DNA of 64,000 bases from Alphaproteobacteria bacterium (lineage in GTDB: Bacteria > Pseudomonadota > Alphaproteobacteria > UBA6615). The position numbers were made by a program, and so were the translations under genes. The notes under the pieces were generated by a model. The model was given only the letters and a program-made list of their open reading frames with translations, did no database searches and was not told the origin of the DNA. Each line of letters begins with the position of its first letter. Position 1 is the first letter of the stretch. This document shows, one piece after another, positions 1 to 64,000 of the stretch. The stretch covers positions 248,001-312,000 of the forward strand of contig JAJFIX010000006.1 of the NCBI GenBank assembly GCA_021774575.1. Direction: 5' to 3'.

Positions 1-916
1 GCCCCAAGGTCAGGGTGCAAATCTGGTCGCGCCCATGAGCGTCGGAAATAAAGCTCTCAGCACGCTCGGCGGCCCAACGCACCGGCTTGCCCAATTTTCG
101 GGCCGCCCAGGTGACCAAAACGTCTTCGGGATAGACCCCGCCCTTCATGCCAAATCCACCGCCGACGTCCCCGGCGACAACCCGTAATTCGGGCTCGGGC
201 ACCTTAAAAACGGTGTTGGCCAGTACCTCGCGCACAGAATGGGGCATTTGTGATGAGGTATAAATGGTCGTCCGGCCTTCATGGGAGCGATGTTCGGCAA
301 AGGACGTTCTTGGCTCCATCGAATTGGCCGAAACTCTATTCTGCACCAAATCGAGTGTGGTCACATGCGCGCTGGCCGCGAGAGCGGTCTCGACGGCGGC
401 CATGTCCCCCATCGCAATGTTAAAACTCTCATTTTCCTTGCCGCCGTCCCATATCTGGATATCGGCGCTGCGGGCGCTGGCCAAATTCGGCACCACGGCC
501 AACGGTTCATAGTCAATTTCGATCAGCTCGGCGGCATCCTTCGCCTGGCCAAGAGTTTCGGCGACGACAAATGCCACCGGGTCGCCGACATAACGCACCC
601 GTTTTTGCTGCAGGGCGGGTTGGGCCGAGACCGTCGGCGGGTTGGCGAGGAGTGGCACCGGCATAATTTTGACAGTCAAGGGTCCAAGACCGTCGGCTTC
701 ATGGTCGGCACCAGTCAAGATCAGGGCGACCCCCGGCATGGCGCGGGCCGCGTCAACATTGATCGACACGATATCGGCATGGGCGTGAGGGCTGCGCACG
801 ACAAACCCGTGGAGCTCTCCCGGCAGCGAGAGATCGTCCGTATATTGGCCTTGGCCGGTTAAAAACTTCGGATCTTCAGTCCGTGGAACCGCTTGACCAA
901 TACCAAATTCACCCAT
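1..916 (-). CDS. Molybdopterin hydroxylase large subunit (CoxL / xanthine dehydrogenase family), N-terminal part
   Basis: Only the first ~305 codons lie in the window; the gene reads leftward off the edge. Translation from ATG 916 opens with MGEFGIGQ and then EDPKFLTGQGQYTDD, the usual opening of CoxL/aldehyde-oxidase large subunits. Later come RYVGDPVAFVVAE and, near the edge, GGGFGMKGGVYPED, both typical of the family. An AGGA lies just upstream of 916; an in-frame ATG at 931 is the alternative start. Members bind molybdopterin cytosine dinucleotide and oxidise CO, aldehydes or N-heterocycles together with FAD and 2Fe-2S subunits. The active-site loop that separates true CO dehydrogenase from other members is outside the window, so the substrate is unknown. 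The partner subunits are not seen here. Confidence 0.9.
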   Translation of the reverse strand, partial: MGEFGIGQAVPRTEDPKFLTGQGQYTDDLSLPGELHGFVVRSPHAHADIVSINVDAARAMPGVALILTGADHEADGLGPLTVKIMPVPLLANPPTVSAQPALQQKRVRYVGDPVAFVVAETLGQAKDAAELIEIDYEPLAVVPNLASARSADIQIWDGGKENESFNIAMGDMAAVETALAASAHVTTLDLVQNRVSANSMEPRTSFAEHRSHEGRTTIYTSSQMPHSVREVLANTVFKVPEPELRVVAGDVGGGFGMKGGVYPEDVLVTWAARKLGKPVRWAAERAESFISDAHGRDQICTLTLG

Positions 917-1011
917 CTGTCCTATTCCCATTTTATGTTCAGCCGCGCCAGTATAAGAGGCGGCACGCATTCAACGCCACAAGTGATAGCCAAAAGCTGC
1001 CAATAGGCATC

Positions 1012-1040
1012 TTGACTTAAACAACCCGGCCTCCTAGGTT
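1012..1040 (+). promoter_or_regulatory. Candidate sigma-70 promoter for ffh operon
   Basis: TTGACT at 1012-1017 and TAGGTT at 1035-1040 are separated by 17 bp, a good match to a housekeeping promoter. It lies in the divergent gap between the molybdopterin hydroxylase gene and ffh and would give a leader of about 90 nt. Read by eye only. Confidence 0.4.
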
Positions 1041-1080
1041 CCCCTCCGACTCCGAGAAATTTTTGTGACCTAAGGAGCCA

Positions 1081-1109
1081 CGCCTGTCCGCGAGTTTCGC
1101 GCACAGGCG
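1081..1109 (+). other. Hairpin in the ffh leader
   Basis: CGCCTGT at 1081-1087 and ACAGGCG at 1103-1109 form a perfect 7-bp inverted repeat, with GCG/CGC able to pair inside it. It sits about 30 nt upstream of the ffh ATG and has no following T-run, so it looks like a leader structure and not a terminator. Its function is unknown. Confidence 0.4.
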
Positions 1110-1139
1110 CAATTTGCGTTGAGAAGGATTTGGAACCGG

Positions 1140-2522
1140 ATGTTCGATAATCTGACCGATAAGCTTGGCGGCATATTTGACCGGCTGACGGCGCGTGGCG
1201 CGCTCAGTGAGAGCGATATTGCCGAGGCTATGCGCGAAGTGCGCGTTGCTTTGCTCGAAGCCGATGTTGCCCTTTCGGTGGTCAAAGATTTTATTGACCG
1301 GGTGAGTGTTGCGGCTAAAGGGGAGGATGTCGTCAAAAGCATCACTCCTGGTCAGCTGGTGATCAAAATCGTGCATGACGAACTCGTTGCGGCCCTCGGC
1401 GCGACCTCGCAAGGTTTGTCGCTGAGCGCTCGGCCTCCGGTTGGAATCATGATGACCGGCCTGCAGGGGTCGGGTAAGACCACGTCGACGGCAAAACTCG
1501 GCAAGTATCTGACCGCGAAGGAAAAGAAAAAAGTCCTGATGGCATCGCTGGATGTCCGTCGTCCGGCGGCACAGGAGCAATTGCAGATTCTCGGCGATCA
1601 GGCGCTTATTCAAACGCTCAGTATTCAATTTGGTGAGCCGCCGGTGGCGATAGCCAAACGGGCGATGAAAGAAGCCAAGCTTGGCGGCTTTGACGTGGTT
1701 CTTCTCGATACGGCGGGCCGCCTGTCGATCGACCAGGAATTGATGGATGAGGCAGTGGCGATTCGCGATGCCGCCGGTCCGGCTGAAATATTACTGGTTG
1801 CCGATGCAATGACTGGTCAGGACGCGGTAAATACCGCCGAGGCCTTTCACGACCGACTTGGCTTGACCGGTATTATGCTGACCCGGGTTGACGGTGATGC
1901 CCGTGGCGGCGCGGCTTTGTCCATGCGGTCGGTGACCGGTTGCCCGATTAAAATGCTCGGCACCGGCGAGGGTCTTGACGAATTAGAGCTGTTCCATCCG
2001 GAGCGAATTGCCGGTCGTATCCTTGGCATGGGCGATGTCGTTTCGCTGGTTGAGAAAGCGCAAGAGACGGTCGACGAGGAAAAAGCCGAAAAACTCGCGG
2101 CGAAATTCCAGAAAGGCCAATTCGATCTCGACGATATGGCCGACCAGCTCAAACAGTTGAAAAAAATGGGTGGCTTTGGCGGGTTGATGAAAATGCTTCC
2201 CGGCGTTGGCAAAGTTAAAAAAGCGCTCGATAGCCAGAATATCGACGAAAGCATGCTGGGACGCCAAGAAGCAATGCTGTCATCGATGACGCCCGAGGAA
2301 CGGAAACGGCCGGCGCTGATTAAGGCGTCGCGCAAAAAACGGATTGCCGCCGGGTCGGGCACAACGGTCCAGGAAATCAACAAACTGCTCAAGCAATTCC
2401 AATCGATGCAGACAATGATGAAACGGATGAAAAAACATGCCGGAAAAGGCGGAATGCCGCCTGGTGGTATGCCACCAGGGGGGCTGCCACCGGGCTTTCC
2501 GCCCATGGGCGGTCTCCGCTGA
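1140..2522 (+). CDS. ffh: Signal recognition particle protein Ffh
   Basis: This GTPase binds 4.5S RNA and signal sequences and delivers ribosome-nascent chain complexes to FtsY at the membrane. The 460-residue product starts MFDNLTDKLGGIFDRL at ATG 1140, preceded by GAGAAGGA; a longer in-frame start at 1119 adds a non-family extension. Residues 1-90 are the N helical bundle. The G domain has GLQGSGKT (107-114), the DTAGRL Walker B/G3 region and TRVDGDARGG. The C-terminal M domain is rich in Met and ends in a Gly-Met-Pro tail (GGMPPGGMPPGG). It is first in the ffh-rpsP-rimM-trmD-rplS cluster, an order common in proteobacteria. All expected motifs are intact. Confidence 0.98.
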   Translation: MFDNLTDKLGGIFDRLTARGALSESDIAEAMREVRVALLEADVALSVVKDFIDRVSVAAKGEDVVKSITPGQLVIKIVHDELVAALGATSQGLSLSARPPVGIMMTGLQGSGKTTSTAKLGKYLTAKEKKKVLMASLDVRRPAAQEQLQILGDQALIQTLSIQFGEPPVAIAKRAMKEAKLGGFDVVLLDTAGRLSIDQELMDEAVAIRDAAGPAEILLVADAMTGQDAVNTAEAFHDRLGLTGIMLTRVDGDARGGAALSMRSVTGCPIKMLGTGEGLDELELFHPERIAGRILGMGDVVSLVEKAQETVDEEKAEKLAAKFQKGQFDLDDMADQLKQLKKMGGFGGLMKMLPGVGKVKKALDSQNIDESMLGRQEAMLSSMTPEERKRPALIKASRKKRIAAGSGTTVQEINKLLKQFQSMQTMMKRMKKHAGKGGMPPGGMPPGGLPPGFPPMGGLR

Positions 2523-2602
2523 AAACGACATGGGCGGCCTCCGCTGAGAACAACAAGGCGATCTTCGCCAATACACTAATCGCAAACAGGAGTAGATAAG
2601 TT

Positions 2603-3244
2603 ATGTCACTACGCATTCGCATGGCGCGCGGCGGGGCAAAAAAACGGCCCTATTATCGTATTGTCGTTGCCGATGCCCGGTCGCCCCGGGACGGTCGGTT
2701 TATCGAACGGATCGGTAGCTACAACCCGATGCTGGGCAAAGACGACCCCGATCGGGTGAAGTTGGATCTGGATCGGGCCAAACATTGGCTCAGTGTCGGC
2801 GCCCAGCCATCCGACCGGGTCGGGAAATTTCTGGCGTCGGCAGGCGTTTTGGATGCTCGCACTATTTCCGAGCAGACCAAGCAGCATTTGCCGCGCAAGA
2901 AAACTCTAGAACGCATGGAAGCGCAGAAAGAGGCGGCTGAGGCTGCGGCAGAGGCTGCCGCCGCTGCTGCTGAAACGGCCGCTGCCGATGCTGCTACCGC
3001 CGAGGCTGCCGCTGCTGAAACGGCCGCCGCTGAAGCTGCCGCCGCTGAGGCTGCTGCAGAAGCACCGGTAGAAGAGGCCGCACCTGAAGCTGCCGCTGAA
3101 GAAGCACCGGCCGAGGAGGCTGCACCTGAAGCTGCCGCTGAAGAAGCACCGGCAGAAGAGGCCGCACCTGAAGCTGCCGCTGAAGAAGCACCGGCCGAGG
3201 AGGCTGCGGACGCAGGTGACGAAAAAAAGTCAGAAGATAAATAG
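2603..3244 (+). CDS. rpsP: 30S ribosomal protein S16 with long Ala/Glu-rich tail
   Basis: Residues 1-80 are a standard S16 core ([20 protein letters not shown], then [14 protein letters not shown]), which binds 16S rRNA during 30S assembly. The product is 213 residues, whereas S16 is usually 80-120. The extra ~110 residues are almost only Ala, Glu and Pro, built from [14 protein letters not shown] units, and end in [14 protein letters not shown] lies about 10 nt before ATG 2603. The 3' end overlaps the rimM start by 29 bp. Ala/Glu-rich tails on S16 occur in other alphaproteobacteria; this one is long and repetitive. The core assignment is firm; the tail's role is unknown. Confidence 0.97.
3058..3210 (+). 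repeat. 42-bp tandem repeat inside rpsP
   Basis: The segment CACCTGAAGCTGCCGCTGAA recurs at 3081, 3123 and 3165, a 42-bp period (14 codons, unit [14 protein letters not shown]). Alternate units share synonymous variants (AGAAGAGGCC versus CGAGGAGGCT), which implies a doubling of an 84-bp block. The repeat is in frame and coding. Confidence 0.85.
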
Positions 3245-3776
3245 CGACCGCATCTGCCTGGGCGTCCTCGCGGGCGCCCATGGTGTTCGTGGATTGGTGC
3301 GGGTTCGCTCGTTCACGCAAATCCCGGCGGACCTGGTGACCTACGGGCCACTCGGTGACGCCGGGGGCGATCGTGTGTTTGAGTTGAGCCTGACCGGGCA
3401 AGGCCCGAAGGGCCAACTGCTCGGCCGGATAGAAGGGGTGAATTCCCGTGAGGACGCCGCCGCTTTGGGCGGTCAGGAATTATATGTGGCTCGGGATTTA
3501 CTGCCGGAAACGGAAAACGAGGAAACATTTTATCACGCCGATTTGATCGGCCTGAGCGTTGTCTCCGAAGATAGTATTTTTGGCCGGGTGGCAGCGGTTC
3601 ACGATTTTGGGGCCGGAATCATGTTGGAGGTCGTTGGGCCCGACGCAAAATCGACAATGTTGCCGTTTACCCGTGCGGTCATTCCAATCGTCGATATTGC
3701 CGCGGGTCAATTGGTGGCAAACTTGCCCGAAGGCTTGATGCCTGGCGGGTCTCCCGAAGAGGAGCAAGGCCCATGA
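3216..3776 (+). CDS. rimM: Ribosome maturation factor RimM
   Basis: RimM assists 30S head maturation by binding S19 and is classically encoded next to rpsP and trmD. The frame starts at GTG 3216, inside the end of rpsP, and gives 186 residues. [21 protein letters not shown] is the N-terminal RimM barrel signature; [10 protein letters not shown] and [14 protein letters not shown] belong to the PRC-barrel half (about residues 100-175). Its TGA overlaps the trmD ATG (ATGA at 3773-3776), which suggests translational coupling. No ATG is available near the start; GAGGAGG at 3197-3203 may be the ribosome-binding site. Confidence 0.93.
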
Positions 3777-4537
3777 CATGGCAGGCGACGGTTCTGACGC
3801 TGTTTCCGGAAATGTTTCCCGGGCCGCTGGGTATTAGTCTTGCTGGGCGCGCGCTTGAGCGTAAATTGTGGGCGTTGGAAGCAATTAATATAAGGGATTC
3901 AGCCCCCGGTAAGCATCGCAGCGTCGATGATGAGCCGTTCGGCGGCGGTCCGGGGATGGTTATGCGCCCCGATATTGTCGAAGCGGCGCTGCTGAGCGGG
4001 GCCGAGACGGTTGACCAGGGCGCGCCGATCCTTTATCTCAGCCCGCGCGGGGTGCCCTTCACCCAAACCCGTGTCCGTGACCTGGCGCAAGGTCCTGGTG
4101 TGGTTCTGCTTTGCGGACGTTACGAAGGGGTCGATGCGCGGGTGATCGAGGCCTCCGGCATTGAGGAGGTTTGTGTTGGTGATTTTGTGTTATCGGGCGG
4201 GGAAATTGCCGCGATAGCGTTGTTGGATGCGGTTGTGCGGGTGCTTCCCGGTGTAATTGGGGATGCACAGTCGTTGAACGAAGAGAGTTTTGAACAGGGT
4301 TTGCTGGAATATTCTCAGTATACCCGCCCCGAGATTTGGACCGCAAAAGATGGGACGGTCCGGAAGGTGCCCGAAGTTTTGACGTCCGGCCATCATGGCA
4401 ATATCGCCAAGTGGCGCCAGAGTATGGCCGAGCAGGAAACACGGAACAGACGGCCCGATATGTGGGAAAAGTATATCAAGAGCGGTTCCTCGGGTGGTAA
4501 AGAGGGCGGCGGCATGAAGGAAAAGAGCGATGAATAG
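3773..4537 (+). CDS. trmD: tRNA (guanine-37-N1)-methyltransferase TrmD
   Basis: TrmD uses SAM to methylate G37 of tRNAs that read CNN codons, preventing +1 frameshifts. The 254-residue product has the knotted SPOUT-fold signatures [48 protein letters not shown] and GDFVLSGGE. The C-terminal region ([16 protein letters not shown]) is also standard. It starts in an ATGA overlap with rimM and ends 8 bp inside the rplS start, so the cluster is tightly coupled. The last ~20 residues ([18 protein letters not shown]) are a low-complexity tail. Confidence 0.97.
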
Positions 4538-4979
4538 TTTGCAGGAATTCGAAAAAGCACAGGTTGCAAAACGTGTGGACGCGAGCCAAATCCCCGAATT
4601 TGGCCCCGGCGATACGGTCAAGGTCAACGTGAAGGTCGTCGAAGGCGACCGGGAGCGTGTGCAGGCCTATGAGGGCGTTTGTATCGCTCGCAAGAATGCC
4701 GGCATTAATTCGTCATTTACGGTTCGCAAGATTTCGAACAACGAGGGTGTGGAACGCGTCTTTCCGCTTTACAGCCCGCGTCTAGAATCGATTGATGTCA
4801 CGCGGCGTGGCAAAGTGCGGCGGGCAAAGCTCTATTATCTGCGGGAGTTGCGGGGCAAGTCGGCGCGCATCTCTGAGCGCACCACTGGTCGCGGGATGGC
4901 CGATGTTTCCCGCCGAGCCAAAGGCGCCCCCAAGATCAAGGCGGCACCGAAAGCCAGCGCTGAAGAGAAAAGCGAGTAA
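4530..4979 (+). CDS. rplS: 50S ribosomal protein L19
   Basis: L19 lies at the 30S-50S interface. The product (149 residues) matches the family: [20 protein letters not shown], then [33 protein letters not shown] and [21 protein letters not shown]. The Lys/Ala-rich C-terminal stretch beyond residue ~125 is an extension often seen in alphaproteobacteria. The ATG at 4530 overlaps the end of trmD. It is the last translation gene of the cluster; leuC follows after 11 bp with no visible terminator. Confidence 0.97.
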
Positions 4980-4990
4980 TCCACTGATCC

Positions 4991-6415
4991 ATGAGCACGC
5001 CCCCCATGAGTACACCGCGGACGCTATTTGATAAAATCTGGGACAGCCACGTCGTCCACACCCAGGATGACGGCACCTGTCTGATATTTATTGACCGCCA
5101 CCTCGTTCACGAGGTGACTAGTCCGCAGGCTTTTGAAGGGCTGCGCCTCGGTGATCGAAAATTACGGCGGCCTGATCTTACTTTGGCGGTGGCCGACCAT
5201 AATATACCGACGCAAAATATTGCCGAGGGCATCAAGGATCCGGAATCGAAAATCCAGGTCGAGACCCTGGAAAAAAACTGCGTTGATTTCGGCGTTGAAT
5301 ATTTCGACATGTCCGATCCGCGCCGCGGCATCGTCCATATTATCGGTCCCGAGCAGGGATTTTCCCAGCCCGGCCTGACAATGGTCTGCGGCGACAGCCA
5401 CACAGCGACGCATGGTGCCTTTGGGGCGCTCGCCTTCGGCATTGGCACGTCAGAAGTCGAACATGTGCTGGCAACTCAAACCTTGATCCAGCAACCGGCA
5501 AAAAATATGCGGATCTCGGTCAACGGCGCTTTGGGCGTTGGCGTGTCGGCAAAGGATGTCATTCTGGCGATTATCGCCAAAATCGGCACTGCCGGGGGCA
5601 CCGGGCACGTCATTGAATTTGCTGGCGATACGATCGACGGCCTCTCCATGGAAGGGCGCATGACCCTTTGCAACATGGCGATTGAAGGTGGCGCTAGGGC
5701 AGGACTGGTCGCCCCGGACGAGACCACCTACGATTATGTGCGCGGCCGCCCGATGGCGCCGAAGGGCGCGGCTTGGGAAATGGCTCTGGCCCACTGGAAA
5801 AGCCTGCCCTCTGATGCTGGGGCAAAATACGACACCGAGATTGAATTGGCGGCAGCCGATATTGTGCCTCAGGTCAGTTGGGGAACCAGTCCTCAGGACG
5901 TTGTACCGATCACCGGTGCGACACCCGACCCAGAGAATTTTGGCGATGCCGGACGCCGCGAAACGGTGACCCGGTCGCTTACCTATATGGACCTGAAGCC
6001 GGGCACACCGATGAACGAGATTGCCATCGATAAGGTCTTCATCGGGTCCTGCACCAATGGGCGGATTGAAGATTTGCGCGCCGCCGCCGCAATCGCCGAA
6101 GGGCGCCAGGTAGCGGCAAATGTCCACGCGATGGTCGTGCCGGGCTCTGGCCTGGTTAAGGATCAGGCGGAAGAAGAAGGGCTCGATAAAATATTTATCG
6201 AGGCCGGTTTTGACTGGCGTGAGCCTGGCTGCTCGATGTGTCTGGCGATGAACGACGACAAGCTAAAACCCGGCGAGCGTTGTGCCTCGACCTCCAATCG
6301 CAATTTCGAAGGCCGCCAGGGCCGTGATGGGCGGACCCATCTCGTTGGCCCGGCGATGGCCGCCGCCGCCGCTATTACCGGTCGGCTTACGGATGTGCGG
6401 GAGCTGAGCAGTTAA
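4991..6415 (+). CDS. leuC: 3-isopropylmalate dehydratase large subunit LeuC
   Basis: With LeuD it isomerises 2-isopropylmalate to 3-isopropylmalate in leucine synthesis. The product is 474 residues from ATG 4991; a second in-frame ATG at 5006 ([15 protein letters not shown]) matches usual LeuC starts better. Aconitase-family signatures are present: [20 protein letters not shown], and 4Fe-4S ligands C354 (FIGSCTNGR), C414 and C417 ([11 protein letters not shown]). The NRNFEGRQG substrate segment is intact. LeuD lies 850 bp downstream, after an RDD-family gene. Confidence 0.97.
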
Positions 6416-6433
6416 GGCTGCGTTTTTAAAACA

Positions 6434-7168
6434 TTGAAACCCCATCCCGCAGTCATTATCCGCCCCGCAGTTTTTATCCGCAGTGGCGCCTTACGCCGCT
6501 TGGCCGCATTTGCGATCGATTTTTCAATATTCTTTTTGCTGATATTTGCTGGTGCGGCGCTGGCTGATCTGGCGGGGTTTAAACGTGTTATTCCCTCTTC
6601 GCCGATTGCCTTGCAGGAACTCGACACCCTGTCGAACGAAACCATAATTCTGCCCGATGGCGCTACCGAGCAAAAGCTCGTCCATTTGCAACGGGTCGCC
6701 ACATTCGGTTTGTGGGAGCATAGCTACCTTATTGAGGTTCATGAAATTACGCGGGGAACCGCGGTCGAAACACGAAGCGAGCGTTATCTTGTCGATCCCC
6801 AAACTCTGTTGCCGACGGCTACGGTAACGAGCAATGGGCTGGGCTTTATCTTGCTGCCGTGGATCATTCTGCTGTTCGAATTTTCCGGCACCCGTCGAAC
6901 GCCAGGGCGGCGGATACTTGACCTCAATTTGGCGTCGATGGACGGTTCTACCCCAACCGACCGCCAGTTTTTGACCCGTAGTTTGGTCAAGGCCGGACCG
7001 TTTTTTCTAATCGCGGTGTCGGTATGGCGGCCGGACGGTTGGGCTTATATTTTGGGCATGATCGGCGCCATTGTGTTGACCCTGAGCTTCCTACTGGCTT
7101 TGGTCTGGCGGCAAAAATCAACTTTGCATGATTTTGCCGCAAAAACCGCCGTCATCAGATCCGGTTGA
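6434..7168 (+). CDS. RDD-family integral membrane protein
   Basis: The predicted 244-residue protein starts at TTG 6434 (no ATG is available). Residues 20-48 (RRLAAFAIDFSIFFLLIFAG) resemble the first RDD helix with its Arg and Asp, and TRRTPGRRILDLNL (~155-168) matches the TPG-(K/R)-R-(L/I)-L-x-L motif that follows the second helix. Further hydrophobic segments lie at about 135-150, 185-205 and 210-230. RDD proteins are membrane proteins of varied and mostly unknown function; some are linked to ion exchange. It sits between leuC and leuD on the same strand, but nothing shows a role in leucine synthesis. Confidence 0.75.
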   Translation: MKPHPAVIIRPAVFIRSGALRRLAAFAIDFSIFFLLIFAGAALADLAGFKRVIPSSPIALQELDTLSNETIILPDGATEQKLVHLQRVATFGLWEHSYLIEVHEITRGTAVETRSERYLVDPQTLLPTATVTSNGLGFILLPWIILLFEFSGTRRTPGRRILDLNLASMDGSTPTDRQFLTRSLVKAGPFFLIAVSVWRPDGWAYILGMIGAIVLTLSFLLALVWRQKSTLHDFAAKTAVIRSG

Positions 7169-7265
7169 ACCTTGTCAGAACGGGCCAAACCACTATAGTG
7201 CGCGGCGCACAGAGTTATCCAAAATGTAGTGACCCAAAGCGCGGATATGGAGCGGAGACGGATAA

Positions 7266-7886
7266 ATGGAAAAATTCAGAGCACTCAGCGGCGTCGCCGC
7301 GCCCCTGCCAATGTCGAATGTCGACACCGACAAAATCATCCCCAAACAGTTTTTAAAAACCATCAAACGATCCGGTCTGAAGGACGGCTTGTTTTATGAA
7401 ATGCGAAATGATGCAGATGGTAATCGCATCGATGATTTTGTGTTGCACCGGGCGCCCTATGATGAGGCGCAAATCTTGGTCGCCGGTGAGAATTTCGGCT
7501 GCGGGTCAAGCCGCGAACATGCCCCGTGGGCGCTGCTCGATTTTGGTATTCGCTGCGTCATTGCGACCAGCTTTGCCGATATTTTCTATAATAATTGTTT
7601 CAAGAACGGCATCTTGCCGGTGAAATTGCCTCAGGCCCAGGTCGATGCGCTGATGGCGGTCGCCGAAGATGCGGGCAACCCTGAATTGACGGTTGATTTG
7701 GAAAGTCAGGAAATACGCGGACCGAACGGGCTTACGTTTTCGTTTGAACTCGACGGATTTCGTAAAAAATGCCTGCTCAACGGGCTCGACGATATTGGTC
7801 TGACCCTGGAAAAAGATGCGGCGATCACCTCATACGAAGACACGCACCGGCAGACCATGCCGTGGCTCTACCAGCAAGAAGGATAA
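7266..7886 (+). CDS. leuD: 3-isopropylmalate dehydratase small subunit LeuD
   Basis: LeuD is the swivelling partner of LeuC. The 206-residue product has the family motifs: [19 protein letters not shown] at the N-terminus, [27 protein letters not shown], and [17 protein letters not shown]. The length is normal for the bacterial leucine enzyme. ATG 7266 follows GGAGACGG. leuB begins 6 bp after its stop, so leuD and leuB are certainly in one operon. Confidence 0.97.
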
Positions 7887-7892
7887 TGTGCC

Positions 7893-9008
7893 ATGGCGGC
7901 CAATAAAAAATTGATGTTCCTGCCCGGTGACGGCATCGGGCCAGAGGTGATGGGGCAAGTGCGTAAAGTCATAGACTGGCTTGGCGATAATCGAGCCCTC
8001 ACTTTCGATCTTGATGAGGGACTGGTCGGTGGCGCTGCCTATGACGCCCATGGCGACTCAATTTCCGACGAGACGATGGCTGATTCGATGGCTGCTGACG
8101 CGGTTCTGCTGGGGGCAGTCGGCGGCCCTAAATGGGATCATGTTGCCTATGAGAAACGGCCCGAAGCCGCCTTGCTTGGCCTGCGTAAAAATATGGACCT
8201 GTTTGCCAATTTGCGTCCCGCCGTTGTTTTTGATGCTCTGATCGAAGCCTCGACATTAAAGCCGGAAATCGTTAACGGGTTGGACATTTTGATCCTGCGC
8301 GAATTGACCGGCGGCGTTTATTTCGGCGAGCCAAAAGAGCTGGTCGATTTGCCCGATGGCAGCCAGCGCGCCGTCGATACGCAAGTTTACACCACCGGCG
8401 AAATCGAACGTATTGTCCGGGTCGCCTGCGAAATGGCGAAAAAGCGGAGCAACAAAGTCACGGTTGCCCAAAAGGCAAATGTTATGCAGACCGGTGTTCT
8501 TTGGCGTGACGTCAGCCAGGCGTTGCATGATCGGGAATTCCCCGAGGTTGAGATGAGCCAGATGTATGCCGATAACGCGGCCATGCAGCTCATTCGCGAG
8601 CCCAAGCAATTTGATGTCATTGTGACCGATAATCTCTTCGGTGACGTATTGTCCGACGAGGCGGCCATGATGACCGGGTCCCTCGGCATGTTGCCGTCGG
8701 CAAGCCTCGGCGCCGCCGATCCGGTGACCGGCAAACGCTACGCCCTCTACGAACCTGTACACGGGACGGCCCCTGATATTGCCGGGCAGGACAAAGCCAA
8801 TCCAATGGCAACCGTGCTCAGTTTTGCGATGATGCTGCGCTATTCTTTCGACATGGCCGACGACGCGGAATTGATTGAGCAATCGGCTAAAAACGTCCTC
8901 GCTTCGGGCATGCGGACCGGGGATATCATGACGCCGGGATCGCAACTCGTCTCAACAACACAGATGGGCGAGGCCTTGCTGGCGGAGATGACCAAGCTGA
9001 CCAGCTAG
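7893..9008 (+). CDS. leuB: 3-isopropylmalate dehydrogenase LeuB
   Basis: LeuB performs NAD-dependent oxidative decarboxylation of 3-isopropylmalate, the last pathway-specific oxidation in leucine synthesis. The product (371 residues) has [34 protein letters not shown], the catalytic region [17 protein letters not shown], and [38 protein letters not shown] precedes the ATG at a suitable distance. A small exported-protein gene begins on the next base after the stop. Confidence 0.98.
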
Positions 9009-9476
9009 ATGAAAAAAATTGCCATTGCCGGGATTTCTGTGGTCATTTTGGCTGGGTCACTGGCCGTATTTGCGGTTTTCCAGACTAACCCGAATGCTGG
9101 TGATCCAAATGGCGATGACGTGTCGTCACCCGTTGCGGTTCTCGATAGCGGTGAGACCTTACTTGAATTCGTCCAGCGGGATGTGACAGCAACGCGTCCT
9201 AACCTGCCCTTGCGCGTTGACGAATTCACCACTTGGGAAACGATCGAGGCCGTGGGAACCCATATTCGCTATGGATATCGCCTCGGCGTCGAGGTGCCGG
9301 AAGCTGAGCTCGAGGCATTGCGTGAGGCTTTAACGCAAGACTTGCCCCGCCAAATATGTGCTGCCGCAGAGATGGCGCAATTTCTATCCTTGGGAGGCAC
9401 CAGTAGTTTTATCTATGTCGATGCAACCGATCGGGAAGTCGCGACCATTCAATTGAGTGGGGCCGATTGCAACTAG
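9009..9476 (+). CDS. Small exported or membrane-anchored protein of unknown function
   Basis: The 155-residue product begins MKKIAIAGISVVILAGSLAVFAVF, a signal anchor or signal peptide, followed by a polar linker (NAGDPNGDD) and a soluble domain with two Cys residues (CAAAEMAQF and the C-terminal ADCN). I do not recognise a family. The start lies directly on the base after the leuB stop, so it is probably translated from the leu transcript. A periplasmic location is inferred from the N-terminus only. Confidence 0.7.
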   Translation: MKKIAIAGISVVILAGSLAVFAVFQTNPNAGDPNGDDVSSPVAVLDSGETLLEFVQRDVTATRPNLPLRVDEFTTWETIEAVGTHIRYGYRLGVEVPEAELEALREALTQDLPRQICAAAEMAQFLSLGGTSSFIYVDATDREVATIQLSGADCN

Positions 9477-9484
9477 ACTGCTTG

Positions 9485-9551
9485 CAAAATTTTGCCAAGG
9501 AGCCTATTTGACGGGCCGGTCTCGGAATCCGGTTCGAGCCGGTAAAATTTG
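9485..9551 (+). promoter_or_regulatory. Structured leader (nested inverted repeats) upstream of asd
   Basis: The outer arms are CAAAATTTTGCC (9485-9496) and GGTAAAATTTG (9541-9551); the inner arms are CCGGTCTCG (9516-9524) and CGAGCCGG (9535-9542), pairing with one bulged base. The two stems share two bases at 9541-9542. The structure ends 11 bases before the asd ATG and could affect ribosome access. It is too short for a lysine riboswitch. Confidence 0.45.
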
Positions 9552-9562
9552 TGAGAACTAAA

Positions 9563-10588
9563 ATGGGTTACAAAGTCGCTGTTGTCGGTGCCACGGGTAA
9601 TGTGGGGCGTGAAATATTGACAACCTTGTCGGAGCGGAATTTTCCCGTCGACGAAGTGGTCGCACTTGCCTCGGCGCGATCTAGCGGCCGGGAAATATCT
9701 TTTGGTGAGGACGACATTTTAAAGGTGCAGGATTTGGCCACCTATGACTTTGCTGGCACCGATATCGCGCTGTTTTCACCGGGCGCCAGCGTTTCGGCGA
9801 AATTTGTGCCCAAGGCCACCGCAGCCGGTACCATCGTCATCGATAATACATCGCAATTTCGTATGGACCCCGACGTGCCCTTGATCGTGCCCGAAGTAAA
9901 CGGTCACGCAATCAGCCAATACGGCAAGCGCAACATTATCGCCAACCCAAACTGCTCGACCATCCAGCTGGTTGTCGCGCTAAAGCCCCTGCATGATGCG
10001 TTCAATATCGAGCGCGTGGTCGTCTCGACTTATCAGTCGGTGTCGGGTGGCGGGCGCGACCCAATGGACGAGCTCTATAATCAAACCCGTGGGGTTTTCG
10101 TCAATGATCCCATTAAGGCGGAGCAATTCACCAAGCAAATTGCCTTCAACGTGATCCCCCATATCGACATATTCATGGATGACGGCGCGACCAAAGAAGA
10201 ATGGAAGATGTCGGTCGAGACGAAAAAGATCTTGGATCCGGCGATTAAGCTCATTGCAACCTGCGTGCGGGTGCCGGTCTTTATCAGTCATGGCGAGGCC
10301 GTACATATCGAGTTCTCGAACCAGGTCAGCCACCAAGAAGCGCGCGAACTTTTGCGCGAGGCGCCGGGTATTTCCGTGATCGATCATCGGGCCGATGAGG
10401 GCTATGTCACACCGGCCGAGGCGGCCGGTGAGGATATGGTTTATATTAGTCGGATCAGGGAAGACGCGACGGTCGAAAATGGGTTGGCGATGTGGATTGT
10501 CTCCGACAATTTACGCAAAGGCGCGGCGCTCAATGCCGTACAAATTGCCGAGGAACTGATTGCCAACTATTTGGAAAAGGCCGCCTGA
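9563..10588 (+). CDS. asd: Aspartate-semialdehyde dehydrogenase
   Basis: Asd reduces aspartyl-4-phosphate with NADPH to aspartate semialdehyde, the branch point to lysine, methionine and threonine. I take ATG 9563 (MGYKVAVVGATGNVGREIL); GTG 9551 would add four residues. The NADP loop GATGNVG (9-15) and active-site Cys131 in IIANPNCSTIQL are present, as are YQSVSGGG and RVPVFISHGEAVHIEF. The length (341) is normal. It follows the leu cluster after a 75-bp structured gap. Its stop abuts the stop of the convergent LysE gene with no spacer. Confidence 0.97.
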   Translation: MGYKVAVVGATGNVGREILTTLSERNFPVDEVVALASARSSGREISFGEDDILKVQDLATYDFAGTDIALFSPGASVSAKFVPKATAAGTIVIDNTSQFRMDPDVPLIVPEVNGHAISQYGKRNIIANPNCSTIQLVVALKPLHDAFNIERVVVSTYQSVSGGGRDPMDELYNQTRGVFVNDPIKAEQFTKQIAFNVIPHIDIFMDDGATKEEWKMSVETKKILDPAIKLIATCVRVPVFISHGEAVHIEFSNQVSHQEARELLREAPGISVIDHRADEGYVTPAEAAGEDMVYISRIREDATVENGLAMWIVSDNLRKGAALNAVQIAEELIANYLEKAA

Positions 10589-11218
10589 TCAGGCGACAAG
10601 AGTTGCCAGGACAAAGACGCCAGACCCGAACAGGATCAACGCCGAAATACGGTTGATCCAACGCTGATAGACGACGTCGATTAAGTCGCGGATCATATCT
10701 GCGATGGCGCTCAGGGCAATCCACCAGAGGGCGGATCCAACAAATACCCCGAAGACCAGCCAGGCTCCTTGCCACAGCGACAAGGCGCTTGTTCCCAAGC
10801 CCCAGGTCGCAAACAGGCCGAAGAACGCAATAATGGTCAGGGGGTTGGTGATCGCCAGAATAAAGGTCGAGACAAAATCTTGAACCAGACTTTCGGTATG
10901 GATCCGGCCAGCGACTTTGCCGGTCTGTTTTGGCGCGGGCGCGGTAACGGTTTTGATCGCCAGCAGGACGAGCACCATGCCGCCGACGAGGCGCAAATTT
11001 TCCTGGTGATCGGCAATCCAGATCGAGACCGTATTCATGCCAAAGGCAGCAACCGCCCCAAATAGCGCATCGGCAAAAGCCGCGCCCATGCCCGATAGAA
11101 ATCCGTGCCACCGGCCTTCGGTGATGGTTCGCTCGAAACACAGTGCCGCAACCGGGCCGACCGGTGCAGCGAGCACCAAGCCAAACAGAATGCCAAATAG
11201 GAAAAAATAATCGGTCAA
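10589..11218 (-). CDS. LysE-family amino acid exporter
   Basis: The 209-residue product is hydrophobic throughout, with about six membrane segments. Its N-terminus (LFGILFGLVLAAPVGPVAAL) carries the AAPVGP motif of LysE/RhtB exporters, and the TNPLTIIAFFGLFA segment matches the mid-protein signature. Members export lysine, arginine, threonine, homoserine or other metabolites; the substrate cannot be read from sequence. It converges with asd, which may be coincidence although asd feeds lysine and threonine synthesis. Confidence 0.88.
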   Translation of the reverse strand: MTDYFFLFGILFGLVLAAPVGPVAALCFERTITEGRWHGFLSGMGAAFADALFGAVAAFGMNTVSIWIADHQENLRLVGGMVLVLLAIKTVTAPAPKQTGKVAGRIHTESLVQDFVSTFILAITNPLTIIAFFGLFATWGLGTSALSLWQGAWLVFGVFVGSALWWIALSAIADMIRDLIDVVYQRWINRISALILFGSGVFVLATLVA

Positions 11219-11456
11219 TGTCTCTAGAAATGGTTGGCCGCCGTGGCGACGGGTTGGGCAAAATTCGCTAGTCCCAATAGAGCTTGGGTTACAAGCGGAC
11301 TCATACCTGATTTATGGGCGAGGGAAAATAGCTATGGCAAAATAAGCGAGCTTATTCGGCAAATATGGCCAGCCATTATTTCGTGGGTCCCGAACGCGTC
11401 TATATTTGGTATTGCTAGTATGAGTTTGCGCCCAAAATAGTCACCAGGATCAATTG

Positions 11457-12314
11457 ATGACCGATGCCTCGCCCCGTCCCCGCCGCTCGCTGCTCTATTT
11501 GCCGGCGATTAATGAACGGGCAATCGAGAAAGCCCGAACTCTGCCCGCCGATATATTGGCGTTCGACCTTGAGGATTCAATCTCACCCGAGAAAAAGGAT
11601 GAAGCCCGCGCCCATTTGGTGGCGCAGTTGGTGCAAGGAGGGTTTGGCGACCGGGAAATTCTGGTGCGGGTAAATGGGGCCGATACGCCCTGGGGTATGA
11701 CGGATCTTGCCGCAGTTGCCGAGATGGAGGTCCATGGTGTCCTGCTGCCCAAAGTCGAAGCGGCGCGCGATGTGACCGCAGCAATTGCTGCTTTGGGAAA
11801 TAGCCATCCAATTTGGTGTATGATGGAAAGCCCGCTGGCAATTCTCCGGGCAGAGGAAATCGCCGGATCAAGCCCGCTGATGCGCGGGTTTGTCATGGGG
11901 CTCAATGATCTGGGCAAAGATCTTGGGGCGCGAATGACCCCCGGTCGGGAGGCTTTTGTCACGTCCCTTTCGATGGTCTTGCTGGCTGCCCGGGCCCGCG
12001 GGCTGGCGGCCATTGATGCGGTACATATGGACCTAAAAGACGACATTGGTTTGGTCGAGGTATGCCGCCAGGGTCGGGATTTGGGGTTTGATGGAAAATC
12101 CCTCATCCATCCCAAGCAACTTCATGCCGCCAATTCCGTCTTTGGGCCGACCGAGGCGGAGGTCGCAGATGCAAAAAAAATTATCGAGGCCCATGCCGCC
12201 GCCAGGGCCGAGGGCAAAGAGGTTGTCATTGTTGATGGTAAACTCGTTGAATATTTGCACGTTGAAGAGGCGGAACAGCTTTTGGCGCTCGCTGCCGCAA
12301 TTCGCGCTCGCTAG
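11457..12314 (+). CDS. HpcH/HpaI/CitE-family CoA-ester lyase
   Basis: The product is 285 residues. ATG 11457 has AGGA at 11446-11449 seven bases upstream; a TTG at 11454 is the alternative. It opens [18 protein letters not shown] and has [21 protein letters not shown] with the Asp/Glu metal ligands, then [24 protein letters not shown], and [12 protein letters not shown]. These are the motifs of CitE-like malyl-/citramalyl-/beta-methylmalyl-CoA lyases, which cleave or form C-C bonds next to a CoA ester. No citrate lyase CitD/CitF genes are nearby, so a stand-alone malyl-CoA-type lyase is more likely than citrate lyase. The exact substrate is unresolved. Confidence 0.9.
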
Positions 12315-12781
12315 CCGAAGGCCGAGCCGCCGCTCTTTACTTTTGCCTCGATCCACCGGGTGACATGGTCTTCCATATCGTCGACCTCGGTCTCTGAAAT
12401 GGCTTTTCCGCGCACGCAAATGCCCGCCTGATTTACCGTCTCAAATTCGCCGGAAACCAGCGGATGCCACCAGGCCAGTGTTTCCCCACGCGCCAGCAGT
12501 CGGTAGGCGCAGGTTTCCGGAAGCCAGGGCAGTTCGCCGACATTTTCCGGGGTGAGCTGGACACAATCGGGCACGTTTTTCTTCCGGTTTGCATAATCGG
12601 AACAGCCGCACGTTCCGAGATCAAGATAGGTGCAGGCCACATCGGTCAGCGCAATGGCGCCGGTATCGACATCTTCAAGTTTGTGCAAACAGCATTGGCC
12701 GCAATGATCGCATAATGAGTCCCACTCAAGGGCACTCATTTCGGCCAGTGTTTTCGTTTCCCAAAACGGCGACGGTGACAT
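12311..12781 (-). CDS. YcgN-family cysteine-cluster protein
   Basis: The 156-residue product starts [20 protein letters not shown] and has the cysteine cluster [14 protein letters not shown], then [16 protein letters not shown], and C-terminal [18 protein letters not shown]. This is the UPF0260/YcgN pattern, related to the Fe-S-type CxxxCxxCC clusters of YkgJ proteins. The biochemical role is unknown. Its stop overlaps the CitE-like stop by 4 bp on the opposite strand. It is just downstream of cobA (15-bp gap) and probably co-transcribed with it. Confidence 0.9.
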
Positions 12782-12796
12782 GCGAAACCCTATCTG

Positions 12797-13579
12797 CTAG
12801 CGGTCGAACCAATTGAGTTTATCGCGAAGGCGCACGGTCTCACCAACGATAAGCAATGATGGTGGTTGCAAGTCGGCCACCAGTACTGCCTCGCATATCG
12901 AGTCCAGTGTTGAAACAACAACTTGCTGGCGGGCGGTGGTGGCTTGGGAAACGACCGCACATGGTTCAGAGGTGGGGCGACCATTTGCCGTCAGCTTGTC
13001 GACGATCTGCGCGATGTTTCTAATCGCCATATAAAATACCAGGAGCGGCGCGCCGTTGGCGATTGCTACCCAGTCCGTATTGTCGGGCAACTCTCCGTCG
13101 GTCCCGGCACCGGTTAGCAGGGTGACAGCCGAATTAGTCTCACGATGGGTCAGGGGGATACCGGCGAAGGCGAGGCCGCCCGTGGCCGCGGTGATGCCCG
13201 GCACAACTCGAAATGAAATTCCTGCGGCAACGAGGGCGAGAGCTTCCTCAGCACCACGGCCAAAAACAAATGGATCCCCACCTTTTAGCCGCAACACCCG
13301 ATGACCGGCATGGGCATAGTCGACCAATCGCGCTGAAATATCTGCTTGCCCGACCGAAGGGCGCCCGCCGCGCTTGCCGGCGAAGTCGAGCTTGGTCTCC
13401 GGCCCGGCCAGATCAAGCACACGCGGGTCAACCAGCGCGTCATAGAGGATGATATCGGCCTCCGCCAGGCCATGCAGCGCATAGGCGGTTAATAGTCCCG
13501 GATCACCGGGCCCGGCACCGGCCAGCCAAACCGTTCCAGGCTCAAGGTGCGGCAGGCCTAATTTCGTGATCTCGGTCAT
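12797..13579 (-). CDS. cobA: Uroporphyrinogen-III C-methyltransferase (SUMT)
   Basis: SUMT adds two SAM-derived methyls to uroporphyrinogen III, giving precorrin-2, the precursor of both sirohaem and cobalamin. The 260-residue product has VWLAGAGPGDPGLLT, the ADIILYDALV region, VLRLKGGDPFVFGRGAEE, VVPGITAATGGLAFAGIPLTHR and the C-terminal PSLLIVGETVRLRDKL. It lacks the CysG N-terminal oxidase/chelatase domain, so it is a stand-alone SUMT. It lies downstream of the CbiX-CbiG-CobJ fusion (53 bp gap) and about 10 kb from cysI, whose enzyme needs sirohaem. Confidence 0.96.
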   Translation of the reverse strand: MTEITKLGLPHLEPGTVWLAGAGPGDPGLLTAYALHGLAEADIILYDALVDPRVLDLAGPETKLDFAGKRGGRPSVGQADISARLVDYAHAGHRVLRLKGGDPFVFGRGAEEALALVAAGISFRVVPGITAATGGLAFAGIPLTHRETNSAVTLLTGAGTDGELPDNTDWVAIANGAPLLVFYMAIRNIAQIVDKLTANGRPTSEPCAVVSQATTARQQVVVSTLDSICEAVLVADLQPPSLLIVGETVRLRDKLNWFDR

Positions 13580-13632
13580 TTGCGCAAGCTAGCGTGGGCC
13601 GGACATGATAGCCAGTCTGCAAACATATTGTT

Positions 13633-15801
13633 TCAGCCCACAGTTTCCTCGGTTGGAATCGCTCCGTAACCCCGAGGCGTAAAAACGCGCGGCGCCCCGT
13701 CGAAAAAAACCGTGCGGCTATTGGGACCAGCGACGATTAGGAGGCTCTGGGCACCAATGTCTGCATTCGCGAGATCGGCCAGGCGAATGACTTCCGAACG
13801 AGTTTGGGTGGCGGATCCGTCGGGCGTAGCAACGATTATAGGTGTGTCCGCCCCACGCTCGCGCAGCAATATTTTTGCTGCTAGGGCCAGCGCATTTTTA
13901 CGTTTGCGAACAACCAGGTGGGTCAACACGATGGCAAAATCGGCCTTTGCCGCTGCGATCAGACGGGCTTCAATTTGTTTCCATAGGCTCGACGGGTCGC
14001 CGAGGGAAATCACACAAAAATCTTGGGCCAGAGGCGCCCCGGCGGTTGCTGCCGCCGCCTGCATCTGACTGACTGCCGGAATGAGCTCGATGGCAATTTG
14101 GGTAAGCGGGCCGTCGGCGTCAGCGATGAGATCCCAAACCATTGCCGACATCGCGTCGAATCCGGCCTCGCCCCCGGTAATTAACGCCACTTCTTGACCG
14201 CGTGCGGCCAATTCGACCGCCCGGCGGCAGGCGCGAATTTCCTCCCCCAACGGGTATTCATGGCGGGTGAAGAGGTCGGCTGGATTGCCCAGGATGTCAA
14301 GATTTGGCCCATAGCCAACCACATGTCGGACTTTTGTCATGCGATCAATACCGACCAGGGTTTGGCCCTCAATGCTGCTCAAACCAGTGCCTAAAATTGC
14401 AATACGCCCCCTCGGTCGCCCGACCGTTGCAGGGGCAATTTCCGGCCCGAGGGCAATTGCGCAGGCTGCCTCCACCATTTCAAATTGACGCCCGACAAGC
14501 CGCGCGTCAAACCCGGCACCTTGGCGCGCCGCCCATTCGGCAAATACGCCGTCGGCGCGGTGCTCCCCGCCTGCTGATCGGTCGAAAAACCGGACCGGGA
14601 TTTCAAGTTTGGCGGTTAATGAGTGCAAACCGGGCGCCCCGGCCCGGTCGCTTGGTGCCAGAATGACCGCGAGGCTTTCGCCCGCTAGGCCCTCCTGTTT
14701 CAACATCTCTCCGACCATCGAGTGGAGGGTTTCAACGGGAGTGTCATTCCGGCAGTCGAGACCGAGAGCGAGTACCGGCGGGTGAAAAACCAGGCGATTT
14801 GGGTTTGGAATTTGCGGGCGATAACTCACCGTGATGCCGATTTGCGCCTGGCTATCGAGGCGCAATCCACCGACCGAGAGCCAGCTCGTGTCGCCAGAGT
14901 CGACGGTGAGCGACAGCGGGTCTCCGGCGACAAGGGCTGCTTTAACCTTTGCCTCAGCGTGGCGATTGGCGATTCGCCAGCCCGGCGGCAGGGTGCCTAA
15001 ACCGAACGTTGCGCTAACTGGGTTGGAAAAGCTTTGCGACGCTTCCCAGGCTCGCCCCTCCAGCGCGTCGAGAATTACCGAATGGCGAGCCAGCGTACCG
15101 GCTAGGGCAAATTGTATGTTTCGAAAGTCTCCGGCAATTTCGTTGGTCGCATTTTCTACCCGCCCAGCCAGGATGCCTGGGGTCAGCAAATAGGGAAGAA
15201 CGACAATACGGGAAAAACCCTGGCCTGCGAGACGGGTCAACGCCTCGGAAACGCTGGGGCGGGCCGAGCCGGCAAACGCGATTTCGGCGTGGGCGATGCC
15301 GAACTGTTCCCAGAGCAGGCGTGCGGCACGGGCCGTCTCGGCATTGGAAGCCGCGTCGCCGCCCCCGCTTCCGACCAGCAGCAATGCTGTCTCGGCCAGC
15401 TTTATGTGACCCTGGCTCGCATCGGCTTCAGCCAGGGCCTCCCCAATGCTATCGGTCGCTGCGGCAATTAGACTTGCGTCACTGCTTAGGTCGGGCGCTT
15501 GAACCAGTTCGCATGCGGGGTAGCGATCCCGCTGAGAGGTCAATATTGCCGGAATGTCGAATTTGACGTGGGCCCCGCCATACATCATTGCCGGTATTAC
15601 GGCGATACGCCGATACCCCTTAGCGCGTAGGGCGGCCAAACCGTCACGGATTGTCGGTTGGACGAACTCCAGTGATCCGGATCCGACCGCACCGAAGGGA
15701 AGGCGTTTTGCCAAACCACGCACCAGTCTGGAAAATTCCCGCATCGCGGCTTGGTCGCGGCTACCGTGGCTGCAAATTAAATAACCTGTGTCTAGATCCA
15801 T
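13633..15801 (-). CDS. CbiX-CbiG-CobJ cobalamin biosynthesis fusion protein
   Basis: From ATG 15801 the protein is 722 residues; a TTG at 15885 would add 28 non-family residues. Residues 1-260 are a long-form CbiX sirohydrochlorin chelatase with H12 in ICSHGSRD and H78 in MMYGGAHVKFDIP. Residues ~340-450 (VLALGLDCRNDT, LEIPVRFFD) resemble the CbiG C-terminal/CobE domain. Residues ~465-722 are a precorrin-3B C17-methyltransferase (CobJ/CbiH) domain, clearest in GAPLAQDFCVISLGDPSSLW (589-608) and ARLIAAAKADFAI. The usual CobJ motifs are altered: GTGLSS for the Gly-rich start, ITGGEAG for SSGDPG, and PAVSQ for PGVTA. The gene precedes cobA. Chelatase assignment is firm; whether the methyltransferase domain is active is open. 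Confidence 0.85.
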   Translation of the reverse strand: MDLDTGYLICSHGSRDQAAMREFSRLVRGLAKRLPFGAVGSGSLEFVQPTIRDGLAALRAKGYRRIAVIPAMMYGGAHVKFDIPAILTSQRDRYPACELVQAPDLSSDASLIAAATDSIGEALAEADASQGHIKLAETALLLVGSGGGDAASNAETARAARLLWEQFGIAHAEIAFAGSARPSVSEALTRLAGQGFSRIVVLPYLLTPGILAGRVENATNEIAGDFRNIQFALAGTLARHSVILDALEGRAWEASQSFSNPVSATFGLGTLPPGWRIANRHAEAKVKAALVAGDPLSLTVDSGDTSWLSVGGLRLDSQAQIGITVSYRPQIPNPNRLVFHPPVLALGLDCRNDTPVETLHSMVGEMLKQEGLAGESLAVILAPSDRAGAPGLHSLTAKLEIPVRFFDRSAGGEHRADGVFAEWAARQGAGFDARLVGRQFEMVEAACAIALGPEIAPATVGRPRGRIAILGTGLSSIEGQTLVGIDRMTKVRHVVGYGPNLDILGNPADLFTRHEYPLGEEIRACRRAVELAARGQEVALITGGEAGFDAMSAMVWDLIADADGPLTQIAIELIPAVSQMQAAAATAGAPLAQDFCVISLGDPSSLWKQIEARLIAAAKADFAIVLTHLVVRKRKNALALAAKILLRERGADTPIIVATPDGSATQTRSEVIRLADLANADIGAQSLLIVAGPNSRTVFFDGAPRVFTPRGYGAIPTEETVG

Positions 15802-15825
15802 GGTTGGTCTAGTAACACGGGCCCC

Positions 15826-15865
15826 AGTGGTTGGCCCAGCAGTGGTTGGCCCAGCTACGGTTGGC
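15826..15865. repeat. 15-bp tandem repeat at the end of the DUF938 gene
   Basis: AGTGGTTGGCCCAGC occurs at 15826-15840 and 15841-15855, followed by a partial third copy (TACGGTTGGC). The array contains the stop codon of the methyltransferase gene and fills the gap to the CbiX fusion start. Confidence 0.75.
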
Positions 15866-16547
15866 GCGCAAAATACAACAGGCAATTATTCTTTGGCATA
15901 TCGACGATACGGTCGAGGTCCAGCCCATGGTCGCGGGCCGTGGCATTGAGGTCAGCTGTATCGCGAACTCCCCAATCTGGGTTTTCAGCTCTGAGTGACG
16001 CATCGAAGGCCACATTTCTGTCGGTCGTCCATTCGCCATCGTGGCAAAACGGACCATAGACGATGACCACCCCGTCGGCCGCCAAATGGCGCCCTCCGGC
16101 AGCCAGAACGCCGAGGGCAACATCATAGGGCGCGATGTGGAATAGGTTGATCGCCAGAATTGCCGCGAGCCCATCGGCGGGAGGGCGTCCGGGCTGGCCC
16201 AGCCCCCAATCGGCAGCGCCGGCGTTCAAAATGAATCCCGGTCGAACATTCGCCCGATCCTCAAATTGCTGCCAGCCGTCGACACTGTTGATGTGTCGCT
16301 GAATGTGATCGGAGGGCCACCAGGTCAAATCGGGCAAAGCCTTGGCAAAATTGACCACATGTTGACCGGTGCCGCTGCCGACCTCGATCACATGGCCCGT
16401 TCGTGCGGCGAGTTGGTCGCAAATGGCCGCACGAATGGGTTCATGGTTGCTGTGGAAGGCCGCGCCGTCGAGCCGTCCATGCTCGGGAACCGGCCCGTCC
16501 TTGCCAAATTCCGGGGTAAAGCCCGGCGCCTTGGTCTCAATCGCCAC
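15855..16547 (-). CDS. DUF938 class I SAM-dependent methyltransferase
   Basis: The product of about 230 residues has the DUF938 pattern: FHSNHEPIRAAICDQL, then the SAM-binding VIEVGSGTGQHVVNFA, WWPSDHIQRHINSVDGW, AILAINLFHIAPYDVALGVL and VIVYGPFCHDGEWTTDRN. The substrate is unknown. No ATG fits; GTG 16547 starts one base after the stop of the SYLF gene, while TTG 16565 would overlap it. The gene lies between the SYLF gene and the CbiX fusion on the same strand, but there is no evidence that it belongs to cobalamin synthesis. Confidence 0.85.
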   Translation of the reverse strand: MAIETKAPGFTPEFGKDGPVPEHGRLDGAAFHSNHEPIRAAICDQLAARTGHVIEVGSGTGQHVVNFAKALPDLTWWPSDHIQRHINSVDGWQQFEDRANVRPGFILNAGAADWGLGQPGRPPADGLAAILAINLFHIAPYDVALGVLAAGGRHLAADGVVIVYGPFCHDGEWTTDRNVAFDASLRAENPDWGVRDTADLNATARDHGLDLDRIVDMPKNNCLLYFARQP

Positions 16548-16548
16548 G

Positions 16549-17292
16549 TTAATCGCGGGACCCAAGATCGGTTAACAATTCACGCAGTCGATCTGCTTCC
16601 GCACTATCGATACCGGCATCGGTGACAATATCCTCGGCAAACAGCCGCTCTCCATACAAGGTATCGTGGGCGCCGCGTAGCTGGTTGACCGCCGCGCCTT
16701 CAAAGGCAATACCGGCGAAAAGGCCGCTGGCCAAGGCGTAGGAGAGAACATCGGCGTCGTCGAACACTCTGTCGCGACTATCTTCGTTAACCACGGTGAC
16801 CCTAATTTCGGCGCCGATTTCGAAATCGCCGTCGAGGGCGCGTTCGAAGGCCCGTGGGGTCATGAAGAGGAGAATGACCTGGCTGCCCGAGGCGCCGACC
16901 TGGAAGCCAAAGGAACCCGCCGCCAAATTGAAAAATGCCGGAGCACTCCAATCGAAGGCAAAGTTTGGCAATAAGTTGGATGGAGGGTCGCGCAGATCTT
17001 CGTATCGCCCAAGCATGACCCCCGAGCCACCCTCGACGGCGACCAAAAATCCGGCCTTCACGATACGCGGGAAAACCAAGATCCCGACAGCTTCGCGCAA
17101 GTTACGTCTAAAACTGCCAATTTCATCATCAACGTCGCGCACAGTCCGGCGCGCATCATTGATCAGGTCCTCGACCTGGCTGCGAGAAAAATTTGGGTCG
17201 TTATTCTGCGCTTGTGCGGTTGCAGCGGCGCAAATTCCGATAGCGCAGATTGAGACCGCGACTAAAAACTTCCGAGTGTGATGAATTATCAT
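16549..17292 (-). CDS. SYLF-domain (Ysc84 family) exported lipid-binding protein
   Basis: The 247-residue protein starts with a signal peptide (MIIHHTRKFLVAVSICAIG to ATAQAQ). The SYLF core follows: ARRTVRDVDDEIGSFRRNL, AVGILVFPRIVKAGFLVAVEGGSGVML, and FNLAAGSFGFQVGASGSQVILLFMTPRAF. Related eukaryotic SYLF domains bind phosphoinositides; bacterial members are usually periplasmic or envelope proteins of unclear role. The family assignment is secure and the role here is not. Confidence 0.9.
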   Translation of the reverse strand: MIIHHTRKFLVAVSICAIGICAAATAQAQNNDPNFSRSQVEDLINDARRTVRDVDDEIGSFRRNLREAVGILVFPRIVKAGFLVAVEGGSGVMLGRYEDLRDPPSNLLPNFAFDWSAPAFFNLAAGSFGFQVGASGSQVILLFMTPRAFERALDGDFEIGAEIRVTVVNEDSRDRVFDDADVLSYALASGLFAGIAFEGAAVNQLRGAHDTLYGERLFAEDIVTDAGIDSAEADRLRELLTDLGSRD

Positions 17293-17383
17293 ACGTAACT
17301 CCTAAGCAAACCGAATTGGATTGACGTCAAGTCTAACGCGATAATCCTAATACGACATGTAGTTTTTAGGGTTCATTTTGGAC

Positions 17384-18031
17384 TTAGTGAGCCCGATAAT
17401 TGGCGTGAACCACCGCCCAGCTGCCGTCGGGGTGATGGGGCCCCGGCGGCACTTGGTCGATGCGGGTGATAGAACAATTATCCAAGCTGAAGCTGAGCGC
17501 CCGATCGGGCTCTAAGCCGAGGGCCATTCCGAGGGCGGCGCGAATGGTGCCGCCGTGGGCGACGGCGATAATATCCCGGTTTTTATGAGATTTGGTGAGC
17601 CGCTCTATCGCTCCGGTCACGCGGGTCCAAAGGTCGCTGAAACTCTCGCCGTTTGGTGCGCGCTGATTGGCGGGGGTTAGCCAGAACGGATGGCGGGGGC
17701 CGACCTCGGCGCGAATTTCATGAACATGTTGGCCTTGCCAGTCGCCGAAATTTTGTTCCGCGAAATCAGGTTCGATGATTGGCGCCGCCAGGTCGAGCCC
17801 GGCGTCGGCTATCGCTGCTGCTGTTTGGTGGGTGCGTTTAAGATTGCTGGTGACGAGGACCGCGCCCGACGGCAGAGCATGTGCTAACCCACTATAAGTC
17901 TCTGGATCATCGGTGTCGGCTTGCATATCATTTTGGCCGTAAATTCGGCCCTTATTTGCGGTGACAGGGGCGTGGCGCACCCACCACCAGCGGGTCGCAT
18001 TCTCGCCATTCCAGAAAATCTGAGATTTCAT
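17384..18031 (-). CDS. Histidine phosphatase family protein, possibly alpha-ribazole phosphatase CobC
   Basis: The 215-residue protein has the phosphoglycerate-mutase-type catalytic elements: WVRHAPVTANKGRIYGQND (R19, H20 in the RHA motif), SNLKRTHQTAAAI, APNGESFSDLWTRV and the second His in AVAHGGTIRAALG. It is divergent from cobT with a 159-bp gap and near other cobalamin genes, so alpha-ribazole-5'-phosphate dephosphorylation (CobC) is a reasonable inference. The superfamily is broad and sequence alone does not prove it. Trp-rich residues (RWWWVRH) precede the catalytic loop. Confidence 0.88.
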   Translation of the reverse strand: MKSQIFWNGENATRWWWVRHAPVTANKGRIYGQNDMQADTDDPETYSGLAHALPSGAVLVTSNLKRTHQTAAAIADAGLDLAAPIIEPDFAEQNFGDWQGQHVHEIRAEVGPRHPFWLTPANQRAPNGESFSDLWTRVTGAIERLTKSHKNRDIIAVAHGGTIRAALGMALGLEPDRALSFSLDNCSITRIDQVPPGPHHPDGSWAVVHANYRAH

Positions 18032-18190
18032 GTCGCAACTCTTAGGTTCATGATCACTACAGTACAGACCTATACTACTTGGGCCCAGCTTAAGTGAGGC
18101 AACCGACGAAAAAAGCCTTTTTCCCTGGCTTTAACGGGCTGCATATAGGAAAAGTCGACCACCTCAAATTAGCCAGCGTGACACCGCTTT

Positions 18191-19144
18191 ATGTCCAATC
18201 CATCAACACCGAGTTCTGCGTCCGCCCCCTTGATGGGAAGCTTTGCCGATATTTCCGGCCTGGTGGCCAAACTGCCGGGCATGGACGAAGATGCAGCGGC
18301 ACAGTCGGCGGCGCGTGCGGTTGAAATTGGTCTTTCGGGGCTATTTGGCGACCTAGCCCACTGGATCGCGGCGTGGCAGGGGCGTCATCCGGCGCAAGTA
18401 GATCACGCTCGGATTTGCCTTTTTGCTGGCGCCCATGGTGTTGCGCCGGATGAAACTGAACCGACCGGGGCGCGCCTGCAGAAAATTATCGAGGGCGGCG
18501 CGCCGGTCAATCAATTGGTCGAAAGTGTCGACGCTGACCTAAAGCTATTTGAAATGGGGCTCGACCAGCCGACAGCCGACTTTCGCAATGGCCCGGCGAT
18601 GACCGAGGCGCAGACGCTAGCCGCTATTGCCTATGGGATGACGGCGGTCGAACCGGGGGTGCAGCTCTTGGTGCTCGGTAGTATTGGTGCCGACAAGATT
18701 GTGGCGGCGACCCTTGCGCACGCTTTGTTGGGTGGCGCGCCCGATGACTGGGTCGACAATGACGCGGATGCGCAAATTGTTGCGGCTGGATCGGCTAGGT
18801 GGGACCCGTTGGACGCATTGGCGCGGGTTGGCGGCCAGGAAATTGCAGCAATGTTGGGCGCCTTAATTGCCGCCAGAGCGGTGCAAGTGCCGGTCCTACT
18901 TGATGGGACCGGCGCGTGCGCGGCGGCGGCAACACTGGGCGCGATCGTTAAAACGGCGAAGGATCACACGCGTATCGCTTATATCGGCGAGGATCGCGGC
19001 GCGGCGCGGTTGGCTAAAATGTGGGATCGTGCGCCGATTTTGCCACCGGGCCTAGGGGTTAATCCGGGCGAAGGCGCGGGGGCACTGGCAATACATATTT
19101 TACGGGGCGCCTTGGCTTGCCACATAGGGATGGCGACGGAGTGA
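18191..19144 (+). CDS. cobT: Nicotinate-nucleotide:dimethylbenzimidazole phosphoribosyltransferase
   Basis: CobT makes alpha-ribazole phosphate, the lower ligand of cobalamin, from dimethylbenzimidazole and nicotinate mononucleotide. The 317-residue product matches in LFAGAHGVAPD, MTEAQTLAAIAYGM, DPLDALARVGGQEIAAMLGALIAARAVQVPVLLDGT, and LPPGLGVNPGEGAGALAIHIL, which contains the catalytic Glu of the GEG segment. It is somewhat shorter than typical CobT (~340). The start ATG 18191 follows a gap shared with the divergent phosphatase gene. No cobalamin riboswitch box was found in that gap. Confidence 0.9.
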   Translation: MSNPSTPSSASAPLMGSFADISGLVAKLPGMDEDAAAQSAARAVEIGLSGLFGDLAHWIAAWQGRHPAQVDHARICLFAGAHGVAPDETEPTGARLQKIIEGGAPVNQLVESVDADLKLFEMGLDQPTADFRNGPAMTEAQTLAAIAYGMTAVEPGVQLLVLGSIGADKIVAATLAHALLGGAPDDWVDNDADAQIVAAGSARWDPLDALARVGGQEIAAMLGALIAARAVQVPVLLDGTGACAAAATLGAIVKTAKDHTRIAYIGEDRGAARLAKMWDRAPILPPGLGVNPGEGAGALAIHILRGALACHIGMATE

Positions 19145-20037
19145 CCGCCAAGCGGGGCAATCAAACCCTCGTTGCAATCGCTTTGATGGTCGGAGCTGTC
19201 TGGACATTTGGCGGCATTGAGGCAATTGCAAAAATCCTGGTCGTGGATATGTCGGTCCCGCTCATTTTATGGTTTCGGCTGTGCTTTTTCATGCTGTTTG
19301 TAGGGTTTCTAATACGGCCGACCCGCTGGCCCGGGCTCCTTGCAAACCCGAAAGCCAGTTGGCTTTCTATTCGCGCCTTGATGCCGTTGACGGCTAGTTT
19401 GTTGACCCATATCGCCTTTAAGACCATGACGTTGGCCGATGTGACGGCGATTACTTTCGCCTCACCTTTCTTCCTAACAGCTTTATCGGTCCTGTTACTT
19501 GGAGAGCGCGTCGGCGTACATCGATGGACGGCCATTGGCATCGGTTTCGTCGGCGTTTTGGTCATTATTCGGCCCGGCCCCGGTGTATTCGATTGGATTT
19601 CTTTGCTGCCGGTGGGGGCGGCGTTTCTATATGCCTGCTTTCAGCTTACGACACGTTATGTCAGTGCCGGTGGCGGGACGGACCCGAATTCGACATTGCT
19701 CTATACCGGGCTGATTGGGCTGGTCGCGACCAGTCTTTTTGTGCCTTTCTTCTGGCAAATCCCGACACTCGACCAGTTTGGTTTATTGGCGCTGAGCGGT
19801 GCACTTCACCTAATGTCGCACTATTTTTTGATCCATGCATTTTCCCGCGCCCCGGCGGCAGTTCTTTCCCCGTTCAATTTTACTAAAATGCTGGCTGCAG
19901 TATTGCTTGGGTATCTCATATTTTCAGAGTTACCGGATTTGCGCAGCATTTTGGGCATTGCCATTGTCGTTAGCTCCGGCCTCTACATGCTTTACCGGGA
20001 ACGCGCCCAGGCCCGAAATAATGGCTCAAATGGGTGA
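19141..20037 (+). CDS. EamA/DMT-family transporter, copy 1
   Basis: This is a 298-residue protein with about ten hydrophobic segments in two EamA halves. Characteristic stretches are MTLADVTAITFASPFFLTAL, LLGERVGVHRWTAIGIGFVGVL and the C-terminal APAAVLSPFNFTKMLAAVLLGYL. The start GTG 19141 overlaps the cobT stop (GTGA). Members export or import small metabolites; the substrate is unknown. It is followed at once by a paralogue. Confidence 0.9.
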   Translation: MTAKRGNQTLVAIALMVGAVWTFGGIEAIAKILVVDMSVPLILWFRLCFFMLFVGFLIRPTRWPGLLANPKASWLSIRALMPLTASLLTHIAFKTMTLADVTAITFASPFFLTALSVLLLGERVGVHRWTAIGIGFVGVLVIIRPGPGVFDWISLLPVGAAFLYACFQLTTRYVSAGGGTDPNSTLLYTGLIGLVATSLFVPFFWQIPTLDQFGLLALSGALHLMSHYFLIHAFSRAPAAVLSPFNFTKMLAAVLLGYLIFSELPDLRSILGIAIVVSSGLYMLYRERAQARNNGSNG

Positions 20038-20941
20038 GTCCGGCTCCTCCGGCGCCCACGCAGTGCCGCAAAACATCGGTCTGGCAATCGCCCTGATGGT
20101 CACGGCGGTGTCCTGTTTTTCACTCATCGACGTAACGGCGAAACTGCTGATCGGCGACATATCGGTCTATCAGATATTATGGGTGCGGTTTGTCGTGTTC
20201 GTTGCGCTGTTCGGCCTTTATGTGCCGCCGTGGCGCTGGCCTGCATTGGTCGCCGGTCCACGGTTAGGATTGCTGGTCCTTCGGGGTGGGATACCGATTT
20301 TTGCCGCTGGTGCCTTTTTTGTAGCGTTGAAATCGATGGAGCTTGCGGACGCAACTGCGATCTTTTTTGCATCGCCCTTTTTTCTCACCGCCCTGTCGGT
20401 GCCGCTGCTTGGCGAGCGAGTTGGGCTGCATCGCTGGTTTGCCGTTATTCTTGGTTTTAGCGGCGTTCTAATTGTTATTCAGCCTGGCGCCGGTGCCTTC
20501 GGATTGATCGGGTTTTTACCGTTAGGGGCTGCCTTATTTTACAGTCTTTTCCAGCTCATGACCCGGTATCTCGCCGGTCAGGTTCAGCCACAGGCAACAT
20601 TATTTTTTACCGGGATGGTGGGCATGGTGGTCACTGCGGTGCCGGCGATCATATTTTGGGTTTGGCCGAGCCCTCTACAATGGGCCCTGCTGGTGGCGGG
20701 TGGTGCGGTTAATATTTGCATTCATTTTTTGCTCATCCAGGCTTTTGCCCGAGCGCCTGCGCCGGTTTTATCTCCGTTCAACTATATGCAGATATTTGCG
20801 GCAGTCATCCTTGGCTATTTGGTGTTCGGCGATATTCCGGGGCTGACAACCTTCATCGGTGTGGCGTTCATTGTCGCAGCAGGGCTTTATATGGTGCGCC
20901 GGGAACGGCTCGGTCAGTCGGGTGAGCGCGCCAACACGTGA
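20021..20941 (+). CDS. EamA/DMT-family transporter, copy 2
   Basis: The product is 306 residues from ATG 20021; ATG 20030 is also possible, and both overlap the end of copy 1. It is clearly related to copy 1 along its length, for example ASPFFLTALSVPLLGERVGL and APAPVLSPFNYMQIFAAVIL, which points to tandem duplication followed by divergence. It has ten predicted membrane segments. The 3' end overlaps the convergent ctaA by 28 bp. The substrate is unknown. Confidence 0.9.
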   Translation: MAQMGESGSSGAHAVPQNIGLAIALMVTAVSCFSLIDVTAKLLIGDISVYQILWVRFVVFVALFGLYVPPWRWPALVAGPRLGLLVLRGGIPIFAAGAFFVALKSMELADATAIFFASPFFLTALSVPLLGERVGLHRWFAVILGFSGVLIVIQPGAGAFGLIGFLPLGAALFYSLFQLMTRYLAGQVQPQATLFFTGMVGMVVTAVPAIIFWVWPSPLQWALLVAGGAVNICIHFLLIQAFARAPAPVLSPFNYMQIFAAVILGYLVFGDIPGLTTFIGVAFIVAAGLYMVRRERLGQSGERANT

Positions 20942-22011
20942 TAGAGCCAGAGGGCGGCCGTCAAAAGCAGGACTGCTCCGGCTTGATGGAGGGCGGCCAA
21001 CGTGATCGGCACGGCTCCGAGAAGGGTCGAAACACCGAGAACGAATTGGCAGGCCACGATAGCCAATAAAACATGGGTTATGCGACGGGCGCCGCTGTCC
21101 AGGTGGCGACCCAATACCCAGATAAGTCCGGCAAAAATTGTTGTCGCGGTGCCCAGCCAACGGTGATTGAAATTGATCGCGTTCACGTTTTCAAACATGT
21201 TGGAAATCCAGGGATCGATCCGGAAATATCCGGCGGGAAAGAGCCGGCCATCCATCAGCGGGTAACTGTTGAAGATCCGGCCGGCATCGGTTCCGGCCAT
21301 AAAACCGCCAGCCAAGATGGTGAGCACGACCAAAAGCGTGAGGCCAACGGCAAATGGGCGCAATTTCTGCGCGGCCAGACGGTCGACCGGCGATGATCGA
21401 CCCGATTGCATCGGCAGCAACGATAGCGCCGTCATCAAAAGTGCGGCGTAAAGTAAAAGGGCGAGGGAAAGATGTGCGGTGAGCCGGTACTGGCTGACTT
21501 CCGGCCGGTCGACGAGACCGCTTTTGACCATGTACCAGCCGAGAACACCCTGGGCCATACCAAGCAATAGCAGTCCAAACATACGCCCACCAAGGGCGCG
21601 CCCAATGCGGCGGCGGATTAAAAAATAAAGGAGAGGTCCGGCGAAAATAACCCCGATCAATCGGCCCCATAGACGATGGCTATACTCCCACCAAAAAATA
21701 TTTTTGAACGCTGCCAAAGACATTTGGCGATTGATCAGTTGGTACTCCGGCGATGACTTATATAAGGCAAACACCCGGTCCCATTCCGCCCCATCCATTG
21801 GTGGCAGAAAACCCATCAACGGGCGCCACTCGACCATTGATAAACCAGATCCGGTCAGGCGGGTGACGCCCCCAATAACCACCATGGCAAATATCGCAAG
21901 ACAACAAATGGCCAACCAAATTGCGAGGCCGGTATCGGGCTCTATGGTCTGCTCAGGGGTCTGCTCAGGGGTCTGCTCTGGGGTCTGGTGTAGCGAGCGC
22001 GTTTTTTGCAT
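20914..22011 (-). CDS. ctaA: Haem A synthase, COX15/CtaA family
   Basis: CtaA oxidises the C8 methyl of haem O to make haem A for aa3-type cytochrome oxidases. The alphaproteobacterial (COX15-like) features are present: VVIGGVTRLTGSGLSMVEW, FKNIFWWEYSHRLWGRLIG with haem-binding His, RLTAHLSLALLLY, INFNHRWLGT and ALHQAGAVLLLTAALW. I start at ATG 22011, which has AGGA eight bases upstream; the open frame extends to 22074. The N-terminal cytosolic part contains TPEQTPEQTPEQ from a 12-bp repeat. About eight membrane helices are expected. Confidence 0.95.
   Translation of the reverse strand: MQKTRSLHQTPEQTPEQTPEQTIEPDTGLAIWLAICCLAIFAMVVIGGVTRLTGSGLSMVEWRPLMGFLPPMDGAEWDRVFALYKSSPEYQLINRQMSLAAFKNIFWWEYSHRLWGRLIGVIFAGPLLYFLIRRRIGRALGGRMFGLLLLGMAQGVLGWYMVKSGLVDRPEVSQYRLTAHLSLALLLYAALLMTALSLLPMQSGRSSPVDRLAAQKLRPFAVGLTLLVVLTILAGGFMAGTDAGRIFNSYPLMDGRLFPAGYFRIDPWISNMFENVNAINFNHRWLGTATTIFAGLIWVLGRHLDSGARRITHVLLAIVACQFVLGVSTLLGAVPITLAALHQAGAVLLLTAALWLYHVLARSPD
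21947..21982 (-). repeat. 12-bp tandem repeat (x3) in ctaA 5' coding region
   Basis: On the plus strand GTCTGCTCAGGG occurs twice, then GTCTGCTCTGGG, in direct tandem. On the coding strand this gives TPEQ three times. The repeat is in frame, so gain or loss of units would not break the gene. Confidence 0.85.
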
Positions 22012-22509
22012 CAATAAAATCCTGTGCGCGGTAATTGTTTGGGCCACACGTATCGGCGCACTATCTTGTCGCATTATCGGGCAAGTTCATAAATAACAGT
22101 TTCTATATGTGGTTAATCTATGAGGTGTCTAAAAACGTGTGAAATAATCAGTATACCATAAATTATTTGTATAAAGATGTTATCTAAGTAGATGGTGAGC
22201 GGTTAGAATCTATGATCGTATATTTTATTGTTAAATAACAATGATTTGATTTTCCATAAATCAAGAGATGACAAAGCTGAATTGAGAGAGCATTAAGCAC
22301 ATTTAAATTTTGTAATATTTTTCTTTAAACATTTCTATAATGTACTAGGGTGGCGTTATCGTGAATGGTGTAAGGGTGCTTGCTTTGTTTTTCGCCCAGA
22401 ATGGGGCCATAACCGATCGATCTAATCGCCAATTTGGCCAAATCAAGCGCTTTGCCCCCGCCCTCTCAGGTGCTATTGAGTGCCGCCAGGATTTTAACGA
22501 GGACCCGTC
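22012..22509 (+). other. Non-coding gap with AT-rich core between ctaA and cys genes
   Basis: From about 22085 to 22345 the sequence is strongly AT-rich compared with its surroundings, and I see no gene. A possible -10 TATAAT lies at 22336-22341 with TTGTAA at 22310-22315 (20-bp spacer, longer than ideal). The remaining ~160 bp up to the DUF2849 gene has normal composition and no recognised riboswitch. It probably holds the promoter region of the cys operon. Confidence 0.5.
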
Positions 22510-22800
22510 ATGACACTAAGTGCTGTTACCGCCAACCGGCTCGACGACGGTGTCGTCGTATATCTAACCGAGGCGGCGGGTTGGTCGGAAAACCTAAATG
22601 ATGCGGCACGGGCGGAAAAAGGCCCCGCCGCCGATGAGCTGTTGGCCAAGGGCGGAGCCGATTTTCTGGCCGTGGTCGGGCCCTATCTGATCGATGTCGT
22701 TAGCGCTGAAAATGGCCTTCAATTGGTCAATATGCGCGAAACCATTCGGGCCGCCGGTCCCTCGGTCCGGACAGATTTGGGCAAACAGGCGGGTAACTGA
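22510..22800 (+). CDS. DUF2849 protein of the sulfite-reductase operon
   Basis: This 96-residue protein begins TLSAVTANRLDDGVVVYL, the signature start of DUF2849, a small family found next to cysI in alphaproteobacteria. GAGGA lies a few bases before ATG 22510. Its function is not established; the conserved location suggests a role in sulfite reduction or sirohaem supply. cysI starts 45 bp downstream. Confidence 0.88.
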   Translation: MTLSAVTANRLDDGVVVYLTEAAGWSENLNDAARAEKGPAADELLAKGGADFLAVVGPYLIDVVSAENGLQLVNMRETIRAAGPSVRTDLGKQAGN

Positions 22801-22845
22801 CGCCCCTTAATTGGGTCTGCAAACAAAAAGAACGGCGGGACTTTC

Positions 22846-24501
22846 ATGTACCGATATGACGAATTCGACCATAAATTTGTAGAGCAGCGGGTCGGACAAT
22901 TCCGCGACCAGGTGGCGCGACGGATGTCGGGCGACATCACCGAAGAGCAGTTTCGGCCGCTCAGGCTGATGAACGGGCTTTATCTGCAACTGCATGCTTA
23001 TATGCTGCGTGTGGCGATACCTTATGGCACGGTGAGCGGCGCACAGATGCGCAAACTAGCCGAAATTGCCCGCAAATTTGACAAGGGGTACGCCCATTTC
23101 ACCACACGGCAGAACCTGCAATATAACTGGCCGGCACTCAAAGACACGCCGGATATCCTGGCAGAACTCGCCAGTGTCGAGATGCATGCGATCCAGACCA
23201 GCGGTAATTGCATTCGCAATGTTACCGCCGATCAATTTGCCGGTGCGGCCGCCGATGAAATTGAAGATCCGAGAATTTACGCCGAAATTATGCGGCAATG
23301 GTCGACCTTACATCCAGAATTCTCCTTCCTGCCGCGTAAATTCAAGATTGCGGTCACCGGTTGTGAAAATGACCGCGCGGCGGTTCGGGTGCACGATATC
23401 GGTTTGATCATGAAGCGTGGCCCTTCGGGCGAAACGGGATTTGAAGTGCTGGTCGGTGGCGGCCTCGGGCGCACTCCCATGATTGCCAAAACCGCCCGCG
23501 ATTTTATTGGCGCCGATAATCTCCTTTCGTATTTGGAGGCAATTCTTCGGGTCTACAATCAGTGGGGCCGGCGCGACAATATCTATAAGGCGAGAATTAA
23601 AATACTGGTCCACGAGCTCGGCATCGAAGACGTGGTCCGCCGTGTTGACGCTGAATGGGCGCGGATCAAAGATCGGTCCTATGACCTACCGGTTGCGGAG
23701 CGGCAGCGCATAGCGGCCTATTTCGCGCCACCGGTGTTTGAACAGATTTCCGGAGATGATCCCACACACTTGGAGCAGATTGCAGCTGACCCCCAATTTG
23801 CCAATTGGGTTGGGACAAATGTCGTCGCTCACAAACAGGCCGGCTATAATATCGTCACTATTTCGCTAAAACCGATTGGCGGGGTGCCCGGTGACACCGA
23901 GGCCGACCAAATGGATGCGGTGGCCGATCTTGCTGAGCGCTATAGCGCTGACGAAATCCGCGTTTCCCATGAACAAAATCTCGTCCTACCTCATGTAAAA
24001 CAGGCCGACCTCTATACGGTTTGGCAGGCGTTGGTGAAGGCTGATTTGGCGATCGGCAATATTGGCCTGGTCACCGACATGATTACCTGTCCCGGCCTCG
24101 ATTACTGCAACTTGGCCAACGCCCGTTCAATTCCGGTTGCTCAGATGATTTCGGAACGATTCGCTGCACTTGATCGCCAGCTCGACATTGGGCCGCTGAA
24201 ACTGAAAATCTCAGGATGCATCAACGCCTGCGGCCATCATCATGTCGGCCATATCGGCATTCTCGGTGTTGATCGCAGAGGCACCGAATATTATCAAATT
24301 TCCCTCGGCGGGTCGGCCGAGGAAGATGCCTGCCTTGGTGATATTGTTGGGCCGAGTTTTGATTACGACCATGTCACTGGCGCGGTTGAGACCATCATCG
24401 ATACTTACGTCGGAAATCGACACGAAGGAGAAACCTTCCTAAATATGTATCGCCGGGTCGGCATCGCGCAATTTAAGGAGGCCCTCTATGAAACTGCTTA
24501 A
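22846..24501 (+). CDS. cysI: Sulfite reductase haemoprotein (nitrite/sulfite reductase family)
   Basis: This enzyme reduces sulfite to sulfide by six electrons at a coupled sirohaem/4Fe-4S centre. The 551-residue product has two ferredoxin-like and sirohaem-binding halves. HFTTRQNLQYNWPALKD lies in the N-terminal half. The cluster ligands are C-x5-C in TCPGLDYCNLA and C-x3-C in SGCINACGHHHVGHIGILGV. Nitrite reductases of the same family look similar; the neighbours DUF2849, DUF934 and cysH support sulfite as the substrate. It overlaps the DUF934 gene by 14 bp. Confidence 0.95.
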   Translation: MYRYDEFDHKFVEQRVGQFRDQVARRMSGDITEEQFRPLRLMNGLYLQLHAYMLRVAIPYGTVSGAQMRKLAEIARKFDKGYAHFTTRQNLQYNWPALKDTPDILAELASVEMHAIQTSGNCIRNVTADQFAGAAADEIEDPRIYAEIMRQWSTLHPEFSFLPRKFKIAVTGCENDRAAVRVHDIGLIMKRGPSGETGFEVLVGGGLGRTPMIAKTARDFIGADNLLSYLEAILRVYNQWGRRDNIYKARIKILVHELGIEDVVRRVDAEWARIKDRSYDLPVAERQRIAAYFAPPVFEQISGDDPTHLEQIAADPQFANWVGTNVVAHKQAGYNIVTISLKPIGGVPGDTEADQMDAVADLAERYSADEIRVSHEQNLVLPHVKQADLYTVWQALVKADLAIGNIGLVTDMITCPGLDYCNLANARSIPVAQMISERFAALDRQLDIGPLKLKISGCINACGHHHVGHIGILGVDRRGTEYYQISLGGSAEEDACLGDIVGPSFDYDHVTGAVETIIDTYVGNRHEGETFLNMYRRVGIAQFKEALYETA

Positions 24502-24979
24502 AGACGGTGGTGTCAGCACCGATAATTGGGTGCTCTTGGCCGATGGTGATGAGCTGCCGCTCGAAAAACCGGTGATCGTCAGCTTCGAGCGCTGGCAGGC
24601 CGAGCAGGCGACGTTGAAGGGCCGAAATGCACCGCTGGGTGTGCGGCTGGCCGCCGGGCAATCGCCGGAACTCATTGCCGCCGATCTCGAACGATTTGAT
24701 CAAATTTCCCTCGAATTTCCGCGATTTGGCGACGGGCGGGCCTATAGTTCGGCCCGTATGCTGCGCGAGCAATATGATTATAGAGGTGAAATTCGTGCTG
24801 TTGGCGATGTTTTGGTCGACCAGTTTCAGTTCATGATCCGGGTCGGTTTTGACGCCTTTGAGGTGCCCGATGGCAAGGACCCTCAGGCCTATCTTGATGC
24901 TTTGGAAAAGATCACCATTTTCTATCAGCGCACGGCAGATGCGCGGAGCCCCGTCGCCCGACAGCGGCACGCCAAATAG
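24488..24979 (+). CDS. DUF934 protein of the sulfite-reductase operon
   Basis: This 163-residue protein contains the DUF934 core LEFPRFGDGRAYSSARMLRE followed by YDYRGEIRAVGDVLVDQFQF and a GFDAFEV segment. DUF934 is a small family of unknown activity almost always encoded beside cysI in proteobacteria. The start ATG 24488 lies within the last codons of cysI (AAGGAGG just upstream), so translation is probably coupled. Confidence 0.92.
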   Translation: MKLLKDGGVSTDNWVLLADGDELPLEKPVIVSFERWQAEQATLKGRNAPLGVRLAAGQSPELIAADLERFDQISLEFPRFGDGRAYSSARMLREQYDYRGEIRAVGDVLVDQFQFMIRVGFDAFEVPDGKDPQAYLDALEKITIFYQRTADARSPVARQRHAK

Positions 24980-24990
24980 AAGGGCCTCCC

Positions 24991-25572
24991 ATGAAGCTCG
25001 TCGAAAAAGCGACTATTGCAGGGTTTTTGTCCGTCTCCTTGGCTGCTTGTGTCCCCATTAGTATGGAGCCGGTGAGTCCAGCTCAGGCGCAGGCCTATGC
25101 CGACAGCTTTGCTCTGCCGGAGGAGACGCTGACCGATCATGTCTATAGCGGCGTCATTGGGTCGACCGAAAGCGTCATCGTCTTTGCGACGGACGATATC
25201 GGCCTGAAAGCCTATATGGTCAATGTGAACGCGTTCGGCGGCAGCCGTGAAGAATTGCCCCGACTGCACGATGCCTGGATCTACCAAGAAATTATGCAGG
25301 TAATGTTCGAGGACGTTGACGGTGACGGCGAGACCGAATTGTTGGTGGTTGCAACATTTATTTCGGGCTCGGGGCCAAATGCTGCGATCCCGTTCCACAG
25401 CGTCAGCGTTCTTGATTGGACGGATGAAGGGGTTGTGCGCCGCCGTGACATCGAAGAGTTGGCAATGGTGCAACGTCTCGACAATGAACCGACCGCCAGT
25501 GAACCGACCGCCAGTGAGTCCATCGAAGTTATTGAGATCGAGTCAGAACCAGCGGAGCCAGCGGCGCAGTAG
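24991..25572 (+). CDS. Putative lipoprotein of unknown function within the cys cluster
   Basis: The 193-residue protein has a lipoprotein signal peptide with a lipobox around LAAC (residues 17-20), so it is probably anchored to the envelope. A segment VFEDVDGDGETELLVVATF resembles the Asp-rich calcium-binding loops of FG-GAP/EF-hand-like repeats. The C-terminus is low complexity (NEPTASEPTASE, then Glu/Pro-rich). It lies between the DUF934 gene and cysH on the same strand with short gaps (11 and 17 bp). I know no lipoprotein in the standard sulfate assimilation pathway. Confidence 0.75.
   Translation: MKLVEKATIAGFLSVSLAACVPISMEPVSPAQAQAYADSFALPEETLTDHVYSGVIGSTESVIVFATDDIGLKAYMVNVNAFGGSREELPRLHDAWIYQEIMQVMFEDVDGDGETELLVVATFISGSGPNAAIPFHSVSVLDWTDEGVVRRRDIEELAMVQRLDNEPTASEPTASESIEVIEIESEPAEPAAQ
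25486..25515 (+). repeat. 15-bp tandem repeat (x2) in lipoprotein gene
   Basis: GAACCGACCGCCAGT is repeated exactly at 25486-25500 and 25501-25515, coding EPTAS twice, in the low-complexity C-terminal tail. Confidence 0.85.
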
Positions 25573-25589
25573 CCGCAAATTTAATTATC

Positions 25590-26321
25590 ATGGTCAGTAT
25601 TAACGATTTCGCCGAGACAATTGAACAGCGGGCAATTCTTCTGCAGTTGGCCTATGGCGGGCTAGCGGGGAGCGATCTTTTGCGAGCGGTCTTGAAAAGT
25701 GAGCTCGCCGGCAATATCGCTCTGGTCTCGTCGTTCGGCGCGGATTCGGGCGTTTTGTTGCATATGGTGGCTCAAATAGCACCCAAAACACCGGTTATTT
25801 TTCTCGATACCGGAATGCATTTCGGCCAGACCGGCGATTATGGCAAAGAACTGACTAAAAAACTCGGTCTGACGGATGTACGGGTGGTAACGCCCGACGG
25901 CGAGGAAACTACCGCTCAGGACCCTCAGGGTGGCCTATGGCAGCGCGATACGGACGCTTGTTGTGAGTTGAGGAAGGTGCGGCCTCTCGCCCGTGCACTA
26001 GAAAATTTTGACGGCTGGATCACCGGCCGTCGCCGACATCAACTCGGGCTGCGCATCGATATGCCGGTACTCGAAGCCGATGCCACCCACATCAAACTAA
26101 ACCCATTGAGCCAATGGGCGCAGGAAGATGTGGATAGCTACTATGAAGCCAATGATATCGAGCGCCACCCCCTCTATGAGCAGGGATATTTTTCCATTGG
26201 TTGCTGGCCCTGCACCCAGGCGACTGTGTCGGGTGAAGATGTGCGCTCAGGCCGTTGGGCCGACAAGGATGATAAAACCGAATGCGGCATTCACGTCGCC
26301 GGTTTCGATCCGTCGATATAG
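25590..26321 (+). CDS. cysH: Assimilatory adenylyl-sulfate (APS/PAPS) reductase CysH
   Basis: CysH reduces activated sulfate to sulfite using thioredoxin or glutaredoxin. The 243-residue product has ALVSSFGADSGVLLHMV (nucleotide-binding PP-loop-like), PVIFLDTGMHFGQT, C124-C125 in DTDACCELRKV, ITGRRRHQ, and C205/C208 in IGCWPCTQ plus the final ECGIH. The CC...CxxC cysteines are ligands of the 4Fe-4S cluster in the APS-reducing type, so APS is the likely substrate. CysD/CysN are not in this window. It converges with the korB-like gene. Confidence 0.95.
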   Translation: MVSINDFAETIEQRAILLQLAYGGLAGSDLLRAVLKSELAGNIALVSSFGADSGVLLHMVAQIAPKTPVIFLDTGMHFGQTGDYGKELTKKLGLTDVRVVTPDGEETTAQDPQGGLWQRDTDACCELRKVRPLARALENFDGWITGRRRHQLGLRIDMPVLEADATHIKLNPLSQWAQEDVDSYYEANDIERHPLYEQGYFSIGCWPCTQATVSGEDVRSGRWADKDDKTECGIHVAGFDPSI

Positions 26322-26336
26322 GGTGTGTCGTTCAGT

Positions 26337-27365
26337 CTAGTCGACTGTCCAGCTATGTCCTTTTCGCAATGTGTCGTTCAAGCTTGCCACCTTGCCATCC
26401 GATTGCGCTTCTGCAACCAGGCCAAGTATATGCTCGTCATGGGCCGGGGCAGGGTTGCAATACAGAACACCCATAGCGGTTGGAAATGACGGAGCCCGTA
26501 AACCGGCAAGCAGCATGGCAAGGGTCCGGTTGGTCTCGTTATGGACTAGAATATCGGCTTCGGTGACGCCGTTTTCGCCCAACGTGACAATCTCTAGATC
26601 AAATGAGCCATCGTTTTTCAGGCGTAGTCCCTTGTCATTTTCTTTGCCGTAAAGCAGCGGCTGGCCGTGCTCCACATGGATTTGGGAATCGGCTTTGAGC
26701 GCCTTGTCGGTCAAGCTGTCCCAGACGCCGTCATTATAGACGATACAGTTTTGCAGTATTTCGACAAAGGACGTGCCCTTATGGTCCTTGGCACGGGTCA
26801 GAATACCGGGCATCTGCTTCTGGTTTACATCGGCTGATCGAGCGACGAAACGGGCGCCGGACCCAAGAGCAAACTGGCATGGATTGACCGGGCTATCGGT
26901 CGATCCGGTGGGGGTCGTCGGCGACCGCATGCCGGTTCGGCTGGTCGGTGAATATTGGCCCTTGGTGAGCCCATACACTTCATTGTTGAACAGCAGAAAC
27001 TGTAAATCCACATTCCGTCGCAGCATGTGCAATGTATGATTGCCGCCAATGGACAGTGCATCGCCGTCGCCCGAAACCACCCAAATATCGAGATCGGGAT
27101 TGGCTAGTTTGACGCCGGTTGCGATCGCCGGAGCCCGGCCATGGATGGTGTGAAAACCATAGGTTTCCATGTAATAGGGAAAGCGCGAGGCGCAGCCGAT
27201 ACCGGAAATAAACACCGTGTTTTCCGGCGTCGCGCCGATGTCGGCCAACGTCCGTTGGACGCCCTTGAGAATGGCGTAGTCGCCGCAGCCGGGACACCAG
27301 CGAACCTCTTGGTCACTGGCAAAATCCTTGGCAGTCAGTTTTTCGGGCGGTGTCTGAACGTTCAT
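26337..27365 (-). CDS. korB: 2-oxoacid:ferredoxin oxidoreductase beta subunit
   Basis: With the alpha subunit it decarboxylates a 2-oxoacid (probably 2-oxoglutarate) to the acyl-CoA while reducing ferredoxin. The 342-residue product from ATG 27365 has VRWCPGCGDYAILKGVQ, the TPP-binding GDGDALSIGGNH, and FNNEVYGLTKGQYSPTS. GGGGAG precedes the start; an upstream in-frame start at 27464 would extend into korA. The gap to korA is one base. The 2-oxoglutarate preference is inferred from family size and arrangement (about 340-residue beta subunit, gamma-alpha fusion). Confidence 0.93.
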   Translation of the reverse strand: MNVQTPPEKLTAKDFASDQEVRWCPGCGDYAILKGVQRTLADIGATPENTVFISGIGCASRFPYYMETYGFHTIHGRAPAIATGVKLANPDLDIWVVSGDGDALSIGGNHTLHMLRRNVDLQFLLFNNEVYGLTKGQYSPTSRTGMRSPTTPTGSTDSPVNPCQFALGSGARFVARSADVNQKQMPGILTRAKDHKGTSFVEILQNCIVYNDGVWDSLTDKALKADSQIHVEHGQPLLYGKENDKGLRLKNDGSFDLEIVTLGENGVTEADILVHNETNRTLAMLLAGLRAPSFPTAMGVLYCNPAPAHDEHILGLVAEAQSDGKVASLNDTLRKGHSWTVD

Positions 27366-27366
27366 C

Positions 27367-29238
27367 CTATTTGCTCCCCGGAAGATCGCGGATGGCGTTA
27401 ACGATTTCATCGATCTTAAACGGCTTGCCGTTAACTTTGTTGAGTCCCTTGGCCGGTATGACATATTGGCTACGCAGCAAAGTCAAAAGCTGGCCGGTAT
27501 TCATCTCGGGCACCAGAACATGTTCATAGGACCCGAGCAGTTCACCAAGGTTGCGCGGCAGTGGCCAGATATAATTTAGGTGGATATGAGAAACATCAAG
27601 GCCCTCACTGCGTAAATCATATACCGCGCGGCTGATCGGCCCAAAGGTAGAGCCCCAGCCAACGACGGCGATCTTGCCGCCCTCGGTTCCCTGATCGACC
27701 TTTTGCTCGGGAATATCGTTGGCGATACCGGCAATTTTCTGATGGCGTAAATCGGTCATCAGTTGGTGATTGTCCGGATCATAAGAGATCGTACCCTGTG
27801 GATTGCGTTCAATGCCGCCGATCCGGTGGGTCAAATTCGGTGTACCGGGTTTTACCCAGGGCCGAGCTAAGGTCGTATCGTCGCGTCCAAATGGCAGAAA
27901 CCCTTCCGGGTCGGTCCGAAACTCAACCGGAAAAGGCTCATATTTATCGAAGTCGGGAATGAGCCATGGCTCCGACGCATTCGCGATATAGCCGTCGGAT
28001 AGCAAAATCACCGGGGTCATATATTTTGTTGCAATGCGCACTGCCTCGATCGTCATGTCGAAGCCGTCGGTTGGCGAACTGATTGACAGCACTGGCAAAG
28101 GCGCATCGGCGTTGCGGCCGAAAACCGCCAGATATAGATCCGATTGCTCGGTCTTGGTCGGCAGGCCGGTCGATGGCCCGGCGCGCTGGGTGTTGACGAT
28201 AACCAGCGGCAATTCTGTGCCGATGGCCAAACCGATGGCCTCGCCTTTTAACGCGATACCCGGACCCGACGACGAGGTTACGCCGAGCGAGCCCGCATAA
28301 GAAACGCCAATGGCTGCACAGGCGGCGGCGATTTCATCCTCGGCCTGGAAGGTGACAATATTATGGTCCTTCATACCGGCCAAAGTGTGCAAAATCGCCG
28401 AGGCAGGGGTAATCGGATAGGAGCAAAAGAGCATCTGCAATCCGGCCAATTCGGCGCCGGCAGCGAGCCCCCAGGCAATGGTCTCGGTGCCGGTGACGGT
28501 CCGATAGACGCCCGGTTCGATTTTGGCGACGCCGATATCGACAATACCGACTTCGGCGGGCATTTCCGCCGTTTCGCCAAAGGCGTGTCCGGCATCTAGC
28601 GCGGCAATATTTGCGCCAGCAATATCCGCCCGCTTGGCAAATTTAGCATTCAGCCAGTCGGTCGTTGCTTTGCGTTTGCGCCCATACATCCAATAGACAA
28701 GGCCAAGGGCCCACATGTTTTTGGAGCGTAGCGCTTCTTTCTGCGAGAGCCCATGCTCTTTCACCGCTTCGAGAGTCAGCCGTGACATATCAATTTTTAC
28801 CACCCGGTAATGATCATCGAGATCACTGCCTTCGAGCGGGTTGGCCTCATAGCCGGCTTTTTGCAGATTACGGTCGGTAAAAGCGCCGACGTCGAGAATA
28901 AGCACGCCGTGGGGCTTTAGATCTTCGATATTGGTTTTCAGCGCGGCTGGGTTCATCACCACCAGCACATCGACGAGGTCGCCGGCGGTCATGATGTTGC
29001 GGGCGCCGAAATTTATCTGGAAGGCCGAAACACCGAAAGTCGTGCCGGCGGGCGCCCTGATTTCTGCCGGAAAATCAGGGAAAGTCGTCAGATCCTGACC
29101 GGCAAGTGCGGTTGCGAGAGTGAACTGGCTACCGGTGAGCTGCATACCGTCGCCGGAATCCCCGGCAAATCGAACAACGGCGGAATCGGATTCGCGATGG
29201 TCTGCGGGGGTTTCTTCCGCCGCAGCGACATTAGCCAT
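27367..29238 (-). CDS. korA: 2-oxoacid:ferredoxin oxidoreductase, fused gamma-alpha subunit
   Basis: The 623-residue product starts at ATG 29238, preceded by GGGAGAGG; the open frame runs to 29364. Residues ~20-190 are the gamma domain (VVRFAGDSGDGMQLTGSQF, FGVSAFQINFGARNI, LVVMNPAALKTNI). The alpha part has FCSYPITPASAILHTLAGM, AEDEIAAACAAIGVSYAG and TSSSGPGIALKGEAIGLA. Such gamma-alpha fusions pair with the beta subunit encoded just downstream. It gives the cell a ferredoxin-linked route alongside or in place of a 2-oxoacid dehydrogenase complex. Confidence 0.94.
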   Translation of the reverse strand: MANVAAAEETPADHRESDSAVVRFAGDSGDGMQLTGSQFTLATALAGQDLTTFPDFPAEIRAPAGTTFGVSAFQINFGARNIMTAGDLVDVLVVMNPAALKTNIEDLKPHGVLILDVGAFTDRNLQKAGYEANPLEGSDLDDHYRVVKIDMSRLTLEAVKEHGLSQKEALRSKNMWALGLVYWMYGRKRKATTDWLNAKFAKRADIAGANIAALDAGHAFGETAEMPAEVGIVDIGVAKIEPGVYRTVTGTETIAWGLAAGAELAGLQMLFCSYPITPASAILHTLAGMKDHNIVTFQAEDEIAAACAAIGVSYAGSLGVTSSSGPGIALKGEAIGLAIGTELPLVIVNTQRAGPSTGLPTKTEQSDLYLAVFGRNADAPLPVLSISSPTDGFDMTIEAVRIATKYMTPVILLSDGYIANASEPWLIPDFDKYEPFPVEFRTDPEGFLPFGRDDTTLARPWVKPGTPNLTHRIGGIERNPQGTISYDPDNHQLMTDLRHQKIAGIANDIPEQKVDQGTEGGKIAVVGWGSTFGPISRAVYDLRSEGLDVSHIHLNYIWPLPRNLGELLGSYEHVLVPEMNTGQLLTLLRSQYVIPAKGLNKVNGKPFKIDEIVNAIRDLPGSK

Positions 29239-29396
29239 TAGGCCTCTCCCTTGCTCAAACAATGGGTGCGCTTCACGCGTTCTTGCGCCCAGATAATAAG
29301 TTAGTTCGGCGGCGTCGCCGAAGAAAATTCGCCTTCGTCTAAGCCTGTTAGGCGTCGACGTCAATCAGCGATTAGTCATGATCGTTTGAGTGTCCA

Positions 29397-30698
29397 TCAG
29401 TCCAGACTGGCAAGCATCTCTGCGATAGTAGCAAATTTGCACCTTGGCGCGCCTTCCGGCGCGGCGGCAATTTCGGCAGCGTCGATCTTTTTCCAGTCAT
29501 CGAACGAGACGGCGCGAACGTTGCGCTCGGCCAAAAGGGCCGCTAGACCGTCGCGGCCCGGCAAGTCCGATGGCGTAATTTCGGCAATGATGCGTTTGGC
29601 GACATGATCGCCATCATGTTTATTCGTGCCGATGGTGCCGGTCGGCCCGCGTTTTATCCAGCCTGCAACATAGAGATTGTCTTCGACATGGCCGTCATCA
29701 TTGGTAATCACCCCGGCCCATTCATCGACCGGCAAATCATCCATCGGCGCTCCGCGATAGCCGACGGCGGGCAATACTAGACCGCATTCAATATCATAAG
29801 TCTCGCCGGTGCCGACGGCCCGGCCGTCTTCGACTTTCGTGCGCTCTAAACGCAGTCCCTCGACCCGGTCGCCGCCGAGAATTTCGACGGGATTGGAATA
29901 AAATGAAAAATGCACGCGTTTGGGCTTGGTGCCATCGTCCAAGCCGACGAAACTTTTCATGCTTTCAAGATTGCGCTCGCGAACCCGCAGGTCGCGGTCG
30001 GAAAACTCGCCGGTGACTTCATCGGGTAACTGGCCCGGATCGATGACCGGGGCGGCGATTTCCAGCTCGCCCATTTCGCGCAATTCGACATTGGTGAATT
30101 TGGCCTCGATGGGCCCGCGCCGGCCAAACATGTAGACGTCCGTCAGCGGCGAGGCATGGATGGCTGCGCCAGCATGGGCTGCTAAATCCGTCGCCGCCAT
30201 CTCCGCCGGGGTTTTGACCAGGACCCGGGCGATATCAATGGCGACATTGCCGTTGCCGATGACCGCGACAGCCCCGGTGTTGAGGTCAGGGTTAAGTTCG
30301 GTAAAATCGGGATGAGCATTATACCAGCCGACAAAGGCAGCGGCGCCAAAGACGCCAATTTTATCTTCGCCGGGAATGCCCAGAGGCCGATCGAGGGGCG
30401 AGCCGATTGTTAGGACGACCGCATCATACATGGTTTTTAGCTCGGCCACGGAAACGTCGCGTCCCATTTCGACATTGCCGAAATAGGCAAACTGCGGCCG
30501 TTCGGCGGTCTTGGTATAGGCGCGCGTGACATTTTTTGTCTTGGCGTGATCTGGCGCAACCCCGCCACGAATGAGCCCAAAGGGCGTCGGCAAGCGCTCG
30601 ATAATATCAACGCGGCAATCTTCGACGTTTTTCATTAAGGCGTCGGCGGTATAAAAGCCGCTCGGACCTGATCCAACGATAGCGACATTAAGGGTCAT
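29397..30698 (-). CDS. FprA-like ferredoxin--NADP reductase (adrenodoxin reductase family)
   Basis: This 433-residue flavoprotein transfers electrons between NADPH and ferredoxin. It has the FAD fingerprint VAIVGSGPSGFYTADAL, PTPFGLIRGGVAPDH, the NADP fold VAVIGNGNVAIDIARVL, and the C-terminal VAGWIKRGPTGTIGTNKHDG typical of adrenodoxin reductase/FprA. It lies upstream of korA on the same strand with a 158-bp gap, which fits a shared ferredoxin pool. Direction of electron flow cannot be told. Confidence 0.93.
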   Translation of the reverse strand: MTLNVAIVGSGPSGFYTADALMKNVEDCRVDIIERLPTPFGLIRGGVAPDHAKTKNVTRAYTKTAERPQFAYFGNVEMGRDVSVAELKTMYDAVVLTIGSPLDRPLGIPGEDKIGVFGAAAFVGWYNAHPDFTELNPDLNTGAVAVIGNGNVAIDIARVLVKTPAEMAATDLAAHAGAAIHASPLTDVYMFGRRGPIEAKFTNVELREMGELEIAAPVIDPGQLPDEVTGEFSDRDLRVRERNLESMKSFVGLDDGTKPKRVHFSFYSNPVEILGGDRVEGLRLERTKVEDGRAVGTGETYDIECGLVLPAVGYRGAPMDDLPVDEWAGVITNDDGHVEDNLYVAGWIKRGPTGTIGTNKHDGDHVAKRIIAEITPSDLPGRDGLAALLAERNVRAVSFDDWKKIDAAEIAAAPEGAPRCKFATIAEMLASLD

Positions 30699-30819
30699 GA
30701 AATAAAACCGCGTGTGGTGGGAAATGGTCGTAGGGGTGGCAGTAAAGTCATATTGACGAAGGTTGGCAAGGCCAACATTACCGTTTCCAGAACTATTTTG
30801 AAATTAAGTGGGGTTGACC

Positions 30820-31116
30820 CTAATTAAGGCGCGTCGCCGACGAAAATTCGAGCAAATGGACGGCCGATTTAATCTCTCCGGGGAGAGACGCCTGAGCGAC
30901 CCGGACCGAATGCAGGGTTCCATCCAGATTATGGGCCCAAAAATCGAGAAATCGATTGAGGTAGGGAAAATCCGGGGCGCGGTCCAGATATTGCCAGACA
31001 AAACTTTGCAACAAGGCGGGGTGATCGGGGAAATGATAGAGAATTTCCGCCGTCGTCAGGCGCCGATGGTTCAGAGCGAGATGTGTTGTCGCCGGTTGCG
31101 ATATATTTTTAATCAT
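30820..31116 (-). CDS. usg: Usg-family protein
   Basis: The 98-residue product (from ATG 31116; ATG 31125 is also possible) has the Usg core RRLTTAEILYHFPDHPALLQ, then FVWQYLDRAPDFPYLNRFLDFW and LDGTLHSVRVA. Usg is a short alphaproteobacterial family named from the tryptophan gene region of Caulobacter; its function is unknown. No trp genes are nearby here. It is divergent from groES. Confidence 0.9.
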   Translation of the reverse strand: MIKNISQPATTHLALNHRRLTTAEILYHFPDHPALLQSFVWQYLDRAPDFPYLNRFLDFWAHNLDGTLHSVRVAQASLPGEIKSAVHLLEFSSATRLN

Positions 31117-31186
31117 TGATCCCATAGGTAAATGATGCGGCCATTTGCAGCACTTGGCAAGAAAAACCTTTAAAAACAATAATTTA

Positions 31187-31210
31187 GCAGCATTCCACTG
31201 AGAGTGCTGC
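31187..31210. promoter_or_regulatory. CIRCE-like inverted repeat (imperfect)
   Basis: GCAGCATTC (31187-31195), a 6-base spacer and GAGTGCTGC (31202-31210) pair at 8 of 9 positions. The right arm shares GAGTGCT with the true CIRCE 110 bp downstream, but the spacer is 6 and not 9. It lies in the usg-groES divergent gap. It could be a decayed or variant HrcA site, or chance. Confidence 0.3.
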
Positions 31211-31264
31211 CGACGAGGCCGGCACCGGGGGCGGGATATCGCCGGGCATTATTTTTGACGCCAT

Positions 31265-31294
31265 CTTGACAGGACTCTCTAGGACACTTAAGTC
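31265..31294 (+). promoter_or_regulatory. Candidate groESL promoter
   Basis: CTTGACA (31265-31271) is a strong -35 for sigma-70 and also fits the CTTG of RpoH promoters. A CTTAAGT element begins about 18 bp after the CTTG at 31287. It lies immediately upstream of the CIRCE operator, so HrcA binding would sit at the transcription start. Confidence 0.45.
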
Positions 31295-31295
31295 C

Positions 31296-31322
31296 CTGGC
31301 ACTCGATAGCCGAGAGTGCTAA
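31296..31322. promoter_or_regulatory. CIRCE operator of groESL (HrcA binding site)
   Basis: CTGGCACTC, nine bases (GATAGCCGA), then GAGTGCTAA. The consensus is TTAGCACTC-N9-GAGTGCTAA: the right arm is perfect and the left has two deviations. The site lies 70 bp before groES, the standard place for repression by HrcA, released on heat shock. Confidence 0.92.
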
Positions 31323-31392
31323 CGGACCGCCGCTATATAGCGGCTGACCAGCCTCGAAGGCTCAAAAACCAAGAACAAATGGAGATTAGCAG

Positions 31393-31707
31393 ATGAATTT
31401 TCGCCCGTTGCACGATCGGGTCGTTGTTCGGCGCCTCGATAGTGAAGAGCGCACCGCCGGCGGCATTATCATTCCTGATTCGGCCCAAGAAAAGCCGAGC
31501 GAAGGGGAAGTGGTCGCAGTTGGGGCCGGTGCCCGCGACGAAGACGGCAAGCTTGTTGAGCTGGACGTATTGGCCGGCGACCGTGTGCTGTTTGGCAAAT
31601 GGTCTGGAACCGAAGCCACCATCGATGGCGAAGAGCTCCTGATCATGAAGGAGTCGGACATCATGGGAATTATTGAGATCAAAAAGAGAGCCAAGAAGGC
31701 CGCCTAA
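31393..31707 (+). CDS. groES: Co-chaperonin GroES
   Basis: GroES is the heptameric lid of the GroEL chamber. The 104-residue product matches throughout: [43 protein letters not shown] (mobile loop), [12 protein letters not shown] and [17 protein letters not shown] precedes the ATG. It forms an operon with groEL (36-bp gap) under the CIRCE operator. Confidence 0.98.
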
Positions 31708-31728
31708 AGATTTTAGGCCCGCCTCTAA

Positions 31729-33384
<1,656 letters not shown>

Positions 33385-33412
33385 TCGCTTCGGTCAAACA
33401 CAGTCGTTCAAT

Positions 33413-33453
33413 AAAAAGGGCCGCGCCTCCGATATCGGGGGCGCGGCCTTTTT
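33413..33453 (+). terminator. Rho-independent terminator after groEL
   Basis: GGCCGCGCC (33419-33427) pairs with GGCGCGGCC (33440-33448); the stem extends inward to a GATATC loop. Five A's precede and five T's follow the stem. It lies about 30 bp after the groEL stop. Confidence 0.93.
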
Positions 33454-33522
33454 GTATGCTGATCGCGTGATTGCGATGGGACTATAATTATCGGGTTTCG
33501 CGCAAGCTAGGTCCTAACTCCT

Positions 33523-33586
33523 ACCGAAACCGTGTCCTGGCCCAAATTCAAATTCGCCAGGTATTTTGGGCCAGGACGGAGTCGGT
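33523..33586. repeat. Long inverted repeat between groEL and the first secreted-protein gene
   Basis: TCCTGGCCCAAA (33535-33546) and TTTGGGCCAGGA (33565-33576) form a perfect 12-bp inverted repeat with an 18-nt loop, and ACCGA/TCGGT (33523-33527, 33582-33586) can extend it. No T-run follows on either strand. It may act as a factor-independent hairpin for the minus-strand gene or be a REP-like element. Confidence 0.6.
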
Positions 33587-33601
33587 TCTATTCAGGCTTA
33601 G

Positions 33602-34093
33602 CTAGCGTGGATCCCCGCAAAGTCTTGCAATCCTGGCACACGCGACCTCAATGCGGCCGCGCTCGTTGTTCTCTCTCGCAACCTGAGCCAGATAATACCC
33701 TGAGAGCTCCTGTTGCGCCGTCTGCTCCCTACTATTTTGCTGTATGGCGGCAATGACATTAGCCCGGCACTTTTGCGCTTGGGTCCAAGATGTTCGATAC
33801 TGGAAATCGGGGTGAACTGGCCCGCCACAACTAGTCCAGATATATAGAGTAGGCACAGGGTCGCCAGGCTGATGATAAATAGGTCCGTTTGCAAAGCGAT
33901 CAACCCTTCCCGCGCTGCGCCCCGTATCGGGTACATACTCAACGTCCAGGTCGGTACCGTTGTTCCCCCTGCTCTGCGCATAGGCGTCGCTGCTATGCGT
34001 CGCCAGCAGGATGCCGGAAGTAGCGAGCACGAGCGCCAGTGTCATAAGGGCGGGGATGATGGCCAAGGTGATTTTTCTGAAAGATAAATACAT
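33602..34093 (-). CDS. Small secreted protein of unknown function, paralogue A
   Basis: The 163-residue product has a signal peptide with hydrophobic core LAIIPALMTLALVLATSGILLA, then THSSDAYAQ as the probable cleavage region. The mature part has four Cys (TSCGG, KCRAN, VACARI, RLCGD) and an Arg/Gln/Asn-rich helix-like middle. I recognise no family. It is related to the product of 34546-35088: the N-termini share the TSG/ATHSSDA-YAQ pattern and the C-termini a VAC-(x6/7)-C-DPR/DRR pattern. GGGAG precedes ATG 34093. Confidence 0.75.
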   Translation of the reverse strand: MYLSFRKITLAIIPALMTLALVLATSGILLATHSSDAYAQSRGNNGTDLDVEYVPDTGRSAGRVDRFANGPIYHQPGDPVPTLYIWTSCGGPVHPDFQYRTSWTQAQKCRANVIAAIQQNSREQTAQQELSGYYLAQVARENNERGRIEVACARIARLCGDPR

Positions 34094-34545
34094 TAAGAAC
34101 TCCCAATACTTACTGTGTTTAACGATATAACCGAAATCGACCGGCTTTGTTCGTCATGTCGTTTGACAAGAAAAGAGGTGGGTGAACGCCATTTCGTAAA
34201 CCCTCCAGACTTTCACTAAACTGTAACGATATTAGGCATATGGTCAAGCAATGTTTAATCATACGGAATAATTACATCTACTTACAGTAATTAGAAGTAA
34301 AATACGGTTTTTGATATATTTTTTACTATAAACCCAGTGTTTGGGTAGGCCCTGCCTGCTGGACATCGGATTGGCCACGATGTGGCCTCAAAATTTAGAG
34401 TAGTCGTGTGACCAAAATGCCAGTGTCGATGGCGCCGTGGTGGCCGGCAAGCTGCTCCAGGATTCGTATACGGCAACCGCATCCCGACCCAAGGCCAATA
34501 ACGTCGGGTGCCCTCGGGTCAGGACTGGATCGGCTCCATCTGGAT
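34094..34545. other. Intergenic gap between the two secreted-protein genes
   Basis: Apart from the groEL remnant, no gene is seen. The part 34200-34400 is AT-rich. The stretch just upstream of paralogue A (ATCGACCGG near 34137) resembles the stretch upstream of paralogue B (ATCGACCGG near 35168), which suggests the promoter/leader regions were duplicated too. Confidence 0.5.
34413..34460 (+). pseudogene. Remnant of groEL 3' region
   Basis: These 48 bp read [16 protein letters not shown]. groEL has [16 protein letters not shown] at about 33110-33158, and 35 consecutive bases are identical (34423-34457 versus 33119-33153). It lies between the two secreted-protein genes, on the groEL strand, with no further clear groEL match on either side. 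It best fits a scar of a tandem duplication that included the end of groEL. Confidence 0.8.
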
Positions 34546-35088
34546 CTATCGGCGGTCACAAGCGGCTCTACCGGTAACGCAGGCAATCTCGCTGGCGGCC
34601 CGTCCAGCCGCGTCATGTGCACTGGAGATCGAGCGTTCTCTATTAATACGCGCTTCGTCCTCTCGTGCGCGCCTCTGGCGCGAGCGCTCGCCGGCTCTGT
34701 ACATGTCTAGAGTTTCTTGGCACTGTGAAAGGGTCATCCGTACGGGCCCCATGCCGGGAACGCCCATGTTGCAGGCGCCTGTGCGATTGGGGCCGGTCAG
34801 GGTGCCTCCACGAGTTGGGGCGTAATGCTCGCCTTGGTAAATAAACCCCGGTAGACCATAAAAGTCATCCGTATAGCGATCATGAGCCCCTGAGGTGATC
34901 CCAGGGCCTCTTTGCTCCGGAACATCCCGACTATGATCACTATTGGTACCCCCCCCGTTGTCGCGGGTCTGGGCATTGGCGTCGCTACTATGTGTTACCA
35001 GCATGGTGCCGGATGCGGTGAGCATTAGTGCCAGTGCGATAAAGGATGGAGCAGGAATGGAGGCGACTTTTTTGAATGAACTGTGCAT
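34546..35088 (-). CDS. Small secreted protein of unknown function, paralogue B
   Basis: The 180-residue product starts at ATG 35088, with GGAG seven bases upstream; an upstream in-frame start at 35121 lacks such a site. The signal peptide core is FIALALMLTASGTMLVTHSS with cleavage near DANAQ. The mature protein is Gly/Arg/Asp-rich, with a charged helix (SRQRRAREDEARINRERS) and four Cys. It is related to paralogue A at both ends. No known domain was recognised. It is divergent from the metzincin-serine protease gene with a 280-bp gap. Confidence 0.75.
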   Translation of the reverse strand: MHSSFKKVASIPAPSFIALALMLTASGTMLVTHSSDANAQTRDNGGGTNSDHSRDVPEQRGPGITSGAHDRYTDDFYGLPGFIYQGEHYAPTRGGTLTGPNRTGACNMGVPGMGPVRMTLSQCQETLDMYRAGERSRQRRAREDEARINRERSISSAHDAAGRAASEIACVTGRAACDRR

Positions 35089-35369
35089 TACGAACTCCAA
35101 ATAAATACTGTCTAAATTCACTATCTAACAAATCTATAATTTAACTCTAATTCAATATCTAATAAGAATCGACCGGGTTTTCCTCGGTCGTCCCGATTGA
35201 TCGGAAAGACTGCAGGCAACACCTCTCGCAATATCTCTGTTGGCTAAGTTTGGTAGCTAAATTCGCTGCAGTAGCGCTACCAATCGCTCTCATCTAATAT
35301 GCCATCCTTGCGCAGCGCTCCGACGGATGGGGCGGCGGGCAGACTGAATTGGGTGGAGGCCGCAGCTAG

Positions 35370-37115
35370 ATGCCAACGACGTTCAAGCGGGGGGCCAGGT
35401 CGGTCCGCAACCAAATGATTGCGGTTGGGTTGGTGGCTGTTTTCGCGGGCGCTTGGGCGGGACCAGCCCTTGCCTGGGGGCATTTGCCGGAATTTGGGGT
35501 TGCTTCTCAAAGCCCAACCCTGGTGCTCGACGTTGTCGAGCGCGGGCGCATTCGCTTTTGCGTTGAAAATAAAGACGACCGATATGTAGACGGTGATCTG
35601 GAAATACTGGTCGAGGCGTCGCTTCGGGTCTGGCTGACCGAAATCGAAGATCTTGTCGGTCGGGATATTGCTGTGGAGCGCGAATGCGCGATTTCCATGG
35701 TCGACCTGATGGTCGTATTCGGCGATGTTGCCGGCGGCAGTAATGGCGAGGGGCCGGCGGATTTTGCCTACCGGGCGCCGCTCACCCGGGGCGCCAACCG
35801 GTTTTCCCTGGTCGCCTTCAATACGGTCGATACGAATGCTGCGGGCGGTAATGAGCTGGTCTTCATGAGCGCGTTGGATTTTTTAGGTGAGACGGCGTCG
35901 CTCGATCAGGCGGACAAGCTGGAATTTCTGCGGCTCATATCGACCGATGCGCCAAATCGGTTTCTCGGCCGTAGGTTTGCCACCATGGAGCGGGTCTTCG
36001 GCCGTGTTGGGGAAAAGGCGGGCTTTGAAGTCGATACCGGCCCGGCCGTTGCCGAGCGCCTCGGTATCACCGATAATCCGGCCGACCTCTTTCCAGTGAT
36101 GATCCATGAATTCGGTCATGCGTTTGGCCTATGCGACATGCGGCCAATTCCTTATGAAATTCGATGCAATCGGCAATGGCGGACGGAATTGACGGACAGT
36201 TCCGTGATGGCCTTTGGCGGATATGTTTTGCGCCCCGACGATATCGAAGGTATCAGGTCCATTTTCGAGCGTTTCGCCAAGCGCCCGTTTCTCGATGGAC
36301 GTATTTTCGGTGCCGATGATCGCCAGCCCGACGACCGATTTAACCGGGCACTGGTACGTATTGAACGCGAAGACCGGGGGCCGTTGATCGGGACCTTTGT
36401 TGGCGATTGCCGGACGGTTTTGGCTTCGGGTCACGGATTGTTTTCAGATGGTGGTGCCACTGTTTCGATGGAAGATATGGCGTTGTTCCCAGTTTGGCAG
36501 ACTGAAAATGCGGTTGAGCTTGAGGTCGACTGGGAGACCAGTGTGGCGACCAGTGTGGCGGATGGCTTGGAGCAGCCGATATTCCGCTCCGCCGCCGTTC
36601 CCGAGGCGGATTTTTTCGCCGTCCGTTTGACCGAAGATGCCGAGGGCTGTCAGCCGGTCATAATAGACCAGGCGAGTGCCACCCAGATCGTCAATGCCAA
36701 CGGGCCATTTGAAGTCGTCAGTTTGGGTGGGTTCGGTCCAGACGGCCGTCTGGCGGCAACTGTGAGCGTTCAAGCGGCGGGCTCTTGCGAAATCTTCAGC
36801 CGTCCGTTCGGCAATAAATTTTATCAAGACCCGGCCAATTTTCTGACCGATTGCGACTTGAGCCATGAAAACGAGGGTAGTCCGGTTATCACCGAGCAAA
36901 ACGGCGAATTTTACTTAATCGGAATTTCCGCCGGTGCAGACCGGCTGCCCCAATTTATGCGCAGTGACGAAAGTTATATCGTGCCGGTGGTTCCGGGCCA
37001 GGCCGAGTTCGCCAGTGGCGCTACTTATCGCGGCAGCGAGGGCAGTATCGCCGGGGCCAATATATTTATCCGTCTCGGGGGGGCTCTGCTGGCGGCGATA
37101 ACGTCGGGCGAATGA
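35370..37115 (+). CDS. Exported metzincin metalloprotease fused to a trypsin-like serine protease domain
   Basis: The 581-residue protein has a signal peptide (KRGARSVRNQM, hydrophobic core, cleavage near GPALA). Residues ~55-305 look like a metzincin: HEFGHAFGLCD (246-256) gives zinc ligands H246, H250 and D256 with E247; SSVMAFGGY (278-285) is a Met-turn, and LRPDDIEGIRSIFERF follows as in matrixins. Residues ~335-575 look like an S1-type serine protease: DCRTVLASGHGLF with H355, EADFFAVRLTE with D414, and CDLSHENEGSPVI with S504. Cys residues (C347, C427, C473, C495) could form disulfides. I know no described protein of this layout. Domain calls rest on motifs read by eye; activity is unproven. 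Confidence 0.75.
   Translation: MPTTFKRGARSVRNQMIAVGLVAVFAGAWAGPALAWGHLPEFGVASQSPTLVLDVVERGRIRFCVENKDDRYVDGDLEILVEASLRVWLTEIEDLVGRDIAVERECAISMVDLMVVFGDVAGGSNGEGPADFAYRAPLTRGANRFSLVAFNTVDTNAAGGNELVFMSALDFLGETASLDQADKLEFLRLISTDAPNRFLGRRFATMERVFGRVGEKAGFEVDTGPAVAERLGITDNPADLFPVMIHEFGHAFGLCDMRPIPYEIRCNRQWRTELTDSSVMAFGGYVLRPDDIEGIRSIFERFAKRPFLDGRIFGADDRQPDDRFNRALVRIEREDRGPLIGTFVGDCRTVLASGHGLFSDGGATVSMEDMALFPVWQTENAVELEVDWETSVATSVADGLEQPIFRSAAVPEADFFAVRLTEDAEGCQPVIIDQASATQIVNANGPFEVVSLGGFGPDGRLAATVSVQAAGSCEIFSRPFGNKFYQDPANFLTDCDLSHENEGSPVITEQNGEFYLIGISAGADRLPQFMRSDESYIVPVVPGQAEFASGATYRGSEGSIAGANIFIRLGGALLAAITSGE
36536..36559 (+). repeat. 12-bp tandem repeat (x2) in the double-protease gene
   Basis: GACCAGTGTGGC is repeated exactly, coding a TSVATSVA stretch in the linker region of the serine-protease-like domain. 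Confidence 0.8.
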
Positions 37116-37134
37116 GTGCCCGACCGTTTTGGGC

Positions 37135-38034
37135 CTATCCGTCGACGAACATCTCCCGTTTATAGCCTTGAAAATACAGCAGCGCGGTTAAATCGCCGTA
37201 ATCGATGCGTATGTCGGCGGCATCGCGCAGGATCGGCTTACCGCGATAAGCGGCCCCCATTCCGGCAGCTTCAATCATTGCCAGATCGTTGGCGCCGTCA
37301 CCGACGGCTAATCCGTCTTCCGGGGCCAATCCATTTGTTTTGGCCAGGCTTTGCAAAGCCGCGAGCTTTGCCTGCCGGTCGAGGATTGGCTCGACAACCC
37401 GTCCGGTGAGCTTGCCATCGCTGATTTCCAATTGATTGGCCTGCTCGGCGGCAAACCCGACTTCCCGCGCGACATGGGTGGTAAATTGGCTGAAACCACC
37501 GGAAACCAGCATGGTTTTTGCACCCTCTTCGGCCATGGTCGCGACCAGGGTTTTTGCCCCGTGGGTGAAGTCCAAATCGGCAATTGCTTTGTCGATAATT
37601 GCCACGTCCAGCCCTTTTAGCGTTGCAACACGCTCTCGCAGGGCGTCCTTGAAATCGATTTTACCTTCCATCGCCCGCGCCGTTACCTCGGCCACTGCCC
37701 GGCCGACACCGGCATGCACGGCCAGTTCGTCGAGGGTCTCGCCAACAACAATTGTCGCGTCCATGTCGGCGATGAGAAATCGCTTCTTGCGGTTCTCTGC
37801 GGGGAGGACGGCAAAATCGACTTCCGCCACGCTCAATGGCCGTTCGACCAACAGACGCAAGCCCGCCGCCTCGCCAGCCTCGACGCTCATATCGCAGGCC
37901 TCGTCGGGGGCAAGCCAGCTCGGCGGGCCGAGGGTCAGTCCGGCCTGCTCGGCGTGGCGCCGCAAATCGTCGGTCAGCGCTTCGTTGACACGATAGCTGC
38001 CGGGCGGGGCAATCAGGGTGAGTATATGGGTCAT
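37135..38034 (-). CDS. serB: Phosphoserine phosphatase SerB
   Basis: SerB dephosphorylates phosphoserine in the last step of serine synthesis. The 299-residue product has an N-terminal ACT-like region (1-80) and a HAD domain: FLIADMDATIVVGETLDELA (catalytic Asp pair), TMLVSGGFSQFTTHVA, and GLAVGDGANDLAMIEAAG. The usual motif I DMDST is DMDAT here, a mild variant. It converges with the double-protease gene (19 bp) and diverges from miaA (21 bp). Confidence 0.95.
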   Translation of the reverse strand: MTHILTLIAPPGSYRVNEALTDDLRRHAEQAGLTLGPPSWLAPDEACDMSVEAGEAAGLRLLVERPLSVAEVDFAVLPAENRKKRFLIADMDATIVVGETLDELAVHAGVGRAVAEVTARAMEGKIDFKDALRERVATLKGLDVAIIDKAIADLDFTHGAKTLVATMAEEGAKTMLVSGGFSQFTTHVAREVGFAAEQANQLEISDGKLTGRVVEPILDRQAKLAALQSLAKTNGLAPEDGLAVGDGANDLAMIEAAGMGAAYRGKPILRDAADIRIDYGDLTALLYFQGYKREMFVDG

Positions 38035-38055
38035 CTTCGGCTATAAGCCTTTATC

Positions 38056-38949
38056 ATGAGGAAAAGGGCACGGGTCACGATTATCGGCGGAACCACGGCG
38101 AGCGGCAAATCCCGTGCGGCGTTGGCCTTGGCGCAGGCCAACGACGGGGTGGTGATAAACGCCGATGCAATGCAAATCTACCGCGATCTCGAAATTCTCA
38201 CGGCGCGTCCCGGCCCGGCGGACCTCGCGGCAGCGCCTCACAGGCTTTACGGTATTACCGACGGGGCCGAACGATCCAGCGTTGCCACCTGGCGCGGGCT
38301 GACGGTCGAGGCAATCGATGGGGCCCTGGCAGAAGGGCGCTTGCCAATCGTCGTCGGGGGGACGGGGCTTTATTTGCGGGCCCTCATGCAAGGGCTGGCA
38401 CCGGTCCCTGAAATCCCTGAAGAGACGAGCCAAGAGGCACTGGCGCTTTACGACGAAACTGGCGGCTCCGCATTTCATGCCAGGCTCACGGCGATTGATC
38501 CGGAAATGGCGGTGCGGCTCAACCCAGGCGACCGGCAACGAACCACGCGCGCCTTTGCGGTGTTCAACGCCACTGGCCATTCGCTGGCCCATTGGCAGCG
38601 CCAACCGGTGGATCAACCGCCCTATATATTTGATGCCACTGTCATTGTCCCTGAGCGGACGGCGCTCTATTCAGCGTGCGACGCACGTCTTGAGGAGATG
38701 ATGGAGGACGGGGCGATCGAAGAGGTCCGAGCCCTCATCGCGCGCGGCCTGGAGCCGACATTGCCGGTGATGAAGAGCCTGGGGGTGGCCGCGATTGCTA
38801 GCCATATCGGCGGAGATATAAGCCGGGCCGAGGCCCTGGCCGCAGGCCAGCAGGCAACGCGTAATTACGCAAAGCGCCAGACGACCTGGTTCCGAAATCA
38901 GATGTCCGACGCCAAAATGGTCGCTCATTACGGTGAGATACCCATTTAA
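38056..38949 (+). CDS. miaA: tRNA dimethylallyltransferase MiaA
   Basis: MiaA adds a dimethylallyl group to A37 of tRNAs that read UNN codons. The 297-residue product has the P-loop IIGGTTASGKSRAALALA, VINADAMQIYRDLEILTARP, PIVVGGTGLYLRALMQGL and the C-terminal YAKRQTTWFRNQ. The length is slightly shorter than average. Its start is 21 bp from the divergent serB start, so the two promoters must overlap the genes' 5' ends. Confidence 0.96.
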   Translation: MRKRARVTIIGGTTASGKSRAALALAQANDGVVINADAMQIYRDLEILTARPGPADLAAAPHRLYGITDGAERSSVATWRGLTVEAIDGALAEGRLPIVVGGTGLYLRALMQGLAPVPEIPEETSQEALALYDETGGSAFHARLTAIDPEMAVRLNPGDRQRTTRAFAVFNATGHSLAHWQRQPVDQPPYIFDATVIVPERTALYSACDARLEEMMEDGAIEEVRALIARGLEPTLPVMKSLGVAAIASHIGGDISRAEALAAGQQATRNYAKRQTTWFRNQMSDAKMVAHYGEIPI

Positions 38950-38994
38950 GTAATTTTATTTCATTTAATTCTATATAATAATAATTATATTCTC

Positions 38995-39023
38995 TTGACC
39001 GGCCAATACAGGCATCATATGTT
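38995..39023 (+). promoter_or_regulatory. Candidate sigma-70 promoter for ilvB
   Basis: TTGACC (38995-39000) and TATGTT (39018-39023) are separated by 17 bp in an AT-rich stretch following miaA. Transcription would start about 75 bp before ilvB. Confidence 0.45.
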
Positions 39024-39096
39024 TCGTGCGAGATCCGGCGGCCGCCTGTTTGAAGCGCCGCCGATATTTTTGCTTTCGGGTGGCCCGACTGAATAG
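39019..39096 (+). other. Possible leader ORF and hairpin before ilvB
   Basis: A 25-codon open frame (MFRARSGGRLFEAPPIFLLS...) ends 11 bp before the ilvB start. Within it GGCGGC (39037-39042) can pair with GCCGCC (39057-39062), followed by a short T-run (39067-39071). This recalls an attenuator, but the codons are not strikingly rich in Leu/Ile/Val and the ATG overlaps the proposed -10, so it may be fortuitous. Confidence 0.2.
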
Positions 39097-39107
39097 GAAG
39101 CCAAGTC

Positions 39108-40880
39108 ATGACGCAAGAACAGGACCTGCAGCCTGGCGCAGAAATCGTAATTCGGGCCCTCATCGACCAGGGCGTCGAGGTTATATTTGGCTATCCCGGC
39201 GGCGCGGTGTTGCCGCTCTATGACGCGATCTTCAAACAGAACGCAATCAAACATCATATCGTCCGCCACGAACAAGGGGCGGTGCATATGGCCGAAGGCT
39301 ATGCCCGTTCAACCGGCAAGGTCGGTGTGGTGCTGGTCACGTCCGGGCCAGGTGCGACCAACGCGGTGACCGGTTTGACCGACGCCCAGATGGATTCGAT
39401 TCCGATCGTTTGTCTGACCGGCCAGGTGCCGACCCATTTGATCGGCAATGATGCGTTTCAAGAGGCCGATACGACCGGCATCACGCGGTCCTGCACCAAA
39501 CACAATTACTTGGTGAAGGATTCAAACAAGCTCGCGGCGACCATCCACGAGGCCTTTCATGTGGCGTCAACCGGCCGACCCGGCCCGGTGGTGGTCGATC
39601 TGCCCAAAGATATTCAATTTGCGCCCGCGCCCTATGTGGGCCCGGCAGAAAAAGCCGATCACCCGTCTTATAAGCCCCATGTTTCGGTCAATATGGATGC
39701 CGTGGAACGGGCGGCCGACGCGATCGAGGCAGCAAAGCGGCCGATATTCTACATTGGCGGCGGCTGTATTAATTCAGGGCCGCAAGCCTGTGCGCTGGTG
39801 ACGAAATTTGTCCGCGAAACCGGGTTTCCGGCGACCACGACGCTGATGGGGTTGGGCGCTTTTCCCGGCACCGATCCGTTGGCCCTGGGCATGGTCGGCA
39901 TGCACGGCACCTATGAGTCCAATCTGGCCATGCATGATTGCGACTTGATGATCAATATTGGCGCCCGGTTCGACGACCGGGTGACCGGCAGGCTCGATGC
40001 CTTTTCGCCTGACTCGGTGAAAATTCACGTCGATATTGACCGCAGCTCGATCAATAAGTCGGTGCCCGTCGACATACCGATTGTCGGCGATGTCGGCGAG
40101 GCGATGACGGCATTATTTAAGGTCTGGAAATCCAAGAAACGCAAGATCAACGGCTCGGCACTGGCGCTGTGGTGGGAGCAGATCGATAAATGGCGCAGCG
40201 TCGATTGCCTGGCCTTTAACCAGGATCCTCAGGGCCCTATTAAGCCACAATATGCGCTGGAACGCCTCTATCAGTTGACCAAGGACCGCAATACCTATGT
40301 GACCACCGAGGTCGGACAGCATCAGATGTGGGCGGCGCAATATTATAAGTTCGACACGCCCAATCGCTGGATGACTTCGGGGGGGCTCGGGACTATGGGA
40401 TATGGCTTGCCGGCCGCCATCGGTGTTCAGGTGGCTCATCCCGATGCCCTGGTGCTTGATATTGCAGGCGAGGCCTCGACCATGATGAATATTCAAGAAC
40501 TCGGTACGATGGCGCAATATAATCTGCCGGTTAAGGTTTTCATCCTGAATAACGAGTATCTCGGCATGGTGCGCCAATGGCAGGAATTGCAGCATGGCAG
40601 CCGCTATTCGGAAAGCTATAGCTCGGGCTTGCCCGATTTTATAAAGCTTGCGGAAAGTTTTGGCGCAAAAGGTTTACGGGCCAGCCGTCCCGACGAGGTC
40701 GATGGACTGATTGAAGAAATGATTGTCCATGACGGTCCCGTTATCGCCGATGTGATGGTTGCCAAAGAGGAAAGCTGCTATCCGATGATCCCAGGCGGTG
40801 CGCCCCATAATGAAATACTGCTCGGACCCGAGAGCGCCGTGGAGCAGAAAACCTCCGAGGAAGGCATGGTGTTGGTCTAA
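39108..40880 (+). CDS. ilvB: Acetolactate synthase large subunit (biosynthetic)
   Basis: This TPP enzyme condenses pyruvate with pyruvate or 2-oxobutyrate, the first common step to valine, leucine and isoleucine. The 590-residue product has [15 protein letters not shown], the catalytic Glu in [32 protein letters not shown], and GDGxxN-type TPP site variants around [18 protein letters not shown]. Note that GEAS replaces the more common GDGS/GDAS. The length and FAD/TPP domain order are standard. The regulatory subunit gene follows with a 1-bp overlap. Confidence 0.96.
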
Positions 40881-41422
40881 TGTCTGATCCGCAATTTGTG
40901 TACACAAAACCAAGCGTCACCGAGGCGGTTGAGCGGCACACTATCGCTGTTTTGGTTGAAAATGAGCCCGGCGTATTAGCCCGGGTGATCGGTCTGTTTT
41001 CCGGGCGTGGTTATAATATCGAAAGCCTGACCGTGGCCGAAGTCGTCGGGGATCGAAATATCAGCCGGATCAACGTCGTAACCACCGGGACACCGATGGT
41101 CATCGAGCAAATCAAAGCGCAATTGCAGCGGCTGGTGCCGATATACGATGTTGTCGATTTAACCGCGCTGGGACCACATATTGAACGCGAAGTGGCCTTG
41201 GTCAAGGTCGCCAATGAGGGCTCAAACCGGCGCGAAGCGCTTCGTATTGCCGATATCTTTGGCGCTCGCGTTGCCGATACGACGATTGAGAGCTTCGTTT
41301 TTTCAATGACCGGCGAAACCGACAAGGTCGATAGCTTCATCGAATTGATGACGGCGCTGGGTAAAGTCGAGGTTGCCCGGTCCGGTGTTGTTGCCATCTC
41401 ACGCGGCAAAGAGATTATGTAA
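40880..41422 (+). CDS. ilvH: Acetolactate synthase regulatory small subunit
   Basis: The 180-residue product carries the N-terminal ACT domain (HTIAVLVENEPGVLARVIGLFSGRGYNIESLTVA) that senses valine, then the second ACT-like half (EREVALVKVANEGSNRREAL). ATG 40880 shares its A with the ilvB TAA stop, so the subunits are coupled. It is full length for IlvH. Confidence 0.97.
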   Translation: MSDPQFVYTKPSVTEAVERHTIAVLVENEPGVLARVIGLFSGRGYNIESLTVAEVVGDRNISRINVVTTGTPMVIEQIKAQLQRLVPIYDVVDLTALGPHIEREVALVKVANEGSNRREALRIADIFGARVADTTIESFVFSMTGETDKVDSFIELMTALGKVEVARSGVVAISRGKEIM

Positions 41423-41518
41423 TTGCCGAAATCCTCCGGGCGCTGTAAAAACCGGCGCAAATCTATTCATGAATGCGCCGACCGGGCGCGTTGTTACTGA
41501 CCAAAAGGGATCCACGCC

Positions 41519-42538
41519 ATGCGCGTTTATTATGACCGCGACGCCGATGTAAACCTGATCAAATCGAAAAAGATCGCCGTCGTCGGCTATGGCAGTCAGG
41601 GCCATGCCCATGCCAATAATCTGCGCGATAGCGGCGCCAAAGATATCGTCATCGCCCTGCGTGACGGCTCGGCTTCGGCAAAAAAAGCCGAAGATGCTGG
41701 GTTTAAGGTGATGACTGTCGCTGATGCCGCTGCCTGGGCCGATGTTGTTTCGATGTTGGCGCCCGATGAATTGCAGCGTCACATCTATCGCGACGACCTG
41801 CACGCCAATATGAAAAAGGGTGCGTCGCTGATTTTCGCCCACGGGCTGGTCGTCCATTTCAGCCTGGTTGAGCCGCGCGACGATATTGATGTTTTGATGG
41901 TTGCGCCCAAGGGGCCGGGTCACACCGTGCGCGGCGAATATCAACGCGGCGCCGGGGTGCCGTGTTTGATTGCCGTCGATAAAGACCAAAGCGGCAATGC
42001 CCATGATATCGGGCTTTCCTATGCCAGCGCCATCGGCGGTGGCCGGGCCGGTATTATCGAAACCACGTTTAAAGAAGAGTGCGAAACCGATCTCTTCGGC
42101 GAGCAGGCGGTTCTGTGTGGCGGTCTGACCTCACTGATCAAGGCGGGTTTCGAAACCTTGGTGGAAGCTGGTTATGCACCGGAAATGGCATATTTCGAAT
42201 GTGTGCATGAGGTCAAATTGATCGTCGATCTCATTTATGAGGGCGGCATCGCAAATATGCGTTATTCGATCTCAAACACGGCTGAATTCGGCGATTATAC
42301 CCGCGGCCCGCGCCTTGTCACCGACGAGACCAAGGCGGAGATGAAGAAAATTCTTTCCGAAATTCAGCAGGGCAGCTTCAGCCGCGAATGGATGTTGGAA
42401 AACGAGGTCAATCAGACCGGATTCAAAACCATGCGACGTAAAGAATCCGAGCATGGCATCGAAGAGGTCGGGCAGCGTCTGCGCGATATGATGCCCTGGA
42501 TCACCGAAGGGGCGTTGGTCGATAAGGCCAAGAATTAG
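41519..42538 (+). CDS. ilvC: Ketol-acid reductoisomerase
   Basis: IlvC rearranges and reduces acetolactate with NADPH. This is the 339-residue class I form: [59 protein letters not shown], and metal ligands in [22 protein letters not shown]. The C-terminal SNTAEFGDY segment is intact. It follows ilvH after 96 bp and precedes speD by 5 bp. Confidence 0.98.
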
Positions 42539-42543
42539 GCCAA

Positions 42544-42942
42544 ATGCAGAAGGATTATTTTGTCGAGCGCGATGGCGAGACGTTCGCCGGTCTGCACCTG
42601 CTCTACGATATCTGGGCGGCCGAGCGCCTCGACGATAAGGCCTATGTAGAAGGGGCTCTGCGCGATGCAGCGGTGGCGGCAAACGCCACCGTCTTGCACG
42701 TTCATGTGCACGAGTTCTCCGAGACCGGCGGCTTATCAGGGGTGGCGATCTTGGCCGAAAGCCACATTTCGGTTCATACTTGGCCCGAGCGCAATTTTGC
42801 CGCCTTTGATATATTTATGTGCGGCGACTGCGACGCCTATGACGCCGTACCGGTCCTTCGCGCCGCCTTTGCGCCGCAAAATGAGCGTCTTGACGAAGTA
42901 CGACGCGGTCGATCATTGGCTGCGGTCGAACGGGCGGCGTGA
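42544..42942 (+). CDS. speD: S-adenosylmethionine decarboxylase proenzyme
   Basis: SpeD makes decarboxylated SAM, the aminopropyl donor for spermidine. The 132-residue proenzyme has the self-cleavage site at E72-S73 in LAESHISVHTWPE; Ser73 becomes the pyruvoyl group. HLLYDIWAAERL, the C-x-CGDCDAY-like segment (FMCGDCDAYDAV) and the short length place it in the bacterial class 1b group. It overlaps speE (GTGA). Confidence 0.96.
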   Translation: MQKDYFVERDGETFAGLHLLYDIWAAERLDDKAYVEGALRDAAVAANATVLHVHVHEFSETGGLSGVAILAESHISVHTWPERNFAAFDIFMCGDCDAYDAVPVLRAAFAPQNERLDEVRRGRSLAAVERAA

Positions 42943-43817
42943 CCGAAGCTCTTGCCTGGCGCTGGTTCGATGAGACCTTGGACGAGGGCTATCGCCTGGG
43001 GCTCGAAATAGACCGGGTGATTATTGAAAGCGAGAGCAGCACCCAGGCTATAGGTCTCTACGAGACCGTCAAATTTGGCCGCGTGCTAACCCTGGACGGG
43101 GTTATCCAGACCTGCGAGCGCGACGAGTTCATTTATCATGAGATGATGGCTCACATGCCGCTCTTTGCTCATAGCGGAGCAGGAGCCGAGGCGCTTCGGG
43201 TTTGTGTTATCGGCGGCGGCGATGGCGGCATGTTGCGCGAAATCCTCAAGCATAGGCACGCGACCGCAACCCTGGTCGAAATCGATGGGGGGGTGATCGA
43301 ATTTTGTAAAACTCATTTGCCCAATTTGTCTGCCGGTGCTTTCGACGACCCCCGCGCCAATATCATTGTTGCCGATGGCGCCGCCGTTATGGCCTCCGAC
43401 GGACCGGTCTTTGACGTCATCATTGTGGACTCGACCGATCCGATCGGTCCCGGTGCCATATTATTCAGCGAGCAATTTTATGCCGATTGCAAATCGCGCC
43501 TGGCGCCCGGCGGCATCCTCGTCACCCAGAACGGGGTGCCAATGATCCAGGGCGACGACCTCCGACGCTCAGTGGGGTATTTTGCCAAATATTTTGCCGA
43601 TGCGAGCTGTTATTTGGCGCCAATACCGACCTATTTTGGCGGCTTTATGGCATTTGGCTGGGCTAGCGATGACGATCAATGCCGCCAGGTGACTGAAGAT
43701 GTGATCGCAAAAAGGGTCGCCGCCGCGCAAATTTCGACCCGCTATTACAATGCGGAGATTCACCGGGCCGCGTTTGCTCTGCCCCAATATATTCGGACTT
43801 TATTCGACGGAACCTGA
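42939..43817 (+). CDS. speE: Spermidine synthase SpeE
   Basis: SpeE transfers the aminopropyl group from decarboxylated SAM to putrescine. The 292-residue product from GTG 42939 has RVLTLDGVIQTCERDEFIYHEMMAHMPL, RVCVIGGGDGGMLREILKH and VIIVDSTDPIGPGAILFSEQFY, all catalytic/binding signatures. The GTG start overlaps the speD stop. With speD it forms a complete two-gene spermidine branch. Confidence 0.96.
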   Translation: MTEALAWRWFDETLDEGYRLGLEIDRVIIESESSTQAIGLYETVKFGRVLTLDGVIQTCERDEFIYHEMMAHMPLFAHSGAGAEALRVCVIGGGDGGMLREILKHRHATATLVEIDGGVIEFCKTHLPNLSAGAFDDPRANIIVADGAAVMASDGPVFDVIIVDSTDPIGPGAILFSEQFYADCKSRLAPGGILVTQNGVPMIQGDDLRRSVGYFAKYFADASCYLAPIPTYFGGFMAFGWASDDDQCRQVTEDVIAKRVAAAQISTRYYNAEIHRAAFALPQYIRTLFDGT

Positions 43818-43828
43818 CGAAACCATCA

Positions 43829-44365
43829 TCATAATTTTTCGAGTATTTCCATCGCTTGATCGATGCTCAATACGGCAAATGTTGCCGATGATTTTTTATC
43901 GGTAATCCGTATTGTGGTTCCGATTCCCGCCGCTATTCCCGCCTCTATGTCGCTTTCCCGGTCGCCGATTATCGCAGAGGCGGCGAGGTCGATATTATGA
44001 TCCGCCGCTGCTTTCAAGATCATTCCCGGCGCGGGTTTGCGGTCCGGGGACACGCGCTTATACGACCCTATGGCGTCGGTTGGGTGAGTCGGGTCAAAAT
44101 AGACACCGGCGATTTCGATCTCTTCTTCAAGGAGCTGTGCTGTCATCCACCGGGTCAGTGAATGGAACTGGGCCTCGCTATAGTGCCCCCGGCCGATGCC
44201 CGACTGATTGGTCACGACGATAAGCACATAATCTTGTCGGCGCGCCTGGCGAAGGGCAGCGAAAACGCCAGGCAGGAATTGAAAATCGTCGATTTGGTAG
44301 ACATATCCACTATCCTCGTTGATAACGCCGTCACGATCGAGGAAGAGGGCTTTGCGCTTTTTCAT
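43829..44365 (-). CDS. HAD-IIIA phosphatase, GmhB-like (heptose 1,7-bisphosphate phosphatase family)
   Basis: The 178-residue product from ATG 44365 has the HAD-IIIA motifs KALFLDRDGVINEDSGYV, VVTNQSGIGRGHYSEAQF, YKRVSPDRKPAPGMILKAA and AIIGDRESDIEAGIAAG. GmhB removes the C7 phosphate of heptose bisphosphate in LPS core synthesis; histidinol-phosphate phosphatases share the fold. One difference is that the zinc-ligand Cys cluster usual in GmhB is not seen between motifs II and III. The open frame extends to 44635 but that part overlaps the divergent gene's region and is not family-like. Confidence 0.85.
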   Translation of the reverse strand: MKKRKALFLDRDGVINEDSGYVYQIDDFQFLPGVFAALRQARRQDYVLIVVTNQSGIGRGHYSEAQFHSLTRWMTAQLLEEEIEIAGVYFDPTHPTDAIGSYKRVSPDRKPAPGMILKAAADHNIDLAASAIIGDRESDIEAGIAAGIGTTIRITDKKSSATFAVLSIDQAMEILEKL

Positions 44366-44470
44366 AAATACTTGATAACTGCCGGGACACTGGTCGGACA
44401 AGCGCTTTGCCGGCGCGAGTGGATTTCGCGTAAACTGTGGAGGCTTTTTAAAAAAAGGTTTATCTCGCAA

Positions 44471-45385
44471 GTGCCAGCCCAACCCACCCAACCGACCATC
44501 TATCAGATTGGCGCCGTCCCGCACGCGCCGGATCTGGGGCCGATATTCGACCGTTGGTCGCGCGCGACCGGACTTGGCGACGCTGAACGTCCCATTCTGG
44601 AACGCCTGGATATTTCGCCCAAAGAGGGTTGGCACGGTGTGGTGCGGTTTATGTCAGATAACGAGCCGGTCTGGGGGGCAATCATATTCGAACAAAAGAC
44701 CCGCATCTTGACCGAAGCCGGAGAGCATTTTTTCGAAATCACCCCCGATGCGCTGGCGACCGGGGAGATAAATGTCATTGTCGCCGGGCCCGACGGGCTG
44801 ATGGCCGCAAACCGGGGTATCGGAGCCGCTAACCAGGCGTTGGCACGGGCTGTCGGCCGAAATTATTGGCAACGCCATCCGGATGGTGAATTGGTCATTC
44901 TGGGTGGTGGCAGCCGCGCCGTTTGTTTTGCCCTTGCTGCCGCACGGTTGCTTCCCGGTGATCGGCCGGCGCGGATTGTGCTCGCCGAACATGATGATGT
45001 CGCCCTGGCGCCGGTGCGTACCGTGCTTGGCGATCACGGGATCGAATTGATTGACCTCAGCAAGGCCGGTCCGGCCGGGCTTCCGGGCCCGGCCCCGGAA
45101 TCCATCGTTATTAATGCCCCGCGACCAAACATTATGGCAGATGATCCGCTTATCGGAGCGAGTTATTCGTTTCCTAGAAATGGCGTCGTATGGGATCTCG
45201 ATTTGGCGCCAGGAACGGCGTTCACGCGATATGCCAAGGAACAGCAGGCGGATGCGGATTTTAGCCGCCCGCCGGGTCGACTGCATTACGATACGGCGCT
45301 GGAGTTGATTTTTTCGGAAATATTCCGGCTCAGCCCCGGTGCGATACCCGAATATGATGGCGGAGCTGAAAATAGTGACACGTAG
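44471..45385 (+). CDS. Shikimate dehydrogenase-like (AroE fold) protein lacking the catalytic Asp
   Basis: From GTG 44471 the product is 304 residues; the frame is open from 44162 but the upstream part overlaps the divergent phosphatase gene. The layout follows AroE: TIYQIGAVPHAPDLGPIFDRW at the start, GAIIFEQKTRIL with K76 at the catalytic Lys position, GEINVIV with N101, then a dinucleotide fold LVILGGGSRAVCFALAAARLL. The NTDG motif of true AroE is ANRG here, with R115 at the catalytic Asp position. It is therefore probably not a shikimate dehydrogenase. It overlaps the downstream MFS gene, so the two may share a substrate. Confidence 0.7.
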   Translation: MPAQPTQPTIYQIGAVPHAPDLGPIFDRWSRATGLGDAERPILERLDISPKEGWHGVVRFMSDNEPVWGAIIFEQKTRILTEAGEHFFEITPDALATGEINVIVAGPDGLMAANRGIGAANQALARAVGRNYWQRHPDGELVILGGGSRAVCFALAAARLLPGDRPARIVLAEHDDVALAPVRTVLGDHGIELIDLSKAGPAGLPGPAPESIVINAPRPNIMADDPLIGASYSFPRNGVVWDLDLAPGTAFTRYAKEQQADADFSRPPGRLHYDTALELIFSEIFRLSPGAIPEYDGGAENSDT

Positions 45386-46619
45386 TGCTCGGTGGATTGG
45401 CTTCGGCTTTATCCTTATTTTTTGCGGAAATTTCGGTCAGACCTTTTTTATTGGATTGTTTAGCGGCGAGTTGCGCGCTGCGTTCAATATCGGAAATCAG
45501 GATTTCGGCCTGCTCTATTCGACAGCGACGCTGGCCAGCGCGGTGCTGCTGATATGGACCGGGCCGCTGATTGACCGGGTCAATTTGGCGGCGTTTGTCG
45601 GCACGATCACCGTTGTTCTGGCAATTGGCATATTCACCATGGCTTCAGCGTCTCACGTGGTGATGGTCGGTGTCGCCATGTTTATGCTGCGCCATTGCGG
45701 GCAGGCACTGATGTTTCATGCCGGTCAGACAAGTATGGTCCGTTTCTTTAGGCCGGGCCAGCGCGGTTTTGCCCTGGCCCTTGCGGGAACGGGAATGTCG
45801 GTCGGGGAGGCCGGATTACCGAAAATCTCGGTAGAATTTATGGGCCATTTCGGGTGGCGCGTAACTTGGTTGGCCGCCGGTGTTTTTGTTGTTTTCATTG
45901 CTCTGCCGACTCTACTTACGCTGCTGAGAGGGTGGCGCTCGCATATCGTTGAAGATGAGCATGAGGAGGTGACCGAAGGTATTCAGTCCGGAATGGGCCG
46001 ATCCTGGACCCGGGCCGAGGCCGTCCGTGATCTTCGTTTCTATGGGGTGATGTCGCTGCTCTTTGGCTTTTCATTCATCATCACCGGGTTATTCATTCAT
46101 CAAGCCCATGTGGCCACCGCAAAGGGCTGGAGCCTCGATATCATCGCCAACACATTCATTCTCTACGCCGGTGCGTCCGTGGTAACCGGTTTGACTGTGG
46201 GCAGGCTGATAGATCGGCTCGGGGCGCATCGGGTTATGCCATTTTTTCCGCTGCCCCTGGCTGGAGCGATGGTTGTTCTGGCGCTCTCCAACGGTGGCTC
46301 GGCGGTTTATTTTTATATGATACTTGTCGGCAGTACGGTGGCGGCGGCAATGACCTTGATGACGGCGATCTGGGTAGAGTTTTACGGTACTCGGAATGTC
46401 GGCTCGATCCGGGCTCTGTCGATGGCATTGATCGTGCTGGCCAGCGCTTTGTCTCCGGTCATATTTGGTGCCGCCTTTGACCACGGTGTATCGGTGCCAA
46501 CCGTTGCCTGGGCATGTTTCGGTTATATGGTTGCCGCCGGCTGTTTTTGCACTCTCGTATTACGACGAACAACCGTCAGCCGCAAAGTGCGCTCAAAACG
46601 TAGCGCCGCAGGGCATTAG
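45375..46619 (+). CDS. Major facilitator superfamily transporter
   Basis: The product has about 414 residues and twelve predicted membrane segments, beginning MTRSARWIGFGFILIFCGNF. Features include GPLIDRVN after the second helix (MFS loop 2-3 type), MLRHCGQALMFHAGQTSMVRFF and TGLTVGRLIDRLGAHRVMPF in the second half. GTG 45375 has GGAG nine bases upstream; ATG 45354 and GTG 45339 are alternatives. It overlaps the AroE-like gene by 11 bp or more, which indicates coupling. The substrate is unknown; the loop signatures recall carboxylate transporters only weakly. Confidence 0.88.
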   Translation: MTRSARWIGFGFILIFCGNFGQTFFIGLFSGELRAAFNIGNQDFGLLYSTATLASAVLLIWTGPLIDRVNLAAFVGTITVVLAIGIFTMASASHVVMVGVAMFMLRHCGQALMFHAGQTSMVRFFRPGQRGFALALAGTGMSVGEAGLPKISVEFMGHFGWRVTWLAAGVFVVFIALPTLLTLLRGWRSHIVEDEHEEVTEGIQSGMGRSWTRAEAVRDLRFYGVMSLLFGFSFIITGLFIHQAHVATAKGWSLDIIANTFILYAGASVVTGLTVGRLIDRLGAHRVMPFFPLPLAGAMVVLALSNGGSAVYFYMILVGSTVAAAMTLMTAIWVEFYGTRNVGSIRALSMALIVLASALSPVIFGAAFDHGVSVPTVAWACFGYMVAAGCFCTLVLRRTTVSRKVRSKRSAAGH

Positions 46620-46839
46620 CCAAGGTTTGTCCGTTCTCCGGCCTGGCGCCGTCGATTTCGCTCACCAGCGCGTTCATGGAAAGACTTTGCCTCCGGGCAA
46701 GCCGGCCGAGTTCGCGCCAGAATACCGGCTCGAGGGTGACCGACGTTGAATGGCCGGAAATTTCGACCGATTTTTTAATCGGTCGAACCGACGCTTCAGT
46801 TAGGCGGTCGGCGAGGTCATGCTTTCGGGTTTCACCCAA
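46576..46839 (-). CDS. Ribbon-helix-helix domain protein
   Basis: The ~87-residue product has the core [39 protein letters not shown], a ribbon-helix-helix pattern of the type common in alphaproteobacteria (often a stand-alone RHH_4-like domain). A transcriptional regulatory role is inferred. No ATG or GTG fits; TTG 46839 inside the end of fumC is the likely start. Its 3' end overlaps the convergent MFS gene by 44 bp. Confidence 0.75.
46762..46787. repeat. Perfect 11-bp palindrome within the RHH gene, just after fumC
   Basis: TTCGACCGATT (46762-46772), TTTT, AATCGGTCGAA (46777-46787). It is 13 bp past the fumC stop on the minus strand and encodes part of [10 protein letters not shown] in the RHH protein. 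It could terminate fumC transcripts, although no T-run follows, or act as a protein binding site. Confidence 0.65.
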
Positions 46840-48197
46840 TTATCATATTCCTCGGTCGTTACCAGGCCGAGATCGACAGCGGCGGCCTTTAGGGTGGTGC
46901 CCTCGGCATGGGCCTTTTTGGCGATCTTGGCGGCATTGTCATAGCCGACATGGGGGTTGAGCGCGGTGACCAGCATCAGGCTTTCGTGTAGCAGAGTTTC
47001 GATGCGGGTCTTGTTGGCGGTAATGCCAACGACACAGCGATCGGTAAAGCTGCGGGCGGCATCTCCAAGAATGCGGGCGGACTGCAGAACATTATAGATA
47101 ATCACCGGCTTGAAAACATTGAGTTCAAAATGCCCGGACGCACCGGCAAAAGTGACAGTTGTATGGTTCCCCATCACCTGGGCCGCGACCATCGTCAGTG
47201 CTTCCGACTGGGTCGGGTTGATTTTACCCGGCATGATCGACGAGCCGGGCTCATTGGCCGGCAGGTCGAGCTCGCCAATGCCGCATCGCGGGCCCGAGCC
47301 CAGCAGGCGGATATCGTTGGCGACCTTCATTGCCGCCACCGCCGCGACATTCATCGCGCCGGAAATCGCAACCATTGCGTCGTGGGCCGCTAGGCCGGCG
47401 AACTTGTTTTCCATGGTCTTAAAGGGGTGACCGGTAAGGGTCGCTGCCTCTTCGGCAAATTTCTCGGCAAATCCAACTTTTGCGTTGAGCCCGGTACCGA
47501 CGGCGGTGCCGCCCTGAACAAGCTCATATAACGGGGGAAGGGTTGCTCTAATACCGGAAATAGCGGCCGAAATTTGGGCGGCGTAGCCGGAAAATTCCTG
47601 GCCCAGCGTCAGGGGCGTCGCGTCCTGCAAATGGGTTCGCCCGATTTTTACAATATCGCCGAAGTCGGTTGATTTGGCGGCGAGCGCGGTTTCAAGATGC
47701 TCCAATCCCGGAATTAGTCGATCGGCGACTTCCAGGGCGGCGGCAATGTGCATGGCGGTCGGAAACGTGTCGTTTGATGATTGGCCGCGATTGCAATGAT
47801 CGTTGGGGTGAACCGGCGTCTTGTCGCCAGGCTTTCCGCCGAGAATTTCATTGGCCCGATTGGCAATAACCTCGTTGGCATTCATGTTTGATTGCGTGCC
47901 CGAACCGGTCTGCCAGACCACTAGCGGAAACTCGCCATCGTGTTTTCCCTCGATCACCTCGGTTGCGGCGGCGATGATCGCGTCGGCGACTATATCGTCC
48001 AACTCGCCAAGGGCTTTATTGGCCCGGGCGGCGGCGCTTTTTTGTATGCCGAGGGCGCGGACCAGGGCCAGCGGCATGGTCTCGCCGCCGATGGGGAAAT
48101 TCTCGATTGAACGCTGGGTTTGTGCGCCCCAATATTTATCGACAGCGACGGCAACGTCACCCATCGTATCGGATTCAATTCTTTTCTCGGCGGACAT
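46800..48197 (-). CDS. fumC: Class II fumarate hydratase
   Basis: FumC interconverts fumarate and malate in the TCA cycle without an Fe-S cluster. From ATG 48197 (AAGGA seven bases upstream) the product is 465 residues, the normal size; TTG 48224 is a weaker start. Signatures are [76 protein letters not shown] and the catalytic loop [20 protein letters not shown]. It is intact. Confidence 0.97.
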
Positions 48198-48269
48198 GCG
48201 GATTTCCTTTGTTTTCGCAGCCAATGTTTGGCGGATCGGATATCACCCGGAAGCGCGAGGGTAAAGCTG

Positions 48270-48644
48270 CTATTTGCCGCGGTTCTTCTTCGGCCGTTTT
48301 TTTGCCGCCGCCCGTTTTGCCGCGCCAATGCCAAGCGCCGCCCATGGCGCGAGTTCACCCGCCGATTCGAGCGCATCGGACGGTGCCTCATAATAAGATA
48401 GAGATCCCGCCTTCCCCTTAGAGGAAAAAGCGAAAGCTTCCATATTTTCAGCCTCGAAAGCGGGCCGGTTTTGGTCATCGACTTTGATATAGAGCGTATC
48501 TCGGGCGATAAGCGCAAACATCAAATCGTCGGCAAAGATACCGTAACCACCAAACATAGAGCGCTGGCGAACCGTGCCAATTTCCGGCTCGGCCGCGCCA
48601 AGCAGCTCCATGATATAGGTACAAAACTCAGTCGGTGGTGGCAC
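48270..48644 (-). CDS. TfoX N-terminal domain protein
   Basis: The 124-residue product has the TfoX-N core VRQRSMFGGYGIFADDLMFALIARDTLYIKVDD and ends in a Lys-rich tail (AAAKKRPKKNRGK). TfoX/Sxy controls competence in gammaproteobacteria, but stand-alone TfoX-N proteins are widespread and mostly uncharacterised. GTG 48644 is the annotated start; ATG 48611 is an alternative. It lies 11 bp downstream of the first P460-like gene, probably in its operon. Confidence 0.88.
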   Translation of the reverse strand: MPPPTEFCTYIMELLGAAEPEIGTVRQRSMFGGYGIFADDLMFALIARDTLYIKVDDQNRPAFEAENMEAFAFSSKGKAGSLSYYEAPSDALESAGELAPWAALGIGAAKRAAAKKRPKKNRGK

Positions 48645-48655
48645 AGACGGAGCGC

Positions 48656-49270
48656 CTAATTGGTGAATACATAATCCTCACCTGGAGCATTCACATGGCA
48701 GCCGATGCAGCCGGCCCCGGCCTCTACATTGCCGACCCGGCCGGCGAGTTGCATGTCTGCGCCGTTCTTATCGAGGGAACCGTCGGGCAGATATTTTGCC
48801 CAGAACCAGTTTCCGTGGCCGTCGTCATATCCGGCCTCACGTTGAAACATGATTGTGACGGCGGTAAGGTAAGTATCGGGATCGGCGGATACTTGGTCTG
48901 CGGTGATGGTCTCGCCTTCCGGTGCAGCGAAGTTTTTCTTGATGATCAAAGTGCCGCTATGGCCGGAAATATCGGCGTCCAGCGTGACGGTCTCCAATAA
49001 CTGCCCGTGCGGCATGCTGCCGGGATAGGCGTTCGAAACCGAGGCGCCGGGCCCGGCAAGCTGGTTGGCAGTCAAATAGGTCCACGCCGCGGACGCATCT
49101 TCAATATCAACCGGACCGCCAAAAGGTGGCGCGGCAGCGGCGGTATCGGGCGTATCTCCTGGGGTAGCCACAACAGGCGATGTCTGATCGTCTTCACGCG
49201 TTAGCAAATAGGCGGCACCAGCCGCGACGATCAATATTGCGGCGACGACCGTTATTTTACCTTTGCCCAT
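48656..49270 (-). CDS. Cytochrome P460-like haem protein 1
   Basis: The 204-residue product from ATG 49270 (GAGGG upstream; a GTG at 49276 is weaker) has an N-terminal membrane anchor (ITVVAAILIVAAGAAYLL), an Ala/Pro/Thr-rich linker and a domain with SMPHGQLLE, LIIKKNFAAPEG, GNWFWAKYLPDGS and the haem-c motif CIGCH (188-192) followed by DYVF. This order matches cytochrome P460 / cytochrome c'-beta proteins of the periplasm, known for hydroxylamine or NO chemistry. The Lys that crosslinks haem in true P460 cannot be assigned by eye, so the activity is open. Confidence 0.85.
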   Translation of the reverse strand: MGKGKITVVAAILIVAAGAAYLLTREDDQTSPVVATPGDTPDTAAAAPPFGGPVDIEDASAAWTYLTANQLAGPGASVSNAYPGSMPHGQLLETVTLDADISGHSGTLIIKKNFAAPEGETITADQVSADPDTYLTAVTIMFQREAGYDDGHGNWFWAKYLPDGSLDKNGADMQLAGRVGNVEAGAGCIGCHVNAPGEDYVFTN

Positions 49271-49350
49271 ACTCACATCCCTCTCGTCAATGGAAGCTAC
49301 AGGGCACGACTATTTCAAATAAGCTGAGTCGCTGGAAATATTTATTGCGA

Positions 49351-49385
49351 CGCAAAAATAAAGGCGGCCCGTAGGAGCCGCCTTT
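49351..49385 (-). terminator. Rho-independent terminator after P460-like gene 2
   Basis: On the minus strand AAAGGCGGC, a loop of 8 bases and GCCGCCTTT are followed by a T-rich run (plus-strand A's at 49354-49360). It lies just after the stop of the 49408-50094 gene and separates it from its paralogue. Confidence 0.88.
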
Positions 49386-49407
49386 ACCATGAAATATTAA
49401 ACAGTGC

Positions 49408-50094
49408 CTAGTTGGTTGCGACCGGCCCCAATAGGCGGTCGTGGCTGAAAACATAATCGCCACCGGGGGCAGCTACATGACAGGCGATGCATCCCTCGTC
49501 GGCGCCTTTGGCGACCCGGCCAGCCAGCGACATGCCCATCGGATTGGTCATGACGGTTCCTTCGGGGCCATATTTTGCCCAGAACCAATCCATATTATCG
49601 GGGTCATAGCCGCGTTCGCGTTGGAACATGATGGTTACCGCGTCCAGATATCGATCGGGATCGTTGGCGACCATTTCAGCCGTAATTCTATCGTCTCCGC
49701 CAGAACCCATATAGTTCTTCTTGATAATCAGCATGCCTTCGTGACCGTCGATGCGCGCATGTGAGGTGACAATTTCCAATAATTCGCCGTGGGGCATTGA
49801 GCCCTGATAGGGGTAGGTGACAATCGCATCGGGTCCGACGAAAAGGTCCCCGTCCATGGCGTTCCAGACAAGGGCGGCATAGGTAACCGAAGACGCCGTG
49901 CCGAAAGGCGCGCCTTGACCTTCATCTTGGTCGACCCGACTGACTTGGCTGGTCGGCACAACTGTACGGTCAGGGCCGCTATCACGGGTGAATAAGCCGC
50001 CGATTGACTCCGAAACACCGCCGCCACCCTGGCAAGCTGTCATGGTGATTGCGAGAACGGCTGCACCGGCAAATTTTGCCAAAAAGCTATTCAT
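49408..50094 (-). CDS. Cytochrome P460-like haem lipoprotein 2
   Basis: The 228-residue product has a lipoprotein signal with C21 in TMTACQGG, then a linker, then the same domain as its neighbour: SMPHGELLEIVT, LIIKKNYMG, MDWFWAKYGPEG and CIACH (202-206) followed by DYVF. It is a tandem paralogue of the 48656-49270 gene but membrane-anchored by lipid. GAGGAG precedes ATG 50094. A terminator separates the two genes, so they may be expressed independently. Confidence 0.87.
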   Translation of the reverse strand: MNSFLAKFAGAAVLAITMTACQGGGGVSESIGGLFTRDSGPDRTVVPTSQVSRVDQDEGQGAPFGTASSVTYAALVWNAMDGDLFVGPDAIVTYPYQGSMPHGELLEIVTSHARIDGHEGMLIIKKNYMGSGGDDRITAEMVANDPDRYLDAVTIMFQRERGYDPDNMDWFWAKYGPEGTVMTNPMGMSLAGRVAKGADEGCIACHVAAPGGDYVFSHDRLLGPVATN

Positions 50095-50284
50095 GTCTGA
50101 AACTCCTCAAAAAATGTCCTGGCGCGACCGACCTTAATTCGTAGCTTAAAATGCCATCACGCGACCCATGTCTCGATCCAAGTATAAGAGCTTCAATTAT
50201 ACGAATTTTAGCAGTGGGCCATACCTCTAAAGGGTGATGTCACGAAATACTGAACCGGCGTCATTTAAGCGTCGGTCTTAGATC

Positions 50285-50857
50285 TCATTTCTTTTTGCGA
50301 AATTGATCGAGGGTGACAACTTCTGCTGACTGGCTTGGCGATTGAGGATCTGCTTGGCCGTCCTGCTCGCCCTCAGTCTTTTGTGCAAGCTGCGCGATGT
50401 CGGTTTCGCCATCTTCAACCGGCTCGGAGCCGGCATCAATCGACTCGGAGCCGTCTGGTTCCGCGCCGGCGATGGATAAATTTGGCGCAGAGCGTCCAAA
50501 TTGTAAGCCGAATTTAACCGAAGGATCAACGAAACCGGTCAACGCGTCATATGGAATATAAAGCTCAGTTGGCGTGTTATTGAAACTCAGCATGACCGAA
50601 AAAGCGGTCTCCTCAACTTCCAAGTTCCAGTATTGGTGTTGTAGGATGATCGTCATTTCTTCGGGAAATTGCTCGCGCAGGAAATCCGGCACATCGACGC
50701 CGTCGGCAGTGGTTTGGAAGGTAATATAAAAATGATGTGCGCCGGGCAGGCCGTTTTCGACCACAGCCGATAACGCTTGGCGAACGACCGACCGCAGCGC
50801 GACTTCCATCATCGCGTCGAAATCCAAACTGTCGTCAGTCGTCTTTTCGCCGGTCAT
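50285..50857 (-). CDS. sspB: SspB-family ClpXP adaptor (SspB-alpha)
   Basis: SspB binds the ssrA tag and ClpX and delivers tagged proteins for degradation. The 190-residue product has the fold signatures LPGAHHFYITFQT, VDVPDFLREQFPEEMTIILQHQYWNLEV, FSVMLSFNNTPTELYIPYDALTGFVDPSVKFGLQF, then a long acidic linker and the ClpX-binding tail VVTLDQFRKKK. It lies directly downstream of the tmRNA gene on the same strand. Confidence 0.94.
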   Translation of the reverse strand: MTGEKTTDDSLDFDAMMEVALRSVVRQALSAVVENGLPGAHHFYITFQTTADGVDVPDFLREQFPEEMTIILQHQYWNLEVEETAFSVMLSFNNTPTELYIPYDALTGFVDPSVKFGLQFGRSAPNLSIAGAEPDGSESIDAGSEPVEDGETDIAQLAQKTEGEQDGQADPQSPSQSAEVVTLDQFRKKK

Positions 50858-51025
50858 GGCGCACCAATTCCCCTCATGAGTTCAAGGATGGAGGTTAGCA
50901 GGCTAGGCCTGTTAATATAGGTTTTTCTGCCTAGAAATTGTTAACAGTTCGCAACTTTTCGTCTATCCGTTTCCAGCCAGCCGCTTCCAGCCAGACAAAT
51001 TAGAGGACGAGGTGGTGTTATTAGT

Positions 51026-51343
51026 GGGGGGCTTCTGTTGCCCGGTGCCCCCCGAACCGCGCTTGTCTCTGCTGTTTAGGCAGCTACAGCGAAGGTTTCA
51101 ACATTGTCGTTGGCACCTATAATTTGGCCCGATAACGGCGGTACCATGCCGAGCGAAAGTTAGACCTTTACACGCGCGTCGATCCTATATCGCCCCCTAA
51201 TGTCCTCTTTTTTCTGCCCGACTCAAACATCGCTGATGTAAAAGTCCGGCAGCAAAAAGTTCTGGTGGAGGCGCCGGGTACTGCCCCCGGGTCCGCATCG
51301 TTTATTACGAAAAACGTTTATCGCCATAGTCGGTTGCCCGACG
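51026..51343 (-). ncRNA. ssrA: Permuted two-piece tmRNA (ssrA)
   Basis: tmRNA rescues stalled ribosomes. On the minus strand the acceptor piece ends in CGCCTCC-A-CCA at 51263, with T-stem CCGGG/CCCGG. The coding piece starts GGGGGCG at 51197; these 7-nt ends pair to form an acceptor stem with a G3-U70 pair, the alanine identity element. Downstream the tag frame (51114-51076) reads ANDNVETFAVAA-stop, preceded by TAGGT in place of the usual TAGTC resume context. The stop lies in a hairpin (GCTGT/ACAGC), and a GGGGGGC/GCCCCCC stem ends the region. Gene order acceptor-then-coding is the alphaproteobacterial permuted form. The outer 5' end (51343) is approximate. Confidence 0.93.
51076..51114 (-). 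other. tmRNA proteolysis-tag reading frame
   Basis: The resume codon GCC is at 51114-51112 and the TAA stop at 51078-51076. The encoded tag is ANDNVETFAVAA, so stalled proteins would receive (A)ANDNVETFAVAA. AVAA is the ClpX-recognised end; the ANDN part matches the start of other alphaproteobacterial tags bound by SspB. Confidence 0.93.
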
Positions 51344-51436
51344 TCGATAACATAGGGGTTTCCGAGCCTCATTTAAAGGCCTAGAAATTTCTCGAGATTT
51401 GGGCGGCGCTGTATATGAAATGAAGGGGTCACGAGA

Positions 51437-52423
51437 ATGAGTGCGGAGTCAGCTAATTTGTCCAATGATGGGGTGGGCGGCAGAGAAAAAGAGCTGACTG
51501 GCGAACGGGTACGCGAAATTGCCGAATTACGGTCGCAAAAAAGCGAAACCCGCCGCAATACGGTGGCCGGGCTCGAGGACATACTCTACGAGCCCGCGCA
51601 TGTGCTTGATCACGGATTTGTCCGTGCCGTCGATTATATGGGAGACGATTCGGCGATTGTTCAAGCCGCCCGGGTTTCCTATGGAACAGGCACCAAAAAG
51701 GTCTCAGAAGATCGCGGTCTGATCCGCTATCTGATGCGCCATCGACACACGACACCGTTCGAGATGTGTGAAATCAAGTTTCATGTGAAATTGCCGGTTT
51801 TCGTCGCCCGGCAGTGGATCAGGCATCGGACTGCCAATGTGAACGAATATTCGGCCCGATATTCAATTCTAGAAGACGAGTTTTATATTCCGGACCAGGC
51901 TCACCTAGCCGCCCAATCCACGTCAAATCATCAGGGGCGAGGCGAGGTGCTGGAGGGTGCGGAAGCTGCTAAAATTCTAGATATTTTGCGGGGTGACGCG
52001 GTAAACGCGTACGGGCATTACCAGGAAATGCTCAATGAAACGGCCGATGGAGAGCCGATTGTCCCGTCACGCGATGGGCTGGCCCGAGAACTTGCCCGGA
52101 TCAATCTGCCGGTCAATATATATACGCAATGGTACTGGAAGATCGACCTGCACAATCTATTCCATTTCTTGTCGCTGCGGGCCGACCCCCATGCCCAATA
52201 TGAAATTCGCGTGTACGCCGATGCGATGGCCGAAATGGTCAAGCGCTGGGTCCCCCACGCCTTCGAGGCCTTCGAGGATTACCGGCTCGGCAGTGCCTAC
52301 CTGTCGCGGGGCGGACTTGACGTTGTGCGACGCATGCTTGACGGCGAAGCCGTCACCCAGGAAAAAAGCACGCTTTCGGGTCGAGAATGGCGGGAGTTGA
52401 TGGAGGTATTGGGGCGGAAATGA
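51437..52423 (+). CDS. thyX: Flavin-dependent thymidylate synthase ThyX
   Basis: ThyX makes dTMP from dUMP using methylenetetrahydrofolate and FAD. The 328-residue product has [20 protein letters not shown], the ThyX motif [15 protein letters not shown], and C-terminal [20 protein letters not shown]. The first ~45 residues are a polar extension. AAGGGG lies upstream of ATG 51437. It is divergent from ssrA. The stop overlaps a long inverted repeat. Confidence 0.96.
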
Positions 52424-52495
52424 CCGTCGGGTCGTTCCCAAGAGAGTGAAGAGATCCCCAGCCTGCGGGGAGGCTGGTTCGTCGCCCCGACGGTC
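52422..52495. repeat. Inverted repeat overlapping the thyX stop
   Basis: GACCGTCGGG (52422-52431) and CCCGACGGTC (52486-52495) form a perfect 10-bp stem that begins within the TGA of thyX. Inside it CAGCCT (52459-52464) and AGGCTG (52471-52476) form a second hairpin. No T-run follows, so it is not a classic terminator. The gap beyond it (to 52673) shows no gene. Confidence 0.6.
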
Positions 52496-52673
52496 CTCCG
52501 TTCGGAATGCCCAAACCAAACGGTTACGTATGCAAGTTACGCGAGCTAGGAGCGTCCGCCTATGGGAGGCTATCCATTGCTGGAATCAAACCCCACGCCC
52601 AACTTTAGTATGATGCGTATCGGAGAAAACACACGTCACTTGTATTCAACAAAACGAGAGCGAGCCGGGTTGT

Positions 52674-53843
52674 CTAATTTGCCAGCTTGGCTGCGATTTT
52701 GCTGGCAATAGAGGTATAGATGGCCGCTTGTGCCCCGTTAGGCGCGGACGCAACGACCGGATTGCCTTGGTCGCTGGTTTCTCTAATCGTAATGTCGAGG
52801 GGAATTTCCCCCAGAAAATCGCATGCCAGCCGATTGGCTTCTTTCGCCGCGCCGCCGGTGGCGAAAATATCCGACCGTTCGCCGCAATGGGGGCACGAAA
52901 AATGGCTCATATTTTCGATCATGCCGAGGATCGGAACATTGACCTTGCGAAACATATTGATAGCCTTGACGGCGTCGATCAGGGCTATGTCCTGGGGTGT
53001 GGAGACGATTACCGCCCCGGAGACGTTCACTCGTTGTGAAAGGGATAAGGCAACATCGCCGGTGCCTGGTGGCATATCGACGATAACGTAATCGAGCCCT
53101 TGGCGCCCGATACTGTGCCCCCATTGGACGTCGCGCATCATCTGCTCCAGCGCACCCATAACCATTGGTCCCCGCCAAATCATTGGCGTTTCCGGATCGA
53201 CCATGAAGCCGATCGACATAACTTCCAGCCCAAATTTTTCCATCGGTAGAATTTTTTTGCCGTCGGGGGATTGGGGTTGACCGGAAATTCCCATCATTCT
53301 GGGCAGTGAGGGGCCATAAATATCGGCGTCGAGGAGGCCGACTGAGTGGCCACGTTCTTTTAACGCCAGCGCAAGATTGACCGCTGTCGTTGATTTGCCG
53401 ACGCCGCCCTTGCCGCTGGCCACGGCTATGACATTATCGACACCGACCAGCATATCGGCGGCGCGCATATTCGGGTCCGGATGGCCGCCAACGCGCAGTC
53501 CGTCAGATTGCCCCTGCTTCGGGCCCTTATGCCCGGCAGCGCTTGTTTCTAGTGGCGCAGGTCGGTCGGGTCGGGTCGCAGTGAGTACAACGGTAACCTC
53601 GCTTACACCGGGAAGATCTTGGACAGCCTTTTGCGCTGCCCGTCGAACGGGCTCCATCGCTTCGACATCGTCCGCCGAATTGCCCGGAACTTCGATCGCA
53701 AATGCCACGGCGTTGGCTCGGATCACCGGCTTTGAGACCAAGCCCAGTGAGACAATATCCTTGCCGCTCGCTGGATCGATCACTGCAGTAAGGGCGGTGT
53801 TAACTGTACTCTCGTCAATTTGAGATGTTGGCGCAGACGACAT
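52674..53843 (-). CDS. mrp: Mrp/ApbC-family Fe-S cluster carrier ATPase
   Basis: This P-loop ATPase carries and transfers 4Fe-4S clusters. The 389-residue product has an N-terminal MIP18-like domain (1-90), an Ala/Gly-rich linker, then VIAVASGKGGVGKSTTAVNLA, LLDADIYGPSLPRMMG, VDMPPGTGDVALSL, and the bridging-cluster Cys pair in MSHFSCPHCGE. All are standard for Mrp/NBP35-type bacterial proteins. Confidence 0.96.
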   Translation of the reverse strand: MSSAPTSQIDESTVNTALTAVIDPASGKDIVSLGLVSKPVIRANAVAFAIEVPGNSADDVEAMEPVRRAAQKAVQDLPGVSEVTVVLTATRPDRPAPLETSAAGHKGPKQGQSDGLRVGGHPDPNMRAADMLVGVDNVIAVASGKGGVGKSTTAVNLALALKERGHSVGLLDADIYGPSLPRMMGISGQPQSPDGKKILPMEKFGLEVMSIGFMVDPETPMIWRGPMVMGALEQMMRDVQWGHSIGRQGLDYVIVDMPPGTGDVALSLSQRVNVSGAVIVSTPQDIALIDAVKAINMFRKVNVPILGMIENMSHFSCPHCGERSDIFATGGAAKEANRLACDFLGEIPLDITIRETSDQGNPVVASAPNGAQAAIYTSIASKIAAKLAN

Positions 53844-54044
53844 CGCTTTTCATGACTCCGTGTTGTTTGCTAGCTCAGATCAGTTTCATTCTGTCGGTGC
53901 CCTGAATGGTACATTGAATCATGTGCTGAAAACGCCAATATAGACACCGATGCGGCACGGCGATGTGATATAGACCCGATGATGGCGAATGGAAAGTGGG
54001 CGCAGCCCGACAATATGACGACTAGGACGAAAGGGATACTCCCA

Positions 54045-55184
54045 ATGGCTTCGAATAATCAAAACGGCGGCGGACCTTGGGGACAGCGTCCACGCGGCGG
54101 TGGTGGCGGCGGACCCTGGGGTCCCCGGCCGGGCGGTGGCGGCGGAGGAGGCGGCCCACAGCCGCCGAACGTCGAAGAAATGCTGCGCCGTGGCCAAGAG
54201 AAAATGAAAGGCATGCTGCCGGGCGGCGTTGGGGGCAAAATTCCAATTTTAATTGGATTGGGCGTCATAATTTTCCTCTGGCTGTTGACCGGGTTTTACC
54301 GGGTTGATCAGGCCGAAGAGGGCGTTGAAATGGTTTTCGGGAAATGGACCGGAACCACGACGGCTCCGGGGCTTCATTGGATGGTGCCATGGCCCATTGG
54401 CGAACGCGAAGTTCCCCTAGTAACGCGGTTGCGGCGCCTGGAAATGGGGTTCCAGAGTTCGAATGCGAACAATCGTGGCGGTAGCTCCCGCGATATTCGC
54501 GAAGAAAGCCTGATGCTGACCAGCGACCAAAATATTGTTGATCTCGATTTCGTTGTTTTGTGGAAAGTTAAAGACGCGGCGCAGTTTGTATTCGCCCTTC
54601 GTGATCCGGAACTCACGGTCAAAGCGGTCGCTGAAAGTGCAGTGCGTGAAGTGGTCGGCCAGACGGCGCTTGAGCCGCTGTTGACCAGCGGTCGCTCGGA
54701 AGTCGCACTCGGCACCCGTACGCTCATGCAGGAAATTCTCGATGAATATGCGATCGGCGTGGTGATCGAAGCCGTTGAGCTGCAGGATGTGAAGCCGCCG
54801 CCCGATGTTGCCGAGGCGTTCGAAGATGTTCAGCGGGCCCAGCAGGATAAAGAACAAAGGCAAAACCAAGCCGAGGCCTATCGCAACCAGGTGGTGCCGG
54901 TGGCGCGGGGTGATGCCTCGCGCATGATTGAGGCGGCAAATGCCTACAAAGAAGCGGTGATAAAAGAGGCAGAGGGTGAAGCCGAGCGGTTCATTGCTAT
55001 TTATGAAACCTATCGGGACGCCAAAGAGGTGACCCGGCGACGCCTCTATTTGGACACTATGCAGGACATATTGGGCAACGCCGAAGTTGTTATCATCGAC
55101 CAGAGTGGCGAAGCCGGTTCCCAAGGGGTGGTGCCTTATTTGCCGCTCAACGAGCTGCGCAGCAGCAGGTCAGGAGGCCAGTAA
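54045..55184 (+). CDS. hflK: FtsH protease modulator HflK
   Basis: HflK and HflC form a membrane complex that regulates FtsH. From ATG 54045 (AAGGGA upstream; the frame is open from 53979) the product is 379 residues: a Gly/Pro-rich cytosolic N-terminus (GPWGQRPRGGGGGGPWGPRP), one membrane helix IPILIGLGVIIFLWLLTGFY, then the SPFH/prohibitin domain (VDQAEEGVEMVFGKW, GLHWMVPWPI). Downstream hflC starts with a 1-bp overlap. It belongs to the hflK-hflC-DUF2065-deg cluster. Confidence 0.96.
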   Translation: MASNNQNGGGPWGQRPRGGGGGGPWGPRPGGGGGGGGPQPPNVEEMLRRGQEKMKGMLPGGVGGKIPILIGLGVIIFLWLLTGFYRVDQAEEGVEMVFGKWTGTTTAPGLHWMVPWPIGEREVPLVTRLRRLEMGFQSSNANNRGGSSRDIREESLMLTSDQNIVDLDFVVLWKVKDAAQFVFALRDPELTVKAVAESAVREVVGQTALEPLLTSGRSEVALGTRTLMQEILDEYAIGVVIEAVELQDVKPPPDVAEAFEDVQRAQQDKEQRQNQAEAYRNQVVPVARGDASRMIEAANAYKEAVIKEAEGEAERFIAIYETYRDAKEVTRRRLYLDTMQDILGNAEVVIIDQSGEAGSQGVVPYLPLNELRSSRSGGQ

Positions 55185-56050
55185 TGAACAGCGCAAAATT
55201 CGCCATTTTAGGCATCATTGTCGTGGTTCTAGGCATTATTGCCTCCCAGGCACTCTTTATCGTGCGCCAAACCGAACAGGTTTTGGTTCTGCAGTTCGGT
55301 GAAATACGGGCCGAAATATCTGAACCGGGGCTTAACGTGTTGATGCCTTTCGTCCAAAAAGTTGCCCATTACGAAAAACGCATGCTGAGCCTTGATCCGG
55401 CCCCTGAACTCGTGATCCTGAGCGATCAGAAACGCATTATCGTCGACGCGTTTATGAGATACCAAATTGTCGATCTTCGCATTTTCTATCAAGCGGTCCG
55501 GACCGAGGCCAATTTCAACGCTCAGTTCGGGCAAATCTTGAATGCGTCGGTCCGTGGCGTGGTCGGTGAACGCACCATGGCGGATCTTTTGTCTCCGACC
55601 CGCGATGAATTAATGGATCGTATTAAGACGGACGTTTCCACAGTGGCGCTCGAGGGTTTCGGCGTCGAGGTTACCGATGTGCGTATTGGCCGGTCCGAAT
55701 TGCCACCGGAAGTTTCGGCAAATGTGTTCGGTCGAATGCAATCTGAACGCGAGCGCGAGGCGTCTCTGTTGCGCGCCGAGGGAGAACAGGAAAGCTTGCG
55801 TATCCGGGCTGAAGCGGATCGTGAAAAAACGGTGATTTTGGCCGAAGCCCAGCGACAAGCGGCCATTCTGCAAGGTGAAGGTGACGCTTCCGTCAACCAA
55901 ATTCTCGGCGACGCCTATGGTCGGGATCGGGAGTTTTTTGATTTCCTGCGGAGCTTGGAGACCTATCGCGCGACATTTGGCGACGAAGGAACAACGATGG
56001 TGTTGTCACCCGATGGCGAGTTTTTCCGGTATTTCCGGTCGACGCAGTAA
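55184..56050 (+). CDS. hflC: FtsH protease modulator HflC
   Basis: The 288-residue partner of HflK has an N-terminal membrane helix (FAILGIIVVVLGIIASQALF) and the SPFH domain (VRQTEQVLVLQFGEIRAEI, GLNVLMPFVQKVAHYEKRML), then an Ala/Glu coiled-coil stretch. The ATG shares its A with the hflK TAA stop. It is full length. Confidence 0.96.
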   Translation: MNSAKFAILGIIVVVLGIIASQALFIVRQTEQVLVLQFGEIRAEISEPGLNVLMPFVQKVAHYEKRMLSLDPAPELVILSDQKRIIVDAFMRYQIVDLRIFYQAVRTEANFNAQFGQILNASVRGVVGERTMADLLSPTRDELMDRIKTDVSTVALEGFGVEVTDVRIGRSELPPEVSANVFGRMQSEREREASLLRAEGEQESLRIRAEADREKTVILAEAQRQAAILQGEGDASVNQILGDAYGRDREFFDFLRSLETYRATFGDEGTTMVLSPDGEFFRYFRSTQ

Positions 56051-56084
56051 GATTTGGCGGCAGCATCTGCATCGCGATTGATTC

Positions 56085-56276
56085 ATGTCGATTATGACTT
56101 TGCTGCTGCTGGGTCTAGCCTTCTGCCTAATCATTGAGGGGGTCGCATATGCGCTCTTCCCGCGCCAATTTCTTGCTATGTGGGAAGCTATGCGCGAAAT
56201 CGACCCTGATATGATTAGGATGCTGGGTATTGCCGCGTTTGCGGCGGGTGTGGCTATATTCTGGGCCGTTGCGTGA
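56085..56276 (+). CDS. DUF2065 small membrane protein
   Basis: This 63-residue protein with two hydrophobic segments (LLLLGLAFCLIIEGVAYALF and IRMLGIAAFAAGVAIFWAVA) around a short loop with RQFLAMWEAMRE matches DUF2065 (YjeT-like). It is commonly encoded after hflC. The function is unknown. Confidence 0.9.
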   Translation: MSIMTLLLLGLAFCLIIEGVAYALFPRQFLAMWEAMREIDPDMIRMLGIAAFAAGVAIFWAVA

Positions 56277-56495
56277 TTTTTGCTTGGGTAGGCAATATGG
56301 GAATGCTTGTTGTGGGCCCCGAAACTGTGCAGAATGTGCGGGGCGAGACCAGTGCACCGAATTTTTGGCGCAGGATGGTAATCTGGCGGTTGCGGCCGAT
56401 GAGGCCTGGAAACTGGCCCTAAGCTCGGCACAGAAACCTTGTTAGAGAAATTTAGAACGAGACAGTTTGTGGGCTCGTCCGCTAATTGGAGATTT

Positions 56496-57947
56496 ATGAA
56501 TATGCAGACCCAGGCGTGCCCGAATTTGGCGGCAAAATCCCATCATTTCTTCTTGGCCGCTGTTGCGCTCGCTGGCATCGCTATGGGCGCAACACCTGCA
56601 TTCGCCCAGGGCGAGGTGAGTTTGCCTGACCTCATTGAAAGATTACAGCCGAGCGTGGTCAATATCGATACGACGACCACTGTCCAGGGACGTCGAAACC
56701 TTCCCAACTTGCCCGAAGGGTCGCCGTTAGAGGACCTCATCCCGGAATTTGGTGACGGCGGACCGCGCAATTCCACTTCCGGCGGGTCCGGCTTTATTAT
56801 CGATGCCGATGGTTTTATCGTGACAAACAATCATGTCATTGAAAGCGCTGACGAAATCGAAGTTGTGTTGGCGGATAAGACCCGCATTTTGGCGACCGTT
56901 GTTGGGGTCGATGCGCGCACAGATATCGCGTTGCTCAAAATCGAATATGACAGTCCACTGCAGACAGTTCCGTGGGGCAACAGCCGCAGCGCACGCGTTG
57001 GTGAGCAGGTCGTGGCGATCGGCAACCCATTTGGCCTCGGTGGATCGGTGACGACCGGCATCATTTCCGCCTTGCAACGAAATATCAATAATGAGGCCCT
57101 GCAAAGCTTTATTCAGACCGACGCCGCGATTAATCCGGGAAATTCCGGCGGCCCCCTGTTCGACATGGAAGGCCGGGTCATCGGCGTCAACACGGCGATA
57201 TTCAGCCGGGGCGGCGGGTCCATCGGGCTTGGTTTTTCCATTCCCAGTGAGATCGCCCAGCGCGTGGTCGCACAGTTAAAGGAATTCGGGCGAGTTCGGC
57301 GCGGCTGGCTTGGGGTTCGTATCCAAGATGTGACCGAGGAAGTAGCCACAGAGTTCGGCCTGGACCGACCCCGAGGCGCCCTGATTTCCGGCGTTGAGCT
57401 CAATAGCCCGGCCGAAGAAGGCGAGATCGCCGCCGACGATATTATCCTGAGTTTTGACGGCCAACCGATTGACGAGCGCCCAGATTTACAGCGGGTCGTC
57501 GCCGTCACGGCAATCGGCCAGCCGGTGCAAGTCGAGGTGTGGCGCGACGGTGAACTTGTGGCCCTCAGCGTCACCGTTGGCGAGTTTCCAACCGAGGGCA
57601 TTCGCCAGGTCTCGACCGATAAAGGCATCCCAGAATTTGAAGGCGGTGGCGTTGCGGCGCTGGGCCTCGACGTCAGTCCAATCGACGACGATGCGCGTAA
57701 ACAGCTGGAGTTGGACACCGATATTGTCGGCCTGCTGGTCACCAATGTCGCGCCGGGAAGCACCGCGGCGGACAAAGGCATTCGAGCCGGAGACGTCATT
57801 TTAGAAGTCAATCAAGAACCCGTCGCCACCGCGGCCGAAGTCCAAGACTTGGTCGACAGCTCAAGAGAGTCCGGACGCCCCAGCGTGCTGATGATGGTCC
57901 TGCGCCCAACGGGCGAGCGCCGCTTCGTCATCGTGCCGATCGGCTAA
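56496..57947 (+). CDS. degP: Periplasmic Do-family serine protease (DegP/DegQ type)
   Basis: The 483-residue protein, from ATG 56496 (or 56502), has a signal peptide ending near TPAFAQ. The protease domain has H113 (NNHVI), D143 (TDIALLKI) and S217 (NPGNSGGPLF). Two PDZ domains follow (RRGWLGVRIQDV; NVAPGSTAADKGIRAGDVIL). It degrades and refolds damaged envelope proteins. It lies after hflKC, a common arrangement in alphaproteobacteria. Whether it is closer to DegP or DegQ cannot be decided by eye. Confidence 0.94.
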   Translation: MNMQTQACPNLAAKSHHFFLAAVALAGIAMGATPAFAQGEVSLPDLIERLQPSVVNIDTTTTVQGRRNLPNLPEGSPLEDLIPEFGDGGPRNSTSGGSGFIIDADGFIVTNNHVIESADEIEVVLADKTRILATVVGVDARTDIALLKIEYDSPLQTVPWGNSRSARVGEQVVAIGNPFGLGGSVTTGIISALQRNINNEALQSFIQTDAAINPGNSGGPLFDMEGRVIGVNTAIFSRGGGSIGLGFSIPSEIAQRVVAQLKEFGRVRRGWLGVRIQDVTEEVATEFGLDRPRGALISGVELNSPAEEGEIAADDIILSFDGQPIDERPDLQRVVAVTAIGQPVQVEVWRDGELVALSVTVGEFPTEGIRQVSTDKGIPEFEGGGVAALGLDVSPIDDDARKQLELDTDIVGLLVTNVAPGSTAADKGIRAGDVILEVNQEPVATAAEVQDLVDSSRESGRPSVLMMVLRPTGERRFVIVPIG

Positions 57948-58306
57948 TTCGGGGCGTCGTCGTGTGAAACCAGTATTGCCGCAAATATTGGCGCGTCCTG
58001 ACATCTCGCTGAATTCAGTTGCATTCAAACCGGGATGATTTGGCCAGCCGGGTCGAGTGTTTTTGGGCAGCAAAGCCGACGTATATGTCGATCAAATCCG
58101 CTCCAATCCACACGCAGGTGAAACAGTTTTCTAGGTTAGTGTTTCGCGGCCCATGTCCCAACCTCTAAGTAGCGTATGTGAAGCGGAGCGGCGACGAGGG
58201 CCTATAATTAGACGTGCAGAATATAAGTTAAACGAAACCAAGCCTCTGAACCCAAAGTTACAAAGCCGTCATCGATAGGTAGAATAATGGAATAGGATAT
58301 TCAGAT
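57948..58306. other. Intergenic gap after degP
   Basis: No gene is seen in these 359 bp. The gap holds one copy (58120-58148) of a 29-bp imperfect direct repeat whose other copy is at 58788-58816. Composition falls to lower G+C towards the GFA gene. Confidence 0.5.
58120..58148 (+). repeat. Direct repeat copy 1 flanking the GFA gene
   Basis: GAAACAGTTT-T-CTAG-GTT-AGT-G-TTTCGCG; 24 of 29 positions match the copy at 58788-58816. Confidence 0.6.
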
Positions 58307-58729
58307 ATGAACGTAAGCCCAGAAAAGCATAAAGCAGAATGCCATTGCGGGTCGGTTCAATTTGAAGTTCGGCTAACGGACGGGATGAACACGATACGTC
58401 GATGTTCATGTTCATATTGCAGAATGCGAGGAGCGGTTGCAGCATCTGCCCAGTTGGACGGGGTTGAGTTTATTAAGGGTGAAGGCCTGCTAACCGTTTA
58501 TCAGTTCAACACAAAAACAGCGAAACACTATTTCTGCTCTAAATGCGGAATTTACACGCATCACCAGCGTCGATCCAACCCAAACCAATTTGGGATTAAT
58601 GTCGCTTGCTTAGAAGGCGTTAGTCCGTTCGATTTTGCGGAAGTTGTTGTTAATGACGGCGTACATCACCCATCAGATATATCTTCGGGCCCACTGGTTG
58701 CTGGGTTTCTGCGATTTAGCGAAACGTAA
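58307..58729 (+). CDS. GFA family (glutathione-dependent formaldehyde-activating enzyme-like) protein
   Basis: The 140-residue product has the Mss4-like zinc-binding pattern: CHCGSVQFEV, RRCSCSYCRMRGA and HYFCSKCGIYTHHQRRSNP, with ~7 Cys. GFA proteins were named for glutathione-formaldehyde adduct formation, but most members have unknown activity. The gene has lower G+C and more AT-ending codons than its neighbours and is flanked by a 29-bp imperfect direct repeat, so recent acquisition is possible. Confidence 0.9.
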   Translation: MNVSPEKHKAECHCGSVQFEVRLTDGMNTIRRCSCSYCRMRGAVAASAQLDGVEFIKGEGLLTVYQFNTKTAKHYFCSKCGIYTHHQRRSNPNQFGINVACLEGVSPFDFAEVVVNDGVHHPSDISSGPLVAGFLRFSET

Positions 58730-58787
58730 ATTATCAAAATTTACACAACCCCATTTCGTCATAGCTGACATTCCAGGGCAAAACTCT

Positions 58788-58816
58788 GAAACAGTTTGCT
58801 AGTGAAGTATTTCGCG
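58788..58816 (+). repeat. Direct repeat copy 2 flanking the GFA gene
   Basis: GAAACAGTTT-G-CTAG-TGA-AGT-A-TTTCGCG; 24 of 29 positions match the copy at 58120-58148, 668 bp away. Confidence 0.6.
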
Positions 58817-58863
58817 AGTCGCGGTCAGGCTGTGTGTGTTTGCAACATTGGTTTGTACGAGCC

Positions 58864-58899
58864 TTGATTGTCCGTACAATTATAGGTACAATTGAGTAA
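58864..58899 (+). promoter_or_regulatory. Candidate brnTA promoter with repeated GTACAATT
   Basis: TTGATT (58864-58869), 17 bp, TACAAT (58887-58892). The start point would fall on or next to the brnT ATG (58899), so the message may be leaderless. GTACAATT occurs at 58874-58881 and 58886-58893, overlapping the -10, and could be the operator for BrnA autorepression. Confidence 0.5.
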
Positions 58900-59171
58900 T
58901 GGTACTTGAATGGAATGAGGTCAAGGGCGAGCAGAATCTGGCAAAACACGGCGTTGATTTTATCGATGCAGCCAAGATTTTCCGTGGCCCTATTCTGGAA
59001 GATATCGACAACCGGCGAGACTATGGCGAGGAGCGGCTTGTTGCCCTCGGTCGTCATGACGGTCAATATTTTGTTGTCGTTTACACTTGGCGCAGTGAGA
59101 ATCGCCGTTTAATCTCGGCGCGCAAGGCAGAAAAAAATGAGCGAAGAGCGTACGATCAAATATTCAACTGA
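58899..59171 (+). CDS. brnT: BrnT family toxin
   Basis: BrnT is a RelE-like ribonuclease toxin. The 90-residue product has the BrnT signature LEWNEVKGEQNLAKHGVDFIDAAKIF, then DYGEERLVALGRHDGQYFVVVYT and the C-terminal RLISARKAEKNERRAYD. It overlaps brnA by 35 bp. There is no good ribosome-binding site before the ATG. Confidence 0.94.
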   Translation: MVLEWNEVKGEQNLAKHGVDFIDAAKIFRGPILEDIDNRRDYGEERLVALGRHDGQYFVVVYTWRSENRRLISARKAEKNERRAYDQIFN

Positions 59172-59409
59172 CGACCTACCCGCGAAGGGCAGGACGCGCC
59201 GGAATGCGCCGGAAGGCCCGGAAGACCTTGGTCCCGATTTTTGGGCCAATGCTCGCATCGTCATGCCTGATGCGCCAAAAGAGCCTGTCACAATTCGTAT
59301 AGACGGGGACGTGTTGGCGTTTTTTAAGGAGCAGGGCAAGGGATATCAAACACGGATGAATGCGGTGTTGCGCTCCTATTACGAGGCGGCGCGTAAAACC
59401 GGGCATTAA
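59137..59409 (+). CDS. brnA: BrnA family antitoxin
   Basis: BrnA neutralises BrnT and usually represses its own operon through a ribbon-helix-helix domain. The 90-residue product has PEDLGPDFWANARIVMP and the C-terminal EPVTIRIDGDVLAFFKEQGKGYQTRMNAVLRSYYEAA, the RHH part. Its start lies within brnT, so the pair is translationally linked. Confidence 0.93.
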   Translation: MSEERTIKYSTDDLPAKGRTRRNAPEGPEDLGPDFWANARIVMPDAPKEPVTIRIDGDVLAFFKEQGKGYQTRMNAVLRSYYEAARKTGH

Positions 59410-59460
59410 GTCGATGATGTCCATTATGGGGACGTAGTCTGAGCGGCCATGCTCTAGGCT

Positions 59461-60138
59461 CTAACCGGAAGGTGGTATCGACCTGCGTACAACTCCAAAT
59501 ATCTTGACGAAGGCCGCCTCCAGCGCCGAATCCAACTCCTTTTCCGACACCGCAACCCCCAGGTCTGCGAGGCTGGTCACGCCGTAATTGCTGTCTTTTA
59601 TGCCGCAGGGCACGATGCCACTGAAAAAATCGAGTTCGGGGGCGCGGTTGATGGCAATACCGTGGAAGGTGATCCAGTGGCGAATGCGGACGCCGATGGC
59701 GGCGATTTTATCTTCGCGTCCGTTGCCCCGGTCGACCCAGATGCCGACCCTGCCGTCTCGCCGTTCGCCATGAACATCGAAGTGAGCCAATGTCTCGATG
59801 ATCCATTGTTCTAGGTCGGCGACATAGCGTCGGACATCGGGTCGGCGGGTGTTTAAGTCAAGCATGGCATAGGCGATCCGCTGGCCTGGGCCGTGATAGG
59901 TATATTGTCCGCCGCGGCCGCTGGAAAAAACGGGGAAACGGCCCGGGTCTATCAGGTCCGCGGGCTTGGCGCTGGTACCTGCGGTGTAAAGCGAGGGGTG
60001 TTCCAGCAGCCAGACGCATTCGCCCGCCGTTCCGGCGCGGATTGTCGCGACGCGGGCTTCCATAGCGGCGACCGCCGCCTCGTAGTCGACGGGGGCGGTG
60101 GAAATTTGCCATTCGACATCGTTCTTGACGATATTCAT
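59461..60138 (-). CDS. lipB: Octanoyltransferase LipB
   Basis: LipB moves octanoyl from ACP to lipoyl domains, the first step of lipoate synthesis. From ATG 60138 the product is 225 residues (frame open to 60204). It has the active-site and binding motifs [44 protein letters not shown] and [14 protein letters not shown] with the catalytic Cys and Lys. It is intact and divergent from mgtE. Confidence 0.96.
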
Positions 60139-60229
60139 GTCTGTTCCCAATTGCACTTGCGCGTGGGCTGAGTACACTGCGCCCGACACTTGGGCAAGGG
60201 GCAAACTCTAACTGGTGGACGCCGACAGT

Positions 60230-61657
60230 ATGGGCGACAAAGTTAAAATCAAAGAGGGTAATGCCAGCCGCGAAGCCAGCCGCGAAGCCAGCCGCGAAGA
60301 AGGTGGCGAGCAGCTTTTCGGCCTCGATCAAGATTTGGTACGCCGGGTTGACGACGCTCTTGAGGCCGGTGATTTTGCCTCCATTGTCGGCGATGTGGTC
60401 GCTTTGCATACCGCCGACCTGGCCGATCTTCTTGAGGCGTTGACCCAGGATGACCGGATGGCCCTGGTCGAACAGCTCGGCGAGCGCCTCGACCCCGAAG
60501 TGCTCGCCGACCTTGATGAGGTGGTGCGCGAGGGGGTTCTCGAACGGCTCGACAGTGGCGACATTGCGGCGGCAATTTCTGAGCTTGAAACCGACGATGC
60601 GGTCGAAGTCATCGAGGATATGGCCGATGCCGACCGAGCCGAGGTGCTCGAGCAATTATCGCCTTCGGACCGTGCCCTTGTGGAAGAGGCTTTTTCCTAT
60701 GGCGAGGATACCGCCGGGCGGATCATGCAGCGTGACGTGGTCACGGTGCCGGAAAATTGGACGGTCGGCGATACGATAGATTATATGCGCACTCGGGCGG
60801 CCCAACTGCCCAGGGATTTCTATGACATTTATGCCGTTGATCCGCGCCGCCATCCAGTTGGGGTTGTGCCCTTGTCACGGCTGATGCGCAATCAGCGCGA
60901 TATCGTTGTCGCCGATATTCTTGACCGGGATTTAAAGGAAATCCCAGCCGATACAGACCAAGAAGAGGTGGCCTTTTTGTTCCGCCAGTACGGACTTATT
61001 TCGGCCCCGGTGGTTGATGTCGACGGGCGCCTGGTTGGTATTATACCGGTTGTCGATGTGGTCGATGTCATCCACGAAGAGCATGAAGAAGATTTGATGC
61101 GCCTAGGTGGCGTCCGCGAGGATGATTTTTATCGCGCCGTTCTTTCGACCACCCGCGCCCGCTTTTCCTGGTTACTGGTAAATCTGGGAACCGCCCTGCT
61201 GGCCTCCCTGGTCATCGGGTTTTTTGACGCGGCGATTGAAAAAGTTGTCGCCCTGGCGGTCCTGATGCCGATTGTTGCCTCGATGGGCGGCAATGCTGGC
61301 ACCCAGACCCTGACTGTTGCCGTACGTGCCATTTCGATGCGTGAACTCAACCCGGCAAACGCCGCCCGGATCATCGGCAAAGAGGCATTGGTTGGCTCGA
61401 TTAACGGGTTTATTTTTGCTATCATCGCCGGTTTGGCAGCATGGGCCTGGTTCAACGATCCCGGTCTCGGCGGCGTCATAGCCGCCGCAATGACGATAAA
61501 CCTGCTCGTCGCCGGGTTCGCCGGGATCACCGTGCCGCTGGTTCTTAGCCGCATGGGGATTGACCCGGCAATCGGCTCAACGGTTATTTTGACGACGATC
61601 ACCGATGTGGTTGGCTTTCTGTCTTTCCTCGGATTGGGCGCACTTTTGTTATTCTAG
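60230..61657 (+). CDS. mgtE: Magnesium transporter MgtE
   Basis: MgtE is a Mg2+ channel gated by its cytosolic domains. From ATG 60230 (GTG 60215 is possible) the product is 475 residues: an N-domain of helical repeats (~25-140), two CBS domains (~140-270; VVTVPENWTVGDTIDYM, LISAPVVDVDGRLVGIIPVVDVVDVI), a linker helix, then five membrane helices with MPIVASMGGNAGTQTLTVAVRAI and NLLVAGFAGITVPLVL. The extreme N-terminus has an ASRE repeat from a 12-bp tandem repeat. Confidence 0.96.
   Translation: MGDKVKIKEGNASREASREASREEGGEQLFGLDQDLVRRVDDALEAGDFASIVGDVVALHTADLADLLEALTQDDRMALVEQLGERLDPEVLADLDEVVREGVLERLDSGDIAAAISELETDDAVEVIEDMADADRAEVLEQLSPSDRALVEEAFSYGEDTAGRIMQRDVVTVPENWTVGDTIDYMRTRAAQLPRDFYDIYAVDPRRHPVGVVPLSRLMRNQRDIVVADILDRDLKEIPADTDQEEVAFLFRQYGLISAPVVDVDGRLVGIIPVVDVVDVIHEEHEEDLMRLGGVREDDFYRAVLSTTRARFSWLLVNLGTALLASLVIGFFDAAIEKVVALAVLMPIVASMGGNAGTQTLTVAVRAISMRELNPANAARIIGKEALVGSINGFIFAIIAGLAAWAWFNDPGLGGVIAAAMTINLLVAGFAGITVPLVLSRMGIDPAIGSTVILTTITDVVGFLSFLGLGALLLF
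60263..60298 (+). repeat. 12-bp tandem repeat (x3) in mgtE 5' coding region
   Basis: GCCAGCCGCGAA is repeated three times exactly, coding ASRE x3 in a disordered N-terminal stretch. Confidence 0.9.
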
Positions 61658-61672
61658 TGTTATGCTGATTTT

Positions 61673-62857
61673 ATGATTACCAATCAATATCCTGCGCTCA
61701 ATTTTGGACTTGGGGAAACAGCCGAACTGCTGCGCGATACGGTACGATCTTTTGCCTCCGACCGGATCACGCCCCGCGCCGCTGAAATCGACGAGACCAA
61801 CGAATTTCCCAGGGATCTCTGGCCCGAAATGGGCGTGCTTGGCCTGCTCGGTATCACCGTCGAAGAAGAAGATGGCGGTGCCGGCATGGGGTATCTCGAA
61901 CATTGCATTGCAATGGAGGAAATCAGCCGGGCCTCGGGCTCGGTCGGGCTTTCATATGGTGCCCATTCAAATCTATGCGTTAATCAAATTCGCCGTCACG
62001 GCACGCCGAAACAGAAGGCCACCTATTTACCCGGCCTGATTTCAGGTGAGCATGTCGGCGCTTTGGCGATGAGCGAGCCCGGTGCCGGTTCAGATATTGT
62101 CTCCATGCGGCTTAAAGCCGAAAAAAAGAGCGATCGATATATTCTTAATGGCAGCAAGATGTGGATCACCAATGGTCCCCATGCCGATACACTCGTCGTT
62201 TATGCAAAAACCGACGCGTCGGCAGGCAAGAACGGTATCAGCGCTTTTTTGATCGAGAAAAATTTCGCCGGATTTTCCGCCGCCCAAAAATTGGATAAGC
62301 TCGGCATGCGCGGTTCGGACACGTCGGAATTGGTGTTTGAAAATTGCGAGGTGCCCGAGGAAAATATTCTCGGTCAGGTCGGTGGCGGCGTTGCCGTGCT
62401 GATGAGCGGCCTCGACTACGAGCGGTCGGTGTTGGCGGCTGGCCCGCTGGGATTAATGCAAGCGGCGCTCGATCTGGTCTTGCCCTATGTTCATGAGCGT
62501 GAGCAGTTTGGCGCGCCAATTGGCAGCTTCCAGTTGATGCAAGGCAAGCTCGCTGACATGTACACGAGCATGAATGCCTGTAAAGCTTATGTCTATACAG
62601 TTGCCGCCGCCTGCGACCGGGGCGAAACCGCCCGCAAAGATGCCGCTGGTGCAATACTCTATGCGTCGGAACAGGCCACCCAAATTGCCTTGCAGGCGAT
62701 TCAGGCGATGGGCGGCATGGGCTATGTCAATGAAAGTGGCGCCGGTCGGCTGCTGCGCGACGCCAAGCTCTATGAGATCGGCGCTGGAACGTCGGAAATC
62801 AGGCGCATGCTGATCGGCCGGGAGCTCTTTACGGAGGCGGGTCGTAGGTCGCCCTAG
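61673..62857 (+). CDS. ivd: Isovaleryl-CoA dehydrogenase
   Basis: This acyl-CoA dehydrogenase oxidises isovaleryl-CoA in leucine breakdown. The 394-residue product has [74 protein letters not shown], and [17 protein letters not shown], where the Glu sits at the catalytic position typical of isovaleryl-CoA dehydrogenases. C-terminal [10 protein letters not shown] and [19 protein letters not shown] are standard. The remaining leucine catabolic genes are not in the window. Confidence 0.92.
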
Positions 62858-62889
62858 CGGGCGGCCCATTTTCCCGATTTTCGGCTCAA

Positions 62890-63993
62890 TCAAGTTCTCT
62901 TGAGGAGACGTTTTATCCAGTTCTTCAGAGGTAAGGGAAGAATCGTTCTTAGAGCTGCAAAAATTAGCATTTTCGGTAAAGTTATCATGCGACGAAGGTT
63001 TCCCCATACACGCATTTGTACCAGAAAAAACCTACTTTTCATCGTTACCATTGACCATCGCTTGGTCACACTCTTTTCCCCAAAAATTTGTACTGGCACC
63101 GATAAATTGCGGAAATTGTAAGGCGAATGCGCGTTGAGAAAATTATAAGCCTTTCCCCACTCTCCGCGTTTGCAAACGTGCCCAACGTAGTGATCTTGGC
63201 CACTCAGTTCGCAACAAAACATATTGCGACTGTCTTTAACTGTTACAACTTCATCTGCTGTCACACCAAGATTGGCAACTAAATTGTCGTCGATTGTCGT
63301 ATCGAAAGATGCGGTTGTCTTTGGCGTGGAGAGTACAATTGGATAAAGGTGGAAACATCGCGCAATGATGCCCTCGCTGCCAACGCTCCAATACAGATGA
63401 GAAGGATGGAAATTTTCGCCTGATTTCCCATCAACAAAATGCATATCTAAAAGAGAATGACGGTGGCGCAGCCAGATGCCGGCAAGTGAAAGCGACGGTA
63501 CTGATAACACGCCATCCGCATCAAAGGTGTTGTTTTCCTTGAGTTCCTTCAAAAAAGGATCCATCTGAGCGCGCGGCGCGACGACTTGGATAACTTTTTT
63601 TCCCGAGTCTATAAGTTTTGCCGCACAAGAGAAGAACCCGTCTGCAAATATTATATCAGCGTTTAGGGGAACAATTGTTCTATTTCGCTCTGCCGCCCCC
63701 ACAATCGCTTCTCTATATATCACGCTTTTTGCCGCATATTTATCGTCAGTATTCCCGATATCTGAGAATGTAATATTAGCATATTTTGCAAGCCTGCGGA
63801 TAAGAGGATGCGCCTCCATATTGCGCCTGTCCGCAGGCGTTGTATGTATATGATAATTTATACACCTGTCGGAGATGGCTGGAATATTTCCGGGGGATAA
63901 CTGCGACGCCAAGGAGTAATCGACAAAATTCCGAGTGAAAGCATGCCCCCAAACAGGCACAACAATGTCGTATTCAGAACCTCCATTTTTCAT
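62890..63993 (-). CDS. Glycosyltransferase-like protein of unknown specificity
   Basis: The frame reaches almost to the right edge; ATG 63993 gives 367 residues, but the true start could be outside the window. It begins with YDIVVPVWGHAFTRNFVDYSLASQL, recalling the first strand of GT-A glycosyltransferases. It has PLNADIIFADGFFSCAAKLI in the middle and a basic, hydrophobic C-terminus (LPLPLKNWIKRLLKRT) that may bind membranes. G+C is visibly lower than in the neighbouring genes, as is common for surface-polysaccharide genes. The family call is tentative. Confidence 0.5.
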   Translation of the reverse strand: MKNGGSEYDIVVPVWGHAFTRNFVDYSLASQLSPGNIPAISDRCINYHIHTTPADRRNMEAHPLIRRLAKYANITFSDIGNTDDKYAAKSVIYREAIVGAAERNRTIVPLNADIIFADGFFSCAAKLIDSGKKVIQVVAPRAQMDPFLKELKENNTFDADGVLSVPSLSLAGIWLRHRHSLLDMHFVDGKSGENFHPSHLYWSVGSEGIIARCFHLYPIVLSTPKTTASFDTTIDDNLVANLGVTADEVVTVKDSRNMFCCELSGQDHYVGHVCKRGEWGKAYNFLNAHSPYNFRNLSVPVQIFGEKSVTKRWSMVTMKSRFFLVQMRVWGNLRRMITLPKMLIFAALRTILPLPLKNWIKRLLKRT

Positions 63994-64000
63994 TTCGGCA

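Follow-up and report, generated by a model that had tools for sequence, protein, structure and literature searches.

A 47-bp groEL-derived remnant lying between two related genes for small putative secreted proteins is, with a probability that we put at roughly 85%, debris of an old tandem duplication of the 3' part of groEL together with the gene next to it (gene A). The homologies and the order of the units are read directly from the alignments, and from them we infer a duplication followed by a later deletion. The window analysed here comprises 64,000 nucleotides (positions 248001-312000 of contig C42) of a 3.5-Mb draft genome, whose acetolactate synthase is 72% identical to that of its nearest named records, a Rhodospirillaceae isolate and an alphaproteobacterial MAG (among the best 80 of 590 matches, in a collection from which very near genomes may be absent). 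The region is arranged as groEL on the forward strand (31744-33384, 546 aa, Pfam Cpn60_TCP1 at E 1.3e-78), the convergent gene A on the reverse strand (33602-34093), the remnant, gene B on the reverse strand (34546-35088) and a 581-aa ORF on the forward strand (35370-37115) with sub-threshold Pfam matches only, two of them to peptidase families. Gene A is an ORF of 163 aa with a putative secretion-type leader that is part of the family's leader alignment (A1) and is matched by neither Pfam nor NCBIfam. Gene B, its paralogue by BLASTP, is read here from the ATG at 35088, which gives a product of 180 aa; the ORF from the first possible start extends to 35121.

The remnant (a pseudogene scrap, forward strand) was delimited by genome search and ungapped alignment to groEL loci. 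It occupies 34414-34460 and is identical at 44 of 47 bases to 33110-33156 on the same strand, i.e. to about codons 456-471 of groEL. An earlier note on this DNA had described a 48-bp piece at 34413-34460: the near-identity to groEL is confirmed, while base 34413 is mismatched, so that the match is one base shorter. Its further statement that 35 consecutive bases (34423-34457) equal groEL 33119-33153 is exactly right, as are the shared orientation and the groEL frame, although the retained codon register does not imply a gene. The three differences between remnant and groEL (C/T at 33114, third codon position; G/A at 33118 and G/C at 33154, both first codon position) are too few to judge coding constraint. 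A query of the 3.5-Mb genome with the remnant returned two matches only at E <= 0.001, the remnant itself and the adjacent groEL (E 5.3e-14), and judging from these alignments the resemblance is not due to chance. No second copy of the DNA adjoining the remnant (34461-34560) turned up in the genome; four matches of 14-17 bases (E 2-3.7) were taken as chance.

The donor, as far as base identities tell, is the adjacent groEL. The genome carries a second groEL (G000:C45:49112-50740, L139) with 83% protein identity to that of the window, which agrees with the remnant at only 38 of 47 positions, and the best of the other groEL loci compared, from another family of the class (L010), reaches 40 of 47. 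A better match to some other groEL copy, which the earlier note had named as the finding that would speak against its reading, was thus not obtained. At 33118 and 33154 the aligned groEL loci carry the base of groEL, and these two differences look new in the remnant; position 33114 is split among the groEL loci: of 38 rows, in which some places recur, 20 have T and 15 have C.

Genes A and B share 41% identity over their first 82 amino acids (BLASTP, E 2e-13), and here a weak alignment of the mature parts is still obtained. The homology extends beyond the coding regions on both sides. The 5' region of gene B (35089-35180, reverse strand) can be aligned to that of gene A (34094-34148) with 11 mismatches in 55 aligned sites and 37 gap positions, and each gene is followed by a hairpin on its own strand: that of gene A (33534-33577) has a 13-bp stem whose arms were checked and a fold z of -3.9 (33500-33601), and its homologue behind gene B (34481-34525) has a fold z of -2.0 (34400-34545). 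Of the 13 stem pairs, eight are identical in the two copies, two have both bases replaced (G-C to A-U and A-U to G-C, hence compensatory) and three have one base replaced; all remain paired, and a 3'-end RNA element is a possible reading of this structure. A scan of 33300-35400 for terminator-like sites found none; its silence carries little weight because it also fails to report the inverted repeat behind groEL (33414-33453), which is terminator-like.

The order of the units is conserved: groEL, hairpin and gene A are followed by remnant, hairpin and gene B in the same orientation. Since a hairpin separates each gene from its groEL sequence, the remnant lies at the very position predicted for a second unit. 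The distance from the groEL segment to the hairpin is 377 bp in the first unit (33157-33533, comprising the groEL 3' end and the terminator-like repeat) and 20 bp in the second (34461-34480), so that about 357 bp next to the remnant are absent; alignment and hairpin positions mark these 20 bp as a putative deletion scar. The tandem duplication of the groEL 3' part plus gene A that the earlier note had proposed is accordingly well supported by the paralogy of A and B with order and orientation retained, by the covarying hairpin and by the likeness of the other tandem sites described below. A loose global alignment of both units and the middle segments of the alignment at C42 look like noise and were set aside.

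The events may have run as follows. An illegitimate recombination or replication event would have copied in tandem a unit of at least 1 kb that reached from about codon 456 of groEL through the end of that gene, the 3' hairpin and gene A to its 5' region. The second copy would have retained gene B, as a diverged paralogue, and the hairpin; its groEL part, being functionless, could then have lost about 357 bp beside the present remnant, and the 47 bp that remain would be left to drift.

The family to which A and B belong occurs in tandem at three sites of the genome with four adjacent pairs, and a remnant of the neighbouring gene is found in three of the four pairs and at all three sites. At the site on contig C36 (stretch L020) a YdbH-like ORF of 847 aa (2549-5092, Pfam E 3.5e-54) is followed by a first family member (5423-5905), by a remnant of the 3' end of the YdbH-like ORF (about 5956-6264, from the alignment) and by a second member (6625-7038), and the succession of ydbH-like 3' end, member 1, ydbH remnant and member 2 falls into a single alignment of 796 columns. 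Over 6043-6264 this remnant differs at 24 of 207 sites and contains frame-breaking gaps; its mismatches amount to 4/69, 11/68 and 9/70 at the first, second and third codon positions. The same search detected no neighbour remnant between members 2 and 3 of this array, and member 3 (7824) has only about 175 bp in common with member 2, namely leader and upstream sequence. At the site on C31 (L033) the neighbour is a 3-hydroxybenzoate 6-monooxygenase-like ORF (4807-6000, NCBIfam above cut-off), followed by a first member (6185-6583), a 59-nt remnant of the monooxygenase gene with nine mismatches (6879-6937, 85%) and a second member (7171-7590); a terminator-like repeat of 40 nt after the two genes is 90% identical between them. 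The same architecture of neighbour and copy at C36, C31 and C42 therefore argues for recurrent tandem duplication, and duplication that leaves pieces of the neighbour behind is probably the way in which the family grows locally.

The same search was applied as a control to 359,589 bases of this genome, made up of the window, four other loci and 13 control stretches. Among repeats that lie no more than 3 kb apart and have E <= 1e-6, the groEL remnant is the sole short one, the others being 141 nt or longer: nine with 58-70% identity, the A/B leader pair included, and one tandem gene duplication of 1.05 kb with 88% identity. The latter lies on C31 (L168, 4073-6190) and each of its copies holds an open frame some 300 codons long. 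Within the window, 19162-20907 and 48664-49837 hold adjacent repeats of weak similarity (59-64%), perhaps pairs of paralogous genes.

Four observations count against the duplication reading. The original ends of the unit are unreadable because the second copy is without the middle of the unit; the order of events is undated because the gene family is absent from the relatives searched; the fourth adjacent pair is without a neighbour remnant; and the groEL remnant is better kept than the leaders of A and B (3 mismatches in 47 against 29 in 115, p = 0.005). The earlier note had seen in the good preservation a hint of gene conversion with groEL or of a later event. The contrast with the leaders does favour this idea, yet the contrast with the UTRs is slighter: 3/47 against 11/55 at C42 (p = 0.08), 9/59 against 47/171 at C31 and 24/207 against 56/323 at C36 (p about 0.08 each), in comparisons that ignore gaps and whose UTR values depend on the alignment. 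The remnant is less diverged than the UTR at all three loci, in the same direction. A low divergence is largely to be expected: with groEL under constraint, the drift is mainly that of the remnant, whereas A and B, including their UTRs, drift on two branches; at a one-branch rate of 10-12.5%, three or fewer mismatches in 47 sites have a probability of 0.14-0.30. There is thus no need to suppose that the remnant was refreshed from groEL by gene conversion or by later copying. Two of the three differences (33118 and 33154) look new in the remnant and the third is split among groEL loci, and the recurrence of the architecture at C31 and C36 is left unexplained by conversion. We regard such a refreshment as very improbable.

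Less remote, though still unlikely, is a complex junction, in which template switching duplicated gene A and copied in a short groEL stretch at once that was never any longer. A single event would here replace a duplication and a deletion, and the survivors at C42 and C31 are indeed only 47 and 59 bp long, with a gap of about 350 bp in the unit beside each. Against such a junction, the neighbour remnant at C36 continues into the UTR, alignable sequence returns past the gap at C42 in the form of the hairpin, and past the gap at C31 there are short, weak matches around the stop codon and then the UTR. Selection on the remnant as an antisense or 3'-end RNA element, transcribed from the strand of gene B and complementary to groEL mRNA, would fit its place on the antisense strand 85 bases downstream of gene B, in a stretch where the scan reports no terminator-like site; that scan, however, also misses the repeat after groEL, the predicted structure of 34405-34470 is no better than chance on either strand (z 0.5 and 1.0), and there are no relatives in which conservation could be seen. 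We give this reading slightly less credit than gene conversion. Hardly any remains for an integrated element whose attachment site has been displaced, or for a CRISPR spacer that targets its own genome. Direct repeats of a housekeeping gene 1.3 kb apart and an exact run of 35 nt, the size of a spacer, would suit one or the other, but the matching segment belongs to the interior of groEL and leaves the end of that gene unrestored, CRISPR-like repeats are absent on either side, and the match spans 47 nt. The longest ORF between the repeats (33157-34413), where an integrase might be sought, is gene A itself with its 163 aa, which the Pfam scan covered and left unmatched. Taken by itself, then, the remnant is most likely ordinary duplication debris.

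Of wider interest is the family whose growth would have produced this debris, with its conserved leader, hypervariable mature part and excess of G/C homopolymer tracts. The leader alignment identifies ten members in the genome at E <= 0.01, nine of them at 1e-4 or better; the underlying search gave 11 matches at E <= 10, from which that on C40 (E 1.78) was dropped, and the member on C45 (E 0.003) is weak. The loci are distributed over contigs C42 (the window), C36, C31, C43 (L019) and C45 (L031) of genome G000. No member was detected in 23 other genomes of the same taxonomic family (E <= 0.01) or in 384 other sampled genomes of the class (E <= 1e-4), a few genomes being counted in both sets. 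Gene B was likewise without a match at E <= 0.001 in 59 other genomes and without a tblastn match in phages and plasmids, and a pattern search of genome contigs gave 93 matches and no relative among them (the phage, plasmid and contig collections may lack entries from this genome or one very close to it). Of the eight family members tested, none was matched by NCBIfam at E <= 0.1 or reached the cut-off of a Pfam model; for gene B, Pfam gave a single match below threshold (E 0.035). On these searches this unusual family is apparently restricted to its lineage.

Within the pairs BLASTP aligns only the first 44 aa at C36 and the first 57 aa at C31; a further match of 14 aa (E 2.9) in these comparisons was taken as chance. 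The leaders differ at 11 of 120 bases in either pair, and at C36 the mature proteins no longer align although the remnant is 88% and the leader 91% identical. Two cysteines stand within the last 40 residues in all nine proteins compared. Tracts of eight or more G or C occur in four of the ten members (gene B and three at C36), the longest with 13 bases, and outside the family in three places of the 359,589-base control set and once in the ydbH-like ORF at C36. In gene B the tract has eight C (34949-34956; G on the coding strand) and stands just after the leader; together with the tracts in the family genes of L020 (5678, 6818 and 7963) it is a candidate for frame switching by slipped-strand events. 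Where the tract has 13 C, the frame of the leader closes shortly after it, with another frame open downstream; phase variation, an assembly error or decay may be responsible. The tracts are known from a single assembly, in which length variation between cells or strains is not visible.

The array at C36 (L020, 5092-8478) lies between ydbH-like and ynbE-like genes. In four of five loci of relatives with a ydbH-like match, ynbE- and ydbL-like matches come directly after it (the fifth is a fragment at the edge of its locus), and the family has therefore probably entered a conserved gene cluster at C36.

It is tempting, and in our view possible rather than probable, to regard the groEL remnant as what an active engine of diversification leaves behind: a family of small secreted proteins, restricted to its lineage, would enter gaps between housekeeping genes (the ydbH/ynbE-like cluster included) and expand by local tandem duplication that drags along pieces of the neighbour, its mature part would change faster than the surrounding unconstrained DNA, and the G/C tracts would be candidate frame switches. 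The three non-functional neighbour remnants could serve as internal clocks for the divergence of the adjoining secreted genes, and the contrast at C36 between remnant, leader and mature part would point to diversifying selection or to replacement of cassettes.

Several known systems invite comparison. Phase-variable contingency genes with poly-G/C tracts are described for Campylobacter (PMC3068675). The four members with tracts of 8-13 G/C bases after the leader resemble these genes; unlike them they show no length variation in the one assembly at hand. Conotoxins are a gene family with a conserved leader and a hypervariable core. The prochlorosins are described in the same terms (PMC10783134). 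The present family shares with both the well-conserved leader, the following part that cannot be aligned between members of a pair, and the presence of several genomic copies, and it differs from both in a leader that by eye is a putative Sec-type signal peptide, in a mature part of about 90-140 aa and in the C-terminal cysteine pair. Remnants of truncated genes occur at the junctions of tandem duplications in bacterial genomes, and the portions of the literature covered by our search name no specific bacterial precedent. As in such junctions, a partial copy of a flanking gene lies here between two paralogues in the same orientation and decays; in contrast to them, it does so at three separate sites of one apparently lineage-restricted family.

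Follow-up and report, generated by a model that had tools for sequence, protein, structure and literature searches.

The gene under study lies in a window of 64,000 nucleotides (the whole stretch of DNA that was analysed) from a genome of 46 contigs and 3.5 Mb. Reading of the open reading frames (ORFs) of the window gives it as a single ORF on the forward strand, without interruption, for a protein of 581 amino acids (aa) in which a predicted signal peptide, a matrixin-like metzincin domain and an S1-like domain follow each other (Table 1). The signal peptide looks typical and ends in ALA ahead of the WG pair with which, according to alignment, nearly all members of the metzincin family begin their mature part, and the protein is probably exported, as the first-pass annotation had proposed. 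The motifs quoted in that annotation are indeed in the translation (HEFGHAFGLCD at 246-256, LRPDDIEGIRSIF at 287-299, and residues H355, D414 and S504); its Met-turn SSVMA is present as well, but at 277-281 rather than at 278-281. The junction between the two domains is bounded on one side by a metzincin paralogue that stops at the position of residue 303-304, and on the other by S1 homologues that start with GADDR at about residue 313. In composition, the two halves are alike and near the neighbouring genes.

Table 1. Features of the metzincin/S1 fusion gene and of two nearby genes (positions in the window)
Feature	Position	Strand	Remark
Small secreted protein gene	33602-34093	-	Paralogue of the gene at 34546-35121
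Small secreted protein gene	34546-35121	-	Paralogue of the gene at 33602-34093
Possible ribosome-binding site GGAGG	35355-35359	+	10 nt 5' of the ATG; read directly from the sequence
Whole gene	35370-37115	+	581 aa: predicted signal peptide, matrixin-like metzincin and S1-like putative pseudoprotease domain
Predicted Sec signal peptide, residues 1-35	35370-35474	+	Ends A-L-A; mature start WGHLP; sequence inspection
Matrixin-like metzincin domain, residues 36-305	35475-36284	+	Standalone sister gene stops at the same point
Zinc-binding motif HEFGHAFGLCD, residues 246-256	36105-36137	+	H, E, H, G and D kept in 11/11 homologues
Met-turn SVM, residues 278-280	36201-36209	+	Met in 11/11 homologues
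Short junction FLDG, residues 306-309	36285-36296	+	From the domain ends of the metzincin paralogue and S1 homologues
S1-like (Trypsin_2-type) domain, residues 310-581	36297-37112	+	Probably catalytically dead
His355, chymotrypsin His57 position	36432-36434	+	ASGH in place of TAAH; His in 31/31 homologues
Asp414, chymotrypsin Asp102 position	36609-36611	+	Asp in 31/31 homologues
Glu500-Asn501-Glu502 replacing Gly193-Asp194-Ser195	36867-36875	+	Codons GAA AAC GAG; homologue alignment

The leader region is common to the two small secreted proteins encoded nearby (41% over 82 aa). Their family, which is lineage-specific, occupies at least 7 places in the genome, on contigs 36, 42, and 43 with a cluster on contig 36, and was not found in 29 relatives. 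It had been suggested that the fusion protein acts on, or is linked to, these neighbours. Considering that the family is multi-copy and that none of its members was found near the standalone metzincin copy on contig 31, this suggestion is not upheld. Between the two genes, about 1 kb downstream of groEL, there is a 47-bp orphan fragment (34414-34460) that matches the 3' part of groEL (~33110-33156) at 94% identity and is possibly the scar of a lost second groEL copy. Elsewhere in the window, positions 51023-51381 (-) hold an ordinary alphaproteobacterial (permuted) tmRNA.

Both halves of the protein were matched by profiles built without it, which bears out the layout of a metzincin joined to an S1-like domain. 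A metzincin profile made of Bdellovibrionota-side sequences only gave 102 bits (E=1.8e-30), and an S1 profile excluding the window protein gave 47 bits (E=5.8e-14) over residues 311-526; with either profile, none of 500 shuffled copies scored above ~3 bits, and unrelated ORFs of the window reached at most 11 bits. As a single sequence, the protein has sub-threshold Pfam matches to Peptidase_M10 (E=0.0024-0.011; matrixin score 18.2 bits against a cut-off of 24) and Trypsin_2 (E=0.012-0.023). The metzincin family profile also matches human MMP-14 and MMP-12 (E=3.6e-5). The match to MMP-14 runs collinearly through two stretches, one in the N-terminal strand/helix part and one around HExxH. The first-pass annotation was right about the matrixin-like C-terminal motif, and the collinear match to matrixins takes in the DDxxGIxxLF C-terminal helix. 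The metzincin clan signature (HExxHxxGxxH/D and a Met-turn) is present in the window protein. Nine positions are invariant among the 11 aligned members of the family (H246, E247, H250, G253, D256, M280, D290, D291, and G294), as is the C64/C106 pair, and C255 and C266 are both missing from a single member (L035), as for a disulfide. As in 11/11 aligned members, the third zinc ligand of the window protein is Asp (Asp256) rather than His. No PRCGxPD-like cysteine-switch motif was seen on inspection of the aligned family sequences, in which ~25 residues precede the first strand. We predict H246, H250, and D256 to be zinc ligands, E247 to be the general base and M280 to form the Met-turn, and residues 36-305 would represent a divergent matrixin-like metzincin with an intact catalytic apparatus, which is apparently working.

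Structure prediction gave models of low confidence. The AlphaFold model of a standalone relative (L022) has a mean pLDDT of 48, and its top 50 re-aligned structural matches are all matrixins, the best being karilysin with a Z of 8.2 (values of ~8 are middling, so that the match serves as support only), an rmsd of 3.6 and 116 aligned residues; a Foldseek search, taken alone, returned no significant match. The model of the fusion protein has a mean pLDDT of 38, with the whole S1 half below 50 and no confident contact between the halves. With predictions this poor, the assignment of a metzincin fold and of an S1 fold rests mainly on sequence homology.

The genome carries a second copy of the metzincin as a standalone gene for 265 aa (contig 31, 224.4-225.2 kb), which is 34-36% identical to the metzincin of the window and ends where the metzincin domain of the window protein ends. 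In the phylogenetic tree the two copies are sisters (support 99/99). A comparable match was found neither in the other 23 species of the order nor in two samples of the class (385 and 367 genomes); other matches of the 11-row profile in the class samples were weak, none having an E better than 1e-5, and with few exceptions they were confined to the HExxH stretch. A search of 84,980 genomes with a degenerate DNA signature for HEFGHx[FL]GLCD brought up three true standalone members (L019, L022, and L027) amid M6-type and archaeal look-alikes, one from an Oligoflexia genome, one from a Bdellovibrionales genome and one from a genome labelled only 'bacterium'. Profile A3 had matches in 36 of the 340 genomes of the phylum to which the Oligoflexia-genome member belongs, and its search added further full-length members of ~270-330 aa. 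These data define an Asp-type matrixin-like protease family that is spread through Bdellovibrionota and has been largely missed by Pfam. A two-row alignment search of genome contigs gave no confirmed relatives, a tblastn search of plasmids no match for either metzincin copy, and a search of viral contigs no match for full-length queries. One short matrixin-like phage ORF (L008, 29%) is not a member of the family, and two matches in relatives with E ~1e-3, one HlyD-like (L004) and one antisense to murB/ddl-like ORFs (L010), were inspected and judged to be due to chance. Transfer from Bdellovibrionota followed by duplication fits these data, the direction being a proposal.

Several further observations concern the standalone members. 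A wider branch in Bdellovibrionota (L040-L047) consists of proteins of 400-470 aa, several of them with lipoprotein-like leaders, which have YWGHL-like starts, HEFGHVWGLCD-type motifs and ~120 extra C-terminal residues without an S1 profile match. No consistent genomic neighbour was found for the standalone Bdellovibrionota metzincins; in two genomes the next gene after the metzincin (L129, 8721-10328; L133, 6608-8197) encodes a product of ~530 aa that is apparently secreted and has no Pfam match. The standalone copy in the genome studied here (6401-7198 on L125) begins 4 nt after an ORF for a 1507-aa protein (1873-6396) with a Cu-oxidase_3 match (E=6e-16), which suggests that this multicopper-oxidase-like ORF and the metzincin copy form an operon; a part of the metzincin in processing the oxidase is conceivable.

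When residues 306-581 alone were compared with the class, four S1 proteins were retrieved, all of them aligned across the serine loop. A profile of these four found homologues in 73 of 289 genomes, and 31 were extracted. None of them has an HExxHxxG motif, and the majority are standalone proteins 250-370 aa long. The S1 profile that gave 47 bits for the window protein was built from these 31, and by its match residues 310-581 are a homologue of the secreted trypsin-like proteases that occur as standalone proteins in Alphaproteobacteria. Solved serine proteases match the enlarged S1 subfamily profile, 7uxg_A at 2e-38 and 1p3c, a glutamyl endopeptidase, at 8e-19, and in these alignments the GDSGSP/GNSGS serine is in register. 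The window protein has kept the GADDR start, His355, Asp414, G503, P505, and C473/C495, a cysteine pair that occurs in 31/31 homologues. As no second match to the S1 subfamily was found in the genome at E<=1e-3, the donor gene was not seen. Only the window gene, among all fetched loci, matches both the metzincin and the S1 profiles, and no orthologue with both halves was found in the order and class samples.

The catalytic residues of the S1 half had been given as H355, D414, and S504. The His and the Asp stand, since both are found in 31/31 homologues, but the serine does not. In several alignments made in different ways, TDCDLSHENEGSPVI of the window aligns with HDCDATxGDSGSPIL of the homologues, and NEGSPV with (G)DSGSPV, so that Glu502 takes the position of the nucleophile and S504 corresponds to chymotrypsin residue 197, not 195. 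The column of S504 is variable among the 31 homologues (S/G/A = 18/8/5), whereas the Ser195 column, E502 in the window protein, is Ser in all 31. The Gly193 oxyanion column is E500 in the window protein vs Gly in 29 of the 31, and TAAHC of the homologues is replaced by ASGHG. The codons of the serine loop read GAA AAC GAG GGT AGT, implying that loss of the nucleophile is not a one-base artefact. Because of Glu502, Glu500, and the lost TAAHC, the S1 half should be catalytically dead as a serine protease. The corrected register of the nucleophile shifts the prediction from two enzymes to one.

Our preferred reading, to which we give a probability of about 0.6, is that the gene encodes one exported zinc endopeptidase whose attached S1 domain is catalytically dead and would serve in binding of a substrate or partner. 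Only the metzincin half would cleave peptide bonds, and the S1-like half may, as a non-catalytic exosite or adaptor, bind substrate or partner proteins and bring them into position, possibly by way of the old S1 substrate groove. As to its history, the lineage may have gained a standalone metzincin of the Bdellovibrionota type and duplicated it, after which one copy might have been fused in frame to the gene of a secreted S1 protease, with replacement of the signal peptide of the latter, and the S1 half would have lost catalysis after the fusion. Whether the domain is a captured S1 protease that, having lost its nucleophile, now serves as a dedicated substrate-binding or regulatory cis-domain of a bacterial matrixin-like protease is a more tentative proposal, and we would place it somewhat short of even odds.

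It is also conceivable, although we consider it unlikely, that the dead S1 domain serves in latency or inhibition, covering the cleft of the metzincin until the domain is displaced or cleaved off. The aligned family sequences show, on inspection, no recognisable MMP-type cysteine-switch propeptide, which means that regulation might come from elsewhere, and fusion at the C-terminus puts a groove-bearing domain near the catalytic domain. However, neither the Bdellovibrionota relatives nor the standalone sister have such a domain, and the low-confidence model of the fusion shows no confident contact between the halves. Equally, the S1 half might be an evolutionary remnant, i.e., the serine protease part of an accidental fusion that has been drifting without function. 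The alteration of several active-site positions together and the lack of an orthologue of the same fusion in the order and class samples would agree with such decay, but ~270 codons of the S1 half have stayed open with a coding-like composition, and the GADDR start, C473/C495, G503, P505, and the His/Asp pair persist. We consider decay unlikely as well, although it is, like masking, a live rival. The reading of the first-pass annotation, in which the two halves are each proteolytically active, with either one processing its partner or a substrate common to both, could appeal to the retained His355 and Asp414, to the intact catalytic residues of the metzincin and to the intact-triad trypsin-like domain beside the metalloprotease in the M26 IgA1 protease of Gemella (PMC9637739), but we reject it as highly improbable because the register places Glu502 in the nucleophile column and Glu500 in the oxyanion column, S504 lies two residues downstream, where active-looking relatives have S, G, or A, and mutual activation is unlikely once the S1 nucleophile, the oxyanion Gly and TAAHC are lost.

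If the more tentative proposal of a captured and repurposed S1 domain is true, the protein would contain an S1 pseudoprotease of bacteria that acts on a metzincin in cis. To our knowledge, few descriptions exist of S1 pseudoproteases in bacteria or of non-catalytic domains that partner metzincins in cis, and we found no report of either in the open-access literature. The ancestral parts, a standalone metzincin and a standalone S1 protease, can be compared with the fused and disarmed form.

The first-pass annotation knew of no described family with this layout. Our search of the open-access literature likewise brought up no paper on a matrixin-S1 fusion, although this does not prove that none exists. 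In a wider sense the claim needs qualification, considering that a trypsin-like domain is also present in the M26 metallo-IgA1 proteases from Gemella and some streptococci; in Gemella haemolysans this domain has an intact triad and did not contribute to IgA1 cleavage (PMC9637739). The Gemella enzyme resembles the window protein in that a single secreted chain combines a trypsin-like domain with a zinc protease, but M26 is not matrixin-like, its trypsin-like domain is N-terminal with an intact triad, and the protein is much larger (PMC9637739); Pfam and NCBIfam gave no M26 match in the window protein. With matrixins (M10A, including MMPs and bacterial karilysin) the family shares the collinear order of N-terminal strand/helix, HExxHxxG helix, Met-turn and DDxxGIxxLF C-terminal helix, whereas it differs in having Asp in place of the third His ligand in all 11 members, a long variable insertion ahead of the active-site helix and two family-specific cysteine pairs. 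The Bdellovibrionota proteins of the WG...HEFGHxFGLCD type and the paralogue in the same genome belong to the same family over residues ~20-305, with the same catalytic residues and cysteines, but are 265-330 aa long and have no S1 domain. Finally, secreted S1 (Trypsin_2/V8-like) proteases of Alphaproteobacteria, together with 7uxg_A and 1p3c, are homologous to the window protein over residues 311-526, and the alphaproteobacterial ones share its GADDR start, His, Asp, and C473/C495; in contrast to them, the S1 half of the window protein lacks Ser195, Gly193, and TAAHC, and is joined to a metzincin.
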